Below the pieces are notes generated by a model. It saw only the letters and a program-made list of their open reading frames with translations, did not search any database and was not told the DNA's origin. Position numbers and translations under genes: made by a program. 64,000 bases of DNA from the NCBI GenBank assembly GCA_002840975.1, contig PHDN01000012.1, positions 1 through 64,000 of the forward strand, given 5' to 3'. Shown here one piece after another: positions 1 through 64,000 of the stretch; the first letter of the stretch is position 1; each line of letters begins with the position of its first letter. The DNA is from Bacteroidetes bacterium HGW-Bacteroidetes-16. Lineage in GTDB: Bacteria > Bacteroidota > Bacteroidia > Bacteroidales > F082.

Positions 1-35
1 GTAGCTAACTGTTACTAAAGCAGAAGGAACTTTTT

Positions 36-62
36 TTGCAGCTGGCTAAAGCCAAGCTGCAA
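36..62. repeat. Palindromic hairpin repeat, copy 1
   Basis: Imperfect inverted repeat with core GGCTAAAGCC flanked by TTGCAGCT and AGCTGCAA arms (one-base bulge). It sits in the gene-free first 300 bases with a second related copy 57 bases away in opposite orientation. The pair resembles REP/BIME-type extragenic palindromes. Confidence 0.7.
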
Positions 63-119
63 GGGATAAATTCTATTTAATTCTATTCATCCACAATGAT
101 TGTATTTATTGGACATCCA

Positions 120-146
120 TTGCAGTCTGGCTTTAGCCGACTGCAA
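120..146. repeat. Palindromic hairpin repeat, copy 2
   Basis: Inverted repeat TTGCAGTC-TGGCT-TT-AGCC-GACTGCAA. Its core GGCTTTAGCC is the reverse complement of the core of the copy at 36-62, so the two form an inverted pair. Apart from these two hairpins I see no gene or recognisable signal in 1-302. Confidence 0.7.
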
Positions 147-302
147 GATCAGATATATTCCCTAATTTCCAGGTATTTGTTGGATATTTCATCCAACAAA
201 CTTAATTATCACATACGGGAGAAGATCGGATACCGCATTTAAAATTAATTATCTGATTTCCATCAAATAGGTTTAACTGCGAAACATGAATAATCTATCA
301 TT

Positions 303-788
303 TTACCGAAGTGGGTTTTCAAATGGGATATCGTCATCCGGGTCATGGTCGAAGGGTCCAACGCCGGGTGGATTAAAAAGACCCCAACGGTCGATGATGT
401 AGTCGAATTTATCAAATCCTGAAACCCAATCGATAAAAAGCAACCGGTATTCTTCGATTAATTCCCTGATAATTGAAAAATATTCAGTATGCTTAAACCC
501 GAACTCCTTAAGTGAGTGTTGGTGCACCACCAGGTCGCGGGCTGCCTTACGGATGATGGTGGCAGCTTCCATTTTCATATCATAAAAACCAACATTGTGT
601 GCCCCGGCAAGTTTTACAGTCAATTGTGCCGCATCATTCAACATCCAACTATTTATTTCCTGAAGGTGTTCATTATCATCCGGTATCAGGACACTGATTT
701 GACGTACCACATCAAAAATTTCTTTCCCTTTTTTATAAATGGAAAGGTCTCTTACATCGGTTTCTTTTTCATCATCGTCTTCAAACAT
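303..788 (-). CDS. Hypothetical acidic helical protein
   Basis: I do not recognise this 161-residue protein. It has an acidic N terminus (FEDDDEKETD), a predicted mostly helical middle (about residues 20-125) and an acidic, proline-rich tail ending near DHDPDDDIP. There is no signal peptide or membrane segment, so it is probably cytoplasmic. The helical pattern and the phrase resembling KGKEIFDVV near residue 20 are loosely reminiscent of the four-helix-bundle (23S rRNA intervening-sequence) family common in Bacteroidota, but the match is weak. It lies alone, separated from the next leftward gene by an inverted repeat, so it need not be co-transcribed with it. Confidence 0.6.
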   Translation of the reverse strand: MFEDDDEKETDVRDLSIYKKGKEIFDVVRQISVLIPDDNEHLQEINSWMLNDAAQLTVKLAGAHNVGFYDMKMEAATIIRKAARDLVVHQHSLKEFGFKHTEYFSIIRELIEEYRLLFIDWVSGFDKFDYIIDRWGLFNPPGVGPFDHDPDDDIPFENPLR

Positions 789-830
789 GCTTATGGTATT
801 TAAGAATACTCAAATATAATTAAATTTTCA

Positions 831-930
831 CCTTTGTGTCACTTTGTGGCTTCTTTGTGGTTCTTTGTGTCAAAGCAAATAAGTTGTTACACAGAGATGC
901 ACAAAGAAGTCACAGAGATACACAAAGAGA
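831..930. repeat. Long imperfect inverted repeat of CTTTGTG units
   Basis: The left arm (831-870) is built from repeated CTTTGTG units and the right arm (890-930) from their complements (CACAGAG/CACAAAG), separated by about 20 bases. The arms pair over roughly 40 bases with several mismatches. It lies between two leftward genes (303-788 and 985-4836). It could act as a terminator-like hairpin for the 985-4836 gene or be a dispersed intergenic repeat; there is no clear T-run. Confidence 0.65.
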
Positions 931-984
931 ATTTTTGAATTGGTAGTTAGAATCAGGGTTGAAATCACACACAAAAAGCTTTGG

Positions 985-3900
985 TCATATCTCTTCCGTC
1001 AAACTCCTTATCACATAAACCAAATTGGAAGTCCGTTTGGTGTTGTCGATGATGTCGAGTTTCAGTTTGTGCTTTAAAGCCACATCGATGACCATCTTAC
1101 GCGACACAAAATCAAGTTGGTGGTTTGCCTTGTTGAAGCCAATATTGGTCGAGAAAAACTCCGTAATCCGGGTTCCCAGATGTCTCCTTTTCAAGCTGGC
1201 ATCGGCATCGCGGATAATTACCATTCCCCCGGCTTGTAGTTGACCAATACACTTTTCAATCACCTGAACCTGCAATTCTTGAGGAAGATAATGCAGCACA
1301 TCGGCCAGTATAAAAACATCTGATTTCTCAGGTTTAAATTGCAAAATATCGGCACACACGAATTGTATCCGATCATTTTTCAGGGCACAATTTTGTGCCA
1401 CAGCAATTTTCTTGTCATCATAATCCACGCCTGTGATCATTCGCTGTTGCGATCGCATCGAAAGCATATATGTCAGAAATCCGTAACCACAGCCCAAATC
1501 GGTAATAACGGCCTGGTGGGGGATGATCTGGTCGAACAAAGCATAGTTATTTTCGAGTCGGAGCTTGATTCGGGTATACCATTCCAGAATCGGTCCTTTA
1601 TAGATGTAATTTTTAATGATAAAATCACTAAGGTAATCCGTCGATTGAAGCTGATCGCGGCTGATCAGAAATTCATCACTAAAATAGCTCCGCACCTGTT
1701 TGGCCTGTTCGCGGGGTGTTTGCCCAAATTTACCCGATGACAGTTTAATGCGTGGAAGAAACCGGGTAATCTGTCTTCCCCGTTTCAGGAACAGTTCACT
1801 TTTCTTCAGGCATTCGCGTTGTCCAAGCAAGACAATGGGCAAAATATCCAGATTTAATTCTTCAGCCAAATAAAACGCACCTTTATGGAAACGCAGAATT
1901 TCACCGGTTTCGGTGCGGTGCCCTTCCGGGAAAATGGCGACAGAATATCCTTCTTCCACCTGTTTACGCACCTGATCAATCACACTTGAATAATCACCTG
2001 AAACTTCGATAAAACCAGCATATTGCAGGGCTTTTCCATACATGGGATTACTGAAATTACTCGAGTTGGTCAATATCACAATGCGGGGCGTTAGCAACAT
2101 CAGCATCATCAAATCCACATGGCTTTGGTGGTTGGCTATTATGATAGAAGGTTTACTGAAATCTTCGCAATCGGGATTGACAATATCCTTTTTTGAAAGG
2201 AAATTCATATAGATCATGAACCAGGTCAACGCCCTGAACATCCGGTGGATAAATAATTTCTTTTTGCTGTTTGATGCCGGCACAAAAGGCATCAGCAAAG
2301 ATAACAGGCTTAAAATCAATGAACCTGACACAAACACAAACAAGGCCCACATGCTGAAGATAAAATCAACCAGATTGATGGGCCGGTTGCGCAACCCACC
2401 CGAATAGGAAACCAGCCACCTGAAAATCCGGGGCAACAGGGTAAAGGTAATAAAGATGACCGACAAAATTCCAATAATCGACATGAGTGCAATGGACTTC
2501 AAAGCCGGATGCTGTGCAAAAATTAATACGCCAATCCCAAGCAGGGTCGTAATTCCCGAAAGGATGACCGAGATTTTATAGGCCGACAGATCGTGATTCC
2601 CATATTTATATTCCTGTAACAACCCCCGCATGATAAAAATGCTGTAATCGATGCCCAACCCGAAAATAAAAGTCAGGATGATGACATTAAAAATACTGAA
2701 TTCGATGCCAAAAATCCCCATCAGACCTACCGTCCAAACCCAGCTTAACACCATGGGGATCATGGTAATCAGAGTTAGTTCAATGCGTCCGTAGGCCAGA
2801 AGCAAAATAAAAAATACCAGCGTGATTGAAATCCACACCAGCTTATTAAAGTTATCTTTCAGGATGGTTACAAAATCGCTGGTAATTTTCCGTTTATCGA
2901 TCACCCAAACATCAGGATTACCGTCAAATGCATCGTACACTTTCTGAATGGATGCTGCATCGCCGTTTACCTTCAAAACGTTGATAATGGCGGTAATGGT
3001 GTCTTTTCGGATAAAATAATTATCCAGAAACAGGGCATTCAACACTCCCAGCGAATCGGCATTTACCGTGTGGAATGGTTGATTGGTCCAGGCCAGAAAT
3101 TGATGAAATGCCGAAGGCTTAAAACCCAGTGTCGCCCCTTCATCCTGTAACCTGACGCGCACAGAATCGCTGTGTTGTTGCCAGAAAAAACGCCATTTTT
3201 CCAAAGCCTTTTCCTGAGACTTTTGAGAAGGAAGCAGGCTGTTGACAACCGTTGCCTGTTGTATTAATCCTTGCTCTTTCAACTTTTCAATATGATGAAA
3301 CATTCGCTGGTTGGCTTCCAAAGCCTGTTTTTCATTTTTGCCAGGCGTGACCAGATAAATGGTTTTCTTCGAAATGGAGCTCACTTGGTCCATCTGCTTC
3401 TCAGCCTCTTTTACCTTGCTGCTCATGTAATTGTTTTTCATCATGTCGGAATCGAAACCCACATTTTGCATGGTAAACAAAAATACCATTGTCAACAGGA
3501 AAATGACCCAGCCCAGTCCACGCTTCCGGCTTAAATCAAAGGCAGCCAGACGGTCGATCAGTCCGTACGGAATTTTTTCATTTTCATCTGATTTGGGGAT
3601 CAGGTGTGGCAACACAATCAATGAAAAAAGTGCTGCTCCCATGACACTAATGCCGGCAAATAAGCCTAAATCGTTAAGAGCATGTGAGTTGACAAAAAGC
3701 AGAGTAAAAAATGCTGACATGGTAGTTAAACTGCTCAACAGGATAGGCGTTACCAGATCACTGAACAAATTTTCTTTCGTCCGGTTTTGTCGAAAGTGGC
3801 TGTAAATGTGCAGGGCATAATCCACAGAAATGCCCAACAGGACTGAACCTATTCCGAGTGAAATGGCACTCATTTGTCCCTTTAAAAGAGATATGATGGC

Positions 3901-4836
3901 CAACGAAAGCAACGCCCCGAAAATCACCGGAAGGAAAATAATAATAAAGGTGCGTTTTCGTCTGAACACCAGCGTAATAACAACCAGCAAGGCAATTACG
4001 GCCAATGTAACCGTAATCATGATGTCCTTCTTTATCCTGGTGGCATTGCCCAATGCAACCACGGGATTACCAAAATATATTACATTCACCTTTTCAAGAC
4101 CAGACTTTTGTATGGAATTTATAAAGGTATCCACCTGTTCGAAGAGCTTTTGATTGGATGTTGTTTTGTTTGTGGCCGATGGTGTAATGAGCATCAGCAA
4201 ATGCCGTTTGTCGGTAGACAGAAAATACTGATTGTACAACTCAAAACCTTCATTAATGTTGAAGGATTGTATTTTCTTTAAACCCATCAGGTTAAAGTGC
4301 AAAGGGTCGGAGGCCATCATTTTCTTGGTGGCCAGGCCCACTGGGGAAATTAGTGTGGAATAATTGGATTCCAGGGTTTTGCGTATCTGTGCCCTCGAAA
4401 TCAGGCTGTCCATGTGCTGATAATCAGTCGAATCGAGTATCAGGGGCAGGTAGCCGTTCAGGATTCCATACAACTCAAGCATGGATTGGTTATCGGGAGC
4501 CATGTCGATGGAGGTAAGCAATTCAGGATAACAGGAGTGCATCAACGAATCGGACAACAGATCGGCAAACCGTGAAAGTTGCTCAGGTTCAGGTTCTGCC
4601 AAAGTATCCTTTAGGGAAAAATGAAAAACCACCTTATCCAGAAACCTGGAATTGGACAGCACAAAGCTCATGTTGTCGATGGACTCACTTTTCGGAAGCA
4701 CCTGGCTGATGTCTTCCGTGAGTTTCAGGCGGGAGGCCATCAACGCCAGAAAACCAATCAGAATCAGCAGGATTATCAGCGATATAAGCCTGAATTTATC
4801 AATGATTTTATATAGGTTTTGAAAAATCAGACTCAT
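985..4836 (-). CDS. MMPL/RND exporter - PlsC acyltransferase - methyltransferase fusion
   Basis: Three-domain inner-membrane protein of 1283 residues. Residues 1 to about 810 form an MMPL-family RND exporter: an N-terminal membrane helix (15-35), a periplasmic loop, and two multi-helix bundles containing the GISVDYALHI (about 332) and GLGIDYSIFI (about 718) signatures. Residues about 870-1060 are a PlsC-type acyltransferase with the HX4D motif NHQSHVD (about 899) and FPEGHRT (about 966). Residues about 1095-1250 are a class I SAM methyltransferase with motif I DLGCGYGF (about 1111). This fusion, next to a DUF2062 glycosyltransferase, is characteristic of Bacteroidota aryl-polyene/flexirubin loci, where it would transport and tailor a lipid-linked polyene. 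No ketosynthase or acyl carrier protein gene is nearby, so the substrate is uncertain. It starts 2 bases after the stop of the upstream glycosyltransferase, implying translational coupling. Confidence 0.9.
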   Translation of the reverse strand: MSLIFQNLYKIIDKFRLISLIILLILIGFLALMASRLKLTEDISQVLPKSESIDNMSFVLSNSRFLDKVVFHFSLKDTLAEPEPEQLSRFADLLSDSLMHSCYPELLTSIDMAPDNQSMLELYGILNGYLPLILDSTDYQHMDSLISRAQIRKTLESNYSTLISPVGLATKKMMASDPLHFNLMGLKKIQSFNINEGFELYNQYFLSTDKRHLLMLITPSATNKTTSNQKLFEQVDTFINSIQKSGLEKVNVIYFGNPVVALGNATRIKKDIMITVTLAVIALLVVITLVFRRKRTFIIIFLPVIFGALLSLAIISLLKGQMSAISLGIGSVLLGISVDYALHIYSHFRQNRTKENLFSDLVTPILLSSLTTMSAFFTLLFVNSHALNDLGLFAGISVMGAALFSLIVLPHLIPKSDENEKIPYGLIDRLAAFDLSRKRGLGWVIFLLTMVFLFTMQNVGFDSDMMKNNYMSSKVKEAEKQMDQVSSISKKTIYLVTPGKNEKQALEANQRMFHHIEKLKEQGLIQQATVVNSLLPSQKSQEKALEKWRFFWQQHSDSVRVRLQDEGATLGFKPSAFHQFLAWTNQPFHTVNADSLGVLNALFLDNYFIRKDTITAIINVLKVNGDAASIQKVYDAFDGNPDVWVIDKRKITSDFVTILKDNFNKLVWISITLVFFILLLAYGRIELTLITMIPMVLSWVWTVGLMGIFGIEFSIFNVIILTFIFGLGIDYSIFIMRGLLQEYKYGNHDLSAYKISVILSGITTLLGIGVLIFAQHPALKSIALMSIIGILSVIFITFTLLPRIFRWLVSYSGGLRNRPINLVDFIFSMWALFVFVSGSLILSLLSLLMPFVPASNSKKKLFIHRMFRALTWFMIYMNFLSKKDIVNPDCEDFSKPSIIIANHQSHVDLMMLMLLTPRIVILTNSSNFSNPMYGKALQYAGFIEVSGDYSSVIDQVRKQVEEGYSVAIFPEGHRTETGEILRFHKGAFYLAEELNLDILPIVLLGQRECLKKSELFLKRGRQITRFLPRIKLSSGKFGQTPREQAKQVRSYFSDEFLISRDQLQSTDYLSDFIIKNYIYKGPILEWYTRIKLRLENNYALFDQIIPHQAVITDLGCGYGFLTYMLSMRSQQRMITGVDYDDKKIAVAQNCALKNDRIQFVCADILQFKPEKSDVFILADVLHYLPQELQVQVIEKCIGQLQAGGMVIIRDADASLKRRHLGTRITEFFSTNIGFNKANHQLDFVSRKMVIDVALKHKLKLDIIDNTKRTSNLVYVIRSLTEEI

Positions 4837-4838
4837 AA

Positions 4839-6065
4839 TTAAGCTTCGATTTTTGAGCGTTTGAAAACAGAAAATATCGCCAGTGATACAAGCATCACCA
4901 ACAATCCCATCCCGATGGCCAGCACCACACTTCCCAGCACATATTGAAATATGCTGTAACCAAACTCGTTGAGTGTGCTGTAAAAATGTCCTTTCATCAC
5001 CTGATCCTTTAAATAATACATCATCTCGGTAGTAAACACTACAGGCTTGTTTACCAACAGTTTACCCAGTTCAAAACTCAGATACACGATGAAGGGGATG
5101 AGAGGCGGGATGCTGATGTTGGAAGCCGTAAGCACCAGTATTTTGTTCAACCGCAGCAGATGAGCCAGAAAAGCGGCCACCAGCATTTGAAATCCCCAAA
5201 TGGGAATAATGCCCATAAATACGCCAAAACCCAGCGCAATGGATACTTTCAGGTTGCTTTCGTTGTGTTTTGAAAGCTGCTCCTTCACGATGGCGGATAT
5301 TTTGTTGTTGGCCAGATACCGCAGGAGCTTGTAAGGCCAAACCAGCGTCACCGTTATTAAAACCAACACCGTATTTAACAAACTGATGCGTGTAAAATCT
5401 GGCATGGGACGAAAATGGCTTACCCTTTCGCTTTTTGGGGGATAATAAACGCGGATGGGGATGGGAATTATTCCTATTCCATTCCATTCGGCCCTGACCA
5501 TGACTTCTATTTCAAACTCATATTTCTGGGTAAAAAAGGTTATATTTTGAAGACGCCCGATGGGATAAAGCCGAAAACCCGACTGGGTATCCGGCAACCA
5601 AAGACCCGTTTCGACCCAAAACCAGAAATTGGAAAACTTGTTGGCAAAGGTGCTTTTGCCCGACATTCCTTCGGCCCGGATATTTCGGGAACCGAGGATC
5701 AGATCGCCCGGATTTTTCTCACAGGCCTCAATAAACAAAGGCAAATCATCGGCGTAATGCTGTCCGTCGGAATCGATGGTGATGGCATTTTGGCAACCAA
5801 GTTTCAACGCCCGGCGAAACCCTTCGCGCAAAGCCCAACCTTTGCCCACGTTGTTTTCATAACTCAATAACTGGAGGTTAGGGTAGTTCTCCATCACGGT
5901 AAGTGTCTCATCTGTCGACCCGTCATTCACCACAATCACCTGATCGGTATAGCGCAATACATCATCAATTACCCCGGCCAATGTTTTGGCATTGTTGTAG
6001 GTGGGAATGATGACGCAGGTCTGGGTTTTTCTGAACCGCTCACTGACATTGTTAATGCTGATCAT
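4839..6065 (-). CDS. Family 2 glycosyltransferase with C-terminal DUF2062 domain
   Basis: 408 residues. The N-terminal 230 residues are a GT2 (DPM1/WcaA-like) domain: VIIPTYNNAKTL, the nucleotide-binding VVNDGSTDET, and the metal-binding DSDGQH. Several hydrophobic helices follow, including a DUF2062 segment around residues 270-340 (GFGVFMGIIPIWGFQM). It would transfer a sugar from a nucleotide or polyprenyl donor at the cytoplasmic membrane. It is the first gene of a two-gene leftward operon with the MMPL/PlsC/methyltransferase fusion and is divergent from the AtoE-like permease. The family and context suggest a role in building a polyene or other glycolipid; the exact acceptor cannot be read from the sequence. 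Confidence 0.9.
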   Translation of the reverse strand: MISINNVSERFRKTQTCVIIPTYNNAKTLAGVIDDVLRYTDQVIVVNDGSTDETLTVMENYPNLQLLSYENNVGKGWALREGFRRALKLGCQNAITIDSDGQHYADDLPLFIEACEKNPGDLILGSRNIRAEGMSGKSTFANKFSNFWFWVETGLWLPDTQSGFRLYPIGRLQNITFFTQKYEFEIEVMVRAEWNGIGIIPIPIRVYYPPKSERVSHFRPMPDFTRISLLNTVLVLITVTLVWPYKLLRYLANNKISAIVKEQLSKHNESNLKVSIALGFGVFMGIIPIWGFQMLVAAFLAHLLRLNKILVLTASNISIPPLIPFIVYLSFELGKLLVNKPVVFTTEMMYYLKDQVMKGHFYSTLNEFGYSIFQYVLGSVVLAIGMGLLVMLVSLAIFSVFKRSKIEA

Positions 6066-6197
6066 TTACCTGGATTTGAGGTGTGGCAAAAATAGGAAAA
6101 ATGAGGGTTGAAACCAATGATCATTGAATTGAACTGCAATGAGCCTGGTTACCGTGATCAGTAGTGATTTTCCAAACTTCAGCAAGCTTTATCAATA

Positions 6198-6229
6198 TTG
6201 AATTATTTTTGGTGAATTGTGTACATTTG
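6198..6229 (+). promoter_or_regulatory. Candidate Bacteroidota promoter for the AtoE-like gene
   Basis: TTG at 6198-6200, a 21-base spacer and TACATTTG at 6222-6229 match the Bacteroidota -33/-7 pattern (TTG, about 19-21 bases, TAnnTTTG). The -7 element ends 33 bases before the chosen ATG at 6263, which also argues against the longer frame beginning at 6164. Confidence 0.45.
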
Positions 6230-6262
6230 ACTACTGGCAGTAAAAACACAACCTTTTTAAAT

Positions 6263-7561
6263 ATGGTGAAAAAAATCCGGTTTAAAATCCCCTCTCCACT
6301 GGCACTGGCTATTATTCTGAGCTTTGTGGTGTTTGCACTGGCGCTGATATTTACGAAACCCTCCCCCACACGCGTCTTCTACCCATTACAACTACTCGAT
6401 TTTTACCAACGCGGCTTTTGGGATCTGCTCGCCTTTTCGATGCAGATGATGCTGATCCTTGTATTGGGTAATGTTTTGGCTCTGACGCCCTTTTTTCAGC
6501 GCGTCATTCAGGTATTGTTGAATAAAATCACAAGCAATGCAACAGCCATTCTGTTTACTGCTTTTTTCAGTATGTTATTGGGATTGTTCAACTGGGGACT
6601 TGGGCTGATTTTCAGTGCCTTGCTGGCGCGTGCCATTGGTGAACATGCCCGTAAGTCGGGGATGAAACTTAACTATCCATTGCTGGTGGCTGCCGCTTAC
6701 ACAGGAATGATGGTCTGGCATGGCGGCTTTAGCGGAAGTGCTCCGTTAAAGGTGGCCGAAAGTGGTCATTTTTTGCAGGATAAAATTGGGGTTATTCCGG
6801 TAAGTGAAACATTGCTTTCATTTTTAAACCTTGGATTAAACGGTTTTCTACTCATGGTTATTCCATTGACCCTGGTATTGATTTCAAGGTGGAAAAAATC
6901 CCCCATTTCGCTTGCCAATGAGTTGCCGGAAGTAAATTTTTCTGAACTTAAACCTTCCAGGCGACAATACCCGGGTTTTGCATTGGGATTGGCACTTGTG
7001 GTCATGGCTGTATATCAATTTTTTCAACAAGGGATTTCGGCTTTGAACATCAACCTGATTAACCTAATTTTGCTGGCTTTGGGCTTGTTGTTGTACAAAA
7101 ACCTGCATGATTTTATGAAAGCAGTGAACCTGGCCATTGTCAGCTCCAGTGGGATTATGATTCAGTTTCCCATTTACGCGGGTATCATGGGATTGATGAA
7201 CTACTCTGGTTTGGCAGCCATTTTCACACAAAGTCTGGTGTCCGTTTCGAGTGCGTCTACCTTGCCTGTGATGGGATTTATCAGTGCGGCGGTGGTCAAC
7301 TTTTTCGTTCCCAGCGGAGGCGGGCAATGGGCCGTACAAGGCCCGATTTTGATGGATGCTGCCTTGCAATTGGGTGCTTCGGTTCCAAAAACCATTATGG
7401 CGCTGGCCTATGGCGATGAACTAACAAACATGATTCAGCCTTTTTGGGCCATTCCGTTGTTGGCCATCACCGGAGTAAAAGCCAGGTCGATACTGCCTTA
7501 CACCTTTATCATCATGTTGGTTGGCGGAATGAGCATGGCGGTATTTTTGATGGTCATTTAA
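6263..7561 (+). CDS. AtoE-family short-chain fatty acid permease
   Basis: Integral membrane protein of 432 residues with about 10-12 hydrophobic helices. It matches the short-chain fatty acid transporter family (AtoE/TIGR00366): the segments FNWGLGLIFSALLAR, MMVWHGGFSGSAPL, FFVPSGGGQWAVQGP and LAYGDELTNMIQPFWA are conserved features of that family. It would take up, or possibly export, acetoacetate, butyrate or related acids. An ATG at 6263 is preferred over the in-frame ATG at 6164 because the extra 33 residues lack family similarity and would overlap the likely promoter. It is a single-gene unit divergent from the glycosyltransferase operon and convergent with the hexosaminidase. Confidence 0.88.
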   Translation: MVKKIRFKIPSPLALAIILSFVVFALALIFTKPSPTRVFYPLQLLDFYQRGFWDLLAFSMQMMLILVLGNVLALTPFFQRVIQVLLNKITSNATAILFTAFFSMLLGLFNWGLGLIFSALLARAIGEHARKSGMKLNYPLLVAAAYTGMMVWHGGFSGSAPLKVAESGHFLQDKIGVIPVSETLLSFLNLGLNGFLLMVIPLTLVLISRWKKSPISLANELPEVNFSELKPSRRQYPGFALGLALVVMAVYQFFQQGISALNINLINLILLALGLLLYKNLHDFMKAVNLAIVSSSGIMIQFPIYAGIMGLMNYSGLAAIFTQSLVSVSSASTLPVMGFISAAVVNFFVPSGGGQWAVQGPILMDAALQLGASVPKTIMALAYGDELTNMIQPFWAIPLLAITGVKARSILPYTFIIMLVGGMSMAVFLMVI

Positions 7562-7653
7562 TCTGAAAACTGCAGATTGGAAAAGTTCTTGGTAGTTTGT
7601 AATAAAAAACAACCCCGGTTCCAAATTTTCTCCAAAAAGCGGATCGTAGTCCT

Positions 7654-9990
7654 TTAGTTTACAGCAATCTCATCCACAAAAAACCACGCATTTTCCCCTG
7701 CTCCGGGATGCCAGGCAGGGTTTTTCTTCAGGCCGGTTACTTTGATTACCAATTTACTCCTGAGTGCTGGAGCCAACACTATTTTTACTTCCTGAATGGC
7801 AACCTGGCTATCAACCGAATCTACCGGAAAGCTAAACGATCCCTTCACATAAGAAGGCTTTTCCATATCATACAGGGTAACGCTCCACTCCTGAGGCAGA
7901 AAAATCCAGGACGGCTGATCCTGATAAAAGCGCATCGAAACACTCCTGATGGTATCCGGATGCAGCAACTCCATCTCAAGCTCCAGATCGTTGCCGTTAA
8001 AGCCAATCCAATGACCATCCGAAAAACCATTACCGCCAATCAAACCATCCACCAATATTGAGGCATCACCACCTGCATACCTGCTGTCGGGATTGGTCTT
8101 TAACGTAAGTTTTGCACCAAAGGCCTTGTGTTTGCTTATTATCTGCTTACTGACACTTTTCATGGTACCGTTTTCGATAATGGCCGCTTTTATCGTGGAA
8201 GAGGTGTCAACCAAGAAAGGACTCACATACTTTGTGGAGAACAAATCCGGATCGTCACCAGTGGTGGTATAGTAGATTTGTGCATTGGGAATTTCTGATT
8301 GTAATTCAATATTCCAGACACCTGCACTGTCGGAAGTCGTCATTATATTAACCTTGTAGGAGCCTTTTGAATAATGGTATCCCAAAGCTTCATACACCTT
8401 AAAATGAACCAGAAGCCGCTGATAAAAAAATTTCCAGTTTTTATTTGTTGGTTGAGACCAATCCACCTCTGCCAATGCCGCCATTCTGGGTAAAACCATA
8501 TATTCTACGTTTTCGGGATTCGCTAAATACTCGGTCCAGACATTGCCCTGGGCACCTAGTATGTGAACAGCTTCTGCACTATCGAGTTCTTTCGGGACGG
8601 GCTCATAGGAATACACTTTTTTAAGTGTCAGATAATTACCAAAGGCCAACGGTTCAGTTTCAGGTTCAGCCTGATAATGATTAAAATAACAATAGGCCCC
8701 CGGCGTCATAATGGCATCATGCCCCTGCTGTGCGGCGGCGATGCCTCCTTTTTCACCTCTCCACGACATCACGGTGGCATTGGGCGATAAGCCCCCATCC
8801 AGTATTTCATCCCAACCAATGAGTTTGCGGCCTTTGCCGTTTAAAAAGGTCTCAATCCGCCTGATGAAATAGCTTTGTAATTGATGCTCATCCTTCAAGC
8901 CCTGTTCCTTTTTCAATTGCTGACAAAAAGCACTTTCCTTCCACCTGTCTTTGGGGGCTTCGTCACCACCAATATGGATATAGGTGCCCGGAAACAAGTC
9001 GATGACTTCGGTTAGTATATTTTCAAGAAAGGTAAAGGTTTCTTCTTTGGGACAGTAAATATCTTCAAAAACACCCCATGTGCCAGCCACCTGAAAAGGC
9101 CCTTGGGTGCAGGCATATTCCGGGTAAGCGGCCAATGCGGCCAAAGTATGCCCCGGCATTTCAATTTCCGGAATAATGGTGATCATCCTGTCGGAGGCGT
9201 ATTGCACAATGTCTTTTATCTGCTCCTGGGTGTAATATCCACCGTAAGGTACGCCATCATATTTCAATGGCAGTTTATCACTGTGACCGACCAGCGTGGA
9301 ATCGCGGAAAGCACCAATTTCGGTGAGTTTGGGATATTGTTTAATCTCGATTCGCCAACCCTGATCGTCGGTCAAATGCCAGTGAAAAGTATTGTACTTG
9401 TACATGGCCAACAGGTCGATGTACCTTTTGATAAAGGAAACCGGAAACATGTGCCGGCTCACATCCAGGTGCATACCGCGATACGGAAAACGAGGCTGAT
9501 CGGTAATTTCGACCCCGGAAACAATGATCTCTGAAGTGATTACACTGTTATAAAATGCAGGGGGGAACATTTGCAACAACGACTGAACTCCATAAAACAA
9601 CCCTTTTGCCGAGTTGGCCTGTATTTGAATTCCATCTGAATGAACTTTTAAACGGTATCCTTCGCTGTTCAGGTTGTTACAGGAGCTGTCAATTTTCAGT
9701 AAAATCGTATTGTCATTGGATTCACTTTCTACCTCATCCTCAATTTCGATGGTAAACTGTGTGTAACTCCCAATTTTTTTTGCAAGATATTCCGCTACCT
9801 TTCTGGCTTCAATATGCTTTGAGCAGATCAATTTTGTTCTTCCGCTTATCGCGAAATACTCCTTGTTTGTTTGCCACTGCATCGGAACCGGGATGATAGA
9901 TAATTGATCGTTACTGTTTGTTTGATTACAAGAAATCATGAACAACAAACCGAAAGCAAGGAGTGCATAAGTCGATTTTTTAATTCGCAT
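7654..9990 (-). CDS. Beta-N-acetylhexosaminidase lipoprotein, GH20
   Basis: 778 residues from the chosen ATG; the 33 residues upstream of it overlap the preceding gene. The signal peptide ends in a lipobox (FMISC), so it is probably an envelope-anchored enzyme. A GH20b-type N-terminal domain (about 25-170) precedes the GH20 barrel; the catalytic pair D343-E344 lies in HIGGDEAP. A chitobiase-type C-terminal domain and a galactose-binding-like/F5-8 type module (about 630-778) follow. It would remove terminal beta-linked GlcNAc or GalNAc. Its ATG is one base after the stop of the glycosylasparaginase gene, so the two are translationally coupled; with the NagP-like permease they form a GlcNAc-recovery operon. 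Confidence 0.93.
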   Translation of the reverse strand: MRIKKSTYALLAFGLLFMISCNQTNSNDQLSIIPVPMQWQTNKEYFAISGRTKLICSKHIEARKVAEYLAKKIGSYTQFTIEIEDEVESESNDNTILLKIDSSCNNLNSEGYRLKVHSDGIQIQANSAKGLFYGVQSLLQMFPPAFYNSVITSEIIVSGVEITDQPRFPYRGMHLDVSRHMFPVSFIKRYIDLLAMYKYNTFHWHLTDDQGWRIEIKQYPKLTEIGAFRDSTLVGHSDKLPLKYDGVPYGGYYTQEQIKDIVQYASDRMITIIPEIEMPGHTLAALAAYPEYACTQGPFQVAGTWGVFEDIYCPKEETFTFLENILTEVIDLFPGTYIHIGGDEAPKDRWKESAFCQQLKKEQGLKDEHQLQSYFIRRIETFLNGKGRKLIGWDEILDGGLSPNATVMSWRGEKGGIAAAQQGHDAIMTPGAYCYFNHYQAEPETEPLAFGNYLTLKKVYSYEPVPKELDSAEAVHILGAQGNVWTEYLANPENVEYMVLPRMAALAEVDWSQPTNKNWKFFYQRLLVHFKVYEALGYHYSKGSYKVNIMTTSDSAGVWNIELQSEIPNAQIYYTTTGDDPDLFSTKYVSPFLVDTSSTIKAAIIENGTMKSVSKQIISKHKAFGAKLTLKTNPDSRYAGGDASILVDGLIGGNGFSDGHWIGFNGNDLELEMELLHPDTIRSVSMRFYQDQPSWIFLPQEWSVTLYDMEKPSYVKGSFSFPVDSVDSQVAIQEVKIVLAPALRSKLVIKVTGLKKNPAWHPGAGENAWFFVDEIAVN

Positions 9991-9991
9991 G

Positions 9992-11014
9992 TTATTGCTT
10001 TTTTGAATAATGAGAATGGCTATCAAACAATTGATTTTCATTATTTTGATACAGAGCATATTGAAACCCAGGCACCAGACTATAGGCACCTACCTCACCT
10101 TTTTTATTCACAGCGATATAGCCTACCTGCATGATGCCGCCTTTGGTTCTTTCAAGGTTCGGATATTTGGATATAATACGCATGATGGCTTCCTCACAGG
10201 CCTGTTGTGGAGTTCTGCCTTGCCGCATGAGCTCAACCACTAAAAACGAACCCAAAGTTTTCATCATAAATTCGCCCATCCCGGTGGCAGTGGCAGCGCC
10301 CACTTCATTGTCCACAAACAAACCGGCTCCAATGATGGGTGAATCGCCCACCCGACCATGCATTTTAAAGGGCATGCCGCTTGTGGTGCAGGCACCGGCC
10401 AGGTCTCCGCTATTATCAAGCGCTATCAATCCGATGGTGTCGTGGTAAGCATTGGGATCTTTTTCCCAATTGGCCTTTGGTTCATACTTCTTCTCTTTTA
10501 GCCAGTGTTTCCATGCTTTTTCAGAGGCAGGTGTCAACAGATTCTCTGTTTTGAAGCCATTTTCAAGTGCAAACTGCAAGGCTCCTTCGCCCGCAAGCAT
10601 CACATGGGGGGTTTTTTCCATGACCATCCGGGCAACAGAAATGGGGTGAACAATTCCTTCTAAAAAACACACCGATCCGGCACCTCCATCAGGCCCCATG
10701 ATGCTGGCATCAAGCGTTACATGTCCATCACGGTCGGGCAATCCACCCAGTCCAACGCTGGTATTTTCAGGATCGGCTTCGGGTACACGAACGCCCATCT
10801 CGACGGCATCGAGTACAGATCCACCATCTTTCAGCACTTTCATGGCTGCCAGGTTTGCATCCAATCCATGCGACCAGGTGGAAATAATGACGGGCAGGGC
10901 TATCTCATCCGTGTTGGAGGATGGAAGTATGGAGCTTCCCCTCACCGCGCCAGGCAACATCCCGGCTACAGAGGCTACAGCCATCGTTTGAAGAAATTTT
11001 CGTCGGTTTTGCAT
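9992..11014 (-). CDS. N4-(beta-N-acetylglucosaminyl)-L-asparaginase (glycosylasparaginase)
   Basis: 340-residue Ntn-hydrolase of the asparaginase 2/glycosylasparaginase family. A twin-arginine signal (NRRKFLQ at residues 3-9) indicates Tat export to the periplasm. Self-cleavage is expected before Thr193 in HDTIGLIA, which becomes the N-terminal nucleophile; GRVGDSPIIGAG and the TATGMGE segment downstream form the substrate pocket in known homologues. The enzyme splits GlcNAc-Asn into aspartate and glucosaminylamine, the last step of N-glycoprotein breakdown. It is second in a leftward operon, 48 bases after the permease gene and 1 base before the GH20 gene. Confidence 0.93.
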   Translation of the reverse strand: MQNRRKFLQTMAVASVAGMLPGAVRGSSILPSSNTDEIALPVIISTWSHGLDANLAAMKVLKDGGSVLDAVEMGVRVPEADPENTSVGLGGLPDRDGHVTLDASIMGPDGGAGSVCFLEGIVHPISVARMVMEKTPHVMLAGEGALQFALENGFKTENLLTPASEKAWKHWLKEKKYEPKANWEKDPNAYHDTIGLIALDNSGDLAGACTTSGMPFKMHGRVGDSPIIGAGLFVDNEVGAATATGMGEFMMKTLGSFLVVELMRQGRTPQQACEEAIMRIISKYPNLERTKGGIMQVGYIAVNKKGEVGAYSLVPGFQYALYQNNENQLFDSHSHYSKKQ

Positions 11015-11062
11015 CGTTAACTATTCTGAAACCTAAACTTATATTGATAAACGCACTGAAAG

Positions 11063-12451
11063 TTAATCCTCTTCAGATACTTCGGCCACCCTGTGGTGAG
11101 GAAAAGGTTTGTATCCATCCAAACCATAAAAGGCAATGTACAAATAGCTGAACACCGGAATGATGAACGACAGATGAACCGAGTAATTGTCGGCTATCAT
11201 TCCCATAAAAATGGGTAAAAGAGCCCCTCCGAGAATCATCATCACCAACAACGAGGACCCCTGACTGGTATGTTTACCCAACCCGGCAATGGACAAGGTG
11301 AAAATATTTGACCACATGATGGAATTAAATAACCCGATGCCAATCACTGACCACATGGCAATGGCTCCCGTATTGGTCAGTGCAACAACCAACAACAGGA
11401 TGTTGATGATGGCAAACAGGTACAAAGTCCGGTTGGCCATGGCTCCTCCGATGATAAAAGCCACCAGATTGGCCAACAGGAAAATTCCGTAAATAGAAGC
11501 CGTAGCAAAATCGTTGAAAACACCTACGACAATAAACGAAACGGCAGTAACGCCCACCATGAGTAAATATTTTAATACTGAATTGCTCATCTTACTTAAC
11601 GAAATGGCTCCCAGAAAACGGCCTATCATTTGTCCTCCCCAATAAAAAGCAACATATTTGCTAGCCTCGGTGGCCGTTAACCCGGCTATTTCGGGTAATT
11701 TAAGGTAGTTTATCATCATGCTTCCGATGCTCACCTCGCCTCCGACGTACATAAAAATAGCCATCATTCCGAAAACCAACTGGCGATAACGCAAGGCACC
11801 AAAGCCTCCTTTTACTTCATCGGGATTGGTAAAACGCGGAAGCGGTGTAATGCGGATAAATCCCGCCATGAGAAAGAATATCAAAGCAAAAAACAGATAA
11901 GGGATTTTCACCGCATCGGCACCTTGCGAATCCTTAAAAAAGGTGAACACCAAAAAACCACCCAAGATGGGTCCGATGGTGGTGCCAAGTGAATTAAATC
12001 CCTGTGCCAGATTAAGTCGTGATGAAGCTGATTTTTCAGAACCTAGTATGGAAACATAAGGATTGGCGGCGATTTGCAACAGGGTAAATCCCAATCCCAA
12101 TACAAAAAGCGCACTCAGAAACAGACCGTAGGCATGAAATTGCGCTGCCGGATAAAACAGCAGTGCCCCGATGCCGGATATGATCAAGCCCCATATAAGT
12201 CCCTTTTTATACCCGATGCGGTTGATGGGATCGCCATAATAGGCCGAAACAATAAAATAAATGACCGAGCCCACGAAATAAGCCATAAAAAAGGCAAACT
12301 GAACCAACATCGATTGGGTGTGGTTAAGCTCGAAAACTCCTTTTAAATAGGGGACCAGAATATCGTTCAGTACGGTCATAAATCCCCACAGGAAAAATAA
12401 AAACGTCAGGCTGATAAAGGCTGAAGTGTAGTTTTTGGTTTGGCTGGTCAT
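11063..12451 (-). CDS. FucP/NagP-like MFS sugar:H+ symporter
   Basis: 462 residues, about 12 membrane helices, of the FucP/GluP group of major facilitator transporters: FLFFLWGFMTVLNDILVPYLK in the first helix region, QIAANPYVSILG in the fourth, and LAQGFNSLGTTIGPILGG after it are hallmarks. FucP-group members in Bacteroidota import fucose, glucose/galactose or N-acetylglucosamine (NagP). The two genes that follow in the operon both release GlcNAc or GlcNAc-Asn products, so GlcNAc is the likeliest substrate; this is an inference from context. Confidence 0.88.
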   Translation of the reverse strand: MTSQTKNYTSAFISLTFLFFLWGFMTVLNDILVPYLKGVFELNHTQSMLVQFAFFMAYFVGSVIYFIVSAYYGDPINRIGYKKGLIWGLIISGIGALLFYPAAQFHAYGLFLSALFVLGLGFTLLQIAANPYVSILGSEKSASSRLNLAQGFNSLGTTIGPILGGFLVFTFFKDSQGADAVKIPYLFFALIFFLMAGFIRITPLPRFTNPDEVKGGFGALRYRQLVFGMMAIFMYVGGEVSIGSMMINYLKLPEIAGLTATEASKYVAFYWGGQMIGRFLGAISLSKMSNSVLKYLLMVGVTAVSFIVVGVFNDFATASIYGIFLLANLVAFIIGGAMANRTLYLFAIINILLLVVALTNTGAIAMWSVIGIGLFNSIMWSNIFTLSIAGLGKHTSQGSSLLVMMILGGALLPIFMGMIADNYSVHLSFIIPVFSYLYIAFYGLDGYKPFPHHRVAEVSEED

Positions 12452-12567
12452 AGAGTTGCTGTTAAATACTTCACAAAGATGAGATTTTTTTCTGTAAAGT
12501 TTAAAAGCCCATTTATCGCAATTCAGATTTAATAGGCAAATTCAATAAAAACAGCAAACCACCAGGC

Positions 12568-12597
12568 AAAAAAAAAAGCCCTTCACTGTGGAAAGGC
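12568..12597 (-). terminator. Rho-independent terminator after the lipoprotein gene
   Basis: Read leftward, GCCTTTCC-ACAGTG-AAGGGC forms a short stem followed by a run of at least nine T. It lies 28 bases beyond the stop of the lipoprotein gene (12625-13491) and before the permease operon, separating the two transcripts. Confidence 0.8.
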
Positions 12598-12624
12598 GAT
12601 TTTTTCATTGGATATTTTAATCTT

Positions 12625-13491
12625 TTATTGTTCTACAATCACATCGATGCTGGCATAGTCGCCACGACTGGTAATTTGGTTTATTTTGATTAAACCCAGT
12701 TTTTGTCCAACCGTTTTAAACATAATTACATTGCCAACAGCTAAATGTGTAATGGATGAAGCTGTTCCAGTAAATGCAGGGAACAAATAGGTATCACCAA
12801 TGGCGTCAAAATCGGTGGCTGTAAGAGTTGTATTCGAGAACACAGTCTCATTTTTAACGGTCCACGAACCCATAGCATAAACTTCATTGGCTTTTGTATC
12901 GGCAGGAGAAGCAATGGATGATCCATTTACAGCACCAAAATAATAGAGGAAGTCAATATCTGCCTGGCGGGTTCCTGCATCTGCAATATTATAAGCTGCC
13001 TGATTGACAGTGGAGTAAAAACTACCATAATCGTCATTAAAGGAACCCATGAGCACATCTACGTTTTTTGAAACAGCAACACCAACAGATTCATAGGTCA
13101 GAGTCAGACTGATACTGGTACTTTGGGCATTTTTATCAGTCAATAAAAAGGTTATTTTTTCTACTTTTCCGGCTGCCTGTGCATTAAACGTAAAATCAGC
13201 ATTAAACTGATCGTCGTTAATTGTAAAAGTGGTGTCGACGAATGTTGAATTGTCCATCGTTCTGGTCAGTCGCAAGGTAGCTAACTTTTCGCCGGATTGT
13301 GTATTGGCCGATGCCGCGATACCTACTTTGAAAAAGGTATTGGCAGGGATGGTTTCATCCTGATCGATATAACCGGCACCACCTATAAAATTAAGTGTTG
13401 GTGGGCTAAATGTTTCGTTGTCTTTGCTACATGATGACAATAAGAGTATGCCTGCAAAAAAGGCAAACAATAGAAATGATAATTTTTTCAT
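12625..13491 (-). CDS. Hypothetical lipoprotein
   Basis: 288 residues beginning MKKLSF. The longer frame starts at a TTG three codons upstream and is not preferred. The signal peptide ends in a lipobox (LLSSC). The mature part is beta-rich with low-complexity Thr/Ser/Asn sequence and appears to hold two domains: an immunoglobulin-like stretch (about 30-130, LRLTRTMDN / TFTINDDQ) and a C-terminal domain (about 140-288). Nothing catalytic is recognised. It lies between the beta-mannosidase and the GlcNAc operon on the same strand but has its own terminator, so a link to glycan use is only positional. Confidence 0.75.
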   Translation of the reverse strand: MKKLSFLLFAFFAGILLLSSCSKDNETFSPPTLNFIGGAGYIDQDETIPANTFFKVGIAASANTQSGEKLATLRLTRTMDNSTFVDTTFTINDDQFNADFTFNAQAAGKVEKITFLLTDKNAQSTSISLTLTYESVGVAVSKNVDVLMGSFNDDYGSFYSTVNQAAYNIADAGTRQADIDFLYYFGAVNGSSIASPADTKANEVYAMGSWTVKNETVFSNTTLTATDFDAIGDTYLFPAFTGTASSITHLAVGNVIMFKTVGQKLGLIKINQITSRGDYASIDVIVEQ

Positions 13492-13736
13492 ATTATTCAA
13501 TTAAGTTGATGGTTTATTAAAATTGATTCATATTTAAACGACAATTATTGTGCCATATTGCTGAAAGGGAGAAAACAGCTTGCTTTTTTCAATAATTAGC
13601 AGAGTTTCTTATCAATAGAATTCTTAAGGTGGTTTAACTTCAAAACAGTGAACGTTTTAAATAATGACCAGGACTAAAAATTAAACTCTTTAATTGATTA
13701 TTGGTGACATTTTATAACATTCAACACATTGGGTAG

Positions 13737-16253
13737 TCAATGTAATTCACCCAAACTCCTAAACCTAAAATCTTCTTTTACCATCCCTTGACGGGAGGAG
13801 CTAAATAATACCTGCACCCATTCTCCCGGCAGCACATCAAAAAAATTATTACTAAAACTCCCCTCCACGTTTGTTTGTATCCACACATTCCTGGCCAATT
13901 TTTCTGCTGATATGGTGAGCAAATATCCATCCGAAACAGGTTCAACCGAAAGCTGTATCCCGCTATTTTCAGCCAAAATCAACTCTTTTGGCTTTCCGAA
14001 ATAATACAAGGCATCCACCAGCAAGTCGCTCTTGTCCCATACTCCGGCCTTTAAAACAACTTGTTTCATTTTGTGTTTGAATTTTTCAAAATCTCTTAAC
14101 GACAGTTGGGCAGCTACCACGCTGCTTCCGGCAGGCAAGGTAAATCCTGTGGAGCCTGTTTTTAGTGTATCTCCATCAAAGGTCATAAGCTGCCACCGCA
14201 GTACTGTATTTCTATCAATAAAACAATCGGAAACCACCCAGATGGCGAGGCTGTCGTTGTCTTCCACAAATGAAACCAAAAAACGGTCGTAAGCCTTTTT
14301 AACTGCAAACTGCATGGCTTTCCAGTGATGGTCATAATCTATTCCCGACCAGGATGTTACCGGCCAACAGTCGTTTAACTGCCAGTAAATGGTACCCATG
14401 TTGTAGGGCCTTGCCCGGCGATGTGCCTCGATGGCCGTTTTCATACCCCTGGCCTGTAAAAGTTGACTTACGTAAATATAGTCCTCAAAATCTTCAGGAA
14501 CCTTAAAGTCGCGCTCCATGTATTCGCGAATTAGTTCTTTGCCCCGCGAATGCTTTTGATGCGCAGCCATCACTTCCGAATCCAGGTTTCGGTCTCCGGG
14601 CATAGTAAACGAATCGATGGTTTTTGGATCGGGCATGCCCTGAAAACCATACTCACTAACGAACCGCCCGATTTTTACGTTGTATTCTTCAAAGGGCATG
14701 TCTCCCCACCAAACGCCCCAATAGTGCACATCCCCTTGTTGATAGGCCTTTTCCCTTCCCCATCCATTAGCGGGGGAGCTTGGCACATAGTCGGTTTGGG
14801 GGTCGTGTTCCTTTACTATCCGTGGAATAATCTCCTCGAAAAGGTGCCAATAATCGTTCCAGAGTTTAGATGAGTCCATCACAGAATACCCAAGCGACTT
14901 CTGCCAACCCCAGTTATGCCAGGCTTCGTCAATTTCGTTGTTTCCGCACCAAAGTGCCATGCACGGATGGTTCCTCAACCTGATAACTTGTTCTTTCACT
15001 TCCTGAGATACATTCTCAATAAAAGTGGAATCTCCCGGATAAACCGTTCCCGCAAACATAAAATCCTGCCAGACCATTATCCCCAACGAATCGCATAACT
15101 CATAGAAGTCATCGGTTTCATATACGCCCCCTCCCCAAACCCGCAGCATATTGATGTTGGATTGGTAAGCCATCAGGAGCAGTTCCCTGGTTTGTTCTCT
15201 TGTTACACGAGTCAAGAAGTTATCCTGAGGAATGATATTGGCACCTTTTATATATACAGGCTGATTATTTACTTTAAACAAAAATCCTTTTCCTGATTCA
15301 TCAGGTTCCTGAATGAGTTCAATCTTACGCAGGCCGCCATCAACGCTGATGAATGATTCTCTGCCTGCCTGATTCATGATGACTCGAAAATTTGTCAAAT
15401 CAGCATTTCCCATCCCATTGGGATACCAAAGTATCGGGTCGAACAAGGTGATTGGAAGAGAGAACTTATTGATACCCGAATGAAGGGCAACCCGGATGTT
15501 TGTTTTTATTTCTTCGTTAACCAACAGGGTTAAGGTAGTTTTGCATGATTGGGTACTTTCGATCAACACGTTCACCAGTATTTGAGCAACAGAATCAGTC
15601 ACCGTTTGCTGATCAATAAAAACCTCTTTAAGTTTAGCTTCACTCCAGGCCTCCAGATAAACGGGTCGCCAAATACCCATTGTAACCAGTTTCGGTCCCC
15701 AATCCCAGCCAAACTGATAGGGTGCTTTGCGGGTAAAGGCCCTGATTTCGGGAAGCGGGACGCCATATTGAGTTGCCTTTGTTTGATTGATTGGACCAGG
15801 AGAAAAAAACCGAACCTGAAGGTGGTTGTTATTTTTCTGCAAGATGGCTTTTACAGGAATCTCCCATCTCCTGAACATATTGTCAGACTTAAGTACGAGG
15901 CTGTCGTTGATCCAAACCTCAGCGTAAGTGTCCAAACCTTCGAACACCAGGTATATTTCATCGTGCCTGAACATAGCAGCCGGCACATCAAACGCAGTAT
16001 TGAAACTCCAGTTGGTTTCGCCAACCCATTGTACCTTTTTTTCATTATCACGAAAAAAAGGATCCTGAATAATCCCTTTCGACATTAATGCCATGTGAAC
16101 ATCTCCCGGGTTAACGGAATCGATGATCAGCGAATCGGACAATGAATGTAGCGTCCAATTCATCGTTTTCAAATCGAGTTTGTCAGAGTTCATCTGCTGA
16201 CACGACATGATGAAAAAACTAAAAAGGATGAAAAACGGCCTGAGTGAAAGCAT
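13737..16253 (-). CDS. Beta-mannosidase lipoprotein, GH2
   Basis: 838 residues starting MLSLRPFF; the signal peptide ends in lipobox FIMSC, so the enzyme is membrane-anchored. It follows the GH2 beta-mannosidase plan: a jelly-roll sugar-binding domain (about 30-200), Ig-like domain (about 200-300), TIM barrel (about 310-640) and C-terminal beta domains. The acid/base is E440 in WCGNNE and the nucleophile E534 in SEYGFQG. It would cleave terminal beta-1,4-mannose, including the Man-beta-1,4-GlcNAc bond of the N-glycan core, which would supply the GH20 and glycosylasparaginase encoded downstream. It is divergent from the ferredoxin-NADP reductase gene. Confidence 0.92.
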   Translation of the reverse strand: MLSLRPFFILFSFFIMSCQQMNSDKLDLKTMNWTLHSLSDSLIIDSVNPGDVHMALMSKGIIQDPFFRDNEKKVQWVGETNWSFNTAFDVPAAMFRHDEIYLVFEGLDTYAEVWINDSLVLKSDNMFRRWEIPVKAILQKNNNHLQVRFFSPGPINQTKATQYGVPLPEIRAFTRKAPYQFGWDWGPKLVTMGIWRPVYLEAWSEAKLKEVFIDQQTVTDSVAQILVNVLIESTQSCKTTLTLLVNEEIKTNIRVALHSGINKFSLPITLFDPILWYPNGMGNADLTNFRVIMNQAGRESFISVDGGLRKIELIQEPDESGKGFLFKVNNQPVYIKGANIIPQDNFLTRVTREQTRELLLMAYQSNINMLRVWGGGVYETDDFYELCDSLGIMVWQDFMFAGTVYPGDSTFIENVSQEVKEQVIRLRNHPCMALWCGNNEIDEAWHNWGWQKSLGYSVMDSSKLWNDYWHLFEEIIPRIVKEHDPQTDYVPSSPANGWGREKAYQQGDVHYWGVWWGDMPFEEYNVKIGRFVSEYGFQGMPDPKTIDSFTMPGDRNLDSEVMAAHQKHSRGKELIREYMERDFKVPEDFEDYIYVSQLLQARGMKTAIEAHRRARPYNMGTIYWQLNDCWPVTSWSGIDYDHHWKAMQFAVKKAYDRFLVSFVEDNDSLAIWVVSDCFIDRNTVLRWQLMTFDGDTLKTGSTGFTLPAGSSVVAAQLSLRDFEKFKHKMKQVVLKAGVWDKSDLLVDALYYFGKPKELILAENSGIQLSVEPVSDGYLLTISAEKLARNVWIQTNVEGSFSNNFFDVLPGEWVQVLFSSSRQGMVKEDFRFRSLGELH

Positions 16254-16308
16254 GCGTAAAATTTGAATGAAACAGGAAGTCAAATATAAGTAAAAGCACC
16301 TATGAGCC

Positions 16309-16337
16309 TTGTAAAAAGCCAAACTTTTGTACTTTTG
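16309..16337 (+). promoter_or_regulatory. Candidate promoter for ferredoxin-NADP reductase
   Basis: TTG at 16309-16311, an 18-base spacer and TACTTTTG at 16330-16337 match the Bacteroidota -33/-7 consensus. The ATG follows 26 bases after the -7 element. Confidence 0.5.
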
Positions 16338-16363
16338 CACGCTCAAACCAAATTTCAGAAAAT

Positions 16364-17173
16364 ATGAACCTGTCAGGAGAATTGAATTGCGTGATTACAC
16401 AGTCGATTCAAGTATCACCCATCATGAAAATCATCAAAGTAAAACCTGTTGAATGGAGTTTCCCTGCATTTACAGCCGGGCAGTTTGTAGCCCTCGGACT
16501 TCCTCCTGAAGCACCACGGTGCATCGAATCAACTGAAGAGTTTGCAGCACCCGCCACTGACAAACTAATTAAAAGAGCTTATTCCATTGCATCTTCCTCT
16601 ACTGAAAATGCAGTGGAGTTTTATGTAACACTGGTTCATTCGGGTCAACTTACCCCCAGGTTGTTCGAATTACACATTGGCGATCAGGTTTGGATGGGTA
16701 AAAAAGCAGTCGGGATGTTTACCTTGGACGAAGTTTCCCCCGAACGGAATGTGGTATTGATTGCCACCGGGACAGGTGTAGCCCCTTACATGAGCATGTT
16801 GCGTTCCAACGCATTGACCAGGAAAGGGAAAATGATGGTCATTCATGGGGCAGCTAACAGTTGGGATTTGGGTTATTCTTCTGAGCTGAAATTACTGGCA
16901 AGTCTGTTTGGTAACTTCACCTATCATCCTACCATTACAGAACCCTTGAAAGAACCATCAGGCTGGGATGGAGACACCCGGTTTATTGGAGATATTTGGG
17001 CGTCGGGAACCGTTCAGGAAAAATGGGGGTTTAAACCCTTGCCCGAAAATACTGAAATCTTTCTGTGTGGCAATCCAAGAATGATAGAGGGAATGAAAGA
17101 ATTGCTTGCCACCGATGGTTTTATCGATCACAAAAAAAACCGCCCGGGACAAATCCATGCGGAAGAGTTTTAG
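16364..17173 (+). CDS. Ferredoxin--NADP(+) reductase, Fpr type
   Basis: 269-residue cytoplasmic flavoprotein. The FAD domain carries RAYS at residues 71-74 followed by IASSS; the NADP domain carries IATGTGVAPYMSML and, near the end, LCGNPRM. The protein exchanges electrons between NADPH and ferredoxin or flavodoxin. A charged insertion before the RAYS motif (EAPRCIESTEEF region, about residues 45-68) is longer than in E. coli Fpr. It is a single-gene unit next to the cytochrome locus, but nothing in the sequence ties it to that locus directly. Confidence 0.9.
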   Translation: MNLSGELNCVITQSIQVSPIMKIIKVKPVEWSFPAFTAGQFVALGLPPEAPRCIESTEEFAAPATDKLIKRAYSIASSSTENAVEFYVTLVHSGQLTPRLFELHIGDQVWMGKKAVGMFTLDEVSPERNVVLIATGTGVAPYMSMLRSNALTRKGKMMVIHGAANSWDLGYSSELKLLASLFGNFTYHPTITEPLKEPSGWDGDTRFIGDIWASGTVQEKWGFKPLPENTEIFLCGNPRMIEGMKELLATDGFIDHKKNRPGQIHAEEF

Positions 17174-17178
17174 GGAAA

Positions 17179-17228
17179 AGTCAGAAGTTAGAAGTCAGAA
17201 GTCAGAAGTCGGGAGTCGGGAAGTTGGA
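17179..17228. repeat. Seven tandem degenerate heptamers (AGTCAGA type)
   Basis: Seven copies of a 7-base unit (AGTCAGA, AGTTAGA, AGTCAGA, AGTCAGA, AGTCGGG, AGTCGGG, AGTTGGA), with one extra base before the last, immediately after the reductase gene. The rest of the 220-base gap to 17394 shows no gene. Confidence 0.7.
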
Positions 17229-17393
17229 AGCTGACTCCCCTGCTTGCAGGCCATGCTGGTGCATTCGGAATTAAGGTTCGTACAAATTAAAAAATCAATT
17301 CTTGATCAATTCTCCAGATGATGTCATTTGCATCTGCATGTCAATTCCGTGTGGAGAAATCATTGCTGAATGATGAGGATAACAGCTTCTCTC

Positions 17394-18089
17394 TTATCCA
17401 TTTCGCCCGATTCTTAACAGCGAATCTTTATTTAGAATTTTAAAATAATCGGAATTGGAATCCACAATGCCTTCTTCTTTCCATTCTTTTAATACCCGAA
17501 TCACACTTTCTTTGGTCAGCCCGGTAAGTTCTGCCAGATCCTGGCGCGAAAGATTCGACTTAAACTCTTGTGACTGAAATACATCTTCTGAAAGGTATAT
17601 CAACGTTTCAGCCAGTTTTCCCTGCATGTGTTTGTGAGCCAGATTGCCAATGTTTTGATAATGCCTGATGATTTTTTTATTTAGAAAAGCGATCATATCC
17701 AGAGCAAACTGACTGTTTTCTTCCAATACTTTTTTAAAGGATTCAACCTGGATAAAGCAGGCAGACGACTCCGTTAAAGCAGTCACTGTGTAATGGTGCC
17801 GGTTATCCCTTAAAAAACCGGGACCTATAATCAAGGTCATCGGTTTTACAACACTCATGATAAAACAGTCTCCCCCATGGTTTTCAATATGGATTTTAAC
17901 CAGGCCCTTTGTCAAACACATAACATGGGTAAGAGGTCCTCCTTGTTTAAGCAGTGTTTCCCCTGCACCAAACCTGATCTCAAACCTCGATTCATTTATT
18001 TTATCTAACTGCCCATCAGTTAACGACTGAAATAAGCTCAACTTTCGATTGCAATCAGCACAATTATTCGACTGGCATGTTTCTGTCAT
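17394..18089 (-). CDS. Crp/Fnr-family transcriptional regulator (copy 1)
   Basis: 231 residues: a cyclic-nucleotide-binding-like sensory domain (about 20-145), a dimerisation helix and a Crp-type helix-turn-helix (about 170-200, SRQDLAELTGLTKESVIRVL). The N terminus has three cysteines in CQSNNCADC, a spacing that could bind an Fe-S cluster as in FNR, although the motif differs from E. coli FNR. It is divergent from the six-heme cytochrome gene; a perfect FNR-type box lies between them. A paralogue sits at the other end of the cytochrome locus and shares the phrase NNRHHYT/DNRHHYT. It likely controls the locus in response to oxygen, NO or redox state; this is inferred. Confidence 0.88.
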   Translation of the reverse strand: MTETCQSNNCADCNRKLSLFQSLTDGQLDKINESRFEIRFGAGETLLKQGGPLTHVMCLTKGLVKIHIENHGGDCFIMSVVKPMTLIIGPGFLRDNRHHYTVTALTESSACFIQVESFKKVLEENSQFALDMIAFLNKKIIRHYQNIGNLAHKHMQGKLAETLIYLSEDVFQSQEFKSNLSRQDLAELTGLTKESVIRVLKEWKEEGIVDSNSDYFKILNKDSLLRIGRNG

Positions 18090-18165
18090 ATATTAATTTT
18101 ATTTCGTACATTTGTTCACTTTAGTTCACATCCATGTTGTACCACTGCAAATATCAACAAATTTA

Positions 18166-18179
18166 TTGATAAATATCAA
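18166..18179. promoter_or_regulatory. Perfect FNR-type operator in a divergent promoter region
   Basis: TTGATAAATATCAA is an exact match to the FNR/Crp-family consensus TTGAT-N4-ATCAA; the palindrome extends one more base each side (ATTGATA-AA-TATCAAT). On the minus strand TAAATTTG (18165-18158) directly abuts it, so binding would cover the likely promoter of the regulator gene. On the plus strand a near-consensus TATACTTG (18202-18209) would place the box centre about 41 bases upstream of the start point, typical of activator sites. Confidence 0.65.
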
Positions 18180-18298
18180 TCAGAAATGGATTTATTACAA
18201 TTATACTTGAATACATGTCAATCGCTCCATTTGATTAGAGAAGAACAGAATCCTTAATCTTGTGGTGCGAAATCATTCTAACTAAAATTATCATAATC

Positions 18299-19360
18299 AT
18301 GAAAAAAATCAACAACTTTTTCTTTATCGGTTCAGTAGCCTTGATGCTCATCGTCAGCGCTTCTTGTACAAAAGAGGGCCCTCAGGGGATTGCCGGTAAA
18401 GATGGCACAAACGGTACCAATGGTACCGATGGAACCGACGGAACAGCAACCTGCGTCGAATGCCACAGCAGCAATCAGGTTATTTACGCAAAGGAAAACC
18501 AATGGGCAGCATCCATGCACGCTACAGGATCAGCGTTTGAAAGAAACGAAGGTGAATGTGCTACATGTCACACAAGCCAGGGATTCCGTGGCAATCTGGA
18601 TGGCAGTTATGTTTGGACCGAAACTGGTGCAAAGATTGACAATCCAAACCCACAAAACTGTTACACATGCCACGAAATTCACCAAACCTACACCGCGGCA
18701 GACTTAGCGTTAACCGTACCATCTGATGCAGCTATTGCGCTCAGAAACACCACCGCTACCCACAATTTTGGTAAAGGCAATGTTTGCGCCAGTTGTCACC
18801 AGGGTCGTACAGTTGATCCTTTCCCTGTAGCCGGCGGAGCTGACATCACAGTTACCTCCTCACGTTATGGTGTTCACCATGGTCCTCAATCCAACACCCT
18901 TGCTGGTGTAGGTATGGGATTATTTGAAGTTGGTGATGGTCTTGTTAACTCAGCTCATGCAACGCTAATTGCTGATGCTTGTGTAAACTGTCACATGGCC
19001 GAAGCTTACGGAACACAATCAGGTGGTCACTCCATGTGGATGGGCTACGAATATCACGGAGCCACAATTCTGAATACTGCTGGTTGCGAAGTAAGTGGTT
19101 GCCATGAAGGTGAAGATGTACAGGCAATGACAGAAGAATTTCAGGCTGAAATTGCTATCTTATTGGCTGAGTTAAAAGTTAAACTGGACGCAGCCGGTAT
19201 TACTGCCGAAGGAAGCGACAATTCAGTAAACGGAACATATTCAGGACTTGTTGCCGGAGCTTGCCTAGATTACAAAGCCCTCACCGAAGACAAGAGCCTG
19301 GGTGTTCACAATCCCAAGTATGTTAAAAAATTGCTTACAAACCTGAAAGAAGCTTTATAG
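18299..19360 (+). CDS. Hexaheme c-type cytochrome lipoprotein with collagen-like stalk
   Basis: 353 residues from ATG 18299. A signal peptide with lipobox VSASC (Cys at about 22) is followed by eight Gly-X-Y triplets (residues 27-50), then heme motifs CVECH, CATCH, CYTCH, CASCH, CVNCH and one CX4CH (CEVSGCH). The C terminus (GVHNPKYVKKLL) is typical of multiheme cytochromes with a helical tail. The product would be an envelope-anchored electron carrier, possibly surface exposed, held away from the lipid anchor by the Gly-X-Y segment. It is the first gene rightward from the FNR-type box and is followed by a terminator, so later genes may need separate promoters or read-through. Confidence 0.9.
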   Translation: MKKINNFFFIGSVALMLIVSASCTKEGPQGIAGKDGTNGTNGTDGTDGTATCVECHSSNQVIYAKENQWAASMHATGSAFERNEGECATCHTSQGFRGNLDGSYVWTETGAKIDNPNPQNCYTCHEIHQTYTAADLALTVPSDAAIALRNTTATHNFGKGNVCASCHQGRTVDPFPVAGGADITVTSSRYGVHHGPQSNTLAGVGMGLFEVGDGLVNSAHATLIADACVNCHMAEAYGTQSGGHSMWMGYEYHGATILNTAGCEVSGCHEGEDVQAMTEEFQAEIAILLAELKVKLDAAGITAEGSDNSVNGTYSGLVAGACLDYKALTEDKSLGVHNPKYVKKLLTNLKEAL

Positions 19361-19385
19361 TGTAATAAAGAAATATGAATGATCT

Positions 19386-19414
19386 AAAAAAGGCTTCAGT
19401 TTTGAGGCCTTTTT
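19386..19414 (+). terminator. Terminator after the hexaheme cytochrome gene
   Basis: AAAAAGGCTTCA-GTTT-TGAGGCCTTTTT forms a stem with a T-run, 26 bases after the stop codon. It may allow graded expression of the downstream cytochromes. Confidence 0.8.
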
Positions 19415-19445
19415 AGTAATTAAAAAACCATAGAAATTAAAAGAT

Positions 19446-19835
19446 ATGAAACGTTACTACAATTCCTCGTTATTCGTTCTGTTGGTGGCTACTCTTTTCT
19501 TTGCTTCCTGCCAGTATGATTTTGAAGTGAAACCAGCTCCGGAGCCACCACCAGAGCCAGGTGACACCCTTAGTTTTTCAGCTGAAATAATACCCATTTT
19601 CACTGCAAAATGTGTCGCATGCCATGGGGGTAGCCAAGTTCCGGATTTAAGGGCTGACAACGCATACAACAGTATCCAAGCCATGAGCTTAGTAAACCTG
19701 GCAGTTCCCGCCGACAGTGAGATTTACACCTGGCCAAATCCAACCAATACGGCTAAACATGCCTGGAAGAAATATTCAGCTGCTGAAGCCGCAAAAGTGC
19801 TATTTTGGATTGAACAAGGAGCGTTAAACAATTAA
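19446..19835 (+). CDS. Monoheme c-type cytochrome lipoprotein
   Basis: 129 residues. Lipobox FFASC at residues 18-22, a proline-rich linker (PAPEPPPEPG), then a cytochrome-c-like domain with one heme motif CVACH near residue 60 and the preceding IIPIFTAK segment that is typical of small Bacteroidota cytochromes of the planctomycete C type. It may shuttle electrons between larger cytochromes in the periplasm. It is followed after 11 bases by the barrel gene, so the two are probably co-transcribed. Confidence 0.85.
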   Translation: MKRYYNSSLFVLLVATLFFASCQYDFEVKPAPEPPPEPGDTLSFSAEIIPIFTAKCVACHGGSQVPDLRADNAYNSIQAMSLVNLAVPADSEIYTWPNPTNTAKHAWKKYSAAEAAKVLFWIEQGALNN

Positions 19836-19846
19836 AAAACTGAACG

Positions 19847-20731
19847 ATGAATACACTCATTAAAAACACCACGATAGGCCTGCTGATGTTCCTGCTTATG
19901 GGAGGATCACTGGTGGCACAAGAAGAAACCGTTGTTGAAGACAAACCCGTTCGCTCACCTTTTGAAAGCGGAATACTAATCGACAACCAAACATCAGTAA
20001 TACCTGCGGCCAAAACACTTGAAATGCTTATTCAACATCGGTTTGGGAACTTTAATGCCAATGGCATTAAGGATTTGTATGGAATTTATGCCCCTGGGGC
20101 CAATATCCGCATTGGATTTAACTATACCCTGATCAACAACCTGATGATTGGATACGGTATTACCAAGAATAGAATGTACAGCGACTTCCAGGTAAAATAT
20201 ACTGTGCTCAAACAAACACGCTCTAACAGCATGCCGGTCTCCATTACCTTGTACGGCAATATGGCCATCGATGGCAGGAACAAAGAGGTATTTGGCCTGG
20301 ACTATAAATCCACCCACAGGTTATCCTATTTTGGGCAATTGATCGTTGGAAAAAAATTCAACGATTGGTTATCCCTTCAGGTAAACACCAGTTTTTCGCA
20401 TTACAACCTGGTTGACACCTCTTACGATCATGATGCGGTAGGCGTAGGTATTTCAGGCAGAATTAAATTCTCCCCGCAATCCTCCATTATCTTCCAGTAT
20501 GACGTTCCATTGAGAATAAAAAGTATTTCGGAGAACAGAGGATTCAAACATCCTTCCTTGCCGAACTTTGCCATTGGATATCAAGCTTCTACCGGAACCC
20601 ATGATTTTCAGGTCTACATTTCCACCGCCAGTGGAATCGTACCTCAGGACATGTACATGCGCAACTCGAACGATTTCCTGAATGGTGATTTCATGATTGG
20701 ATTTACCATCACACGACTCTGGGGTTTTTAG
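19847..20731 (+). CDS. DUF5777-type outer-membrane beta-barrel protein
   Basis: 294 residues with a signal peptide (to about LVAQE) and a beta-rich mature part of alternating hydrophobic strands. The opening PAAKTLEMLIQHRFG and the terminal FMIGFTITRLWGF fit the DUF5777 barrel family of Bacteroidota. It has no heme motif. Its position between lipoprotein cytochromes and membrane cytochromes suggests it could form a porin or sleeve through which electrons or substrates cross the outer membrane, by analogy with porin-cytochrome complexes of other phyla; that role is inferred only from context. Confidence 0.8.
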   Translation: MNTLIKNTTIGLLMFLLMGGSLVAQEETVVEDKPVRSPFESGILIDNQTSVIPAAKTLEMLIQHRFGNFNANGIKDLYGIYAPGANIRIGFNYTLINNLMIGYGITKNRMYSDFQVKYTVLKQTRSNSMPVSITLYGNMAIDGRNKEVFGLDYKSTHRLSYFGQLIVGKKFNDWLSLQVNTSFSHYNLVDTSYDHDAVGVGISGRIKFSPQSSIIFQYDVPLRIKSISENRGFKHPSLPNFAIGYQASTGTHDFQVYISTASGIVPQDMYMRNSNDFLNGDFMIGFTITRLWGF

Positions 20732-20782
20732 CAATTCTGGTTTTGGGAATGCAAGGCTAACCTTTTATTTCTTGAAAACACC

Positions 20783-20820
20783 ATTCCCTGGCAGATACCC
20801 GCAAGCATCTGTCAGGGAAT
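20783..20820 (+). repeat. Stem-loop in the leader of the heptaheme gene
   Basis: Arms ATTCCCTGGCAGAT and ATCTGTCAGGGAAT (14 bp, one G-U pair in RNA) around a 10-base loop, ending 18 bases before the ATG at 20839. There is no T-run after it. It could be an mRNA processing or stabilising hairpin between the barrel and cytochrome cistrons. Confidence 0.6.
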
Positions 20821-20838
20821 ATTAATCAACCATCAGCT

Positions 20839-21801
20839 ATGAACAGATTTGTAGCAAAATCAATTGTAATCGGTGTCATTTCATTTTGGATGATTGTATC
20901 CGCATCTGCATCCTATGCTGAAGATACCGTTGTTTTTGAAAATGCTGAATTTAACCATCAGTGTTTTAAGTGTCATGGTCAGAAAACCTACCACTATTTC
21001 AACGAAGCATCAGGTAAGGTAGTTAAAGATCGGATGAACCCCTATTTTGTGATGGATTCAATCGCTTTTTATCAAAGCAATCACAAAAGTTTTATGTGTA
21101 CTGATTGCCATTCATCTGATTACGAAAATTTTCCGCACAATGGAGAGCTTCGGATGGAACAAAAGTTCAACTGCATGGATTGCCATGGCGGTGACGACAC
21201 CTACGCACAATATCAATTTGAGAGAATAGAGGAAGAATTCCAGGCAAGTGTACATTCAACCAAACACAGCGATGAATTTACCTGTTGGATGTGTCATAAC
21301 CCACACTCTTATAAGATTAACGCGAGGAATAACGACAACATCAACAATGTAATTGTTTACGACAACAATATCTGCCTGAGTTGCCATGCCAACTTAGACA
21401 AGTACCAGTTGATTTCGGATCTGACCAACCCCAATGTTCTGATAACCCATGAATGGCTGCCCAATCAGGCCCTGCACTTTAGTAAGGTTCGCTGTATTGA
21501 GTGCCATACCGAAATCGACAAGGAGATGCTGATTGCACATAAGGTACAGGTAAAAGAAAAAGCCGTAAGACGGTGCGTTGAATGCCATTCACAGAATTCG
21601 CTGCTGATGGCTACATTGTATAAATTTGAAACAGCAGAAAAACGTAACAAACTTGGTTTTTTCAACGCGACCATTTTATCAGATCACTATATTATAGGTG
21701 CCAATCGAAATTACTATCTAAACATTGCCAGTCTCATCATCTTTGGTTTTGTCCTTTTGGGGATTACAATTCATGCCATCATCAGAATAATGACTAAATA
21801 A
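20839..21801 (+). CDS. Membrane-anchored heptaheme c-type cytochrome
   Basis: 320 residues with a signal peptide, seven CXXCH motifs (CFKCH, CTDCH, CMDCH, CWMCH, CLSCH, CIECH, CVECH) and a C-terminal membrane helix (about 295-317) that holds the heme domain on the periplasmic face of the inner membrane. One base separates its stop from the ATG of a cytochrome b gene; together they look like the two halves of a quinol-oxidising complex passing electrons from menaquinol to c hemes. The general cytochrome c3/multiheme family is clear; a specific enzyme activity is not. Confidence 0.9.
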   Translation: MNRFVAKSIVIGVISFWMIVSASASYAEDTVVFENAEFNHQCFKCHGQKTYHYFNEASGKVVKDRMNPYFVMDSIAFYQSNHKSFMCTDCHSSDYENFPHNGELRMEQKFNCMDCHGGDDTYAQYQFERIEEEFQASVHSTKHSDEFTCWMCHNPHSYKINARNNDNINNVIVYDNNICLSCHANLDKYQLISDLTNPNVLITHEWLPNQALHFSKVRCIECHTEIDKEMLIAHKVQVKEKAVRRCVECHSQNSLLMATLYKFETAEKRNKLGFFNATILSDHYIIGANRNYYLNIASLIIFGFVLLGITIHAIIRIMTK

Positions 21802-21802
21802 A

Positions 21803-22411
21803 ATGGAACAGAAACTATACCTATATCCGGTCTGGCTTAGAATTTGGCATTGGGCAAATGCAGTGCTATTTCTACTTTTGCTCTTCACAGGCTTAAGTCT
21901 CCAGTATTCATCTGTTGAATTTTCATTCATAGATTTTGATTTGGCGGTTACGATGCACAATGTATCCGGAATCGTTATTACAATTGCCTATTTTATGTTT
22001 TTGTTCGGAAATAGGTTTTCTTCCAATGGTCGGTTCTACAAAGCCAAACGAAAAGGATATATTTTGGATTTGATGGTGCAAATAAAGTATTACATATATG
22101 GAATCTTCGTACATCAGAAAACCCCTTTCCCTGTCACCGAGAATAGAAAATTCAATCCGCTTCAAAAGCTGAGTTATGTGGCCTCTATGTATTTTCTCTT
22201 ACCCATTCTTATCCTGAGTGGATTCGCCCTGATATTTCCCGAGATGATCATAAAAAATGTTTTTGGCGTTAGCGGAATTCATATTACAGGACTTGTCCAT
22301 ATTACTACAGGATTTGCACTGTCCGTTTTTCTATTTATTCATGTTTATTTCTGTACCATAGGGAAAACCCCTCTGAGTAATTTTAAAAGCATGATAAACG
22401 GATGGCATTGA
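21803..22411 (+). CDS. Cytochrome b561-type membrane subunit
   Basis: 202 residues with four hydrophobic helices. The histidines in RIWHWANA (about 17), TMHNVSG (about 51), GLVHITTGFAL (about 168) and FLFIHVYF (about 182) fit the paired heme b ligands of the formate dehydrogenase gamma/thiosulfate reductase cytochrome b family. It would oxidise menaquinol and feed the heptaheme protein encoded 1 base upstream. There is no signal for a catalytic molybdenum subunit nearby. Confidence 0.87.
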   Translation: MEQKLYLYPVWLRIWHWANAVLFLLLLFTGLSLQYSSVEFSFIDFDLAVTMHNVSGIVITIAYFMFLFGNRFSSNGRFYKAKRKGYILDLMVQIKYYIYGIFVHQKTPFPVTENRKFNPLQKLSYVASMYFLLPILILSGFALIFPEMIIKNVFGVSGIHITGLVHITTGFALSVFLFIHVYFCTIGKTPLSNFKSMINGWH

Positions 22412-22517
22412 TTTTTAAACATATAAATCTACACGAGAACTACCGTTGTCAACAAAATTTATTCACCATAGATTATTTGACATTGTAAATTAACTATTTA
22501 CCCTACATGTTTGGAAG

Positions 22518-25313
22518 ATGCAGATAACAAAATACACCCTTAATTTTATCAGGACAATAATCATTGTAGCCATCTTCTTAGCCACAAACGGCTTATTTGC
22601 CCAGTCGACCGACGATTGTCTGATGTGTCATGAAGACCACGATTTAAGCACAGAAATCAACGGCAAAAAAGTCTCCCTTTACGTGAACGCAACGACGTTA
22701 CAGAATTCGGTGCATAATCAGGTTGAATGCGCCTCTTGCCATAAAGAATCAAGTCCTGGCGAATTTCCACATGCCGATGGTGTTCAGAAAATGCCAGCGG
22801 TAAACTGCGGAAGTTGCCATAAAGGTGCGGAAATGGAGTTTACCAGAGGGATTCATGGCGTAGCCTTTAAAGCCAATGCTCCCTACGCACCTGATTGCAA
22901 GGAATGTCACGGGACTCACACCATACTGTCATCCCAGAATCCTAAATCGCGCACCTATAAAATGAATATCCCTTTTTTATGTGGAAACTGTCATAAAGAA
23001 GGTGCACCCATCGGGAGACTATACAATATTACGGTTCATAATATCGTCGAGAACTACAGTCAGGGCATACATGGCAAGGGGTTGTTCGAAAAAGGACTAC
23101 TCGTTACAGCTACTTGTAACGACTGCCATGGCAACCACCTGATATTGGCAGCCAGCGATAAGGGATCGTCGGTTGCGCCTAAACACGTTGCACAAACCTG
23201 CATGAAGTGCCACGCGAGCATCGAAAAAACTCATAAAAAGGTAATTAAAAATGAACTCTGGGAAGATCGCCCCGGTGCAGTTCCTGCCTGTACTGATTGT
23301 CACCCGCCTCATATCGTAAAAACCGAAAGGATTGAAGAAGCCTTCTCCAATAATTCATGTTTGGCATGTCATGATCAGGGCGACAAGACAATAAAGAAAC
23401 TCTTTAAGGGAGATACCATTGTAGGTATTGATGCATCCCATATAGCCAATTCGGTGCATTACAACATAAATTGCATAAAATGCCACACCGATGTAAGTTC
23501 AAAATTCGAGAGACCTTGTCAGGAACTAAAACGGGTTGATTGTTCCAATTGCCACAACGCTGTTTCTAATGTATATTTTGACAGCGGCCATGGCAAAGCG
23601 TTTTTGAATCACCGGACCGATGCACCTTATTGTACTGACTGTCACGGGACACACCAAACCAAGTCGAAGTTCGACGACACTTCACCAACTTACAGGTCGG
23701 CAATTCCCAAGCTCTGCGGGGGATGCCACAAAAAAGGCGGGCAAGCTAACCTGATGACCGAATTAAAGGAAGTAAATGCTTACAGCGATTATACAACCAG
23801 TATCCATGGAAAAGGATTGAATGAAAAGGGATTGCTGGTAAGTGCCATTTGTATCGACTGTCATACAGCACATCATGAACTGAAAGAGGCGGACAGTGCC
23901 TCATCAGTCAACCCTAGTAATATTCCTGGTACCTGTGCCAAATGCCATAAGAGTATTTACGAAGATTATATCAACAGCGATCACAGCATCAGGGACAATA
24001 CCAGCATGCTGCACTATCCAACATGTACTACCTGTCATTCGGCACATGTCATCAGTGAAATTGATCAGGATAAGTTCATGAACGAGGTAACCATACAATG
24101 TGGTTCTTGTCATCAGAAACTATCGGAAACATACAAGGAGACTTACCATGGTAAAGCCTATCAGCTTGGCGACCTGAAGGCCGCGCGATGTTCAGATTGT
24201 CATGGAGCACATAAGATTCTAAAAGTCGAGAACCCAGATTCAAAAGTGGGTTTCAAAAACATTGTAAACACATGTAAGCAATGTCATAGCAATGCAACTT
24301 TAGAATTTACAGGCTATTTAACTCACGCCACCCATAACGACAATGATGTTCTGTATTATTCATTTTGGGGGATGACCATTTTGCTGGTATCTGTTTTTGC
24401 TTTCTTTGGGCTTCACACCCTGATATGGTTGCCACAATCATTAAACCAGAGAAAAAAGAACAAACACAAACTACCGGAAGGACCTGTGAAATACTATCGG
24501 CGTTTTAATAAAAGGCAACGCTTCACACATCTACTGGTCATACTCAGTTTTCTGTTATTGGCTCTTACGGGGATGACCCTGAAATTTGCCCACATGGAAT
24601 GGGCCACATTTGTAGCCAATTTGCTGGGGGGCGTTAAAGCAGCCGGGAACATTCACCGATTTGCGGCGGTAGTCACATTTGGATATTTTACCTTCCATTT
24701 ATTGACCTTGTTTCAGTTAAGGGCCAAGGCAGGTGTAGGTGTGAAAGAATTTCTCTTCGGTAAAAACTCATTGATGTTCAGCAAACAGGATATTAAAGAT
24801 TTAGGCGCTTCCATCAAGTGGTTTTTCGGATTGGGCCCACGTCCCGAATATGGCCGTTGGACCTACTGGGAGAAATTTGATTACATGGCCGTGTTCTGGG
24901 GGGTAGCTGTCATTGGATTCTCTGGTCTCATCTTGTGGTTTCCTGAATTCTTTACCCTATTCTTCCCCGGATGGGTCATCAACGTGGCACAAATAATTCA
25001 CAGTGATGAGGCTTTGCTGGCCACCGGGTTTATCTTTACCATTCACTTTTTCAATACCCACCTGCGCCCTGAATCGTTTCCCATGGATACGGTTATTTTC
25101 ACCGGCCACGTACCTTTGGAAGAGTATATAAAAGACAGACCCCGTGAATACCAGGAACTGGTTGAGTCTGGCAAACTGGATTCAGTAGTGGTAACAAAAG
25201 AATTCTCCAAACCCTGGTTGAGAACAATAAGGTTCTTTGGTTTTCTTTTCTTGTCACTTGGCGTGATCATGGTTGTGTTAATTGTGTATTCATTATTGAT
25301 GGGTGTTTATTAA
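22518..25313 (+). CDS. 19-heme c-type cytochrome fused to cytochrome b domain
   Basis: 931 residues. After a signal peptide (to about LFAQS), residues 30-605 hold 19 CXXCH motifs, from CLMCH to CKQCH. Residues about 111-240 and 356-485 are two copies of a module with the order HG..CxxCHG.H, CGxCHK, IHGKGL..KGLLV, CxDCH, CxKCH; a third partial copy lies near 545-600. Residues about 611-931 form a b-type cytochrome with helices containing RFTHLLV, GNIHRFAAVV and FIFTIHFFNTH as candidate heme b ligands. The layout (many c hemes plus a diheme b domain) resembles Geobacter CbcL, an inner-membrane quinol oxidase for extracellular electron transfer, but with about twice the c hemes. It is preceded by a 106-base gap with no clear terminator. 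Confidence 0.9.
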   Translation: MQITKYTLNFIRTIIIVAIFLATNGLFAQSTDDCLMCHEDHDLSTEINGKKVSLYVNATTLQNSVHNQVECASCHKESSPGEFPHADGVQKMPAVNCGSCHKGAEMEFTRGIHGVAFKANAPYAPDCKECHGTHTILSSQNPKSRTYKMNIPFLCGNCHKEGAPIGRLYNITVHNIVENYSQGIHGKGLFEKGLLVTATCNDCHGNHLILAASDKGSSVAPKHVAQTCMKCHASIEKTHKKVIKNELWEDRPGAVPACTDCHPPHIVKTERIEEAFSNNSCLACHDQGDKTIKKLFKGDTIVGIDASHIANSVHYNINCIKCHTDVSSKFERPCQELKRVDCSNCHNAVSNVYFDSGHGKAFLNHRTDAPYCTDCHGTHQTKSKFDDTSPTYRSAIPKLCGGCHKKGGQANLMTELKEVNAYSDYTTSIHGKGLNEKGLLVSAICIDCHTAHHELKEADSASSVNPSNIPGTCAKCHKSIYEDYINSDHSIRDNTSMLHYPTCTTCHSAHVISEIDQDKFMNEVTIQCGSCHQKLSETYKETYHGKAYQLGDLKAARCSDCHGAHKILKVENPDSKVGFKNIVNTCKQCHSNATLEFTGYLTHATHNDNDVLYYSFWGMTILLVSVFAFFGLHTLIWLPQSLNQRKKNKHKLPEGPVKYYRRFNKRQRFTHLLVILSFLLLALTGMTLKFAHMEWATFVANLLGGVKAAGNIHRFAAVVTFGYFTFHLLTLFQLRAKAGVGVKEFLFGKNSLMFSKQDIKDLGASIKWFFGLGPRPEYGRWTYWEKFDYMAVFWGVAVIGFSGLILWFPEFFTLFFPGWVINVAQIIHSDEALLATGFIFTIHFFNTHLRPESFPMDTVIFTGHVPLEEYIKDRPREYQELVESGKLDSVVVTKEFSKPWLRTIRFFGFLFLSLGVIMVVLIVYSLLMGVY

Positions 25314-25561
25314 TGCGAATCCGGAAGGTGGTAAACAGGATAACCATACATTATCGCTTTTGGAACGAAAGTTGCATCCTATAAAATATCATGGGTAAAA
25401 AAAAAGTTCAAACGGTATTATTACTAATTTTGGGAAAATATCACTTACATTAATTGTATCAATGATCAAACTTTATCAAAAAAACCAGATAAACGATAAT
25501 TTCAACTACCATAAAATAACAACTTTTGAATCTATTAATTATTAATCAAATTATTACAACT

Positions 25562-26050
25562 ATGTTAATTAAAAGTTTAATGATCGGATGTTTCCTGTTT
25601 TTCTTAGGAAGCTCAGCTTTGACGGCTCAGGATTTTGAATACGTCGGAGCAAAAAAATGCAAAATGTGCCACAATAAGCCTGCAACAGGTGACCAGTACA
25701 AAAAATGGGCTGACTCAAAACATGCCCATGCCATGGAGAGCTTAAAAGGTGATGAAGCAAAAGACCCTAAATGTTTAAAATGCCACTCAACTGCGGGGAG
25801 TGTTAAATCTGATTTAATCGTTACTCTTACTGTAGAAGAAGGCGTTTCTTGCGAATCATGCCATGGAGGAGGAAGCAAATATTTTCCAAATGCCATCATG
25901 AAAGACAAAGAAAAAGCAAAAGCTAACGGGTTGAAAATACCAGACGAAAAAACCTGTATTGCATGCCATAATGCTGAAAGCCCCCATTTTAAAGGATTTA
26001 ACTACAAAGAGGCCAAGGAAAAAATTGCTCATCCAACAATTAAAATTTAG
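25562..26050 (+). CDS. Tetraheme cytochrome c554-like protein
   Basis: 162 residues from ATG 25562; the frame also runs 12 codons upstream but the signal peptide starts here. After the signal peptide (SALTAQ), heme motifs CKMCH, CLKCH, CESCH and CIACH are arranged as in the cytochrome c554 family, with KKWADSKHAHAM as a characteristic stretch after the first heme. It is probably a soluble periplasmic shuttle between inner-membrane quinol oxidases and outer-membrane partners. The 248-base upstream gap contains a TAATTTTG (25425-25432) and no other gene. Confidence 0.9.
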   Translation: MLIKSLMIGCFLFFLGSSALTAQDFEYVGAKKCKMCHNKPATGDQYKKWADSKHAHAMESLKGDEAKDPKCLKCHSTAGSVKSDLIVTLTVEEGVSCESCHGGGSKYFPNAIMKDKEKAKANGLKIPDEKTCIACHNAESPHFKGFNYKEAKEKIAHPTIKI

Positions 26051-26227
26051 TTCATTTTAATAGGGATCATCCTACGAAGAATAACTTGCATTAGAAAATG
26101 TAGCATGTATGATCTGTAGGATATTCTTCAATGATTTAGTTTGGCATCGCTTGTTTGATTCAATAATAAAACTCGTTTTTCATAGGCCGGTTGCTAATTC
26201 ATGTTAAAAAATATGCACCAATTCCAA

Positions 26228-26269
26228 ATAAGACAATCTGGTTAATTTAAATTAACCAGATTGTCTTAT
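26228..26269. repeat. Perfect 42-bp palindrome upstream of the ImcH-like gene
   Basis: Two perfect 21-base arms meeting at TTTAAA (left arm begins ATAAGACAATCTGG), with no spacer, ending 27 bases before the ATG at 26297. It may be an operator for a dimeric regulator or form a strong hairpin in the leader RNA. The rest of the 246-base gap (26051-26227) shows no gene. Confidence 0.8.
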
Positions 26270-26296
26270 CTTCACAATCCATTAAATTCAATTACA

Positions 26297-27796
26297 ATGA
26301 AACTACCTCGTTCATTTTACAGTTGGACAACCGTTGCCGGGGCCGCTTTAGCCTTTATCAGCTTTTTAACAATTGTTTTTCTCATGTCGGTATCCCTTAT
26401 TTTCGATCATGGGGACAGCTACTCCGGTTTAATTACTTACATTATTCTGCCTGTTTTTTTAGTGATTGGTCTGTTGATGATTCCACTTGGAGCCATCCAA
26501 AAGCTAAGAAAAAACAGGGGTAAAATGGATGAAACAGTTCCTAAATTGCCCATTGTTAACCTAAACGATCCGGCACAACGGACTGCCTTGCTTATATTCA
26601 TTTTGGGAAGTACTGTTTTTCTATTATTAAGTTCGGTTGGAAGTTACGAAGCCTTTCACTATACCGAATCCAACGAATTTTGCGGTACCTTATGCCACTC
26701 GGTCATGGAACCGGAATATGTCACCTATCACGGATCGGCACATGCCCGTGTAAATTGTGTAGAATGCCACGTAGGTAGCGGGGCAGATTGGTATGTTCGT
26801 TCCAAATTATCGGGTTTGTATCAGGTATATTCGGTACTCACCAATTCATTTCCAACCCCCATCGAAACGCCTGTTCACAGCCTTCGTCCGGCAAGGGAGA
26901 CCTGTGAAAAATGTCATTGGCCCGAGAAATTTTACGATCGAAAGTTTATTACCAACCGGCATTACCTTGCCAATGAAGAAAACAGCGAATGGGACATCAG
27001 CCTCTTGATGAAAACGGGGCCCAAGATTAGTGCACAAGGTCTTCATGAAGGAATCCACTGGCACATCAACCCGGAGGTTAAAATGGAATACCTGCCTTTG
27101 TCGCGAAAACGCGATTCCATCGGGTTAGTCATTTATACCAACTTAAAGACGGGTAAAGTAACTACCTATCGGGATGGAGATGTTGATTCTCAAGTACCTG
27201 AAAATTATACCGACCAGCTTCGTGAAATGGATTGTTTGGATTGTCATAACAGGCCTTCACACAATTACAAAAGCCCTTCTGCCTTTTTTGATATGGCGAT
27301 GCGGACCGGTAAAATTTCCAACACACTCCCAAATATTAAACTGACTTCAATGGGTATCCTTCAAACAGAATATTCAACAAAGGACAGTGCCATGGCCGGC
27401 ATAAAACAGAAAGTCCTGGAATATTACGAAGAAAACTACCCTGAAGTATTTTCTACTGATGGAGAAAAAATTAATCAGGCGATAGCAGCTCTTCAGGAGG
27501 GATATTCAAACAATATCTTTCCTTTCATGAAAGCGCAATGGACACAATATCCCAATTACATCGGCCACATTGAATCGAATGGTTGCTTCCGCTGCCACAA
27601 CAATTCATTTACCAGCGAAGAAGGCCGGGTAATCACCAACGATTGCGATTTATGCCATGATATCAAGGCTCAGGGTCCACCCAACAATTTAATGTATGCC
27701 ACCGGCGATAGCAGTTTGGTATTTAATCATCCCGAAGATATCGGTGACGAGTGGATGGTAACAAAATGTTTTGAATGCCACGAAGCACTCTATTAA
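26297..27796 (+). CDS. ImcH-like NapC/NirT heptaheme cytochrome
   Basis: 499 residues from ATG 26297. Three N-terminal membrane helices (about 10-32, 48-68, 98-118) precede a NapC/NirT-type periplasmic domain. Heme motifs: one CX3CH (CGTLCH) followed by CVECH, CEKCH, CLDCH, CFRCH, CDLCH and CFECH, seven in total. Size, three helices and seven hemes agree with Geobacter ImcH, an inner-membrane menaquinol oxidase needed for high-potential extracellular acceptors. The CX3CH spacing at the first heme, at the position used for quinol interaction in NapC/NrfH proteins, is unusual. It ends the rightward cytochrome series with a strong terminator. Confidence 0.88.
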   Translation: MKLPRSFYSWTTVAGAALAFISFLTIVFLMSVSLIFDHGDSYSGLITYIILPVFLVIGLLMIPLGAIQKLRKNRGKMDETVPKLPIVNLNDPAQRTALLIFILGSTVFLLLSSVGSYEAFHYTESNEFCGTLCHSVMEPEYVTYHGSAHARVNCVECHVGSGADWYVRSKLSGLYQVYSVLTNSFPTPIETPVHSLRPARETCEKCHWPEKFYDRKFITNRHYLANEENSEWDISLLMKTGPKISAQGLHEGIHWHINPEVKMEYLPLSRKRDSIGLVIYTNLKTGKVTTYRDGDVDSQVPENYTDQLREMDCLDCHNRPSHNYKSPSAFFDMAMRTGKISNTLPNIKLTSMGILQTEYSTKDSAMAGIKQKVLEYYEENYPEVFSTDGEKINQAIAALQEGYSNNIFPFMKAQWTQYPNYIGHIESNGCFRCHNNSFTSEEGRVITNDCDLCHDIKAQGPPNNLMYATGDSSLVFNHPEDIGDEWMVTKCFECHEALY

Positions 27797-27826
27797 TCAC
27801 CATTTCATTATCAAATTAATTGATTG

Positions 27827-27853
27827 AGGATGACTTTCGGGTCATCCTTTTTT
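27827..27853 (+). terminator. Terminator ending the cytochrome locus
   Basis: AGGATGAC-TTTCGG-GTCATCC followed by six T. It overlaps the 3' end and stop codon of the convergent Crp/Fnr gene (stop at 27842-27844), so the terminator is embedded in that coding sequence. Confidence 0.88.
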
Positions 27854-28534
27854 GCTTATATCCTGTAATAAACCACTGTTCTGGATCTGAAAAGATTTTT
27901 CATCAAAACAAATAATCTTCTCCTGGCAAAATTCTTTAATAATCTTAGCGGCACTTTCTTTTGACATGCTTGTCATTTCGGCAATCTCAGGTGTCGACAG
28001 ATCCATCTCAAAGGTGTTGGATTTGTATATGTCGTTTGACAAATAAAGTAGTATGTCGGCAATTCGTCCACGACTGTTTTTTTGCGAAAGCCTCAACAAC
28101 TTATCCATATAAAATATTTGCCGGGTTTGCGTATGCCTGAGGTACTCCTCCCAAAATTGCTGATTCGACCTCAAAATGTCGATAAATACAAGACTATCAA
28201 TCAAACATATATGCGATTCACGTAACGCCGTCATGGTATAGTGATGCCTGTTGTTTACAAATAAGCCCGCCCCCGAAACAAAATCACCGGGGACAATGAG
28301 TCTGAAAATAACATTTCGACCATCGCCTTCGAGGTACATTTTCGCCAGACCATGAGCGAATGAAATGACGTGTGTACACGCAGTTCCCTGCTTTATGATG
28401 GTTTCGCCAGGATGATAGGTCACCTCCACCCTGCATTCTTCAATTTTGAAGAGCTCCTCACTCGACAGCAATTTGAATATGGGTGATTGCAACATACATC
28501 CAACGCATTGATATTGACTTGTGAAATCAGACAT
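27842..28534 (-). CDS. Crp/Fnr-family transcriptional regulator (copy 2)
   Basis: 230 residues with the same plan as the regulator at 17394-18089: N-terminal cysteines (CVGC at about 10-13), cyclic-nucleotide-like domain, and a C-terminal helix-turn-helix (about 168-198, TPEIAEMTSMSKESAAKIIK). The shared NNRHHYTMTAL segment marks it as a paralogue. It converges on the cytochrome genes. Upstream sequence holds TTGT-N6-ACAA (28561-28574) and a longer imperfect palindrome (28611-28644), both plausible family operators. Different recognition helices suggest the two regulators read different sites or signals. Confidence 0.88.
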   Translation of the reverse strand: MSDFTSQYQCVGCMLQSPIFKLLSSEELFKIEECRVEVTYHPGETIIKQGTACTHVISFAHGLAKMYLEGDGRNVIFRLIVPGDFVSGAGLFVNNRHHYTMTALRESHICLIDSLVFIDILRSNQQFWEEYLRHTQTRQIFYMDKLLRLSQKNSRGRIADILLYLSNDIYKSNTFEMDLSTPEIAEMTSMSKESAAKIIKEFCQEKIICFDEKSFQIQNSGLLQDISKKG

Positions 28535-28610
28535 ATTGAAACTTTATCAAATTATAACCATTGTTAATGCACAAAAATTGTAAAATTTTTCATACATGAC
28601 CTCGATATTT

Positions 28611-28644
28611 TATCCAATGAGTGATTTTCAATCACCTTTGGATA
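28611..28644. promoter_or_regulatory. Imperfect palindrome between the regulator and MutS2
   Basis: TATCCAA (28611-28617) and TTGGATA (28638-28644) enclose an inner repeat GTGATT-TTC-AATCAC (28621-28635). It lies in the divergent region between the second Crp/Fnr gene and mutS2. An eight-A run follows on the plus strand. Operator role is a guess from its position. Confidence 0.4.
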
Positions 28645-28724
28645 AAAAAAAACTGTAATTATGAAAAATCAGACCGCAAATATAACATAGTTAATGTTCA
28701 ACGGCATTTTCTACCTTTGCAGCG

Positions 28725-31175
28725 ATGAATACTTTTCCTGAACATTTTGAACAAAAAATCGGGTTCGATCGAATCAGAGCCCATATTTCCAAGTTGTGCA
28801 TCAGCACCATGGGGAAAAACATGGTAGAGAAAATCAGTTTTTCATACCACCCCGATGTGGTTAAAAGAATGCTCGACCAGGTGATGGAATTCATCCAGCT
28901 AACCACCACAGGAAAATCGTTTCCCACGCAGGATTATTACGATCTGCGTCCTGAATTGGCCCAGGTTACCACTCCCGGAAGTTATGTAGATCAGGAGACT
29001 CTCTTTAGTTTAAAATCAGTTCTTTATACTTTAGAAGCAATTAGAACCTACTTTTTACAAACCCCTGCAACCGAATATCCTGAACTAAAGGCCCTGGCAA
29101 AAGATGTTTTTATTCCCGAATTTTTGTGGGCCAAGGCAGATGAAATCATTGACAGCAAAGCAATTATAAAAGATCAGGCCTCACCCGAACTGGCTGTGAT
29201 CAGAAAAGAAATTGCCCAAAACCAACGACAGGTATTGCGCGAAACAAAAAAAGCGTTTGATGTAGCAAAAAAAGCAGGTTGGGTTCCTGAAAACAGTGAT
29301 ATCACGATTAGAAATGGCCGGGCAGTTATTCCGCTGCATGCCGCCGATAAAAGGTCCCTTGGCGGAGTCATTCATGATGAATCTGCCTCAGGGCAAACGG
29401 TATTTGTTGAGGCCATTGCGTCATTTGAAATCAACAACACCTTGCGAAAACTGGAAGGCGATGAGCGAAGGGAAATCATTAAAATACTTGTTCGATATAC
29501 CGATTTGTTGCGTCCGCATATTCAGGAAATCAGCCACGCCATTTGGTTTTTGGGTGTTATCGACTTTATACGGGCCAAAGCCCAGTTCTCCATAAAAATA
29601 AAAGCATCGCGACCCATCATTTCTCAGAATCAAAATATAGAACTAAAAAAAGCCATCCATCCGCTTCTTTTTCTTTCTCATCAAGAGCAAAATAAGTCCA
29701 TTGTTCCATTAGACCTTGCATTAAATGACTCTCAGCGTATACTGGTGATTTCAGGGCCCAATGCTGGAGGAAAGTCGGTTTGCCTGAAAACAACCGGGTT
29801 GCTTCAGTACATGCTGCAATGCGGATTTCCAGTTTCAGCCTCTCCCGATAGTGAGTTTCGCCTTTTTAAGCAGATTTTTATCGATATCGGCGATGAACAA
29901 TCGCTTGAAAACGACCTGAGCACCTATAGTTCGCATCTCCTGAACATGAAATTCTTCATGAAACATGCCACCAGGGACACCCTCATTCTAATCGACGAAT
30001 TTGGTACAGGTACCGAACCACAGTTGGGTGGTGCTATTGCCGAGGCCACGCTGGAAGACCTGAACAGAAAAAGATCCTTCGGGGTCATCACAACCCATTA
30101 TACGAACCTTAAATTGCTGGCCGAACGTACCCCCGGTCTTGTAAACGGGGCCATGTTGTTCGACTCGAACCAGATGCAGCCACTTTTTATTCTGCAAACA
30201 GGTCGGCCCGGGAGTTCATTTGCTTTCGAGATAGCCCGTAAAATCGGGTTTCCTGATCATGTACTCAATGCGGCAAAAAATAAAAGCGGTGGAAAACATG
30301 TGCAATTTGATGAACAACTGCAACAGTTGGAAATTGATAAGTTGAGATTGGAAAAACAACAACAACAAGTAAATTTTACAGACGAAAACCTGAAAATACT
30401 GGTTGAAAAATATGAGGTGTTGTACGAAGAGCTGCAAAAATCGAGTAAACTGATTATCAGGGAAGCACAGGAAAAAGCAATCAATATCATCAGCAATTCT
30501 AATAAAGCCATCGAAAAAACCATACGGGAAATTAAGGAAGCCGAAGCGGATAAGGGAAAAACCCGGCAGTTGCGCGAGATTCTGGAAGATACCAAATTAC
30601 AACTCGCAGATGAGGTTGTAAAAAACAAGCCGGTTCAGTCTTCGGAAATCATCCATCGTAAAAAAAGAAAAACGAAACTTGCCGGTATCCCTCCTGAAAT
30701 GAACCTCCGTCCTCCGGAACAAGGTGATTATGTGCGCATTCAAGATGCAGGAATAGAAGGTGAACTGGTCGAGCTAAAAGGAAATACCGCCATATTGAAT
30801 GTAAATGACATCAGGTTAAAAACGTCAGCAAAAAAACTAGTGGTCATTCCAAGGCCCAAACTTATTGCAAGAAGAAATAGCGGTTATAAAAGTATTATCA
30901 ACGACCTGAACCAGAAAGTGGCCAACTTCAGCATGTCGATTGATTTAAGAGGCATGCGGGTCGATGAAGCCCGGTCGGAATTAAATAAATACATCGATGA
31001 CGCCATACTTCTCAACATGAGAGAGGTCGACATTCTGCATGGAAAAGGATTTGGTATTTTACGTGAAATGATCCGGGAATACCTGCAAAGCATTGATGAA
31101 ATAGAGCATTTTGGAGATGCACCCATAGATCAGGGTGGTGCCGGAATAACGCGGGTTGTGTTCAGAAAGGATTAG
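28725..31175 (+). CDS. mutS2: MutS2-family DNA/ribosome ATPase with Smr domain
   Basis: 816 residues. The N-terminal core and clamp (FEQKIGFDRIR near the start) lead to a MutS ATPase: Walker A GPNAGGKS at about 344-351, Walker B LILIDEFGTGTEP at about 420-432. A charged coiled coil (about 520-630) and a C-terminal Smr nuclease-like domain (about 737-816, IDLRGMRVDEA and HGKGFGIL) complete the family plan. MutS2 proteins are implicated in suppressing recombination and, in Bacillus, in rescuing collided ribosomes. TACCTTTG at 28712-28719 is only 5 bases before the ATG, suggesting a very short leader or leaderless mRNA if it is the promoter. Confidence 0.95.
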   Translation: MNTFPEHFEQKIGFDRIRAHISKLCISTMGKNMVEKISFSYHPDVVKRMLDQVMEFIQLTTTGKSFPTQDYYDLRPELAQVTTPGSYVDQETLFSLKSVLYTLEAIRTYFLQTPATEYPELKALAKDVFIPEFLWAKADEIIDSKAIIKDQASPELAVIRKEIAQNQRQVLRETKKAFDVAKKAGWVPENSDITIRNGRAVIPLHAADKRSLGGVIHDESASGQTVFVEAIASFEINNTLRKLEGDERREIIKILVRYTDLLRPHIQEISHAIWFLGVIDFIRAKAQFSIKIKASRPIISQNQNIELKKAIHPLLFLSHQEQNKSIVPLDLALNDSQRILVISGPNAGGKSVCLKTTGLLQYMLQCGFPVSASPDSEFRLFKQIFIDIGDEQSLENDLSTYSSHLLNMKFFMKHATRDTLILIDEFGTGTEPQLGGAIAEATLEDLNRKRSFGVITTHYTNLKLLAERTPGLVNGAMLFDSNQMQPLFILQTGRPGSSFAFEIARKIGFPDHVLNAAKNKSGGKHVQFDEQLQQLEIDKLRLEKQQQQVNFTDENLKILVEKYEVLYEELQKSSKLIIREAQEKAINIISNSNKAIEKTIREIKEAEADKGKTRQLREILEDTKLQLADEVVKNKPVQSSEIIHRKKRKTKLAGIPPEMNLRPPEQGDYVRIQDAGIEGELVELKGNTAILNVNDIRLKTSAKKLVVIPRPKLIARRNSGYKSIINDLNQKVANFSMSIDLRGMRVDEARSELNKYIDDAILLNMREVDILHGKGFGILREMIREYLQSIDEIEHFGDAPIDQGGAGITRVVFRKD

Positions 31176-31286
31176 TCAAATTTTAAACTTTCATGACTGT
31201 ATCATTCAGTTTTTCTGACGCTTAACACCTAATTTATAAACTCCTCTAAATAACAAATACACGTTTTTCCATATAACATATACCCC

Positions 31287-31294
31287 TATCTTTG
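31287..31294 (+). promoter_or_regulatory. Candidate -7 element for the thioredoxin pair
   Basis: TATCTTTG matches TAnnTTTG, 17 bases before the ATG at 31312. The -33 region (TTTTTCC near 31264) is only a weak match. Confidence 0.4.
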
Positions 31295-31311
31295 CACCCA
31301 ATTACAATTGA

Positions 31312-31620
31312 ATGACTCCCGTTAATTACACCCATCTTCATACTTTAAGAAGCATGGAATTCGTGCTGGTTAGTTTTTGGGCTTCGTGGTGCAGTGCCTG
31401 TGAAATCCAACGCAAAACACTTGAACTACTTGAGAAAGAGAGACCCGACATTTTTATCGCCACCGTCGATGTGGGAGAAAACCGGTATCTTGCACAGCAA
31501 TTCCATGTGAACAACGTTCCTGATTTACTCCTGATCAAACGGGGAGAGGTGGTGTCACAAATCAATGGGATTCAACCTCATGTGAATATCATCAGTCAAA
31601 TTAATAAACACTTACTATGA
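31312..31620 (+). CDS. Thioredoxin-like protein, CSAC active site
   Basis: 102-residue single thioredoxin fold with the redox motif WCSAC (Cys27, Cys30) and the cis-proline loop at NNVPD. The active-site dipeptide Ser-Ala replaces the usual Gly-Pro, which normally alters redox potential. No signal peptide, so probably cytoplasmic. Its stop codon overlaps the start codon of the next thioredoxin gene (ATGA at 31617-31620), so the pair is translated together. Confidence 0.9.
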   Translation: MTPVNYTHLHTLRSMEFVLVSFWASWCSACEIQRKTLELLEKERPDIFIATVDVGENRYLAQQFHVNNVPDLLLIKRGEVVSQINGIQPHVNIISQINKHLL

Positions 31621-32045
31621 ACCTTTATTTTTGGATACCTGTTGCCATTTTATTAGTCCTGCTGATAGCGGCCTTTTATAAAAAGTACAAACTGCTCAAG
31701 AACATGGAGCAAACCCCCAACAATGCCCATTTACTTGAATTAACCGATGCCACCTTTAAGAAAACCATTCAAAAAGGCGTTACACTGGTCGATTTTTGGG
31801 CTCCGTGGTGTATGCCATGTAAAATTCAGGGACCCATCGTTAATGAGGTGGCAGAATTGATGCACGACAAGGCCACCATCAGCAAAATAAATATTGATAT
31901 ACACAAGAGGACAGCTTCAGAATTGGGTATCAGGAGTATCCCTACCATCATTATTTTTAAAGATGGCAAACCCTTAACAAAACTGGTAGGTGCTAAAACC
32001 AAAAATGTACTCACAAAAGCCCTAAACGACGCCCTAAAGGATTAA
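31617..32045 (+). CDS. Membrane-anchored thioredoxin
   Basis: 142 residues: an N-terminal membrane helix (about 4-20) followed by a thioredoxin domain with WCMPC (Cys65, Cys68) and the cis-proline in IRSIPTI. The positively charged KKYKLLK after the helix suggests an N-out/C-in topology, leaving the domain in the cytoplasm, but the opposite orientation cannot be excluded. Coupled to the upstream CSAC thioredoxin. Its last four bases overlap the convergent MmcQ/YjbR gene. Confidence 0.9.
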   Translation: MNLYFWIPVAILLVLLIAAFYKKYKLLKNMEQTPNNAHLLELTDATFKKTIQKGVTLVDFWAPWCMPCKIQGPIVNEVAELMHDKATISKINIDIHKRTASELGIRSIPTIIIFKDGKPLTKLVGAKTKNVLTKALNDALKD

Positions 32046-32404
32046 CTCTTTGATAACCGGGCAAGTGCTTCCCTATCCTTTTTGGGCAGCTTTTCGATGA
32101 CCAGGGCATAGCTGTCGTTAATCCACTTGATAAGCAATTGCTCAGGAGTCATTTCATCGATCATTACAGTATTCCACAGTGCCTTATTCATATGGTAACC
32201 CGGCAACACGTAGGAATAACGTTCGCGTAAGTCAATCGCTTCTTCCGGATCGCACTTCAGGTTCATACTCAACTGACCGTCTAAATTCATCAAGGCAAAC
32301 ATTTTTCCCATGACTTTAAAAACGAGCGTGGTTTCATCAAAAGGGAAACTTTCGGTAACTCCGGGCAGGTTTAAACAGTACAACCGTAATTTTTCAACAT
32401 TCAT
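32042..32404 (-). CDS. MmcQ/YjbR-family protein
   Basis: 120 residues matching the YjbR/MmcQ fold: LPGVTESFPFDETTLVFKVMGKMFAL in parts, LKCDPEEAIDLRE and the GYHMNKALWNTV stretch are conserved. The family is related to DNA-binding CyaY-like folds, but its cellular role is not established. It is transcribed alone, convergent with the thioredoxin pair (4-base overlap) and divergent from the carboxyltransferase gene. Confidence 0.88.
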   Translation of the reverse strand: MNVEKLRLYCLNLPGVTESFPFDETTLVFKVMGKMFALMNLDGQLSMNLKCDPEEAIDLRERYSYVLPGYHMNKALWNTVMIDEMTPEQLLIKWINDSYALVIEKLPKKDREALARLSKS

Positions 32405-32472
32405 TTCTCCACATTTACAACGATTGCGACAAAGATAATTCGATTAATCCAAAAGCCAGGCGAAAAATATAC

Positions 32473-32502
32473 TTGCTTTTTTGGTAATTTCAGCTACTTT
32501 TG
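32473..32502 (+). promoter_or_regulatory. Candidate promoter for the carboxyltransferase operon
   Basis: TTG at 32473-32475, a 19-base spacer and TACTTTTG at 32495-32502 give a textbook Bacteroidota -33/-7 arrangement. The leader to the ATG at 32589 would be about 80 bases. Confidence 0.6.
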
Positions 32503-32588
32503 CATGATAAGAGATAAGTTAACCGGAAAAGATGCCACGCATTGAAGCACGACTTGTCTCTTTTTTTGTTAATCCCAAAATATAAGTT

Positions 32589-34136
32589 ATGGGCATCAAA
32601 GAAAAATCAATCGACCTAAAGAAACGCATGAAAAATGCGTTAAGCGGTGGTGGTGAAAAAGCAATCGAAAAGCAAAAAGCGATTGGAAAACTCACTGCCC
32701 GTGAAAGGATCATTGCCTTGCTCGATCCCAAATCGTTTTATGAATACGATTTATTTGTAGAACATGCCGGGAAAGATTTTGACATGGATAAAAAATACCT
32801 CCCAGGCGATGGTGTGATCACAGGAACAGGTACATTAAGCGGCCATCCCATTTGTATTTACGCACAAGACTTCACAGTAGCCGGTGGTTCGTTGGGATGG
32901 ATGCATGCCAAAAAAATTACCAAAATTATGGACCATGCCCTGAAGTTAAAAGTTCCTTTAATCGGGATCAACGACTCGGGTGGTGCACGTATTCAGGAGG
33001 GTGTAAACTCTCTGGCGGGTTACGGGGAAATTTTCTTCCGTAATACGTTGGCTTCCGGCGTTATTCCTCAAATTTCAGTCATCCTCGGCCCATGCGCAGG
33101 TGGAGCAGTATATTCCCCGGCACTTACCGACTTTGTATTTACCGTTGAAAAAATAACCAAGATGTTTATCACCGGACCAGAGGTGATTAAAACTGTTTTG
33201 GGTGAAGAAATTTCGATGGAAGCCCTTGGTGGTGCAAAAGTACATTGCGAAACGACGGGTGTTGCGCACTTTTATGCTGAAAGCGAGGAAGAATGCTTTA
33301 ATCAAATTAAACAGCTGGTCAGTTTCATTCCCTGGAACAACATCAACAAGGCAGAGAAATTTCCAAAGAAATCGCCTAAAACTAAGCGCTATAAAATGGA
33401 AGAGGCCATGCCGGCTGATCCAAAACAACCCTACGATGTTCGCAACGTTATCAAAGCCATTGTGGATGATTCCGACTTTCTGGAAATACAAGAACTCTTC
33501 GCCAAAAACATTGTGATTGGTTTTTCGCGTATTAATGGCGAAACCATTGGTATTGTTGCCAACCAACCCCTTTATCTGGCAGGTGTGCTGGACGTAGATT
33601 CATCCAATAAAGCAGCCCGGTTTATCCGCTACTGCGATGCGTTTAACATTCCATTATTTACTTTGGTCGACCTTCCGGGATATTTACCCGGTGTTGACCA
33701 GGAACATGCCGGGGTTATACGTCATGGTGCAAAAGTATTGTATGCCTATTCGGAAGCCACCGTCCCTAAAATCACACTCATCACCCGTAAAGCGTATGGT
33801 GGCGGGTACATTGCCATGTGTTCGCATCACCTGCGAGCCGACTTTGTATTTGCATGGCCTACCGCTGAAATAGCGGTAATGGGTCCTGAGGGGGCTGCTA
33901 ACATCATCTTCCGAAAAGAGATCACTACCGCCAAAGATCCTGAAGAAATGCGCAAACAAAAGGTTAAAGAATACAAGGAAAAATTCGCTAACCCATACGT
34001 GGCCGCTGCATACGGATATATTGATGCCGTGATCGAGCCGAATGAGACACGAAAGATTATTATGCATGCACTCGACATCTCCAAAGAGAAAAAAGTGCAA
34101 ACGCCGATGAAAAAACACGGGATTCCTCCATTTTAA
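32589..34136 (+). CDS. Acyl-CoA carboxylase/decarboxylase carboxyltransferase subunit
   Basis: 515 residues, full length for the propionyl-CoA carboxylase beta/methylmalonyl-CoA decarboxylase alpha (MmdA) family. Crotonase-fold halves carry the acyl-CoA oxyanion loop GINDSGGARIQEGV (Asp about 129) and, in the C-terminal half, DLPGYLPGVDQE and AYGGGYIAM. It transfers a carboxyl group between biotin and propionyl- or methylmalonyl-CoA. The biotin carrier gene follows after 11 bases. Neither biotin carboxylase nor the membrane beta subunit of the Na+ pump is in the window, so carboxylase versus decarboxylase/transcarboxylase use cannot be decided here. Confidence 0.92.
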   Translation: MGIKEKSIDLKKRMKNALSGGGEKAIEKQKAIGKLTARERIIALLDPKSFYEYDLFVEHAGKDFDMDKKYLPGDGVITGTGTLSGHPICIYAQDFTVAGGSLGWMHAKKITKIMDHALKLKVPLIGINDSGGARIQEGVNSLAGYGEIFFRNTLASGVIPQISVILGPCAGGAVYSPALTDFVFTVEKITKMFITGPEVIKTVLGEEISMEALGGAKVHCETTGVAHFYAESEEECFNQIKQLVSFIPWNNINKAEKFPKKSPKTKRYKMEEAMPADPKQPYDVRNVIKAIVDDSDFLEIQELFAKNIVIGFSRINGETIGIVANQPLYLAGVLDVDSSNKAARFIRYCDAFNIPLFTLVDLPGYLPGVDQEHAGVIRHGAKVLYAYSEATVPKITLITRKAYGGGYIAMCSHHLRADFVFAWPTAEIAVMGPEGAANIIFRKEITTAKDPEEMRKQKVKEYKEKFANPYVAAAYGYIDAVIEPNETRKIIMHALDISKEKKVQTPMKKHGIPPF

Positions 34137-34147
34137 ACCGCTGAATC

Positions 34148-34477
34148 ATGGATAAAAACGACGATAAAAAAATCAGGTTCAGCTCCATTAATATTGATGG
34201 CGTTAAATATAAAACCTTATTAACTGAAAAGTTTAAACACAGGACGTCTTACGTTGAAACCAATCTTAACATAATGACCGCTTTTATACCGGGCACTATC
34301 GTGGATGTGTATATAAAAGAAGGCAAGAAGGTGAAGGAAGGTGATACGTTGCTCATACTGGAGGCCATGAAAATGCGCAATGTGATACAGGCTCCTTATG
34401 CCGGAAGCATCAAAAAACTGTATGTTCAAAAGGGCGATCTGGTTTCAAAAAACCAAGCACTGGTTGAAATGGAATAA
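34148..34477 (+). CDS. Biotin carboxyl carrier protein
   Basis: 109 residues. The C-terminal half is a biotinyl domain with EAMKMRN; Lys75 is the biotinylation site. The N-terminal 35 residues are charged and probably dock on the carboxyltransferase. It is cotranscribed with the upstream carboxyltransferase. It is shorter than the alpha subunits that also carry biotin carboxylase. Confidence 0.92.
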   Translation: MDKNDDKKIRFSSINIDGVKYKTLLTEKFKHRTSYVETNLNIMTAFIPGTIVDVYIKEGKKVKEGDTLLILEAMKMRNVIQAPYAGSIKKLYVQKGDLVSKNQALVEME

Positions 34478-34512
34478 CGACTCTTACAACGAAAATTGCC
34501 GGAATATTTGAT

Positions 34513-34625
34513 AAGTCTGGTCTAAAAAGGTAATAGAACGATTTCAGCCACTTTTACCCCTTGGTCCCCTAAAGGGGAAGTGGCTGAAATTCAGTTATCA
34601 TGATTCACCTTTTTAGACCAGACTT
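34513..34625. repeat. Nested palindrome between convergent genes
   Basis: Outer perfect 19-base arms (34513-34531, starting AAGTCTGGTCT, and 34607-34625) enclose an inner pair of about 20 bases (34541-34562, starting ATTTCAGCCAC, and 34572-34590). The right outer arm ends in TTTTT for rightward transcripts. It fills the gap between the biotin carrier and engB genes. It may be a bidirectional terminator or a small MITE-like insertion. Confidence 0.75.
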
Positions 34626-34630
34626 TTTGA

Positions 34631-35251
34631 TTATATTTCGGTTTTTTTTTGATCGTGATAAAGGGTGTTTAAGCTATCGATGTAATCGAGCAAGGCTTCA
34701 CGCCCATCTCCCTTTTCGGCCGAAGTAACAACTATCGGAGGCAATTCTTCCCATTCCTCAAGCAATTTATGGCGATAAGCTTCTTCGTTATTGGTCAGTT
34801 GCATGGGCTTGAGTTTATCAGCTTTGGTGAACACCAGGGTAAATGGAATTTCTGACAAGGCCAGCCACTCCATAAACTCCATGTCATTTTTCTGGGGTTC
34901 GTGCCTGATATCTATTAACACAAAAACGCAGACCAGGTTTTCGCGTCGAAGCAGGTAATTCCTGATCATCTTTTCCCACTTCTCTCGTTCTGATTTCGAT
35001 CGCTTGGCAAAACCATAGCCCGGCAAATCCACCAAATACCAGGAGGCATTAATAACGAAATGGTTGATTGTAATGGTCTTCCCCGGTGTTCCGGATATTT
35101 TGGCCAGCTTTCGGCGGCCTGTGATCATATTAATCAACGACGACTTCCCCACATTTGAACGGCCAATAAAAGCATACTCCGGCTTGTCGGGTTTCGGACA
35201 CAACCTCACATCGGTGTTCGACATGATAAAGTCGGCATACTGAATAATCAT
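34631..35251 (-). CDS. engB: Ribosome biogenesis GTPase EngB (YsxC/YihA)
   Basis: 206 residues with all GTPase motifs in order: G1 GRSNVGKSS (30-38), G2 around TPGKT, G3 [11 protein letters not shown]4 TKADK and G5 SAEKGDG. The short length and the GYGFA switch are diagnostic of EngB, which acts in large-subunit assembly. It lies 4 bases after the GlsB-like gene and is probably cotranscribed with the acyltransferases. Confidence 0.96.
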
Positions 35252-35255
35252 AATA

Positions 35256-36194
35256 TTATTGCTTTTTGTAGGTGGTAAGATGACGCTCTACTTTAACCGG
35301 GAAAATATCCGCAACCGTCAGTAATATCCCGGTCTCTTCCACCTCTCCAAAATGATCGTTTAAGGCGGTACCAAAACTCTTCATTGTTGATGACAGATTC
35401 ATGTACGCGTTCACAAGAGGTGGTATATTTTCACCCAGTTTTCTAACTTTTTGAACCAGGATCCGGTAATTTTCTTCATAATTACAACCGGTAAATATAC
35501 TATCCAGGATTTTTGAGTCAGTATAAAGTGGCAACGGGTGGTGTGGAAAGATCAGATTTTCCGGATCAGGAAAATACTTTTGCATGAAAAACAAGATCAA
35601 ATCTCGGGCAAACTTGTCAAAATCAAGGTACATGGTTACTTTTCCAAACAAGAACTTCACTTCAGGATTATTGATCAGGATAGCTCCAATACCATCCCAA
35701 AGGTTATCCAGCGCGTACATGCCACGCCGCAAATTGAAAGTAGGCTGATAATAGGGTTGTACGAACGAACGGCCCAGCTCAATGGTGTATGGAAAGTATT
35801 GATCGATGAATTTTTTTGTGTATTTAAACAAGTGTGCGGCAGGCGATTGTACAAAGCCCTTTTCATCAATAAATAAATTTTTGCACAGCGCGTAACGATA
35901 TCCGCCAACAATTTCCTTTTCAGCCGAATCCCATACGATCATTTGTTCAAATGCGTGTTCTCCAACATCATACTCGTCAATATCGATTTCTTTTCCGGTA
36001 CCACCACCGGCATCACGAAAAGTGACCTCGCGTAACCGACCTATTTCACGTAGTACGTGTGGTGCATTTTTATCATTTAAAAGATAAATCTCATTTTGAC
36101 CGTTATTGGCTTTGCGCAAAAACCTATCCTGATTAAGCTCATCGATCATCAGTTGCTTGTCAACAGGAGGAATAATTGTTTTCATTGAAACCAT
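35256..36194 (-). CDS. glsB: GNAT N-acyltransferase, GlsB-like (glycine-lipid synthesis)
   Basis: About 312 residues from the ATG at 36194 (another lies 9 bases on). The longest frame would overlap the upstream gene and has no support. It fits the OlsB/GlsB acetyltransferase group (PF13444 type): [20 protein letters not shown], the [11 protein letters not shown] strand and [12 protein letters not shown] are family landmarks. GlsB transfers a 3-hydroxy fatty acyl group to glycine, the first step to glycine lipids in Bacteroides. It follows the GlsA-like gene by 23 bases on the same strand. Confidence 0.85.
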
Positions 36195-36217
36195 GTTTGT
36201 ACTTAAATTACTAAATA

Positions 36218-37072
36218 TCAACTTGAAATAAATGGATCTGTATTGCCTGTGCCCATCGTGTAAACATATTTGCGTATTAATTCGGCCCACTCGCCGGGCG
36301 AGTGCTTTTTATCCAGTACCTGCCATGAAATGGGTTTCCCAAAATGAATGGTGATGGTTTGTCCACGTTGTTTTTCAAACTCATCCACCAGGTAAAGCAT
36401 CTCCAAATTGGCCTTGATGCCCAGTCTTTTCCTGATGTTCGACAAGTAATAGAAAAAGTTAGAGTTTCTACCCTCGATAAATGTTGGGATGATATCCCGT
36501 TTAAACCTCCGCGCTTTCGTAACAAAAGTGCTTTTCCATTCAAGGTCAATAATCTTTTTACCCCGCTTGCGCGAAACCAATCCAAAAGGGAAATAGCATA
36601 TCATTTGATTGGATGCGAAAGTTTCGTTAATAACCTGAATATTTTGCGCGTTGCTGCCATGCTTATTGATGGGGATAAACAGTACCTCCAGGTTGTTGAT
36701 ATTCATCAGAATATCATTTACCGGAAATACAATGTCCTTGCGAACCTTGCTAACAGCAAGCATCAAAGCAAGTCCATCCAAACCACCTAACGGGTGATTG
36801 GATGCAATAATACAACCGCTTTCCACGGGGATGTTTTCAATGCCAGTTATCTCCACCTTCACTTTCATATCATTCAATACGGCATCGATAAAATCAATGC
36901 CCTGTAAATGACCATGCCTTGAAAGGTATCCATTCAACTCATCCACATGGATGATGCGTTTAAGATAAGACAAAACAAATCCGGGCATAATTTTCCTTAA
37001 CAAAGGGTTCTTGTCATCAAGCACTTGCTCCAGGACAATTGGTTTTGTCGTAAAATCCTTCGTTTCTGACAT
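36218..37072 (-). CDS. glsA: PlsC-like O-acyltransferase, GlsA-like
   Basis: 284 residues. The acyltransferase motif is NHPLGGLDG (His93, Asp99), an HX5D variant of the usual HX4D block, followed by VLFIPINKHG and FPFGLVSRKR in place of the FPEGT block. This matches the GlsA/OlsA-like group that adds the second acyl chain to the N-acyl amino acid. With the adjacent GlsB-like gene it would make glycine- or ornithine-type aminolipids of the Bacteroidota membrane; gene order here is glsA then glsB. Confidence 0.85.
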   Translation of the reverse strand: MSETKDFTTKPIVLEQVLDDKNPLLRKIMPGFVLSYLKRIIHVDELNGYLSRHGHLQGIDFIDAVLNDMKVKVEITGIENIPVESGCIIASNHPLGGLDGLALMLAVSKVRKDIVFPVNDILMNINNLEVLFIPINKHGSNAQNIQVINETFASNQMICYFPFGLVSRKRGKKIIDLEWKSTFVTKARRFKRDIIPTFIEGRNSNFFYYLSNIRKRLGIKANLEMLYLVDEFEKQRGQTITIHFGKPISWQVLDKKHSPGEWAELIRKYVYTMGTGNTDPFISS

Positions 37073-37154
37073 GCGAAATTAATTCTTTTGGCAATTGACA
37101 AAGATAATGCAATTGGTGGTGACTGCTGTCAATACAAGTGATTTTCGTAATTAG

Positions 37155-37190
37155 AAAAAGGCCGTTCCAAAATTTGAAACAGCCTTTTCC
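37155..37190 (-). terminator. Terminator of the envelope operon
   Basis: Read leftward, AAAAGGCTGTTTC and GGAACGGCCTTTTT pair to give a stem with a T-run, about 75 bases after the stop of the last OmpH-like gene. Confidence 0.75.
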
Positions 37191-37264
37191 ACAATATGCA
37201 ATTTTGATTTTTTAGCGCTTCTGAATGGTACAGAATCAATTGCGCGTACTTCAAACCGTAATTT

Positions 37265-37783
37265 TTACTTTACGCCTAGTTTGGCCTTTACCAAGGGCAA
37301 TACATTATCGCCATTTTCATAAAAAACGAGGGCACCGGTTCCAACATCGAAAATATAATTGTAGTTATGTTCGCGGGCCACGTCTGAAATGCCTTTTTTA
37401 ACTTTTTCGATGAGCGGGTTAAAAAGCTCGGCTTGTTTAGCACTCAAATCCTGATCGGCTGATTGTTGGAAAGCCTGAATACGGGCCTGCAAATCAGTGA
37501 TTTCTTTTTCTTTAGTCTGACGAATTAAATCAGACATGGTAGCCACATTGTCCTGATAGGATGCCACTTTTGTCTGGTATTCCATGCCCATGGAACTCAT
37601 TTGTTGGTCAAGATAATCAGCGTAAGCTTTCAATTCCTTTTGCAAGGAATCGGTTTCCGGCATCAACGAGAGAATTTCGTTTGAGTCGATATAACCAAAT
37701 TTTGCTCCGGTTTGAGATGTTCCTGTAAAGGACACCAGTGCGATGAGCGATAATAATACCAATGCTTTTTTTAACGATTTCAT
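37265..37783 (-). CDS. OmpH/Skp-family periplasmic chaperone (second copy)
   Basis: 172 residues from the ATG giving MKSLKKALVLL; a signal peptide ends near TGTSQTG. The mature protein starts with GYIDSNEIL and has a long central helical, glutamine-rich coiled coil (about 45-135), then the YIFDVGTGALVF closing strand typical of OmpH. It probably holds outer-membrane proteins for BamA. It is the last gene of the envelope operon and a tandem paralogue of the gene at 37915. Confidence 0.92.
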   Translation of the reverse strand: MKSLKKALVLLSLIALVSFTGTSQTGAKFGYIDSNEILSLMPETDSLQKELKAYADYLDQQMSSMGMEYQTKVASYQDNVATMSDLIRQTKEKEITDLQARIQAFQQSADQDLSAKQAELFNPLIEKVKKGISDVAREHNYNYIFDVGTGALVFYENGDNVLPLVKAKLGVK

Positions 37784-37914
37784 TTTTTGTTCTATAAGTT
37801 TGATTAAAAACAATCCAAATTCAGGCGGCAAACATACTAAAAAATCACAATTCCTTCACCATGGAACTTTTAAAGGGCTGATTTATTATGAAATATTAAC
37901 AAGACTAATCCAAG

Positions 37915-38493
37915 CTACTTTTCATCGCGTGCACGCTGATCGCGCTTCACGGTTTGCATCACATTGCCCACTTCATCCAGCACATCATCACTGATATCAA
38001 ATTCGGGATTTGTGTACAACAGTGACATTCCTCCGGCTTTATCAAAAACGAAGGCATAATTCCTTGTGGCCGCGATGGTTTCGATGGCATTATACACTTT
38101 TTCCTGGATGGGCTTAACCAGCTCCTGGCGTTTTTGGTATAGGTCACCCTCGGGACCAAAATATTTACGTTGGAGTTCTTTAACTTCCTGCTCTTTTTTA
38201 ATGATTTCGTCTTCTCGTTTCTTTTTTACATCTTCAGGTAGCAATACCGATTCGGCCTGATACTTTTTATACAAATCGCTCACCAGGGTATAACTGGCTT
38301 CTATTTCCTTTTGCCAATTTTTCGACAACTCGTCAAGTTCGTCCTGGGCATCCTGAAATTCAGGAATGTTATCGAGTATGTATTCCGTATCCACGTAAGC
38401 ATACTTCTGGTTTTGAGCGTTTGCGCTGTTTATCCCGGCGATTAAAAAAACGCTTAAAAACAGTCCGCCAAATATTACTTTTATTGTTCTCAT
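37915..38493 (-). CDS. OmpH/Skp-family periplasmic chaperone (first copy)
   Basis: 192 residues: signal peptide to about NSANAQ, opening strand YAYVDTEYILDNIPE, a lysine/glutamate-rich coiled coil (about 55-140) and the FVFDKAGGMSLLY closing strand. Tandem OmpH genes directly after bamA are the usual Bacteroidota arrangement. The two copies differ in the tip of the coiled coil, suggesting distinct clients. Confidence 0.93.
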   Translation of the reverse strand: MRTIKVIFGGLFLSVFLIAGINSANAQNQKYAYVDTEYILDNIPEFQDAQDELDELSKNWQKEIEASYTLVSDLYKKYQAESVLLPEDVKKKREDEIIKKEQEVKELQRKYFGPEGDLYQKRQELVKPIQEKVYNAIETIAATRNYAFVFDKAGGMSLLYTNPEFDISDDVLDEVGNVMQTVKRDQRARDEK

Positions 38494-38545
38494 AAGATTA
38501 TTTATTTAATTCCAAATCAAATACAAATATATTGCCAAAAACAGT

Positions 38546-41188
38546 TTAATCAAGTGACTGGTTAAGCGAGAAATGAAAATGGCTGCCGTTGGCCGTAGGA
38601 ATACCGGGGATAGGATCGAATCCGTAGGCCCAATCTAGGCCCAGCATACCAAACATGGGCAGAAAGACCCTGATACCGACTCCGGCAGAGCGTTTTATAT
38701 CAAAAGGATCGAACCCCTGCGAACCAAGCCAGGAATTTCCTGCTTCAACAAAAGTCAACGCGTAAATGGTAGAGGTAGGAGCCAACGACAACGGGTAACG
38801 CAGTTCAAGGGAATATCTGGTAAACACTGTGCCGCCTATGTTTTTATCCTTGTAATAAAAAGGTGTTATCGATTCGTTTGTATAACCACGCATGCCGATC
38901 ACCTCACGACCATCGAAATTATTATATCCCGAAAGGCCATCGCCGCCCAGGTAAAAACGCTCGAAAGGTGTCACTCCCAGATCGCTGTTATAGTCGCCCA
39001 AATATCCAAACCTAAACTTGGAAGCCAGCACCAGTTTATCCATGAATTCAAAATACCAATAGGCTTTCACCTTCCATTTATGATACTCAATCCATTTGAA
39101 CTTCTCATTTTCTTCCATTTTCGAATAATCCCTATTTGAAAATGCAGAGTATGGAGGAGTTAGCTCCAATCCCAACGACAAATCGGAACCACGACGTGGA
39201 TAAATGGGTTGATCGATGGAGTTACGTCCTAAAATAATTTCATAACTCAGGTTATTAAATTTCCCGTTTCCATCGCCAATATAAAAAATGGTGCTGTAAT
39301 TGGTCAGGTTATAAAGCTGAATATTGACGCCCTGGTAAAAGGTAAAAAAGTCATCGGGCCATTCAAGTCGTTTTCCAATACCAACGGTAACCCCATTGAT
39401 AACGAAGGAAGACCTCAGTGTATCTGACTTAGGCAATCCATTTGAATAAATTGAATGGTAATATGAAACGGTAAGGGCATTGGGTTTTTTACCACCCAAC
39501 CAGGGTTCAGTAAATGAAACATTCCAACTTAAATAGTCTTTCCCATAGGTTTGGAATTTGAGTGCAAGCTTTTGCCCGTCACCGGATGGAATCGGTTTCC
39601 AAGCGTCTTTTTTGAAGAAATTATTCAACGAGAAATTGTTAAAGCTCAATCCAATGGTGCCAATAATACGTCCATAGCCCCAACCACCGGAGAGTTCGAT
39701 TTGATCGGCAGAAGTTTCCTCAACTTCATATTCAATATCTACAGTTCCTTCGGCTGCATTGGGATTGATGTTTGGAGTGATGGATTCGGCATTAAAATAA
39801 CCCAGGTTGGCTAACTCGCGTGTGGTGCGAATGATGTCGGAACGGCTAAACAACTGCCCGGGTCGTGTCCGCAACTCACGGATAATGACATGGTCGTTGG
39901 TTTTAAGGTTTCCTTTTACCGTAACCTCGTTAATACGGGCCTGCTTTCCTTCAAAAATCCTGATTTCCATGTCTATGGAGTCATGATCTACAAAGGTCTC
40001 GATGGGTTGCGCGTTAAAAAACAGGTAACCATTGTCCATGTATTGCGAACTCACATCAAAGCCATTGGGGTTGTATTGCAAGTTGGTTTCCAGAAGCTCT
40101 TTATTATAAACATCGCCTTTTTGAATTCCCAGAATAGCACTTAAAAAAGTGGAAGGGTAAACGGTATTCCCTACCCAGGTAATATTCCGGAAATAGTATT
40201 TATTGCCTTCCTCTATGGTGATGTCGATGGCCAGGTTTTCGTTATCTATGCGATAAACGGAATCGAATACAATTTGTGCATCCCGGTATCCCTTTTTGTT
40301 GTATTTGGCGATGATCAGTTGGAGATCATCATGATAATTCGATTCGATATATTTTGAGCCTTTAAAGAGATTGACACGGCAGTTTTGGTTAAAATAATCG
40401 ATAAACTGGTTTCCGGCTTGTCCAAATTTTAGCTTCAACGATGATCCTGTCATTTCAACCACCAAAGGGCCCAGACTGTCGAGTGGGCGAAATACTCCCC
40501 TGGCTTTGGTCTCTTTCATCGAAGACTTCACGGCGTCATCATTCAGCGCTTCGTTGCCAAAAATGTTGATGTCCTTGATTTTAACCTTTTTGTTTTTCTT
40601 GATAGTAATGACCAGGTCGACAAAATTATCGTTTTTTTTATCTGATTTTTCCACAACCGAAACCTCACTATTTAAAAATCCCTTTTCTGAATAGAATTTT
40701 TGAATAATATTTTTTGTCCGGATAATCAAGTGATCTGTTACCACATCACCTCTGGTGAGGTTAATTTTCTCCCTGATGTCATCAGCTTCGGTTTTTCTGA
40801 TTCCTTCAAATGAAAACTTGGCCAAGCGTGGCCGCTCCTTCAGGTTGATACTTAAAAAGATATTATTGCCCTTTATGCTGGTGGCTGTGATGCTGATGTT
40901 ATCAAATAATCCCTGATCCCACAACTTCCTGATGGCGCTTGTGATTTCGTCACCCGGAATTTTCACCCTTTTGCCAATTTCAATTTCCGACAGCATGATG
41001 ATGACATTCTTGTCCAGGAATTCAACCCCGGTAACCTCCACCCCGCCGATGATATACTCAACCGGTTTTTCATAATTTATCTTTGATAAATCGCTTCCGA
41101 GGCTAATTTGGGCAACCCCCTGTTGGTCGATAAGTACAAGACCTATCAACAAACAAAATACCGCTATTTTTCCAACTACTTTAATCAT
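38546..41188 (-). CDS. bamA: Outer-membrane assembly factor BamA
   Basis: 880 residues from the ATG at 41188; a TTG just upstream would add one residue. A signal peptide (to about GVAQ) is followed by five POTRA domains (about 45-460; for example VEVTGVEFLDKNVI, IFGNEALNDDAV and VKGNLKTNDHVI open successive domains) and an Omp85 barrel (about 490-880) with GGDGLSGYNNFDGREVIGMRGY. It inserts beta-barrel proteins into the outer membrane. It starts 4 bases after the uppS stop, within the conserved operon. Confidence 0.96.
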   Translation of the reverse strand: MIKVVGKIAVFCLLIGLVLIDQQGVAQISLGSDLSKINYEKPVEYIIGGVEVTGVEFLDKNVIIMLSEIEIGKRVKIPGDEITSAIRKLWDQGLFDNISITATSIKGNNIFLSINLKERPRLAKFSFEGIRKTEADDIREKINLTRGDVVTDHLIIRTKNIIQKFYSEKGFLNSEVSVVEKSDKKNDNFVDLVITIKKNKKVKIKDINIFGNEALNDDAVKSSMKETKARGVFRPLDSLGPLVVEMTGSSLKLKFGQAGNQFIDYFNQNCRVNLFKGSKYIESNYHDDLQLIIAKYNKKGYRDAQIVFDSVYRIDNENLAIDITIEEGNKYYFRNITWVGNTVYPSTFLSAILGIQKGDVYNKELLETNLQYNPNGFDVSSQYMDNGYLFFNAQPIETFVDHDSIDMEIRIFEGKQARINEVTVKGNLKTNDHVIIRELRTRPGQLFSRSDIIRTTRELANLGYFNAESITPNINPNAAEGTVDIEYEVEETSADQIELSGGWGYGRIIGTIGLSFNNFSLNNFFKKDAWKPIPSGDGQKLALKFQTYGKDYLSWNVSFTEPWLGGKKPNALTVSYYHSIYSNGLPKSDTLRSSFVINGVTVGIGKRLEWPDDFFTFYQGVNIQLYNLTNYSTIFYIGDGNGKFNNLSYEIILGRNSIDQPIYPRRGSDLSLGLELTPPYSAFSNRDYSKMEENEKFKWIEYHKWKVKAYWYFEFMDKLVLASKFRFGYLGDYNSDLGVTPFERFYLGGDGLSGYNNFDGREVIGMRGYTNESITPFYYKDKNIGGTVFTRYSLELRYPLSLAPTSTIYALTFVEAGNSWLGSQGFDPFDIKRSAGVGIRVFLPMFGMLGLDWAYGFDPIPGIPTANGSHFHFSLNQSLD

Positions 41189-41192
41189 CAAA

Positions 41193-41954
41193 CTATTTTG
41201 CTTTTAATTGGTCACTTGTCATACCAAAACGACGTTCACGTATTTGATACTCTACGATTGCTTCGTAAAAATCTTCTTTCTTAAATTCGGGCCACAGAGT
41301 GGGTGTAAAATAAAACTCGGCATAAGCAACCTGCCAAAGCAGATAATTGCTGACACGAAGTTCCCCGCTGGTTCTAATAACCAATTCGGGATCGGGAATA
41401 CCCGCGGTTGTCAAACAGCCGGCGAAGAGATGCTCATCAATTTCGGCCGGGCTAAGTTGGTTTTGGCTGACCATCACGGCAATTTTACGGGCCGCTTCTA
41501 CAATTTCCCAACGAGCACTATAACTCATGGCCAGGGTGAGCACCATGCGCGAATTGGCGGAGGTCTTCTCAATGGTTTCCATCAAACGTTGGTAATTCTC
41601 CGGTGGCAGGCTTTTCAAGTCGCCAATAGCGTTTAAACTAACATCATTTTTGTTGAGGGTATCCAATTCATTTACGATGGTTTCAACAAATAAATTCATC
41701 AGGGCATCTACTTCATCTTTGGGACGGTTCCAGTTTTCTGTTGAAAACGTATAGAGTGTTAGATATTTAATACCAAGTTCAACTGCAGCTTCGGTAATTT
41801 CACGCACCGATTCAACACCTTCGTGATGACCCAGGACCCGCTCTTTGCCTTGCTTTAATGCCCACCTTCCGTTACCATCCATAATGATGGCCACATGTTG
41901 AGGCAATTTTTGCAGGCATATTTTATCTTTAGCACTTACCATCCTGTCATTCAT
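41193..41954 (-). CDS. uppS: Undecaprenyl diphosphate synthase (isoprenyl transferase)
   Basis: 253 residues with the cis-prenyltransferase signature IIMDGNGRWA (catalytic Asp26), the LTLYTFSTENWNRP block and, near the C terminus, the PELVIRTSGELRVSNYLLWQ and ELYF-like region (AEFYFTPTLWPEF). It makes the C55 carrier for peptidoglycan and glycans. It directly abuts the upstream DUF6089 gene. Confidence 0.96.
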   Translation of the reverse strand: MNDRMVSAKDKICLQKLPQHVAIIMDGNGRWALKQGKERVLGHHEGVESVREITEAAVELGIKYLTLYTFSTENWNRPKDEVDALMNLFVETIVNELDTLNKNDVSLNAIGDLKSLPPENYQRLMETIEKTSANSRMVLTLAMSYSARWEIVEAARKIAVMVSQNQLSPAEIDEHLFAGCLTTAGIPDPELVIRTSGELRVSNYLLWQVAYAEFYFTPTLWPEFKKEDFYEAIVEYQIRERRFGMTSDQLKAK

Positions 41955-42788
41955 TTACCATTTGAGGGTATTACACCTTTTTTTGCTGTACAAGTCGAAC
42001 TTATAACTGATGGTTAAACCCGCGTAAGCCACCCAATCGAAATTTTTCTCTTCCCCACGTTGCATATTGGGTTGATGGTTTAATGTGGGATCGCTTAATA
42101 ATTCAGCGCCATTGTCCGGATTGATATTCTCCCCTTTGAGGTAGTAGGTTTTACTTACATCATCAATATAATCGGTAAAGGTTTTGCGCATGCCCCATTC
42201 AAGATTGAGCCCAAGCCGTTTTGAAAGACTGTATTTAAACCCAAAACCAAAGGGCACAGAGAAACTATATTTGCTGTAAGGGCTTCTTCCTTCGAACCCA
42301 ATATTTTGCCCCTCGGTTCCAAGTGGGCGGAGTTTTACACCATCAAGCGATTTAGGGGTGTAGGTAAAAATGCCAACTCCGCCAAAGAGATAAGGTGTAA
42401 AATAATCCATTTTGCTTCCGGTGAAATATTCCCAAAAATTAAACTCGGCCACCAGGGCCACATCGTTAAGGGTGGTTACGAAACTAAGATCACGATTGAT
42501 TACCCCACTGAGCTTATCATCGGCTCCGGTGACTTTTCCCCTATAATAACTCAACCTGAACGACCACCTGGTGTTTTCGCTGTAACGGGCTGAAATACCG
42601 TATGATGGGCGTGTTTTTGCGAAAGGCAATCCGGGGTTGAATTCTCCAAGGTAATACGATCCTCCTCCAAACAGCCCTACCTCAAGGTTTTGAGCCTGAG
42701 AAGTAAAAGCAAAAAGTACGATGATGACTCCAACTACGGCTCTACGGTATTGGTTCAATCTTTTCGGTTTTAAAATAATTCCTTCCAT
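41955..42788 (-). CDS. DUF6089-type outer-membrane barrel protein
   Basis: 277 residues from the ATG giving MEGIILKPK; the longer frame begins at a TTG. A signal-like hydrophobic segment ends near SQAQN, and the mature part begins EVGLFGGGSYYLGEFNPG, typical of DUF6089 barrels. Strands rich in aromatic residues and the YAGLTISYKFD end fit a small eight-stranded barrel. The gene is conserved between nadK and uppS in Bacteroidota, but its function is unknown. Confidence 0.87.
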   Translation of the reverse strand: MEGIILKPKRLNQYRRAVVGVIIVLFAFTSQAQNLEVGLFGGGSYYLGEFNPGLPFAKTRPSYGISARYSENTRWSFRLSYYRGKVTGADDKLSGVINRDLSFVTTLNDVALVAEFNFWEYFTGSKMDYFTPYLFGGVGIFTYTPKSLDGVKLRPLGTEGQNIGFEGRSPYSKYSFSVPFGFGFKYSLSKRLGLNLEWGMRKTFTDYIDDVSKTYYLKGENINPDNGAELLSDPTLNHQPNMQRGEEKNFDWVAYAGLTISYKFDLYSKKRCNTLKW

Positions 42789-42907
42789 CCTGATTTTGAG
42801 CGCCAAAAATAATCCTTTTTTTAGTTACTGCCATCGAAACCCCGGTTTCATTTTGCCATAGGGTACAGGCATTCAGTATATCAAACTCTATATCTTTTAT
42901 TTTAGTA

Positions 42908-43807
42908 TCATGTGTAATAATTCGTTTGTTGGTTCCTGTAATCCATTCCCCAAAGCAATTTATCTCTGATGGTCGAAAAAAAGTTCTTGCCCGGCATTTG
43001 CACCAGATTAATCCCGAAATCGCTTTTTCTTACGATGATTTCGGCTTCTTTTCCAATGGGCGATTGGCGTGAGTCCATGCTCATCAGGTACTTTTCTTCT
43101 CTTCCTTCAATTCGCATTTTAATGACGCTGGAATCTTTAATCACGATAGGTCGCACGGTTAAATTGTGAGACGCAATGGGAGCAATGATCATATTTTGCG
43201 ATCCGGGACTTACAATCGGGCCTCCAACACTTAATGAATAAGCAGTTGATCCGGTCGGAGTCGCGATGATCAAACCATCTCCATAATAAGAATTTAAAAA
43301 AAGATCGTCAACAAACACATGTACCATGATCAACGTAGGCGTAGCATTTCGGTATATGGCCAGGTCGTTGAGGGCAAAATTTATTTCGCCAAACAAATTT
43401 CCCGGTGCATCTAATTGCAATAAAGAACGTTTATCGAGTAAATAATTTCCTTCTTTGACATAGTTAACGGCTTCGACAATTTCATTTTTTGACATGCTCG
43501 ACAAAAAACCCATCCTGCCCAGGTTGATTCCTAAAATGGGTACACCTGAATCTCTGACAAATGGCACAGTGTCGAGAATTGTCCCGTCTCCTCCAACTGA
43601 AAACAGCATGTCGATGCCGTTTTTTACTTCATCAAAGGTGATGAAACTTTTGGTTGAAGTGGGAAAATGAAGCTGACCGGTAACCGCTTTTAAAAATGGT
43701 TCGTAGAAAAGCACTTCTATCTGGGATCGATGGAGCTCATCAAGCAACAGCTGCAGATACTGCTGATGTTGGTTAGAATAACCCTTACCGAAAAGTGCAA
43801 TTTTCAT
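42908..43807 (-). CDS. nadK: NAD kinase
   Basis: 299 residues with the GGDGT motif (72-76) followed by ILDTVPF, then GINLGRMGFL, the LNDLAIYR block and TPTGSTAYSLSVGGPIV. It phosphorylates NAD to NADP using ATP or polyphosphate in the cytoplasm. It is in the envelope operon at its usual Bacteroidota position, 119 bases before the DUF6089 start. Confidence 0.96.
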   Translation of the reverse strand: MKIALFGKGYSNQHQQYLQLLLDELHRSQIEVLFYEPFLKAVTGQLHFPTSTKSFITFDEVKNGIDMLFSVGGDGTILDTVPFVRDSGVPILGINLGRMGFLSSMSKNEIVEAVNYVKEGNYLLDKRSLLQLDAPGNLFGEINFALNDLAIYRNATPTLIMVHVFVDDLFLNSYYGDGLIIATPTGSTAYSLSVGGPIVSPGSQNMIIAPIASHNLTVRPIVIKDSSVIKMRIEGREEKYLMSMDSRQSPIGKEAEIIVRKSDFGINLVQMPGKNFFSTIRDKLLWGMDYRNQQTNYYT

Positions 43808-43923
43808 TTTCAGGTGTTTTTTAAGCAGACAAAAGTAATTTAAAATCCAGCTTACTAAAGAAAGATTGAGGGTTAATAGCTTGAAACAGCTTATTATTAA
43901 CGTTTTTTAACGGCCACAACCTG

Positions 43924-45327
43924 CTAAATGGGAGCAACAAAGCTGATGAAGAATCCGGATTTTTTCTGTTTATTCATGGCGGCTTCCAATCGGATTACCA
44001 CATCATAATAGGTTACAAAATCGAGCCCCAACCCGGTTCCCCAGATCAATTGATTGGCCAATGGGTTTTGTTGGGAATATTGATAATCACTAACATAGCC
44101 CATATCAAAAAACACGTTAGCATAGAGGGCGAAGAAAATTTCACTAAATTTTTTTGATTTGATCCAGTTGATATGGTAGGTTTTCTGAGGAATCAATTCA
44201 AACTTCAGGTTTGATTTAATTAAACCCATGTTTTGACCATCAATAACATACAAATCGTATCCACGCACATTCAGGTCGTTATAACCCAGGCCTGAAGACA
44301 AGAAGTAAGGCCTGTTTCTATTTCCCGAGAGCCGGGTTGAAAAATTATAGGCAAAATACAAGCGACTTATGAGTGGAAAATAATGGTCGAATGTGGTGCC
44401 AACCCAAAGCACATCAATACCCTTCGAAAACAATCCCAAACCCATTTTTTGTATTTGCACATCAAAATAATACCCGTTTAAAGGATAAGGCTTGTAGTCG
44501 CGGAAGTCGAGTTTAAAGGTATAGGTAAGGCTGAAATATTGGCAGGTGGTGCCGATAGAGAAATCAGGATTTAGCTTCAGCAAGGTATCCTGAAATACAT
44601 AACTTGAATAACTGAATCCCAGATCATGTAAATAGTTGTATTTGGGCCGAAAGGTAACATTTGCACCTCCAAAAATAAAATTTCGTGCGTATTCATCCGG
44701 TGAACGATAATACACCGGCTTGTTGTTCACCGTACGATAAGGCACCTCATGATTAAAACGAACACCTCCTTTTAAAGAAAGTCCCGTTACCTGGTTTTTA
44801 TCCAGATATGGAACTATCCAATGACTGGCAAATACCATATCATAACCTGTTTGTAGCACAAAATTAAGCTTCTCCATTCTTCCCCTGAAATTTTCTACAC
44901 GTAAGTCGATTCCATAATTTAATCGCTTCAGGTCGCTTTTTTCAATCCAGGCATTCAGGTTGCGATCGGCAAATTGAATGATTGGAATAGGCCAGATATA
45001 CCACCGTTCAATCATAGAAATCCGGATATCGCACAATCCCCGGTCTACTGTTTTTGTGATGGTCACAAAATTAAACAGTGACCTGTTCAATAGATTTTGT
45101 CGGCTTTTTACAATCAAGCTATCGAGTTGTGATGGAAGATAGGATGTGCCAACGAAAAATTCCAGTTCGCGCATCACAATGTTGTCGCGAGTCATTTTGT
45201 TTCCTTCCAGGGTAATTGTATTCACCGCTATCTGGCCATCCAAACCACCATCGGTTAGCACACCGGCCAAAACCATCTGGGAAATCAGGAGAAAAAAAGT
45301 GGAAAATGTTGTTAAAACAACACGCAT
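43924..45327 (-). CDS. Omp85-family outer-membrane protein with a single POTRA
   Basis: 467 residues. A signal peptide (to about VLAGV) precedes one POTRA-like domain (about 35-115, VNTITLEGNKMTRDNIVMREL) and then a barrel of about 350 residues whose conserved part is SSGLGYNDLNVRGYDLYVIDG. It is related to BamA/TamA but far shorter. It may insert or translocate a specific client, or be a patatin-less relative of the Omp85 assembly family. It is coupled to the upstream CBS gene by a 2-base gap. Confidence 0.85.
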   Translation of the reverse strand: MRVVLTTFSTFFLLISQMVLAGVLTDGGLDGQIAVNTITLEGNKMTRDNIVMRELEFFVGTSYLPSQLDSLIVKSRQNLLNRSLFNFVTITKTVDRGLCDIRISMIERWYIWPIPIIQFADRNLNAWIEKSDLKRLNYGIDLRVENFRGRMEKLNFVLQTGYDMVFASHWIVPYLDKNQVTGLSLKGGVRFNHEVPYRTVNNKPVYYRSPDEYARNFIFGGANVTFRPKYNYLHDLGFSYSSYVFQDTLLKLNPDFSIGTTCQYFSLTYTFKLDFRDYKPYPLNGYYFDVQIQKMGLGLFSKGIDVLWVGTTFDHYFPLISRLYFAYNFSTRLSGNRNRPYFLSSGLGYNDLNVRGYDLYVIDGQNMGLIKSNLKFELIPQKTYHINWIKSKKFSEIFFALYANVFFDMGYVSDYQYSQQNPLANQLIWGTGLGLDFVTYYDVVIRLEAAMNKQKKSGFFISFVAPI

Positions 45328-45329
45328 AT

Positions 45330-45992
45330 TTACAGCTTAAGGTAATTCATTAATGAGTCGTAGTTTTCCTTCAGGTCTTCCTGGCTAATATCCTGGCCAA
45401 AAGAAGCATCGACCAGATAGCCAAAGCGGTCGAAGGTTTTGAGCATGGCACCAATATTTAATACACTTACCTTTATGATCACCTTAAGTTGTGTAGAATC
45501 GGGATGACTCTCCAGGAAAACGCTGAGTATCTTGGCGTTATTCGATTCAACGATGTTGGCTATCTCCGTTAAGCTATAATCATTTTCGCTCACCAGAAGA
45601 ATAATGACTCCTCCCGGATTATATACTGACAGGCTCTGTGAAAAAAACAAGAGCAGGTCGGTTGGCAAAATAGAGCCCAAATAATGGTTGTCATTGTCAA
45701 GAACAGGGGTTAGCGAAAGTTTCCGTTTTACAACAATATTCAACACGTCGTATACCGTGATATTTTCCTCCGCATAAAAATCTTCAAAATGGATCAGGCT
45801 TGATTCTAATTTCCTGCTAAAACCAACCAAACTAAATAGTTCCTTTTCGATGACCACACCGACAAACGTGCCACCATCGACAACCGGATAATGCCATACC
45901 TTATATTCGTCCATGCGTTTCAGGGCCTCCTCTACCGAATCGGTGAGTAACAAGGGCAAGACATCTTCATTTATCAGTTGTTTGGCTATCAT
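45330..45992 (-). CDS. CBS-domain protein
   Basis: 220 residues with two CBS motifs (about 1-60 and 70-130: WHYPVVDGGTFVGVV, LTPVLDNDNHYLGSI) and an ACT-like C-terminal domain (about 140-205). CBS pairs bind adenosine nucleotides, so it may sense energy charge for the operon it heads. This gene next to nadK is a conserved Bacteroidota arrangement. The molecular target is unknown. Confidence 0.88.
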   Translation of the reverse strand: MIAKQLINEDVLPLLLTDSVEEALKRMDEYKVWHYPVVDGGTFVGVVIEKELFSLVGFSRKLESSLIHFEDFYAEENITVYDVLNIVVKRKLSLTPVLDNDNHYLGSILPTDLLLFFSQSLSVYNPGGVIILLVSENDYSLTEIANIVESNNAKILSVFLESHPDSTQLKVIIKVSVLNIGAMLKTFDRFGYLVDASFGQDISQEDLKENYDSLMNYLKL

Positions 45993-46039
45993 GATGCAAA
46001 ACTAATATTTTGAGTTAAATCCCAATCATAAAATTGCCA

Positions 46040-46969
46040 CTAGGTGGTTAATTCGTCAAGCATGTGTAAATAGTTGGCATACCTGAATGGAAGAACTAAC
46101 CCCTCTGCCAGAGCTGCCTTCACGGCACATCCGGGTTCATCCACATGAATACAATTATTAAACCGGCAGTCATCCATCAGCTTCCTGAACTCAGGAAATC
46201 GCTGTCCCAGCTCCGATCTTCCAAACTCAACCAAACCAAATTCTTTCAGTCCGGGCGTATCAATTACAGCGCCTCCAAACTGTAGAGGAAACATCTCGGC
46301 AAAAGTGGTGGTATGCATTCCTTTTTCATGAAACGAAGAAATCAGGCCGGTTTTAAGATCCAACGTGTTGTCTACCATATTGATGAGTGCTGACTTTCCC
46401 ACACCCGAATGTCCCGAAAGCAACGAGACTTTGCCTGCCAACAACTCCTTAAACTCATTTATATGCAACCGGTCGACAACCGATGTAATCAAACACGGAT
46501 ATCCAATGGAACGGTAAAAGCTCACCAATTCGTTAAGCTGGTCAAGTGTGCCGGCATCATACAAATCCAATTTATTAAAAACCAACCTGGCCGGAATGTG
46601 ATAAGCTTCGGCGGTAACCAGTAACCGATCGATAAAACCGGTTGAGGTACGGGGTTTAACCAAAGAAACAATCACCACCATTTGGTCGATGTTGGCAGCA
46701 ATGATATGTGTGGCTTTGGAGAGGTTGGTGGCTTTTCGGATGAGGTGGTTTTTACGCTCTTCAATGAGAACTATATTCCCGGTATCCTCATTGGGCAGCA
46801 GTTCGATGGTCACCCGGTCGCCTACGGCAATCGGGTTGGTTGTGCGAATACCCTTTATCCTGAAAAGGCCTTTTAGCCTGCACTCCAACTTGCGGCCATC
46901 ATCGGTAAGTACTGTATACCAGCTTCCGGTTGATCGGAGCACCAATCCCCGCGTTGTCTGGTCATTCAT
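46040..46969 (-). CDS. rsgA: Small-ribosomal-subunit GTPase RsgA
   Basis: 309 residues of a circularly permuted GTPase: an OB fold (1-75), NKLD (132-135) before GHSGVGKS (186-193), then DTPGLKEFG, and a zinc site in CRFNNCIHVDEPGC. RsgA releases late assembly factors from the 30S subunit. The upstream gap contains no clear terminator for it. Confidence 0.96.
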   Translation of the reverse strand: MNDQTTRGLVLRSTGSWYTVLTDDGRKLECRLKGLFRIKGIRTTNPIAVGDRVTIELLPNEDTGNIVLIEERKNHLIRKATNLSKATHIIAANIDQMVVIVSLVKPRTSTGFIDRLLVTAEAYHIPARLVFNKLDLYDAGTLDQLNELVSFYRSIGYPCLITSVVDRLHINEFKELLAGKVSLLSGHSGVGKSALINMVDNTLDLKTGLISSFHEKGMHTTTFAEMFPLQFGGAVIDTPGLKEFGLVEFGRSELGQRFPEFRKLMDDCRFNNCIHVDEPGCAVKAALAEGLVLPFRYANYLHMLDELTT

Positions 46970-47123
46970 CTATATTGTGCATTTTGTGTTATTATGTTAT
47001 TGAAAGCAGTCCAACGAATTGAGTTTTATCAACTTTTTTTACCAGCATTTGAATTGTTGGACCTGCTACCCGGATAAATAAAAAAATTAATTTAATAAAA
47101 AGTTTAAAATTACAAACTATTCT

Positions 47124-47131
47124 TATATTTG
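47124..47131 (+). promoter_or_regulatory. Candidate -7 element for the PrsW-like gene
   Basis: TATATTTG matches TAnnTTTG exactly, 27 bases before the ATG at 47159. This location rules out the longer TTG-initiated frame from 47129. Confidence 0.5.
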
Positions 47132-47158
47132 AACCGGATTACCATAAAAACCCGTTCT

Positions 47159-47839
47159 ATGACACTTCTCAATTACATTTCATTTGTGGTTTCACCACTC
47201 CTCATTTTATTGTTTATTACATACCTGAGATTCAAATTTTCGATTGATAGTTTAAAAAACATTCGCAATGCCATTATTTTGGGTATGTTATGTGTTGTTT
47301 TGCTATTTATTGCCAACTATTTAATTGAGCTGGAATGGCACGGGAGTTACAGGAACATGCGACGCATGGCGTTTTTTGTGTTCGTGGTTACTGCATTCAG
47401 TTCGGAACTGGCTAAGTTTTTAGTACTAAAATCGGTATTTTACAAAATGAAGAACTTTGCCGGCCCACTCGAAGGCATCATTTATTCCATATTTATTAGT
47501 TTGGGATTTTCCACTTTAGCGGTGGTTCTGTATGCTTACGGGGTTGTCGGAGTTCCTGATCAGATTCATAATTTCTCATTATTTCTTTATACCTATCCCC
47601 TGGCCGCTGTGTTTTTTGGTATTACGATGGGATTTTTTGTCGGCATGGGGAAAATGCGCAAAAACGGTTTTATTGATAACAGCACCGGGTTGTTCCTCTC
47701 GACGTTTTTCCATGGGTTATTCTGTTTTGGGTTCATCACTTCCGACATCCGGTTACTTGTATTTATCGCTATAGGTTACCTTGTTATTGGAATTACACTT
47801 GTGTTTCAAGGAGTATCGCTACGGCTCGGCCAAAAATAA
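47159..47839 (+). CDS. PrsW-like intramembrane protease family protein
   Basis: 226 residues with about seven membrane helices. Three blocks parallel PrsW: SSELAKFLVLK (equivalent of EExxK), FAGPLEGIIYSIFISLGFS and TFFHGLF. The first acidic residue of the usual EE pair is Ser here, while the second Glu and the histidine are kept, so catalysis is uncertain. It ends back-to-back with dprA with no spare base between the two stop codons. Confidence 0.7.
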   Translation: MTLLNYISFVVSPLLILLFITYLRFKFSIDSLKNIRNAIILGMLCVVLLFIANYLIELEWHGSYRNMRRMAFFVFVVTAFSSELAKFLVLKSVFYKMKNFAGPLEGIIYSIFISLGFSTLAVVLYAYGVVGVPDQIHNFSLFLYTYPLAAVFFGITMGFFVGMGKMRKNGFIDNSTGLFLSTFFHGLFCFGFITSDIRLLVFIAIGYLVIGITLVFQGVSLRLGQK

Positions 47840-48943
47840 TCAGGGAATAATCTTATATAGCTTTCCCGGAAGACTTTTAACCATTCCTTCAAATTCAAGG
47901 TTCAACAATGCACTTGCCACTTTTGAGGGTGGCATGGCCGTGCTGACAATCAAATGATCCATCCCGACCGCTTTTTTTGAATCCATCAGAGCCAGAAGTC
48001 GTTTCTCATCTTCGGAAAGTTCAACAAAAAGGCTGGTCTGTGATTTTGTTTGCACTTTGCGGTCGTCCCAACCCATGATGTAAGAAATATCTTTTGCCGA
48101 TTCAGCAAGTGCGGCCCTGTTTGACTTGATCAGCATATTGCAACCTTTGGAATATTCATCGTTGGTACGTCCGGGAACGGCAAAAGCATCCCGGTTATAG
48201 GAGTTGGCGAGGGTTGCCGTGATCATGGCACCTCCTTTTATGCCCGATTCAATCACCACCACAGCATCACAAATGCCGGCCACAATCCGGTTTCGCTTAG
48301 GAAAATTCTCCCTGTCGGGGTTGGTTCCTGATGGAAATTCAGTCAATAACCCTCCATTTTCCAACATGCTCATGGCCAGTTTTTGGTGCTGAAATGGGTA
48401 TATCCTGTCAAGGCCATGGCCCATCACACCGATGGTATCCATCCCACATTCGAGTGCCTTTCGGTGGGCACAGCTATCGATCCCATAGGCCAGCCCGCTC
48501 ACCACCACCACATCTTTTAACTTTAGATCCGCGATCATCTCTTCGCAGCGCTCACGACCATAATCCGAAGCTTTTCGCGTACCCACAAATGCAATCATCC
48601 GCGGCGCATTCAGGTTAGCAGTACCTTTATAATACAGCATTAAAGGGCCATCTTCACAATTCAATAACCGCTGGGGATAGTTGCTATCGGTAAAAAACAA
48701 GGGTTGGACCTCATTTTTCTCGATAAACAGGATTTCCTTTTCAACAACATGAAACACATGCTGGCTTAAAACACTGTTGACTGTTGCCTGACCAATACCA
48801 GGAATCTTTAATAAAGCCGAGCGACTTTCAAGAAAAACAGCCTCTACTCCACCACAATAGGCAACCAAACGTTTGCCGTTGACATCGCCTACGCCAGGAA
48901 TTAATGTAAGTGCAATTTGATATGAAAGCAGGTCAGGTTCCAT
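47840..48943 (-). CDS. dprA: DNA-processing protein DprA
   Basis: 367 residues from the ATG giving MEPDLLSYQ; the longer frame starts at TTG. An N-terminal HhH-like helical domain (about 10-70, LIPGVGDVNGK, IPGIGQATV) precedes the Rossmann DprA fold with VGTRKASDYG, VVSGLAYGIDSCAHRKAL, GHGLDRIYP and PKRNRIVAGICDAVVVIES, then a winged-helix tail (about 300-367). DprA loads RecA on incoming single-stranded DNA during natural transformation. Confidence 0.95.
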   Translation of the reverse strand: MEPDLLSYQIALTLIPGVGDVNGKRLVAYCGGVEAVFLESRSALLKIPGIGQATVNSVLSQHVFHVVEKEILFIEKNEVQPLFFTDSNYPQRLLNCEDGPLMLYYKGTANLNAPRMIAFVGTRKASDYGRERCEEMIADLKLKDVVVVSGLAYGIDSCAHRKALECGMDTIGVMGHGLDRIYPFQHQKLAMSMLENGGLLTEFPSGTNPDRENFPKRNRIVAGICDAVVVIESGIKGGAMITATLANSYNRDAFAVPGRTNDEYSKGCNMLIKSNRAALAESAKDISYIMGWDDRKVQTKSQTSLFVELSEDEKRLLALMDSKKAVGMDHLIVSTAMPPSKVASALLNLEFEGMVKSLPGKLYKIIP

Positions 48944-49027
48944 TAGATCAAAATTATCATTTTTTTTCAAAGTCAGTAGTTCTCACGATAAATAATAAAG
49001 TGTGACAGGTTTGACTATTTTTGCCGG

Positions 49028-50152
49028 ATGCAGGAAACACAAAAGACGGTGGTGGTTTGCCCCATGGATTGGGGTTTAGGTCATGCTACACGCATGGTTC
49101 CTGTCATTGAACTGATGTTGCAAGCCGGAGCCAGAGTGATTATTGCTGCCGACAAAAGGCCATTGGCCTTCTTAAAACAGCGGTTTCCTGAGTGCATTTT
49201 TGAACAATTGACGGGGTTTAGTCCAAAATATCCCAGGTTAGGTGCACTGATGCCATTTGTTATGGTGGCTAACCTGCCAAAAATGATGTTTCAGGCCCAT
49301 CGTGCCCGCATCCATTTAAAAGACATCATCAGAAAACATCGCGTGGCGGTGGTTATTTCGGACAACCGTTACGAATTGCATTCAACTGGCGTATATTCAG
49401 TCTTCGTGACACATCAACTCCATATTCAAACCAGGGGCTGGCAAAGATTGTTTGACCCGCTTATTTCAAAAATAATCAATCACTACTTTGTTAAGTTTAA
49501 CGAGCTATGGATTCCTGACACAGCAGGGACTCATAATCTGGGAGGAATTTTGTCGCATCCTGCGTTGAACCTTCCGGTAAAACAGACTTATATCGGACTT
49601 TTAACCCGGTTTTCGCAACAAAAGACGAGATCACAAAAAACCGGTTATGAGCTCGTTATTCTGCTTTCGGGTCCTGAGCCACAACGCACCCTACTTGAAA
49701 AAAACATGATGCAACAGGCTCTTTCGTTAAATGTGAACGCGGTGATCGTTCAGGGGAAGCCCGAAATGGAGGAAGATGTACAACATCATCGCCTGCGGGT
49801 TATTTCTCACGCCGATGACCAAACGATGGCCTCCTTTATTTATGGTGCAGAACTTGTAGTTTGTCGCCCCGGATACAGTACCCTGATGGATTTAACCGTC
49901 CAGCAAAAAAAGGCAGCCTTTATACCCACACCCGGCCAAACAGAGCAGGAATACCTGGCCAGGAAACTGTTTGCTGAAGGACGTGCTTACTACGACACTC
50001 AGGATCACTTCAATTTGAAAACAGCTTTCGAAACCAGGGAACGATTTATCGGACTTTCAGGTTTTAAACAGGAAAATTCGCTTCAGGTGGCCATCGACAG
50101 ATTGCTTGATCAGAATTTGCCAAAAAATACCAACTTGGATGAAGGCACCTGA
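49028..50152 (+). CDS. MurG-like (GT28-type) glycosyltransferase
   Basis: 374 residues with a GT-B fold. The N-terminal PMDWGLGHATRMVPVI is typical of glycosyltransferases of the MurG/UDP-GlcNAc group; the C-terminal domain has VILLSGPEPQ and VVCRPGYSTLMDL with a PTPGQTEQEY acceptor loop. It probably uses UDP-GlcNAc or a related donor on a lipid acceptor. TATTTTTG ends 4 bases before the ATG, suggesting a very short leader. The next gene overlaps its 3' end. Confidence 0.85.
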   Translation: MQETQKTVVVCPMDWGLGHATRMVPVIELMLQAGARVIIAADKRPLAFLKQRFPECIFEQLTGFSPKYPRLGALMPFVMVANLPKMMFQAHRARIHLKDIIRKHRVAVVISDNRYELHSTGVYSVFVTHQLHIQTRGWQRLFDPLISKIINHYFVKFNELWIPDTAGTHNLGGILSHPALNLPVKQTYIGLLTRFSQQKTRSQKTGYELVILLSGPEPQRTLLEKNMMQQALSLNVNAVIVQGKPEMEEDVQHHRLRVISHADDQTMASFIYGAELVVCRPGYSTLMDLTVQQKKAAFIPTPGQTEQEYLARKLFAEGRAYYDTQDHFNLKTAFETRERFIGLSGFKQENSLQVAIDRLLDQNLPKNTNLDEGT

Positions 50153-50543
50153 AAAATGGATCAATCAGGTTGGGAAACACCTCAGCAGACCCGTTTGGAA
50201 TATAGTGGGAAGTGCCTTTGTGTTGCTGGGCATCATCGGGATATTTGTACCCCTGTTGCCGACTACCATATTTCTTTTGTTGGGTGCCGCGTGTTATAAT
50301 AAAGGTTCACAGCGTTTCCATCATTGGCTCGTAAACAACCGTGTTTTGGGACCCTACATCGCTAATTTTAAAAAGGACAACGGCATTCCGTTACAAGCGA
50401 AAATAAAAGCCATTGTGTTTTTGTGGATCACGATTGGAATTTCCATCTACTTCGTTAACATAATTCACGTCAGGATCATATTACTCCTGGTGGCCATCGG
50501 GGTGAGTATTTTTCTACTCACACGAAAAACCCTCAAATCATGA
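50139..50543 (+). CDS. DUF454/YbaN-family membrane protein
   Basis: 134 residues from ATG 50139, overlapping the stop of the glycosyltransferase by 14 bases. It has an N-terminal helix pair with the family sequence LGIIGIFVPLLPTTIFLLLGAACYNKGS and a C-terminal helix pair. The family is inner-membrane and of unknown function. Overlap implies translational coupling to the glycosyltransferase. Confidence 0.88.
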   Translation: MKAPEKWINQVGKHLSRPVWNIVGSAFVLLGIIGIFVPLLPTTIFLLLGAACYNKGSQRFHHWLVNNRVLGPYIANFKKDNGIPLQAKIKAIVFLWITIGISIYFVNIIHVRIILLLVAIGVSIFLLTRKTLKS

Positions 50544-50585
50544 AACCGTAAAACCGCTACTTTTAACATCTAAATAAAGACTCCT

Positions 50586-51314
50586 ATGCTGATAGAAAAA
50601 GACATGAAACTGGCCGATGTGCTACACCACGACCATAACCTGATCCCCGTGATCAGCCGGTTTGGGATCAAGCTGGGATTTGGAGAGAACACCATCGAAG
50701 AAATTTGTGCCGCCCAACAACTCGACTCCGATTTTTTACTCACCATTCTAAACACCTTCCACGACCCCCTGTTTTTTGCCGACAGGCATTTAAAATCTTT
50801 CCCGGTAGGTTTGCTTATCAGCTATCTGAAAGAAACCCACAAGAATTATCTCAACGAACGCCTGCCTTATATCGCTTTGCTAATTAACCGGCTCACCGAG
50901 ACTTCATCCGACCACAAGACTGCTTATCAGTTGCTTATGAACTTTTTTGTGGAATACAAAAAAGAACTGACAAAGCATATTGAGCGTGAAGAAAAAGTGG
51001 TTTATCCTTACGTACTTCAATTGGAAGTCGCAATTGCTTCAGGAACCACATCCGATGCCTTGCTGCAGCAGGTAAATACTTACTCCATCACCGATTACGA
51101 AGAGGAACATGAAAATGTAGAGGAAAAATTGTTCGACCTGAAGAACATCATCCTCAAATACCTCCCTCCTACTACCGACCAAAACCTGTGCTTTACCATT
51201 TTGCATGAGCTGTTTATTTTGGAGAAAGACCTCAATGAACATGCGCGCATCGAAGACACCATCCTGGTACCGAAGGTGGAAGAAATGGAACAAATCATAA
51301 ATAAACGTGGGTAG
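50586..51314 (+). CDS. Hemerythrin-domain protein, RIC/ScdA-like
   Basis: 242 residues. An N-terminal segment (1-60) resembles ScdA_N (RFGIKLGFGENTIEEIC) but lacks the paired cysteines of the usual motif. The C-terminal hemerythrin bundle offers ligands in ETHKNY, HIEREEKVVYP, EEHENVEE and NEHARIEDTILVP. RIC/YtfE proteins bind a di-iron centre and repair iron-sulfur clusters after nitrosative or oxidative stress. A LuxR-type regulator gene follows after 3 bases. Confidence 0.85.
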   Translation: MLIEKDMKLADVLHHDHNLIPVISRFGIKLGFGENTIEEICAAQQLDSDFLLTILNTFHDPLFFADRHLKSFPVGLLISYLKETHKNYLNERLPYIALLINRLTETSSDHKTAYQLLMNFFVEYKKELTKHIEREEKVVYPYVLQLEVAIASGTTSDALLQQVNTYSITDYEEEHENVEEKLFDLKNIILKYLPPTTDQNLCFTILHELFILEKDLNEHARIEDTILVPKVEEMEQIINKRG

Positions 51315-51317
51315 GCC

Positions 51318-51923
51318 ATGGCGAAGACAATAAAAATCGTGCTGATCGAACAGGCTTTCTTACTGGCAGCCGGAATAGAATCTCTGGTCAGCGAGCTGCA
51401 TGGCGTTTTTGTAGAGCAGGTATACCATGGATCGGAACATTCCCTTACCGATAAAGTATTGGGGCACAAACCCGATGTAATCATCGTTGATCCGCATGCG
51501 ATTGAAAACCAGCTTCTTTCGGTGGTAAAAAACTTTCAACAGGAACCAGATATCAAACTGGTCGGGTTGCTATCCACCAAGGCTCCCGACAACATAAAAA
51601 GTCGATTTGCTTATCACCTTAACCGCGATGACTGTAAGTTTGACCTCTTGGAGAACCTCAAAAAAATCATCGGCAACAGCCTGGAGAAACCGGCTAAAAA
51701 AAACCGGATTCTGAGTAACCGTGAAATCGAGTTGCTCAAACAGGTTTGTTTGGGAAACACCAATCAGGAAATTGCCGACAAGTTGTTTTTAAGTGTTCAT
51801 ACCGTGATGACTCACCGCAAAAACATCACCAAAAAGCTGGGCATCAAAACGGTAAGTGGTTTAACCGTGTATGCGCTGATGAATAACCTGGTTGATATTC
51901 GGGAGGTGGAGAATAGGGGTTGA
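51318..51923 (+). CDS. LuxR-type response-regulator-like protein
   Basis: 201 residues: a receiver-like domain (1-115) with a candidate phospho-acceptor in VIIVDPHAI (about Asp57), and a LuxR helix-turn-helix (about 138-200, LSNREIELLKQVCLGNTNQE). The acidic pocket at the N terminus reads IEQ rather than the usual ED/DD, so phosphorylation may be lost. It is co-transcribed with the hemerythrin gene, suggesting a regulator of that stress response. Confidence 0.85.
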   Translation: MAKTIKIVLIEQAFLLAAGIESLVSELHGVFVEQVYHGSEHSLTDKVLGHKPDVIIVDPHAIENQLLSVVKNFQQEPDIKLVGLLSTKAPDNIKSRFAYHLNRDDCKFDLLENLKKIIGNSLEKPAKKNRILSNREIELLKQVCLGNTNQEIADKLFLSVHTVMTHRKNITKKLGIKTVSGLTVYALMNNLVDIREVENRG

Positions 51924-51973
51924 ATGAATTATCCCATCGCTTTCCAATAGCACATTTTGTCCGGGCGTTGTGG

Positions 51974-53488
51974 TTACAATGACCTTTTTAAAAACTTACC
52001 TGTTTGAATTACTTGATCATTTTGCTGAACTTTATATATATAATAGCCGTCCGATAAATTTGTAATACCGATAGAAATCAAGTTACCAGAACCTTCTATT
52101 TGCTTATCAAAAACCTTTCTCCCATCTGGCTTAAAAATTAAAATTCGTGCCGACTGCTTTAACTTACCCGACAGTGGAATATTTATTTGTTCCTTAGCCG
52201 GATTAGGAAAAGCAAGTATATCAGTGTTGTTATCATTAGTTTGAGATATTTTGGTTATCAATTCCATATCCTCCCGCTGCATTTTTATAATATGTACATC
52301 ACGCTCATTGTTATTTACCAGATAGTCATACCTCATGGCATATAATAAACAGCCCCCATCAGAAGCTGGGATGATTCCATTCAGCCAGTACATGGCGTCC
52401 CCGCCATATTGTTTATAACCCAGTAAATTAAGGGCTGTATCGATTAAATACAATTCTATTAGGCTGGGCTGTTCCGGAAAAAAAGCCAAATGACTTACAT
52501 ATCCCCCAATATAAATGGTGGTATCATTAACAGTGGCCATGCTGGTTTGATAAGCCGGGTAATCAGAGGTGTCAGGTTTGCCCACAATTAATTGTTTTAG
52601 AATAGTACCGGCCGTGTCAACGGCAAAAACACCAAGGCTACAGTCATCTACCCGTTTCCCGACTGTATCTTTTGCTTTTGTAGAAAGTAAAAAAACGGTA
52701 TCGTTTAACCAAATATCGCTACTTGCTTCAATCCCACGTATGTATCTATTAGGGGACTCTTTTGGTACATTGGTAAACCCTGTTTTATTAAAAAGGCTGT
52801 CCATCCGAAAGAGCTCAACATCGGAGGTGGATGAATCAAAACGCCCCCCAATTACCATATATTCACCTGTGGCCGGAATAGAGGTTAGTTCTCGTGCCCA
52901 TTGTGAGGTCCAAGATATATGTTGAGGTGACCTTGTCATCAAGGTATCTCCCTCAATATTGAACTTGATCATCCAAAGGTCACTAAAATTTGTAACGGGA
53001 TCCTTAAATATGCGTGTACCTGCCACCACATAGGTTGAATCGATGTCACAATAGAGACTGTTTAAAAAACAATTTTGATACAAACTGTCCTCGATATAGA
53101 AACTTTTTTCAAAGATGGTATTTAAATCAGCGTCCGTTTTTACAACCCATAGATAATTATTTATTCGAAAATCTGAGGTACTATAAACACCAAAGAACAA
53201 ATAATTCCCATCAGGTGTTTGGGTAACTAAATTAAAATACCCAAGAGTATCGGTACTTATGAACCTTCTTGATATATAATTTCCTTCTGGGAGAATTTTT
53301 ATTACAAGCGGGTTATAGTTCTGCATATAATTGCCTATAAGACCACATAAAACAAAATTTCCTTCGGAATCCTGAATGCCATCAAATAGTTCTTCATCAT
53401 CATTAGTTCCGTATGTAAATTCAAAGGAGTTTTGACCTACCGCCGTGATAGTCCAGAAACTAAATAGCAAAACCATTATATTCTTCAT
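51974..53488 (-). CDS. T9SS-sorted protein with repeated propeller-like sequence
   Basis: 504 residues. A signal peptide (to about AVGQN) is followed by beta-rich repeats with phrases such as FDGIQDSEGNFVLCG and QTPDGNYLFFGVYS, consistent with a beta-propeller-like fold. Residues about 425-504 form a type A T9SS sorting domain (AFPNPAKEQINIPL, ITNLSDGYYIYKV, ending in GKFLKRSL). It would be exported through T9SS and attached to or released from the surface. Substrate unknown. Confidence 0.85.
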   Translation of the reverse strand: MKNIMVLLFSFWTITAVGQNSFEFTYGTNDDEELFDGIQDSEGNFVLCGLIGNYMQNYNPLVIKILPEGNYISRRFISTDTLGYFNLVTQTPDGNYLFFGVYSTSDFRINNYLWVVKTDADLNTIFEKSFYIEDSLYQNCFLNSLYCDIDSTYVVAGTRIFKDPVTNFSDLWMIKFNIEGDTLMTRSPQHISWTSQWARELTSIPATGEYMVIGGRFDSSTSDVELFRMDSLFNKTGFTNVPKESPNRYIRGIEASSDIWLNDTVFLLSTKAKDTVGKRVDDCSLGVFAVDTAGTILKQLIVGKPDTSDYPAYQTSMATVNDTTIYIGGYVSHLAFFPEQPSLIELYLIDTALNLLGYKQYGGDAMYWLNGIIPASDGGCLLYAMRYDYLVNNNERDVHIIKMQREDMELITKISQTNDNNTDILAFPNPAKEQINIPLSGKLKQSARILIFKPDGRKVFDKQIEGSGNLISIGITNLSDGYYIYKVQQNDQVIQTGKFLKRSL

Positions 53489-53556
53489 AACACTTTTTTT
53501 CTTTGTTTATCATTCAATTAATTCACAAGATACTTGATTTATATCAAATTAATAAT

Positions 53557-54060
53557 TCACTCAATCACCCAAGCCGGATCTTTTGTGGTATAATCCAATA
53601 ACTTAGTTCCCAGTTGAGTAGCCAGTTTTGTTGCCGCTTCCACCGCCATTTCCTTGTCCTTAAAAATGCCCACCGGTATTTGCTGGTGGTTTCCATGCAC
53701 AAGTGCCACTTTAATATGCTCATCAAGGGTATTGCCATGAATGCTCAGCATCCACGCCTCCTGGTTAACCCGTTCATTAAATAGGGTGATGTATTCAATT
53801 TCCGGCAGGGGTTTCCATTTTCCCATGAAAATGGAAAAGATTGAAATATACGACCGAAACTGCCGCTCCATAATCCGGATTTCAATGCCTTCACGGAAAA
53901 ATGCCAGTACCATGCCTGCGACAAACAGGATGAACCCGATTGGATTTAATTTCCAAAGCATAAAACCGCCTGCCAGGCTCAGCAACCAACCTATAAACCT
54001 GAATTGTGGCATGTTTACCTCACTAAATTGATTGCGGTAAAGTTCATCGGTTTGTTTCAT
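53557..54060 (-). CDS. Hypothetical membrane protein
   Basis: 167 residues, not recognised. Two adjacent membrane helices (about 22-40 and 43-58) separate a short N terminus from a soluble C-terminal domain of about 105 residues containing MERQFRSYISIF and LVHGNHQQIPVGIF. The layout resembles small inner-membrane proteins with a PH-like or YdbT-type cytoplasmic domain, but no family can be named. It is divergent from prfC. Confidence 0.65.
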   Translation of the reverse strand: MKQTDELYRNQFSEVNMPQFRFIGWLLSLAGGFMLWKLNPIGFILFVAGMVLAFFREGIEIRIMERQFRSYISIFSIFMGKWKPLPEIEYITLFNERVNQEAWMLSIHGNTLDEHIKVALVHGNHQQIPVGIFKDKEMAVEAATKLATQLGTKLLDYTTKDPAWVIE

Positions 54061-54149
54061 ATACTAAGATTTTGCATCCTGTTACAAAGATATTAAAACT
54101 ACTATGAAGTCAATCAGGAAAGCAAGATACCTGATCAGCAGAAATTTGC

Positions 54150-54157
54150 TAATTTTG
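54150..54157 (+). promoter_or_regulatory. Candidate -7 element for release factor 3
   Basis: TAATTTTG matches TAnnTTTG, 19 bases before the ATG at 54177. The -33 region is not obvious. Confidence 0.4.
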
Positions 54158-54176
54158 CAAACTTTTTCCACAGCAT

Positions 54177-55751
54177 ATGAATATTCAGAAAGAAATAAAC
54201 CGCCGCCGTACTTTTGCCATTATCAGCCACCCCGATGCGGGGAAAACAACCCTGACCGAAAAGCTGTTGCTTTTTGGTGGTGCCATTCAGGTGGCAGGGG
54301 CCGTAAAGTCGAATAAGATTAAAAAAACGGCCACCTCCGACTGGATGGAAATTGAGCGCCAGCGTGGAATTTCGGTGGCCACTTCCGTGATGGGTTTTGA
54401 ATACAACGACATCAAAATCAACATCCTCGACACTCCCGGTCACCAGGACTTTGCCGAAGATACCTTTAGAACACTTACCGCGGTGGACAGTGTAATTGTG
54501 GTGATCGACGTGGCCAAAGGAGTCGAACCTCAAACAGAAAAACTGGTAGAAGTTTGCCGCATGAGGAAAACACCTACCATTGTTTTCATCAACAAGATGG
54601 ACCGTCCTGGTAAGGATGCCTTTGAATTGCTGGACGAAATTGAGAAAAAACTACACCTTCGGGTAACACCACTCAGCTGGCCCATCAATATGGGATCAAA
54701 TTTTAAAGGTGTCTACAATATTTTCTCGCAGAATTTGAACCTGTTTACCCCCAACAAACAAACCATTCAGGAAGGCATCGAAATAAACGACATCAACAGT
54801 CCCGAACTGGATCAATATTTACCCAAAGACGCCAAAAAATTGCGTGAAGAGGTGGCACTCGCCGCGGGTGTTTATCCCCCAATGGATGTGCAGCAATACC
54901 TGGACGGAGATTTGTCGCCGGTATTTTTCGGGAGTGCGCTGAACAATTTTGGGGTGAAAGAATTGTTGGACAACTTTATTTCCTTCGCACCTACTCCCCG
55001 CGGAAAAGACAGCGACGTACGTCATGTAAACCCTGACGATGAAGCTTTTACGGGATTTGTATTTAAAATCCATGCCAACATGGATCCCAACCACCGCGAC
55101 CGTATTGCTTTTGTGAGGGTGGTTTCAGGGGTTTTTCTGCGCAACACCAACTACTTGCATGTGAGGCTCAACAGGAAGCTGAAGTTTGCCAGTCCCACCG
55201 CTTTTATGGCACAAAAGAAAAGTGTGGTGGACGAGATGTTTCCGGGCGATATCGTGGGTTTGCACGACACAGGAAATTTCAAAATCGGGGATACGCTCAC
55301 CGAAGGTGAAATCCTGAACTACAAAGGCATCCCCAGCTTTTCGCCCGAGTTGTTCAAATACATTGAAAATGCCGATCCATTGAAGTCGAAACAGCTGGCC
55401 AAAGGCATCGATCAGTTGATGGACGAAGGGGTGGCACAGCTTTTTACCGGGAAACATACCGGACGAAAAATAATTGGTACCGTGGGGGCTTTGCAGTTTG
55501 AAGTGATTCAGTATCGTCTGGAACATGAATACAATGCCAAATGCCGCTACGAACACATTACCTTGTATAAAACGGCCTGGTTCACCAGCAAAAACAAAGC
55601 CCAGCTTGAGGACTTCCAAGCCCGGAAAGCCAACCAGATAGCACTGGACAAAGAAGGCCGGGAGGTGTTTTTAGCCGATTCACAATTTTCACTGCAAATG
55701 GCCCAGGATAAATACAAGGATATCCAATTCCACTTTACTTCGGAATTTTAG
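54177..55751 (+). CDS. prfC: Peptide chain release factor 3
   Basis: 524 residues, full length. The GTPase domain has HPDAGKTTL (18-26), the long insertion with [23 protein letters not shown] and NKMDRPG. Domains II and III follow (about 300-524, with [14 protein letters not shown]). RF3 recycles RF1/RF2 from the ribosome after termination. The convergent T9SS gene is separated by a 29-base palindrome. Confidence 0.96.
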
Positions 55752-55762
55752 CATACCAAAAG

Positions 55763-55791
55763 CTTTCCCAAAGTTTAAAACTTTGGGAAAG
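55763..55791. terminator. Palindrome between prfC and a T9SS gene
   Basis: Arms CTTTCCCAAAGTTT and AAACTTTGGGAAAG (14 bp, perfect) around one A, between convergent stop codons. No strong T-run follows either side, so it is either a bidirectional terminator or a dispersed intergenic repeat. Confidence 0.6.
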
Positions 55792-55799
55792 TTAAAGGT

Positions 55800-57689
55800 C
55801 TATTCCACCAACATCTTACGGGTGATTTTGTTTTCTCTGGCGGTTACGGTGTAAAAATACACTCCCTGTACCAGCTGGCTTGCCTCCAGCGTTAAAGTCT
55901 GTTTACCGGCAGTTTTATACCCGTAGTCCACCACCATTACTTTCTGTCCGGTCAGGTTACACACCTCCAGCAAAATGTCGGATGGTGATGAAAGATTAAT
56001 CTCTATATAAGTACTGCCATTAAATGGGTTGGGATAGTTTTGAGAAATTTGAAACAAATTGTTTGATAATTCATCTTCTCCCGTAATATAACATCTCCAC
56101 ATATTCAAATAGACGATTGATGTTAAAATGGGATCATGAGTCGGGGGATCAGGCGAAATGCTCGTTCCAGGCATATTGTCTTCCTGATATATAAGCGCAT
56201 AACGATCATTAACAATATTTTGCGATGCTGCAGGAAACACACTCTCACTAAAAATATGGAAAACATCACCGGTATAGTCAGTAAATCCACCCCAATAGTA
56301 TTCACCCACTAAACAACAACTTTGCCATATGTGACGGAAATTCAGTTCCGAATTATCGTATCCAATGGAAACAGCCGAATAATCTACCTGAATAATCTTT
56401 TGGTTTGTTAGAAAATCACGGTAAAATACCAACTGCGGCATACTGGTCAACGAAGCTCCATAATACGACACTCCAACAATGGTATCAATCCCATGGCCCT
56501 GCGTATATGCAGCCAGATTCCCATGCAAATAAAGATAATGCTGGGTCCAGTCTTCCGGAATCACCTCATTGGAAATCTTAGTGGTATCCAACACCTCCAT
56601 ATCCTCGTTCCAATAGACCAAACCATCGGAATACGGAAAATAGGACCAATTGGCATCGTCAGGTGTATCATCCAGATGAATTTGTCGGCCAAAAGCCACA
56701 TGAACCATGCCTTCATCATCCATGACGATGGCATTGTAACCATCTCCCCCACCACATTGTGGCAGGTTCCCTCCATTGCCGTCAAAAAACGGATCAGGGC
56801 TTTGGTAAAAAAGGATTCGCTCCCAGTTGTCACCACCATCAATGGATTTCATTGCAACACCATCGGTAATCCCACCAAAGGCAATAAAAGCCAGGTTATC
56901 GCCCCGTGAGGCGGCAAAGGCATAATCGTCGGCGCTCCATCCACTGGTGTAATCGCTTCCCAGGCCATCGATGATCTGGTGTTGTGGGTTCCATGTAAGT
57001 CCGCCATCGGCAGAACGGGAATATAGAAGTGCGCCATTCAGACCTTCGTAAACGGTTCCCCCATTGCCGGTTCCTTTGGTGAGATAAATCACGTGAATGA
57101 TTTCATGGTTTTCACCGGATGTCATCATACGCGGCCACGAAATGTCTTCATGAGCCGGAGGGCCAATGAGAGAAAAATAATTCCAATCGCCTTCCCCTTT
57201 ATTGGTTCGCCAGCTAAATACAAGACCATCGTTGGTAAAGGTGTGCGCACAAACAAGTTCACCATTGGCACCATAAGGAGCGTAATTTGGCCAGCCGGTT
57301 CTTACATTTTCAATACGTTCTATAGGAATTGGTCCCCACGAAGTTCCATCGAAATAGTTATATCCGGTGCCTCTGTCGGCATAATCCGGTGGTGTCATCC
57401 CCATAGTCCAGGTGGAAGCCATGGTTCCGTCATCAAATTCCCAAAAACGCTGGGCCATGGATGAATTGGACTGAAGATCGTAGAAAGTTTCACCAATTAC
57501 AATACTTGGACCTCTGTCAACAGAGGTATAAGGATTAATTTCATTGGTAACGGCTACAGGATCCTGGTTACTAACCACCGCTTTTTCTGTAATTTTATTT
57601 AACCGGGGCTGTGACTTCAATTGGTTTACCTGTGCATGGATTGAAATGGATGTACAAAGAGAAAGTACAACAAAGAATACCTTTTTCAT
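55800..57689 (-). CDS. T9SS-sorted Asp-box beta-propeller protein (copy B)
   Basis: 629 residues starting MKKVFFVV; the longer frame adds 17 residues without signal. The signal peptide ends near IHAQV. Asp-box/BNR motifs appear as SADGGLTW and SIDGGDNWERIL, and the sequence is beta-rich as in a sialidase-like propeller. Residues about 550-629 are a type A sorting domain (NYPNPFNGSTYIEI, GVYFYTV, ending KMLVE). It is a tandem paralogue of the gene at 57829 but has a diverged loop with adjacent cysteines (about IWQSCCLVG). No catalytic residues are recognised. Confidence 0.88.
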   Translation of the reverse strand: MKKVFFVVLSLCTSISIHAQVNQLKSQPRLNKITEKAVVSNQDPVAVTNEINPYTSVDRGPSIVIGETFYDLQSNSSMAQRFWEFDDGTMASTWTMGMTPPDYADRGTGYNYFDGTSWGPIPIERIENVRTGWPNYAPYGANGELVCAHTFTNDGLVFSWRTNKGEGDWNYFSLIGPPAHEDISWPRMMTSGENHEIIHVIYLTKGTGNGGTVYEGLNGALLYSRSADGGLTWNPQHQIIDGLGSDYTSGWSADDYAFAASRGDNLAFIAFGGITDGVAMKSIDGGDNWERILFYQSPDPFFDGNGGNLPQCGGGDGYNAIVMDDEGMVHVAFGRQIHLDDTPDDANWSYFPYSDGLVYWNEDMEVLDTTKISNEVIPEDWTQHYLYLHGNLAAYTQGHGIDTIVGVSYYGASLTSMPQLVFYRDFLTNQKIIQVDYSAVSIGYDNSELNFRHIWQSCCLVGEYYWGGFTDYTGDVFHIFSESVFPAASQNIVNDRYALIYQEDNMPGTSISPDPPTHDPILTSIVYLNMWRCYITGEDELSNNLFQISQNYPNPFNGSTYIEINLSSPSDILLEVCNLTGQKVMVVDYGYKTAGKQTLTLEASQLVQGVYFYTVTARENKITRKMLVE

Positions 57690-57773
57690 AGGGTTACTTT
57701 TTTGGTTTGTAATACGATACCATAAAATTAGGAAAAACAATATTACAAAATGGTTGCATCAAAAGGTTTTTAA

Positions 57774-57810
57774 TAAAAAAAGGTTGCCCTCATGGAAGGC
57801 AACCTTTTTT
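57774..57810 (-). terminator. Terminator after the first Asp-box gene
   Basis: Arms AAAAAAGGTTGCC and GGCAACCTTTTTT flank an eight-base loop, placed 19 bases after the stop of the 57829-59709 gene. It separates the two paralogues into independent units; the symmetrical A and T runs could also work in reverse. Confidence 0.85.
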
Positions 57811-57828
57811 AGATAGATTCTTCAGGAT

Positions 57829-59709
57829 TTATTCCACCATCATCTTGCGGGTCACTTTATTCTGCCCGGCAGTCACTGTATAAAAATAAACTCCGGTCGT
57901 AAGTTGACTTCCGTCGATCTTAAGTGTGTGATTACCGGTGGACTTTAAACCGTAATCATTGGCAACTATCTTCTGGCCTGTCAGGGTATAAACCTCAAGA
58001 CTTACATTTGAAGTCTTGTTCAGGGAGACCTCAACATAAGTAACTCCGTTAAAAGGATTGGGAAAGTTTTGAGATATTTCACATTGACTAATTCCCTCTT
58101 CACTTTCTCCAACCGCGATAAACGGGCCAACAGGTAAATATACGATGGTATTCAAAAGCGGATCGTGGGCAGGTGGGGTGGGTTGTATGCTGGTTCCAGG
58201 CATATTATCTGATTGATAAATCAATGCTATTTTTTGGTTCACAATATTCTGAGAAACAGTCGGGTAAACGCATTCGCTGAAGATATGAAACACATCACCG
58301 GTATAATCGATAAATTGACTCCAATTGCCATCATCTTCAGAAAACCGGCCCCAAATATGGCGGAAATTAAATTCGGAATTATCATATCCAACGCTTACTG
58401 CCGAATAATTTATATTTATTATTTTTTTTCCATTATTGTCCCCGTAAACCACCAATTGTGGCATACTGGTAAGGGAAGCTCCGTAATAAACCACGCCAAC
58501 AATGGTGTCGTTGCCATGAGGTTGAGTATAAGCTGCCAGGTTACCATTTAGATAGAGATAATGTTCTGACCAGTCCTCTGGCAGAATGTCGGCAGTGATC
58601 TTGGCTGTATCCAGCGCATCCATTCCTTCTTTCCAGTACACGAGCCCATCAGAGTAAGGATAATAATTCCATCCTGCGGCAGGATCTTCATCTATATGTA
58701 TCTGACGTCCAAAGGCCACGTGCACCAAACCATCATCATCAATGGCAACCGCATTGTAACCATCGCCACCGCCGCACTTGGGAAGGTTTCCTTCTTCGCC
58801 GGTAAAAAATGGAAGGGGACTTTCGTAGAATAGCAATCTTTCCCAATTATCTCCTCCATCATCCGACTTCATGACTACGCCATCAGTAATTCCGCTAAAA
58901 TAAACAAATGCGATGGTGTTTCCTTGAGGCGCAGCCCATGCATAACTGTCGGCATCAATACCGGAAAAATAATCGGCAGATACTCCTTCAAGGATCACGT
59001 TCTGAGGATCCCAGGTCAATCCGCCATCGGAGGAACGTGAATAGGATAAGGCTCCATCCTGACCTTCATAAGGAGTGCCCCCGTTAACTGTACTTTTAAT
59101 GTTGGCAATCAAATGAATAATGTCGTGGTTTTCACCAGAGGTGATCATTCTTGGCCAGGCGATTCCTTCATGACCCGTGGGGCCAACGAAATTAAAATAA
59201 TTCCAGTCGCCTTCACCTTTGTTTTCCCTCCAGCTAAACACCAAACCCGCATCCGTAAAAGTATGCGAACAAATGATTTCCCCATTAACTCCATACGGAG
59301 CATAGCTGGGCCAACCTGTACGCACGTCTTCAACACGTTCGGTTGGCCAGGGACCCCAGGAAGTTCCATCATAATAATTATAACCAGAACCTCTGTCGGC
59401 ATAGGCTGTGGCATTCATTCCGCGTGTCCAGGTTGCACCCATGGTACCGTCATCAAACACCCAAAAACGCTGGGCCATAGAGGAGTTGGATTGCAAATCG
59501 TACCAGGTTTCGCCTATGACCACATCGGCAGCTCTGTTGCTCGCCGCGGTAGGATTTATTTCGGTGGTGAACACAATGGGATCGTTATTTCCCACCACGG
59601 CCTTTTCGGTAATTTTACTTAAACGGGGTTGTGGCTTTAACTGATTCACTTGTGCATGAACCGCCAAAGCAAACCCGATAGATAAGGATAAGGATAAAAT
59701 TTTCTTCAT
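57829..59709 (-). CDS. T9SS-sorted Asp-box beta-propeller protein (copy A)
   Basis: 626 residues: signal peptide to about AVHAQV, a long beta-rich region with Asp boxes SSDGGLTW and SDDGGDNWERLL, and a type A sorting domain (about 545-626, NFPNPFNGVTYVEV, GVYFYTV, ending KMMVE). It shares most of its length with the downstream paralogue, for example YDLQSNSSMAQRFW and CGGGDGYNAV, so the pair arose by tandem duplication. The protein is probably cell-surface. Its ligand is unknown. Confidence 0.88.
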   Translation of the reverse strand: MKKILSLSLSIGFALAVHAQVNQLKPQPRLSKITEKAVVGNNDPIVFTTEINPTAASNRAADVVIGETWYDLQSNSSMAQRFWVFDDGTMGATWTRGMNATAYADRGSGYNYYDGTSWGPWPTERVEDVRTGWPSYAPYGVNGEIICSHTFTDAGLVFSWRENKGEGDWNYFNFVGPTGHEGIAWPRMITSGENHDIIHLIANIKSTVNGGTPYEGQDGALSYSRSSDGGLTWDPQNVILEGVSADYFSGIDADSYAWAAPQGNTIAFVYFSGITDGVVMKSDDGGDNWERLLFYESPLPFFTGEEGNLPKCGGGDGYNAVAIDDDGLVHVAFGRQIHIDEDPAAGWNYYPYSDGLVYWKEGMDALDTAKITADILPEDWSEHYLYLNGNLAAYTQPHGNDTIVGVVYYGASLTSMPQLVVYGDNNGKKIININYSAVSVGYDNSEFNFRHIWGRFSEDDGNWSQFIDYTGDVFHIFSECVYPTVSQNIVNQKIALIYQSDNMPGTSIQPTPPAHDPLLNTIVYLPVGPFIAVGESEEGISQCEISQNFPNPFNGVTYVEVSLNKTSNVSLEVYTLTGQKIVANDYGLKSTGNHTLKIDGSQLTTGVYFYTVTAGQNKVTRKMMVE

Positions 59710-59970
59710 GGTTTCATTTTTAATGAGTGAAAAATAATGGCAATAAAAGTAACCAATTTTATTTCCGACTATTTAAATAGCAGCATTTTATTATAAATTC
59801 TTCATCATCTTCATAAAACATCCTTTGATTTGGTTTAAATCACCAGGCAATTTTTTCATTTTTCAGTAAATTACTCCTCCAATGTCAAGACAATATGAGG
59901 ACTTATTGACCGTTTCATAGGTTGAATGCCTGATAAAGTGACATTAGAAAAATTTGTTACGGAATCAACT

Positions 59971-59978
59971 TATATTTG
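59971..59978 (+). promoter_or_regulatory. Candidate -7 element for the LptF/G gene
   Basis: TATATTTG matches TAnnTTTG, 26 bases before the ATG at 60005. The 295-base gap from 59710 otherwise shows nothing recognisable. Confidence 0.45.
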
Positions 59979-60004
59979 CACTGCAATAAACCATTAAAAC
60001 TCGA

Positions 60005-61453
60005 ATGAAAAAACTGTATTCCTACATGCTCAAGCAATATCTGGGGCCATTCGTGTTTACATTTTTTGTCGCGCTCTTTATTTTGCTGCTGCAGTTTTTA
60101 TGGAAGTACATCGATGATTTGGTGGGTAAAGGATTAGAATGGTATATCATTGCCAAACTCATGGTTTATGCCTCCTCCACCTTCGTTCCGTTGGCATTGC
60201 CCTTAGCCATATTGCTTTCTTCGCTGATGACCTTTGGTAACCTGGGCGAGCAATATGAGCTGGTAGCCATGAAGGCAGCGGGCATTTCGCTTCGCAAGGC
60301 CATGAAACCATTGGTTATCTTGTCGTTGTTCCTGAGTATTGCCGCTTTTCTGTTTTCCAATTATGTATTGCCTGTGGCGAACCTTAAATTTGGCTCACTC
60401 CTGTACGATGTCCGTCAGCAAAAGTTGGCCTTTAATCTAACAGAAGGTATTTATTATCAGGGTATTGATAATTACGTTATCAGAGCTGGGAGGAAAGACA
60501 AGGACAACAAGACTATCTATGACATCACCATTTACGACCATACCGATCGCATGGGGAATACCATTGTTACCACCGCTGACAAAGGTTTTATGGAGATGTC
60601 GGCTGACAAAAAACGCATTATCTTTACTTTATTCGACGGGATCCGGTATGCCGACATCACCAACGTGGCCAACTATCGCAAAACCAGACCGTTCGAATCT
60701 ACAAAATTCGACAAACAAATTCTTACCTTCGACCTGACGGAGTTTAAACTGAACCGAACCAATGAGGAATTGTTCAAATCGCACTACTCCATGCTGAACA
60801 TTCAACAGCTCAATGTCGCCATCGATTCGCTTAACACCAAGCGAAATGAGGCTTTGGAACGATATAAAGTGAATTTCTTAAAAAGATACCCGACCATTCA
60901 GGTTCGGGATACTTCCATTACCAATCAATCTCCCGCTGTCATCGCCAAGACCGACAAAGGTTCTGACACCTTAAACTTGTCGCTTCTTTCCAGTTACACG
61001 CTCGAAGACCAGGATGTAATTTTAGAAAGTGCATTAAAAGGAGCCAGGGCAGCCAAAGACAACATCATCAACTACAGCAAAGAAATTGAGTCGCGCGAAT
61101 CGAACATGATAAAACATGAGGTTGTCTGGCATCAAAAATTCAAATTAAGCCTTGCCTGCTTTATCTTCTTCTTCATCGGCGCACCGTTAGGAGCGATTAT
61201 CCGAAAAGGGGGACTTGGACTTCCTGTGGTAGTTTCCGTATTGTTCTTCGTACTTTACCACATCATTTCAATTACCGGCGAAAAAGCAGTAAAAACAGGC
61301 GACTGGAATGTTAATTTCGGCATTTGGCTTTCCACACTGGTTATTTTACCCCTGGGATTATTTTTAACTTACAAAGCCACCACCGATGCCCAATTGATGG
61401 ACACCGAAAGCTGGCAGAAGTTCTTCAAAAAGCTACATTTCAAAAAGAAATAA
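60005..61453 (+). CDS. LptF/LptG-family permease
   Basis: 482 residues with the YjgP/YjgQ plan: three N-terminal membrane helices (about 12-35, 55-75, 100-120) with SLMTFGNLGEQYELVAMKAAGIS, a large periplasmic domain (about 130-370) and three C-terminal helices (about 380-470, FFIGAPLGAIIRKGGLG). It would form the membrane part of the LPS-exporting ABC transporter. It is longer than E. coli LptF/G owing to an insertion in the periplasmic domain. The glycosyltransferase gene follows after 5 bases. Confidence 0.92.
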   Translation: MKKLYSYMLKQYLGPFVFTFFVALFILLLQFLWKYIDDLVGKGLEWYIIAKLMVYASSTFVPLALPLAILLSSLMTFGNLGEQYELVAMKAAGISLRKAMKPLVILSLFLSIAAFLFSNYVLPVANLKFGSLLYDVRQQKLAFNLTEGIYYQGIDNYVIRAGRKDKDNKTIYDITIYDHTDRMGNTIVTTADKGFMEMSADKKRIIFTLFDGIRYADITNVANYRKTRPFESTKFDKQILTFDLTEFKLNRTNEELFKSHYSMLNIQQLNVAIDSLNTKRNEALERYKVNFLKRYPTIQVRDTSITNQSPAVIAKTDKGSDTLNLSLLSSYTLEDQDVILESALKGARAAKDNIINYSKEIESRESNMIKHEVVWHQKFKLSLACFIFFFIGAPLGAIIRKGGLGLPVVVSVLFFVLYHIISITGEKAVKTGDWNVNFGIWLSTLVILPLGLFLTYKATTDAQLMDTESWQKFFKKLHFKKK

Positions 61454-61458
61454 GGGGC

Positions 61459-62685
61459 ATGCAGGAGGATTCAACATCATCAACCAACAGGCTAAACATC
61501 CTGTTTATTTGCAATAAATCGCCCTGGCCGGCACATGAAGGTGGCCCCATTGCCATGAACAACCTCATCGAGGGCCTGGCTGACGCCGGGCATCTGGTAA
61601 AGGTACTCGCCATCAACACGAATAAATATGCCGTTGACCCCAAAGAGATTCCTTATGAGTACCACGAAAAAACCCACATCGAGCTTGTATATATTGATCT
61701 TTCCATCAAACCCGTGTCGGCATTTTTAAACCTGTTTACAAAAAAATCTTATCATGTGGAGCGATTCATTTCCAAGGACTTCGATCGCAAATTAAGGGAA
61801 GTGCTAATGCGTGATTGTTACGATATCGTGCAGGTGGAAACTTTGTACATGTCACCATACCTGGACACCATCAGGGAATTGTCGCAGGCTAAAATCGTTT
61901 TACGTGCCCACAATATTGAACACCGGATTTGGAAACGGGTGGCTTCCATTACAAAAAACCGGCTTAAAAAGTTGTATTTAAAACACCTCAGTTCCATGTT
62001 GGAGCGATACGAAAAAGTGATGATCAAAGAGTACGATGGCGTGGTGCCCATTTCATCCTTTGATGCTCCTTTTTTTCAAAAACATACAAACCACCCGGTG
62101 ATGGCCCTGCCAACCGGAATCGACCCCAACCGGATTCCTGAAATCAGAGCCGGCGAAACGGAACATGCTTTGTTCCACATCGGAGCCATGAACTGGATGC
62201 CCAACGAAGAAGGAATTAAATGGTTTATTGATCAGGTTTGGCCCGAAGTTCATGCTGAACTTCCTGATCTGAAGCTCTATCTGGCGGGGCGGGAAATGCC
62301 ATCGTGGCTAAGTGATTTAAAATCTGACCAAATTGAGGTGGTTGGAGAAGTGCCCGATGCCTACGGTTTCATACAATCCAAATCGATCCTAATCGCCCCT
62401 CTTTTTTCGGGTAGTGGCATCCGGATCAAGATTATAGAGAGCATGGCCATGGGCAAAGCGGTAATTTCGACCACTATTGGTGCCGAAGGAATTAATTACA
62501 CAAACGGTGTAAACATATTGATTGCCGATGATGCCGACGAATTTATTTTGGCCATTAAAACGCTTTATCAAAATCCTGAAAAAGCAAAAGTCATGGGCAA
62601 AGAAGCGCAAAAACTGATCTTCCGCGACCACAACACCCCTAAAATTATTCAACAATTGGTGGGCTTCTATCGCGATATTTTATGA
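61459..62685 (+). CDS. GT4-family glycosyltransferase
   Basis: 408 residues from ATG 61459; the longer frame runs into the permease gene and is rejected. A GT-B fold with N-terminal ILFICNKSPWPAHEGGPIAM, acceptor region RAHNIEHRIWKR, and C-terminal donor site FSGSGIRIKIIESMAMGKAVI with TIGAEGI. It is probably involved in LPS or capsule assembly given its coupling to the LptF/G permease and the glycosyltransferase downstream. Confidence 0.9.
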   Translation: MQEDSTSSTNRLNILFICNKSPWPAHEGGPIAMNNLIEGLADAGHLVKVLAINTNKYAVDPKEIPYEYHEKTHIELVYIDLSIKPVSAFLNLFTKKSYHVERFISKDFDRKLREVLMRDCYDIVQVETLYMSPYLDTIRELSQAKIVLRAHNIEHRIWKRVASITKNRLKKLYLKHLSSMLERYEKVMIKEYDGVVPISSFDAPFFQKHTNHPVMALPTGIDPNRIPEIRAGETEHALFHIGAMNWMPNEEGIKWFIDQVWPEVHAELPDLKLYLAGREMPSWLSDLKSDQIEVVGEVPDAYGFIQSKSILIAPLFSGSGIRIKIIESMAMGKAVISTTIGAEGINYTNGVNILIADDADEFILAIKTLYQNPEKAKVMGKEAQKLIFRDHNTPKIIQQLVGFYRDIL

Positions 62686-62736
62686 CTTTTGCCAAGAACC
62701 AATGCAGTAGTCGACAAATCACCTCTATTGCAATAA

Positions 62737-63930
62737 ATGATTAAACCGATTATGCGCATTTTTATTCTGCTCTCAAGAATTCCATATCCCCTTGAAAAAG
62801 GAGATAAACTAAGGGCTTTCCATCAGATAAAAGAATTGTCGAGGAACAATGAGATCATCCTGTGCGCGTTAAATCCGGTTTCTCATATAGACAAGCAGAA
62901 AGCCTTCAGCAGCTTACAACCCTATTGCCGATCGATTAATTTTCTGGACCTGCCGCTATATGGGAGACTGGTCAACGTGGTTCGGGCATTTTTCTCTTCA
63001 CTCCCTTTGCAGTCGGGCTATTTCTACAATTACCGGGCTGCGGGCGAAATACGTCGTTTGATAAAAGAATATAAACCCGATCATATTTATTGTCAACTGA
63101 TCAGAACTGCTGAATATGTAAAAAACATTCCCGTCAGGAAAACCATCGATTATCAGGATGTTTTTTCTTATGGGATGAAACGCCGCATCGCCAAATCAAA
63201 CTTCTTTTTCCGTCCCTTTATCAAATTGGAATTCAACCGGCTATCGAATTACGAAGCCCACGTTTTCGATCTTTTCGACCACCATACCATTATCTCCGTT
63301 CCCGACCGTGATTTGATACCACACGTGGACAGGCACCGCATAAAGGTCGTCCTCAATGGGGTGGATCATGAATTTTTTAAACCACGGCAAACCAGAAAAA
63401 AAACAGATGTGGTGTTCACGGGCAACATGGCTTATCCGCCCAACGTGGATGCCGCTTGTTTTTTAGCGAAAGAAATTATGCCCCTCGTTTGGAAATCCAA
63501 TCCTGAGGTTACCTTGCTGCTGGCCGGGGCAAGCCCTGATCATCGGGTAACGGCTTTAAAATCAGATAGAGTAAAGGTCAGCGGCTGGATGGACGATATC
63601 AGGGAAGCTTATGCCACTTCGCGCGTATTTATTGCCCCCATGCGTCTGGGAACAGGGTTGCAAAACAAACTCCTGGAAGCCATGGCGATGAAGCTCCCAA
63701 CCATCACCACCGCTCTGGCAAACAATGCCTTAAACGCGGTAGAGAACGTGGAGATTCTGATTGGTGAAGACGCGCCTGCGCTGGCGGTACACATCCTTAA
63801 TTTGCTCAACGATCATGATCTCTGCAAACTCATCGCCGAAAACGGCCATCAGTTTGTGTTGCACAATTACAATTGGAGGGAAGCAACCCGTCAACTGGAA
63901 GAATTAATTCATTCTGACCCAACTTTATAA
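62737..63930 (+). CDS. GT4-family sugar transferase (TIGR03087-like)
   Basis: 397 residues (an ATG five codons in is an alternative start). The N terminus RIPYPLEKGDKLRAFHQIKELS and the DYQDVFSYGMKRR segment match the stp1/TIGR03087 sugar-transferase group, often found with exopolysaccharide or PEP-CTERM loci. The donor site is PMRLGTGLQNKLLEAMAMKLP. It follows the first GT4 gene by 51 bases, probably in one operon. Confidence 0.9.
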   Translation: MIKPIMRIFILLSRIPYPLEKGDKLRAFHQIKELSRNNEIILCALNPVSHIDKQKAFSSLQPYCRSINFLDLPLYGRLVNVVRAFFSSLPLQSGYFYNYRAAGEIRRLIKEYKPDHIYCQLIRTAEYVKNIPVRKTIDYQDVFSYGMKRRIAKSNFFFRPFIKLEFNRLSNYEAHVFDLFDHHTIISVPDRDLIPHVDRHRIKVVLNGVDHEFFKPRQTRKKTDVVFTGNMAYPPNVDAACFLAKEIMPLVWKSNPEVTLLLAGASPDHRVTALKSDRVKVSGWMDDIREAYATSRVFIAPMRLGTGLQNKLLEAMAMKLPTITTALANNALNAVENVEILIGEDAPALAVHILNLLNDHDLCKLIAENGHQFVLHNYNWREATRQLEELIHSDPTL

Positions 63931-63941
63931 ATTTCCAAACG

Positions 63942-64000
63942 ATGCTAAAAGAACTTGTGCTGAAAAACCGAAGTTACAGGAAGTTTCATTTTGACAAAAA
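63942..64000 (+). CDS. Nitroreductase-family protein, 5' end only
   Basis: The first 19 codons, reading MLKELVLKNRSYRKF and on, match the N terminus of FMN-dependent nitroreductases, where the NRSxRxF segment binds the FMN phosphate. The gene is cut by the window edge, so length and activity cannot be assessed. It starts 11 bases after the glycosyltransferase stop. Confidence 0.65.
   Translation, partial: MLKELVLKNRSYRKFHFDK

Follow-up and report, generated by a model that had tools for sequence, protein, structure and literature searches.

A conserved operator with phased half-sites between an FNR-like regulator gene and a multiheme cytochrome operon in Bacteroidales

The divergent locus and its conserved box

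The stretch of DNA analysed here (the window, 64,000 nucleotides of Bacteroidetes bacterium HGW-Bacteroidetes-16) contains a Crp/Fnr-superfamily regulator gene and, facing away from it, an operon of multiheme cytochromes. The regulator, a protein of 231 amino acids, is encoded on the minus strand at 17394..18089, and the operon begins on the plus strand with the gene of a 5-heme cytochrome that has a lipoprotein-like start and a collagen-like stretch (18299..19360). The rest of the operon (19446..26050, plus strand) encodes a 1-heme protein, a DUF5777 barrel, a 7-heme protein, a cytochrome b561, a 19-heme/cytochrome b561 fusion and a 4-heme cytochrome, and a 6-heme NapC/NrfH/TorC-like cytochrome (26297..27796, plus strand) belongs to the same operon in relatives. 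The DUF5777 beta-barrel (19847-20731, plus strand) is thereby placed inside a conserved cytochrome operon with lipoprotein-like multiheme proteins, a set that resembles an outer-membrane electron conduit; a literature search on DUF5777 returned nothing. Two further genes flank this arrangement: a ferredoxin/flavodoxin-NADP reductase-like gene (16364-17173, plus strand), which is also near the regulator in the loci L058, L059, L060 and L062, and a second Crp/Fnr regulator gene (27842-28534, minus strand) at the distal end of the cytochromes, which has no box upstream and is kept in the same genus.

The gap between the regulator gene and the operon holds the full palindrome TTGATAAATATCAA (box 1, 18166-18179), and the preliminary description was right to report an exact canonical FNR site there. 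Raw counts in the genome (3.94 Mb, 46 contigs) are on their own weak evidence for a function of this box: the exact consensus TTGATNNNNATCAA is present in 22 copies (the reversed-pattern control gives 3), almost all of them intragenic. The window itself has a second perfect site, TTGATTTATATCAA at 53534-53547, ahead of the gene of a protein with a T9SS-type sorting domain. This position is outside the stretch that can be aligned in three genomes of the same genus, none of which showed a perfect site nearby; since it is not seen in same-genus relatives, this copy was treated as chance, which it probably is. One might read the box at 18166 in the same way, as a chance palindrome in AT-rich intergenic DNA, given a perfect match elsewhere in the window without sign of function and the scatter of the exact consensus inside genes, but the conservation of the box at homologous promoters, together with its rigid phasing with the promoter and with half-sites (both described below), refutes this reading and leaves it practically no probability.

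Conservation was assessed among Bacteroidales relatives of the first cytochrome gene, with regulator loci taken from 61 genomes, and a box was defined as TGAY-N4-RTCA plus at least one outer T/A. Of the 60 loci, 43 have an equivalent box between -250 and -60 of the homologous first cytochrome gene, where dinucleotide shuffles predict 0.9. The loci are related by descent and are not 60 independent events, but they span many families, and apart from the box their intergenic DNA is scrambled. The palindrome TTGAT-N4-ATCAA is therefore kept at orthologous promoters, as for an FNR-type operator, which sets the box at 18166 above chance. The 43 sites give the consensus TTGATATATATCAA, in which the four central bases are restricted to ATAT-like letters.

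Presence of the box is predicted by an adjacent regulator: 32 of 34 loci with a regulator directly upstream of the cytochrome have it, compared with 9 of 20 without one (Fisher p=9e-5). In nine loci the box stands ahead of the cytochrome though no regulator adjoins; a second cytochrome transcription unit in L062 and L070 has a box of its own, and regulator and cytochrome each have a separate box in L060/L061. Furthermore, 13 loci have the regulator and the cytochrome in the same direction; the box is found before the cytochrome in these, and 11 of the 13 regulators are without a box of their own. Because of these three kinds of loci (no adjacent regulator, own boxes of second units, codirectional layouts), the box can be assigned first to the cytochrome promoter. 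Taken together, the comparisons support the view that the 18166 box is a genuine Crp/Fnr operator, which would serve the divergent pair and is widely conserved in Bacteroidales.

Promoter positions and the half-site array

The -7 element of Bacteroidetes promoters, TAnnTTTG, spans -12 to -5 (PMC9723704), and predicted starts were placed from candidate -7 elements by the offset in the same paper. The exact motif gave little signal near the box, and a signal emerged once the search reached the start codon. With the looser pattern TANN[ATC]TTG, 17 of the 43 aligned promoters have a match at 89-91 bp from the box start, whereas other 3-bp bins average 0.6. In the window this element is TAATCTTG (18255..18262, plus strand), at a position conserved across relatives, with a predicted start near 18267 and a candidate -33 element TTTG (18230..18233, plus strand) 21 bp before it that is not kept in the relative L059. 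The centre of box 1 would thus be near -94.5 of the cytochrome start.

The preliminary description had placed this centre near -41, the classical activator position, and this placement cannot be upheld. More specifically, it took box 1 for a single class II FNR site driving TATACTTG (18202-18209), with a regulator promoter TAAATTTG abutting the box. Both motifs do lie where they were said to lie (TAAATTTG at 18165-18158 of the minus strand), and they agree with TAnnTTTG in 5/6 and 6/6 positions, respectively; a site at -41.5 is found in 19 of 23 E. coli promoters of known start that are directly activated by FNR (PMC3688515). However, neither motif is conserved at its distance in relatives, and both were rejected as promoter elements; TATACTTG moreover overlaps a half-site at 18208-18221. 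Other -7 elements are conserved instead (cytochrome side, 89-91 bp; regulator side, 23-24 bp), which makes the -41 arrangement very unlikely.

On the regulator side the conserved element is GATATTTG, which 11 of 30 loci have at 23-24 bp from the box; counted otherwise, it lies 20-21 bp after the TTG of box 1. In the window it occupies 18148..18155 on the minus strand, with a predicted start near 18143, and this fixed distance would put the TTGA of box 1 at the -33 position. Box 1 would therefore fill the -33/spacer region of the putative regulator promoter with its centre at about -29.5, a repressing position. By established promoter logic, an operator that lies over a core promoter hinders polymerase. 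GATATTTG also coincides with one of the half-sites described below (box 0), so that its conservation could reflect box 0 rather than a promoter element; the promoter reading is favoured because the eight bases of GATATTTG are retained, in contrast to the drifting other half of box 0. As an alternative to autorepression, the array might mainly activate the cytochromes, with the regulator gene either not autorepressed or itself activated. The codirectional loci point this way, since 11 of 13 regulators there are without a box and autoregulation would thus be dispensable, but where the two genes diverge, the main box lies over the regulator's conserved putative core promoter, and we consider this alternative unlikely.

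When the 43 promoters are aligned on the box, extra half-sites (RTCA or TGAY) are concentrated at -21/22, +21/22 and +43/44 and nearly absent from other offsets; each favoured offset is occupied in about 10-19 sequences, where the background is below 1. At least one extra RTCA stands at an array offset in 32 of the 43 promoters (shuffled flanks: mean 2.2, maximum 8). A spacing of 21-22 bp corresponds to two helical turns. The preliminary description, which read the box as a lone site, had missed this phased array. In the window, box 1 (centre at about -94.5 for the cytochrome and -29.5 for the regulator promoter, as predicted) is accompanied by box 0, the half-site ACTGCAAATATCAA (18144..18157), 22 bp away on the regulator side and overlapping the regulator -7 element; by the box 2 position TGGATTTATTACAA (18187..18200), at +21 and centred at about -73.5 for the cytochrome promoter; and by box 3, the half-site TGAATACATGTCAA (18208..18221), at +42, centred at about -52.5 and identical in same-genus relatives. 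Box 2 is very degenerate here and is a recognisable half-site in many relatives. With boxes 0 and 3 being single half-sites, the array is weaker in the window than in many relatives, and the case for it depends mainly on those relatives, box 2 being barely recognisable in the window itself.

The FNR-like regulator and its known relatives

The regulator scores above the cut-offs of the Pfam models cNMP_binding, HTH_Crp_2 and Crp, and has the Crp/Fnr fold. Its predicted structure (mean pLDDT 85.9) matches the FNR of A. fischeri and the Porphyromonas gingivalis structure 2gau, and the comparison with holo-FNR (5e44) gives Z 25.0 and rmsd 2.4. The closest solved relative, both in sequence and in the VIA-align comparison (Z 26.5, rmsd 1.6, 24% identity), is 2gau, a Crp/Fnr-family protein, though its sequence alignment with the regulator begins after the CxxC region. 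A regulator of 97% identity is present in the Bacteroidetes MAG GWF2_41_31.

Cysteines 10, 13 and 111 align with C20, C23 and C122 of FNR and are invariant in 20 aligned regulators, nearly all of which come from cytochrome-linked loci. Of the four FNR cysteines (C20, C23, C29, C122), the equivalent of C29 is absent; C58, conserved in at least 90% of the regulators in set A1, is a possible substitute for the missing fourth ligand. Within the E209-x-x-S212-R213 pattern of the recognition helix, the equivalent of E209 is invariant in the same 20 sequences and that of R213 nearly so, while S212 is mostly replaced by I, and V208 by K. Residues of this helix fit the specificity rules for positions 180/181 (PMC1274295). 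The NCBIfam model for Fnr (NF008365) gives 52.8 bits, compared with a cut-off of 228. The preliminary label 'FNR' therefore holds for the half-site, three of the four cluster cysteines, E209 and R213, and with the equivalents of C29 and S212 missing and the Fnr model below its cut-off, the protein is better called FNR-like than FNR proper. In three loci (L036, L069, L108) all three aligned cysteines are lost while the box is kept. Such joint loss is what would be expected if the cysteines form one unit; it also means that iron-sulphur sensing is not universal in the group, and in these loci the sensor has probably been swapped for another.

Comparison with E. coli FNR brings out both likeness and difference. 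The operator TTGATnnnnATCAA has the same half-site TTGAT/ATCAA as found here, E209 and R213 are kept, the ligands C20, C23 and C122 are aligned and conserved, and control of anaerobic electron transport would be a further common trait. In contrast, C29 is absent here, S212 is mostly I and V208 is K; the spacer, N4 in the E. coli site, is constrained to ATAT-like bases; and single sites at -41.5 are replaced by phased arrays at about -52 to -94. Indeed, 89% of the peaks of the direct E. coli FNR regulon have one site (PMC3688515). DNR of denitrifying pseudomonads is likewise a Crp/Fnr protein with the TTGATnnnnATCAA motif that activates respiratory genes, and HcpR/HcpR2 of Bacteroides and clostridia are likewise Crp/Fnr regulators that adjoin their target and have a small local regulon (PMC1274295). 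DNR, NnrR and HcpR are without the FNR-type cysteine motif (PMC1274295), whereas three cysteines are conserved in the protein studied here, and its targets, unlike those of DNR, would be multiheme cytochromes. HcpR2 differs further in its motif (GTAACnnnnGTTAC, against TTGAY here) and in having Pro in place of E181, a glutamate kept here at position 194.

Nine matches to the regulator are present in the genome, all with related recognition helices, and a different Crp/Fnr paralogue (e.g. the one at 27842-28534 or one in the contig 16 cluster described below) could conceivably bind the box, or several could compete for it. We regard this as improbable: the box tracks the presence of the adjacent regulator, cytochrome-linked regulators group together on the tree (7 label changes, compared with 20.1 expected from shuffles), and in the 27842 paralogue K replaces a near-invariant arginine of the recognition helix.

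Further targets and the proposed switch

The preliminary description had suggested looking for the same box elsewhere in the genome, and this yielded two candidate targets but no large regulon. Specifically, genome-wide scans with the exact and the AT-spacer patterns gave mostly intragenic matches in near-control numbers, and a global FNR regulon was rejected on this ground. The best second target is an operon on contig 13 (L081:2821) with DUF2027-like and ResB/CcsA-like cytochrome c biogenesis genes (names that are our own reading of the sequences), which has the box ATGATATTTATCAG at -141. All three genomes examined within the genus have this box, as do about 9 of 30 family members (strong in three), and the cytochrome-maturation operon is a probable target. 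A weaker candidate is a molybdopterin oxidoreductase operon on contig 16 (L077, 22000-41900), around which four Crp/Fnr-type genes are found and which has GTGATATATATCAG upstream of the oxidoreductase. With one clear local target and the probable maturation operon, the regulator looks like a local rather than a global one, unlike E. coli FNR.

The reading that best accommodates these observations, and that we consider probably right, is that the phased array is bound by the neighbouring FNR-like regulator (17394-18089), activating the cytochromes and repressing the regulator gene. In this respect the activation and autorepression proposed in the preliminary description are retained. In such a model, box 1 would be the strongest site of a helically phased array, with dimers bound every 21-22 bp along the same face of the helix ahead of the cytochrome promoter (centres near -94, -73 and -52), and the bound dimers would recruit or stabilise RNA polymerase there. 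Occupation of the main site would at the same time fill the -33/spacer region of the regulator promoter (centre near -29), turning the regulator gene off. The signal is likely to be oxygen or the redox state, presumably perceived through a cysteine-ligated iron-sulphur cluster, and the multiheme electron-transfer operon would thus be switched on under anoxic conditions. The sequences themselves show the conserved site with its phasing, the conserved promoter positions, the link with the regulator and the conserved cysteines; from these we infer that this regulator binds, activates the cytochromes and represses its own gene, as well as the cluster and the signal.

A broader and more tentative possibility, which we would put at somewhat below even, is that this is a lineage-wide Bacteroidales module, in which an FNR-like protein, its three conserved FNR ligand cysteines completed by some other fourth ligand, occupies a full site and several half-sites, phased by two turns, in a cooperative manner. 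If the half-sites are filled only via contacts with the main-site dimer, the module may act as an all-or-none switch for an extracellular-type cytochrome conduit.

A literature search for a binding site linking Bacteroidetes FNR and multiheme cytochromes found nothing, and the literature searched has essentially no description of regulators dedicated to multiheme cytochrome operons in uncultured Bacteroidales. The two-turn array of half-sites contrasts with E. coli FNR biology, where a single -41.5 site predominates, and raises the question of whether the Bacteroidota polymerase, with its TAnnTTTG promoters, is recruited from positions between -52 and -94. With an operator, promoter positions and a candidate sensor now given, the conditions under which these bacteria deploy their cytochromes become testable.
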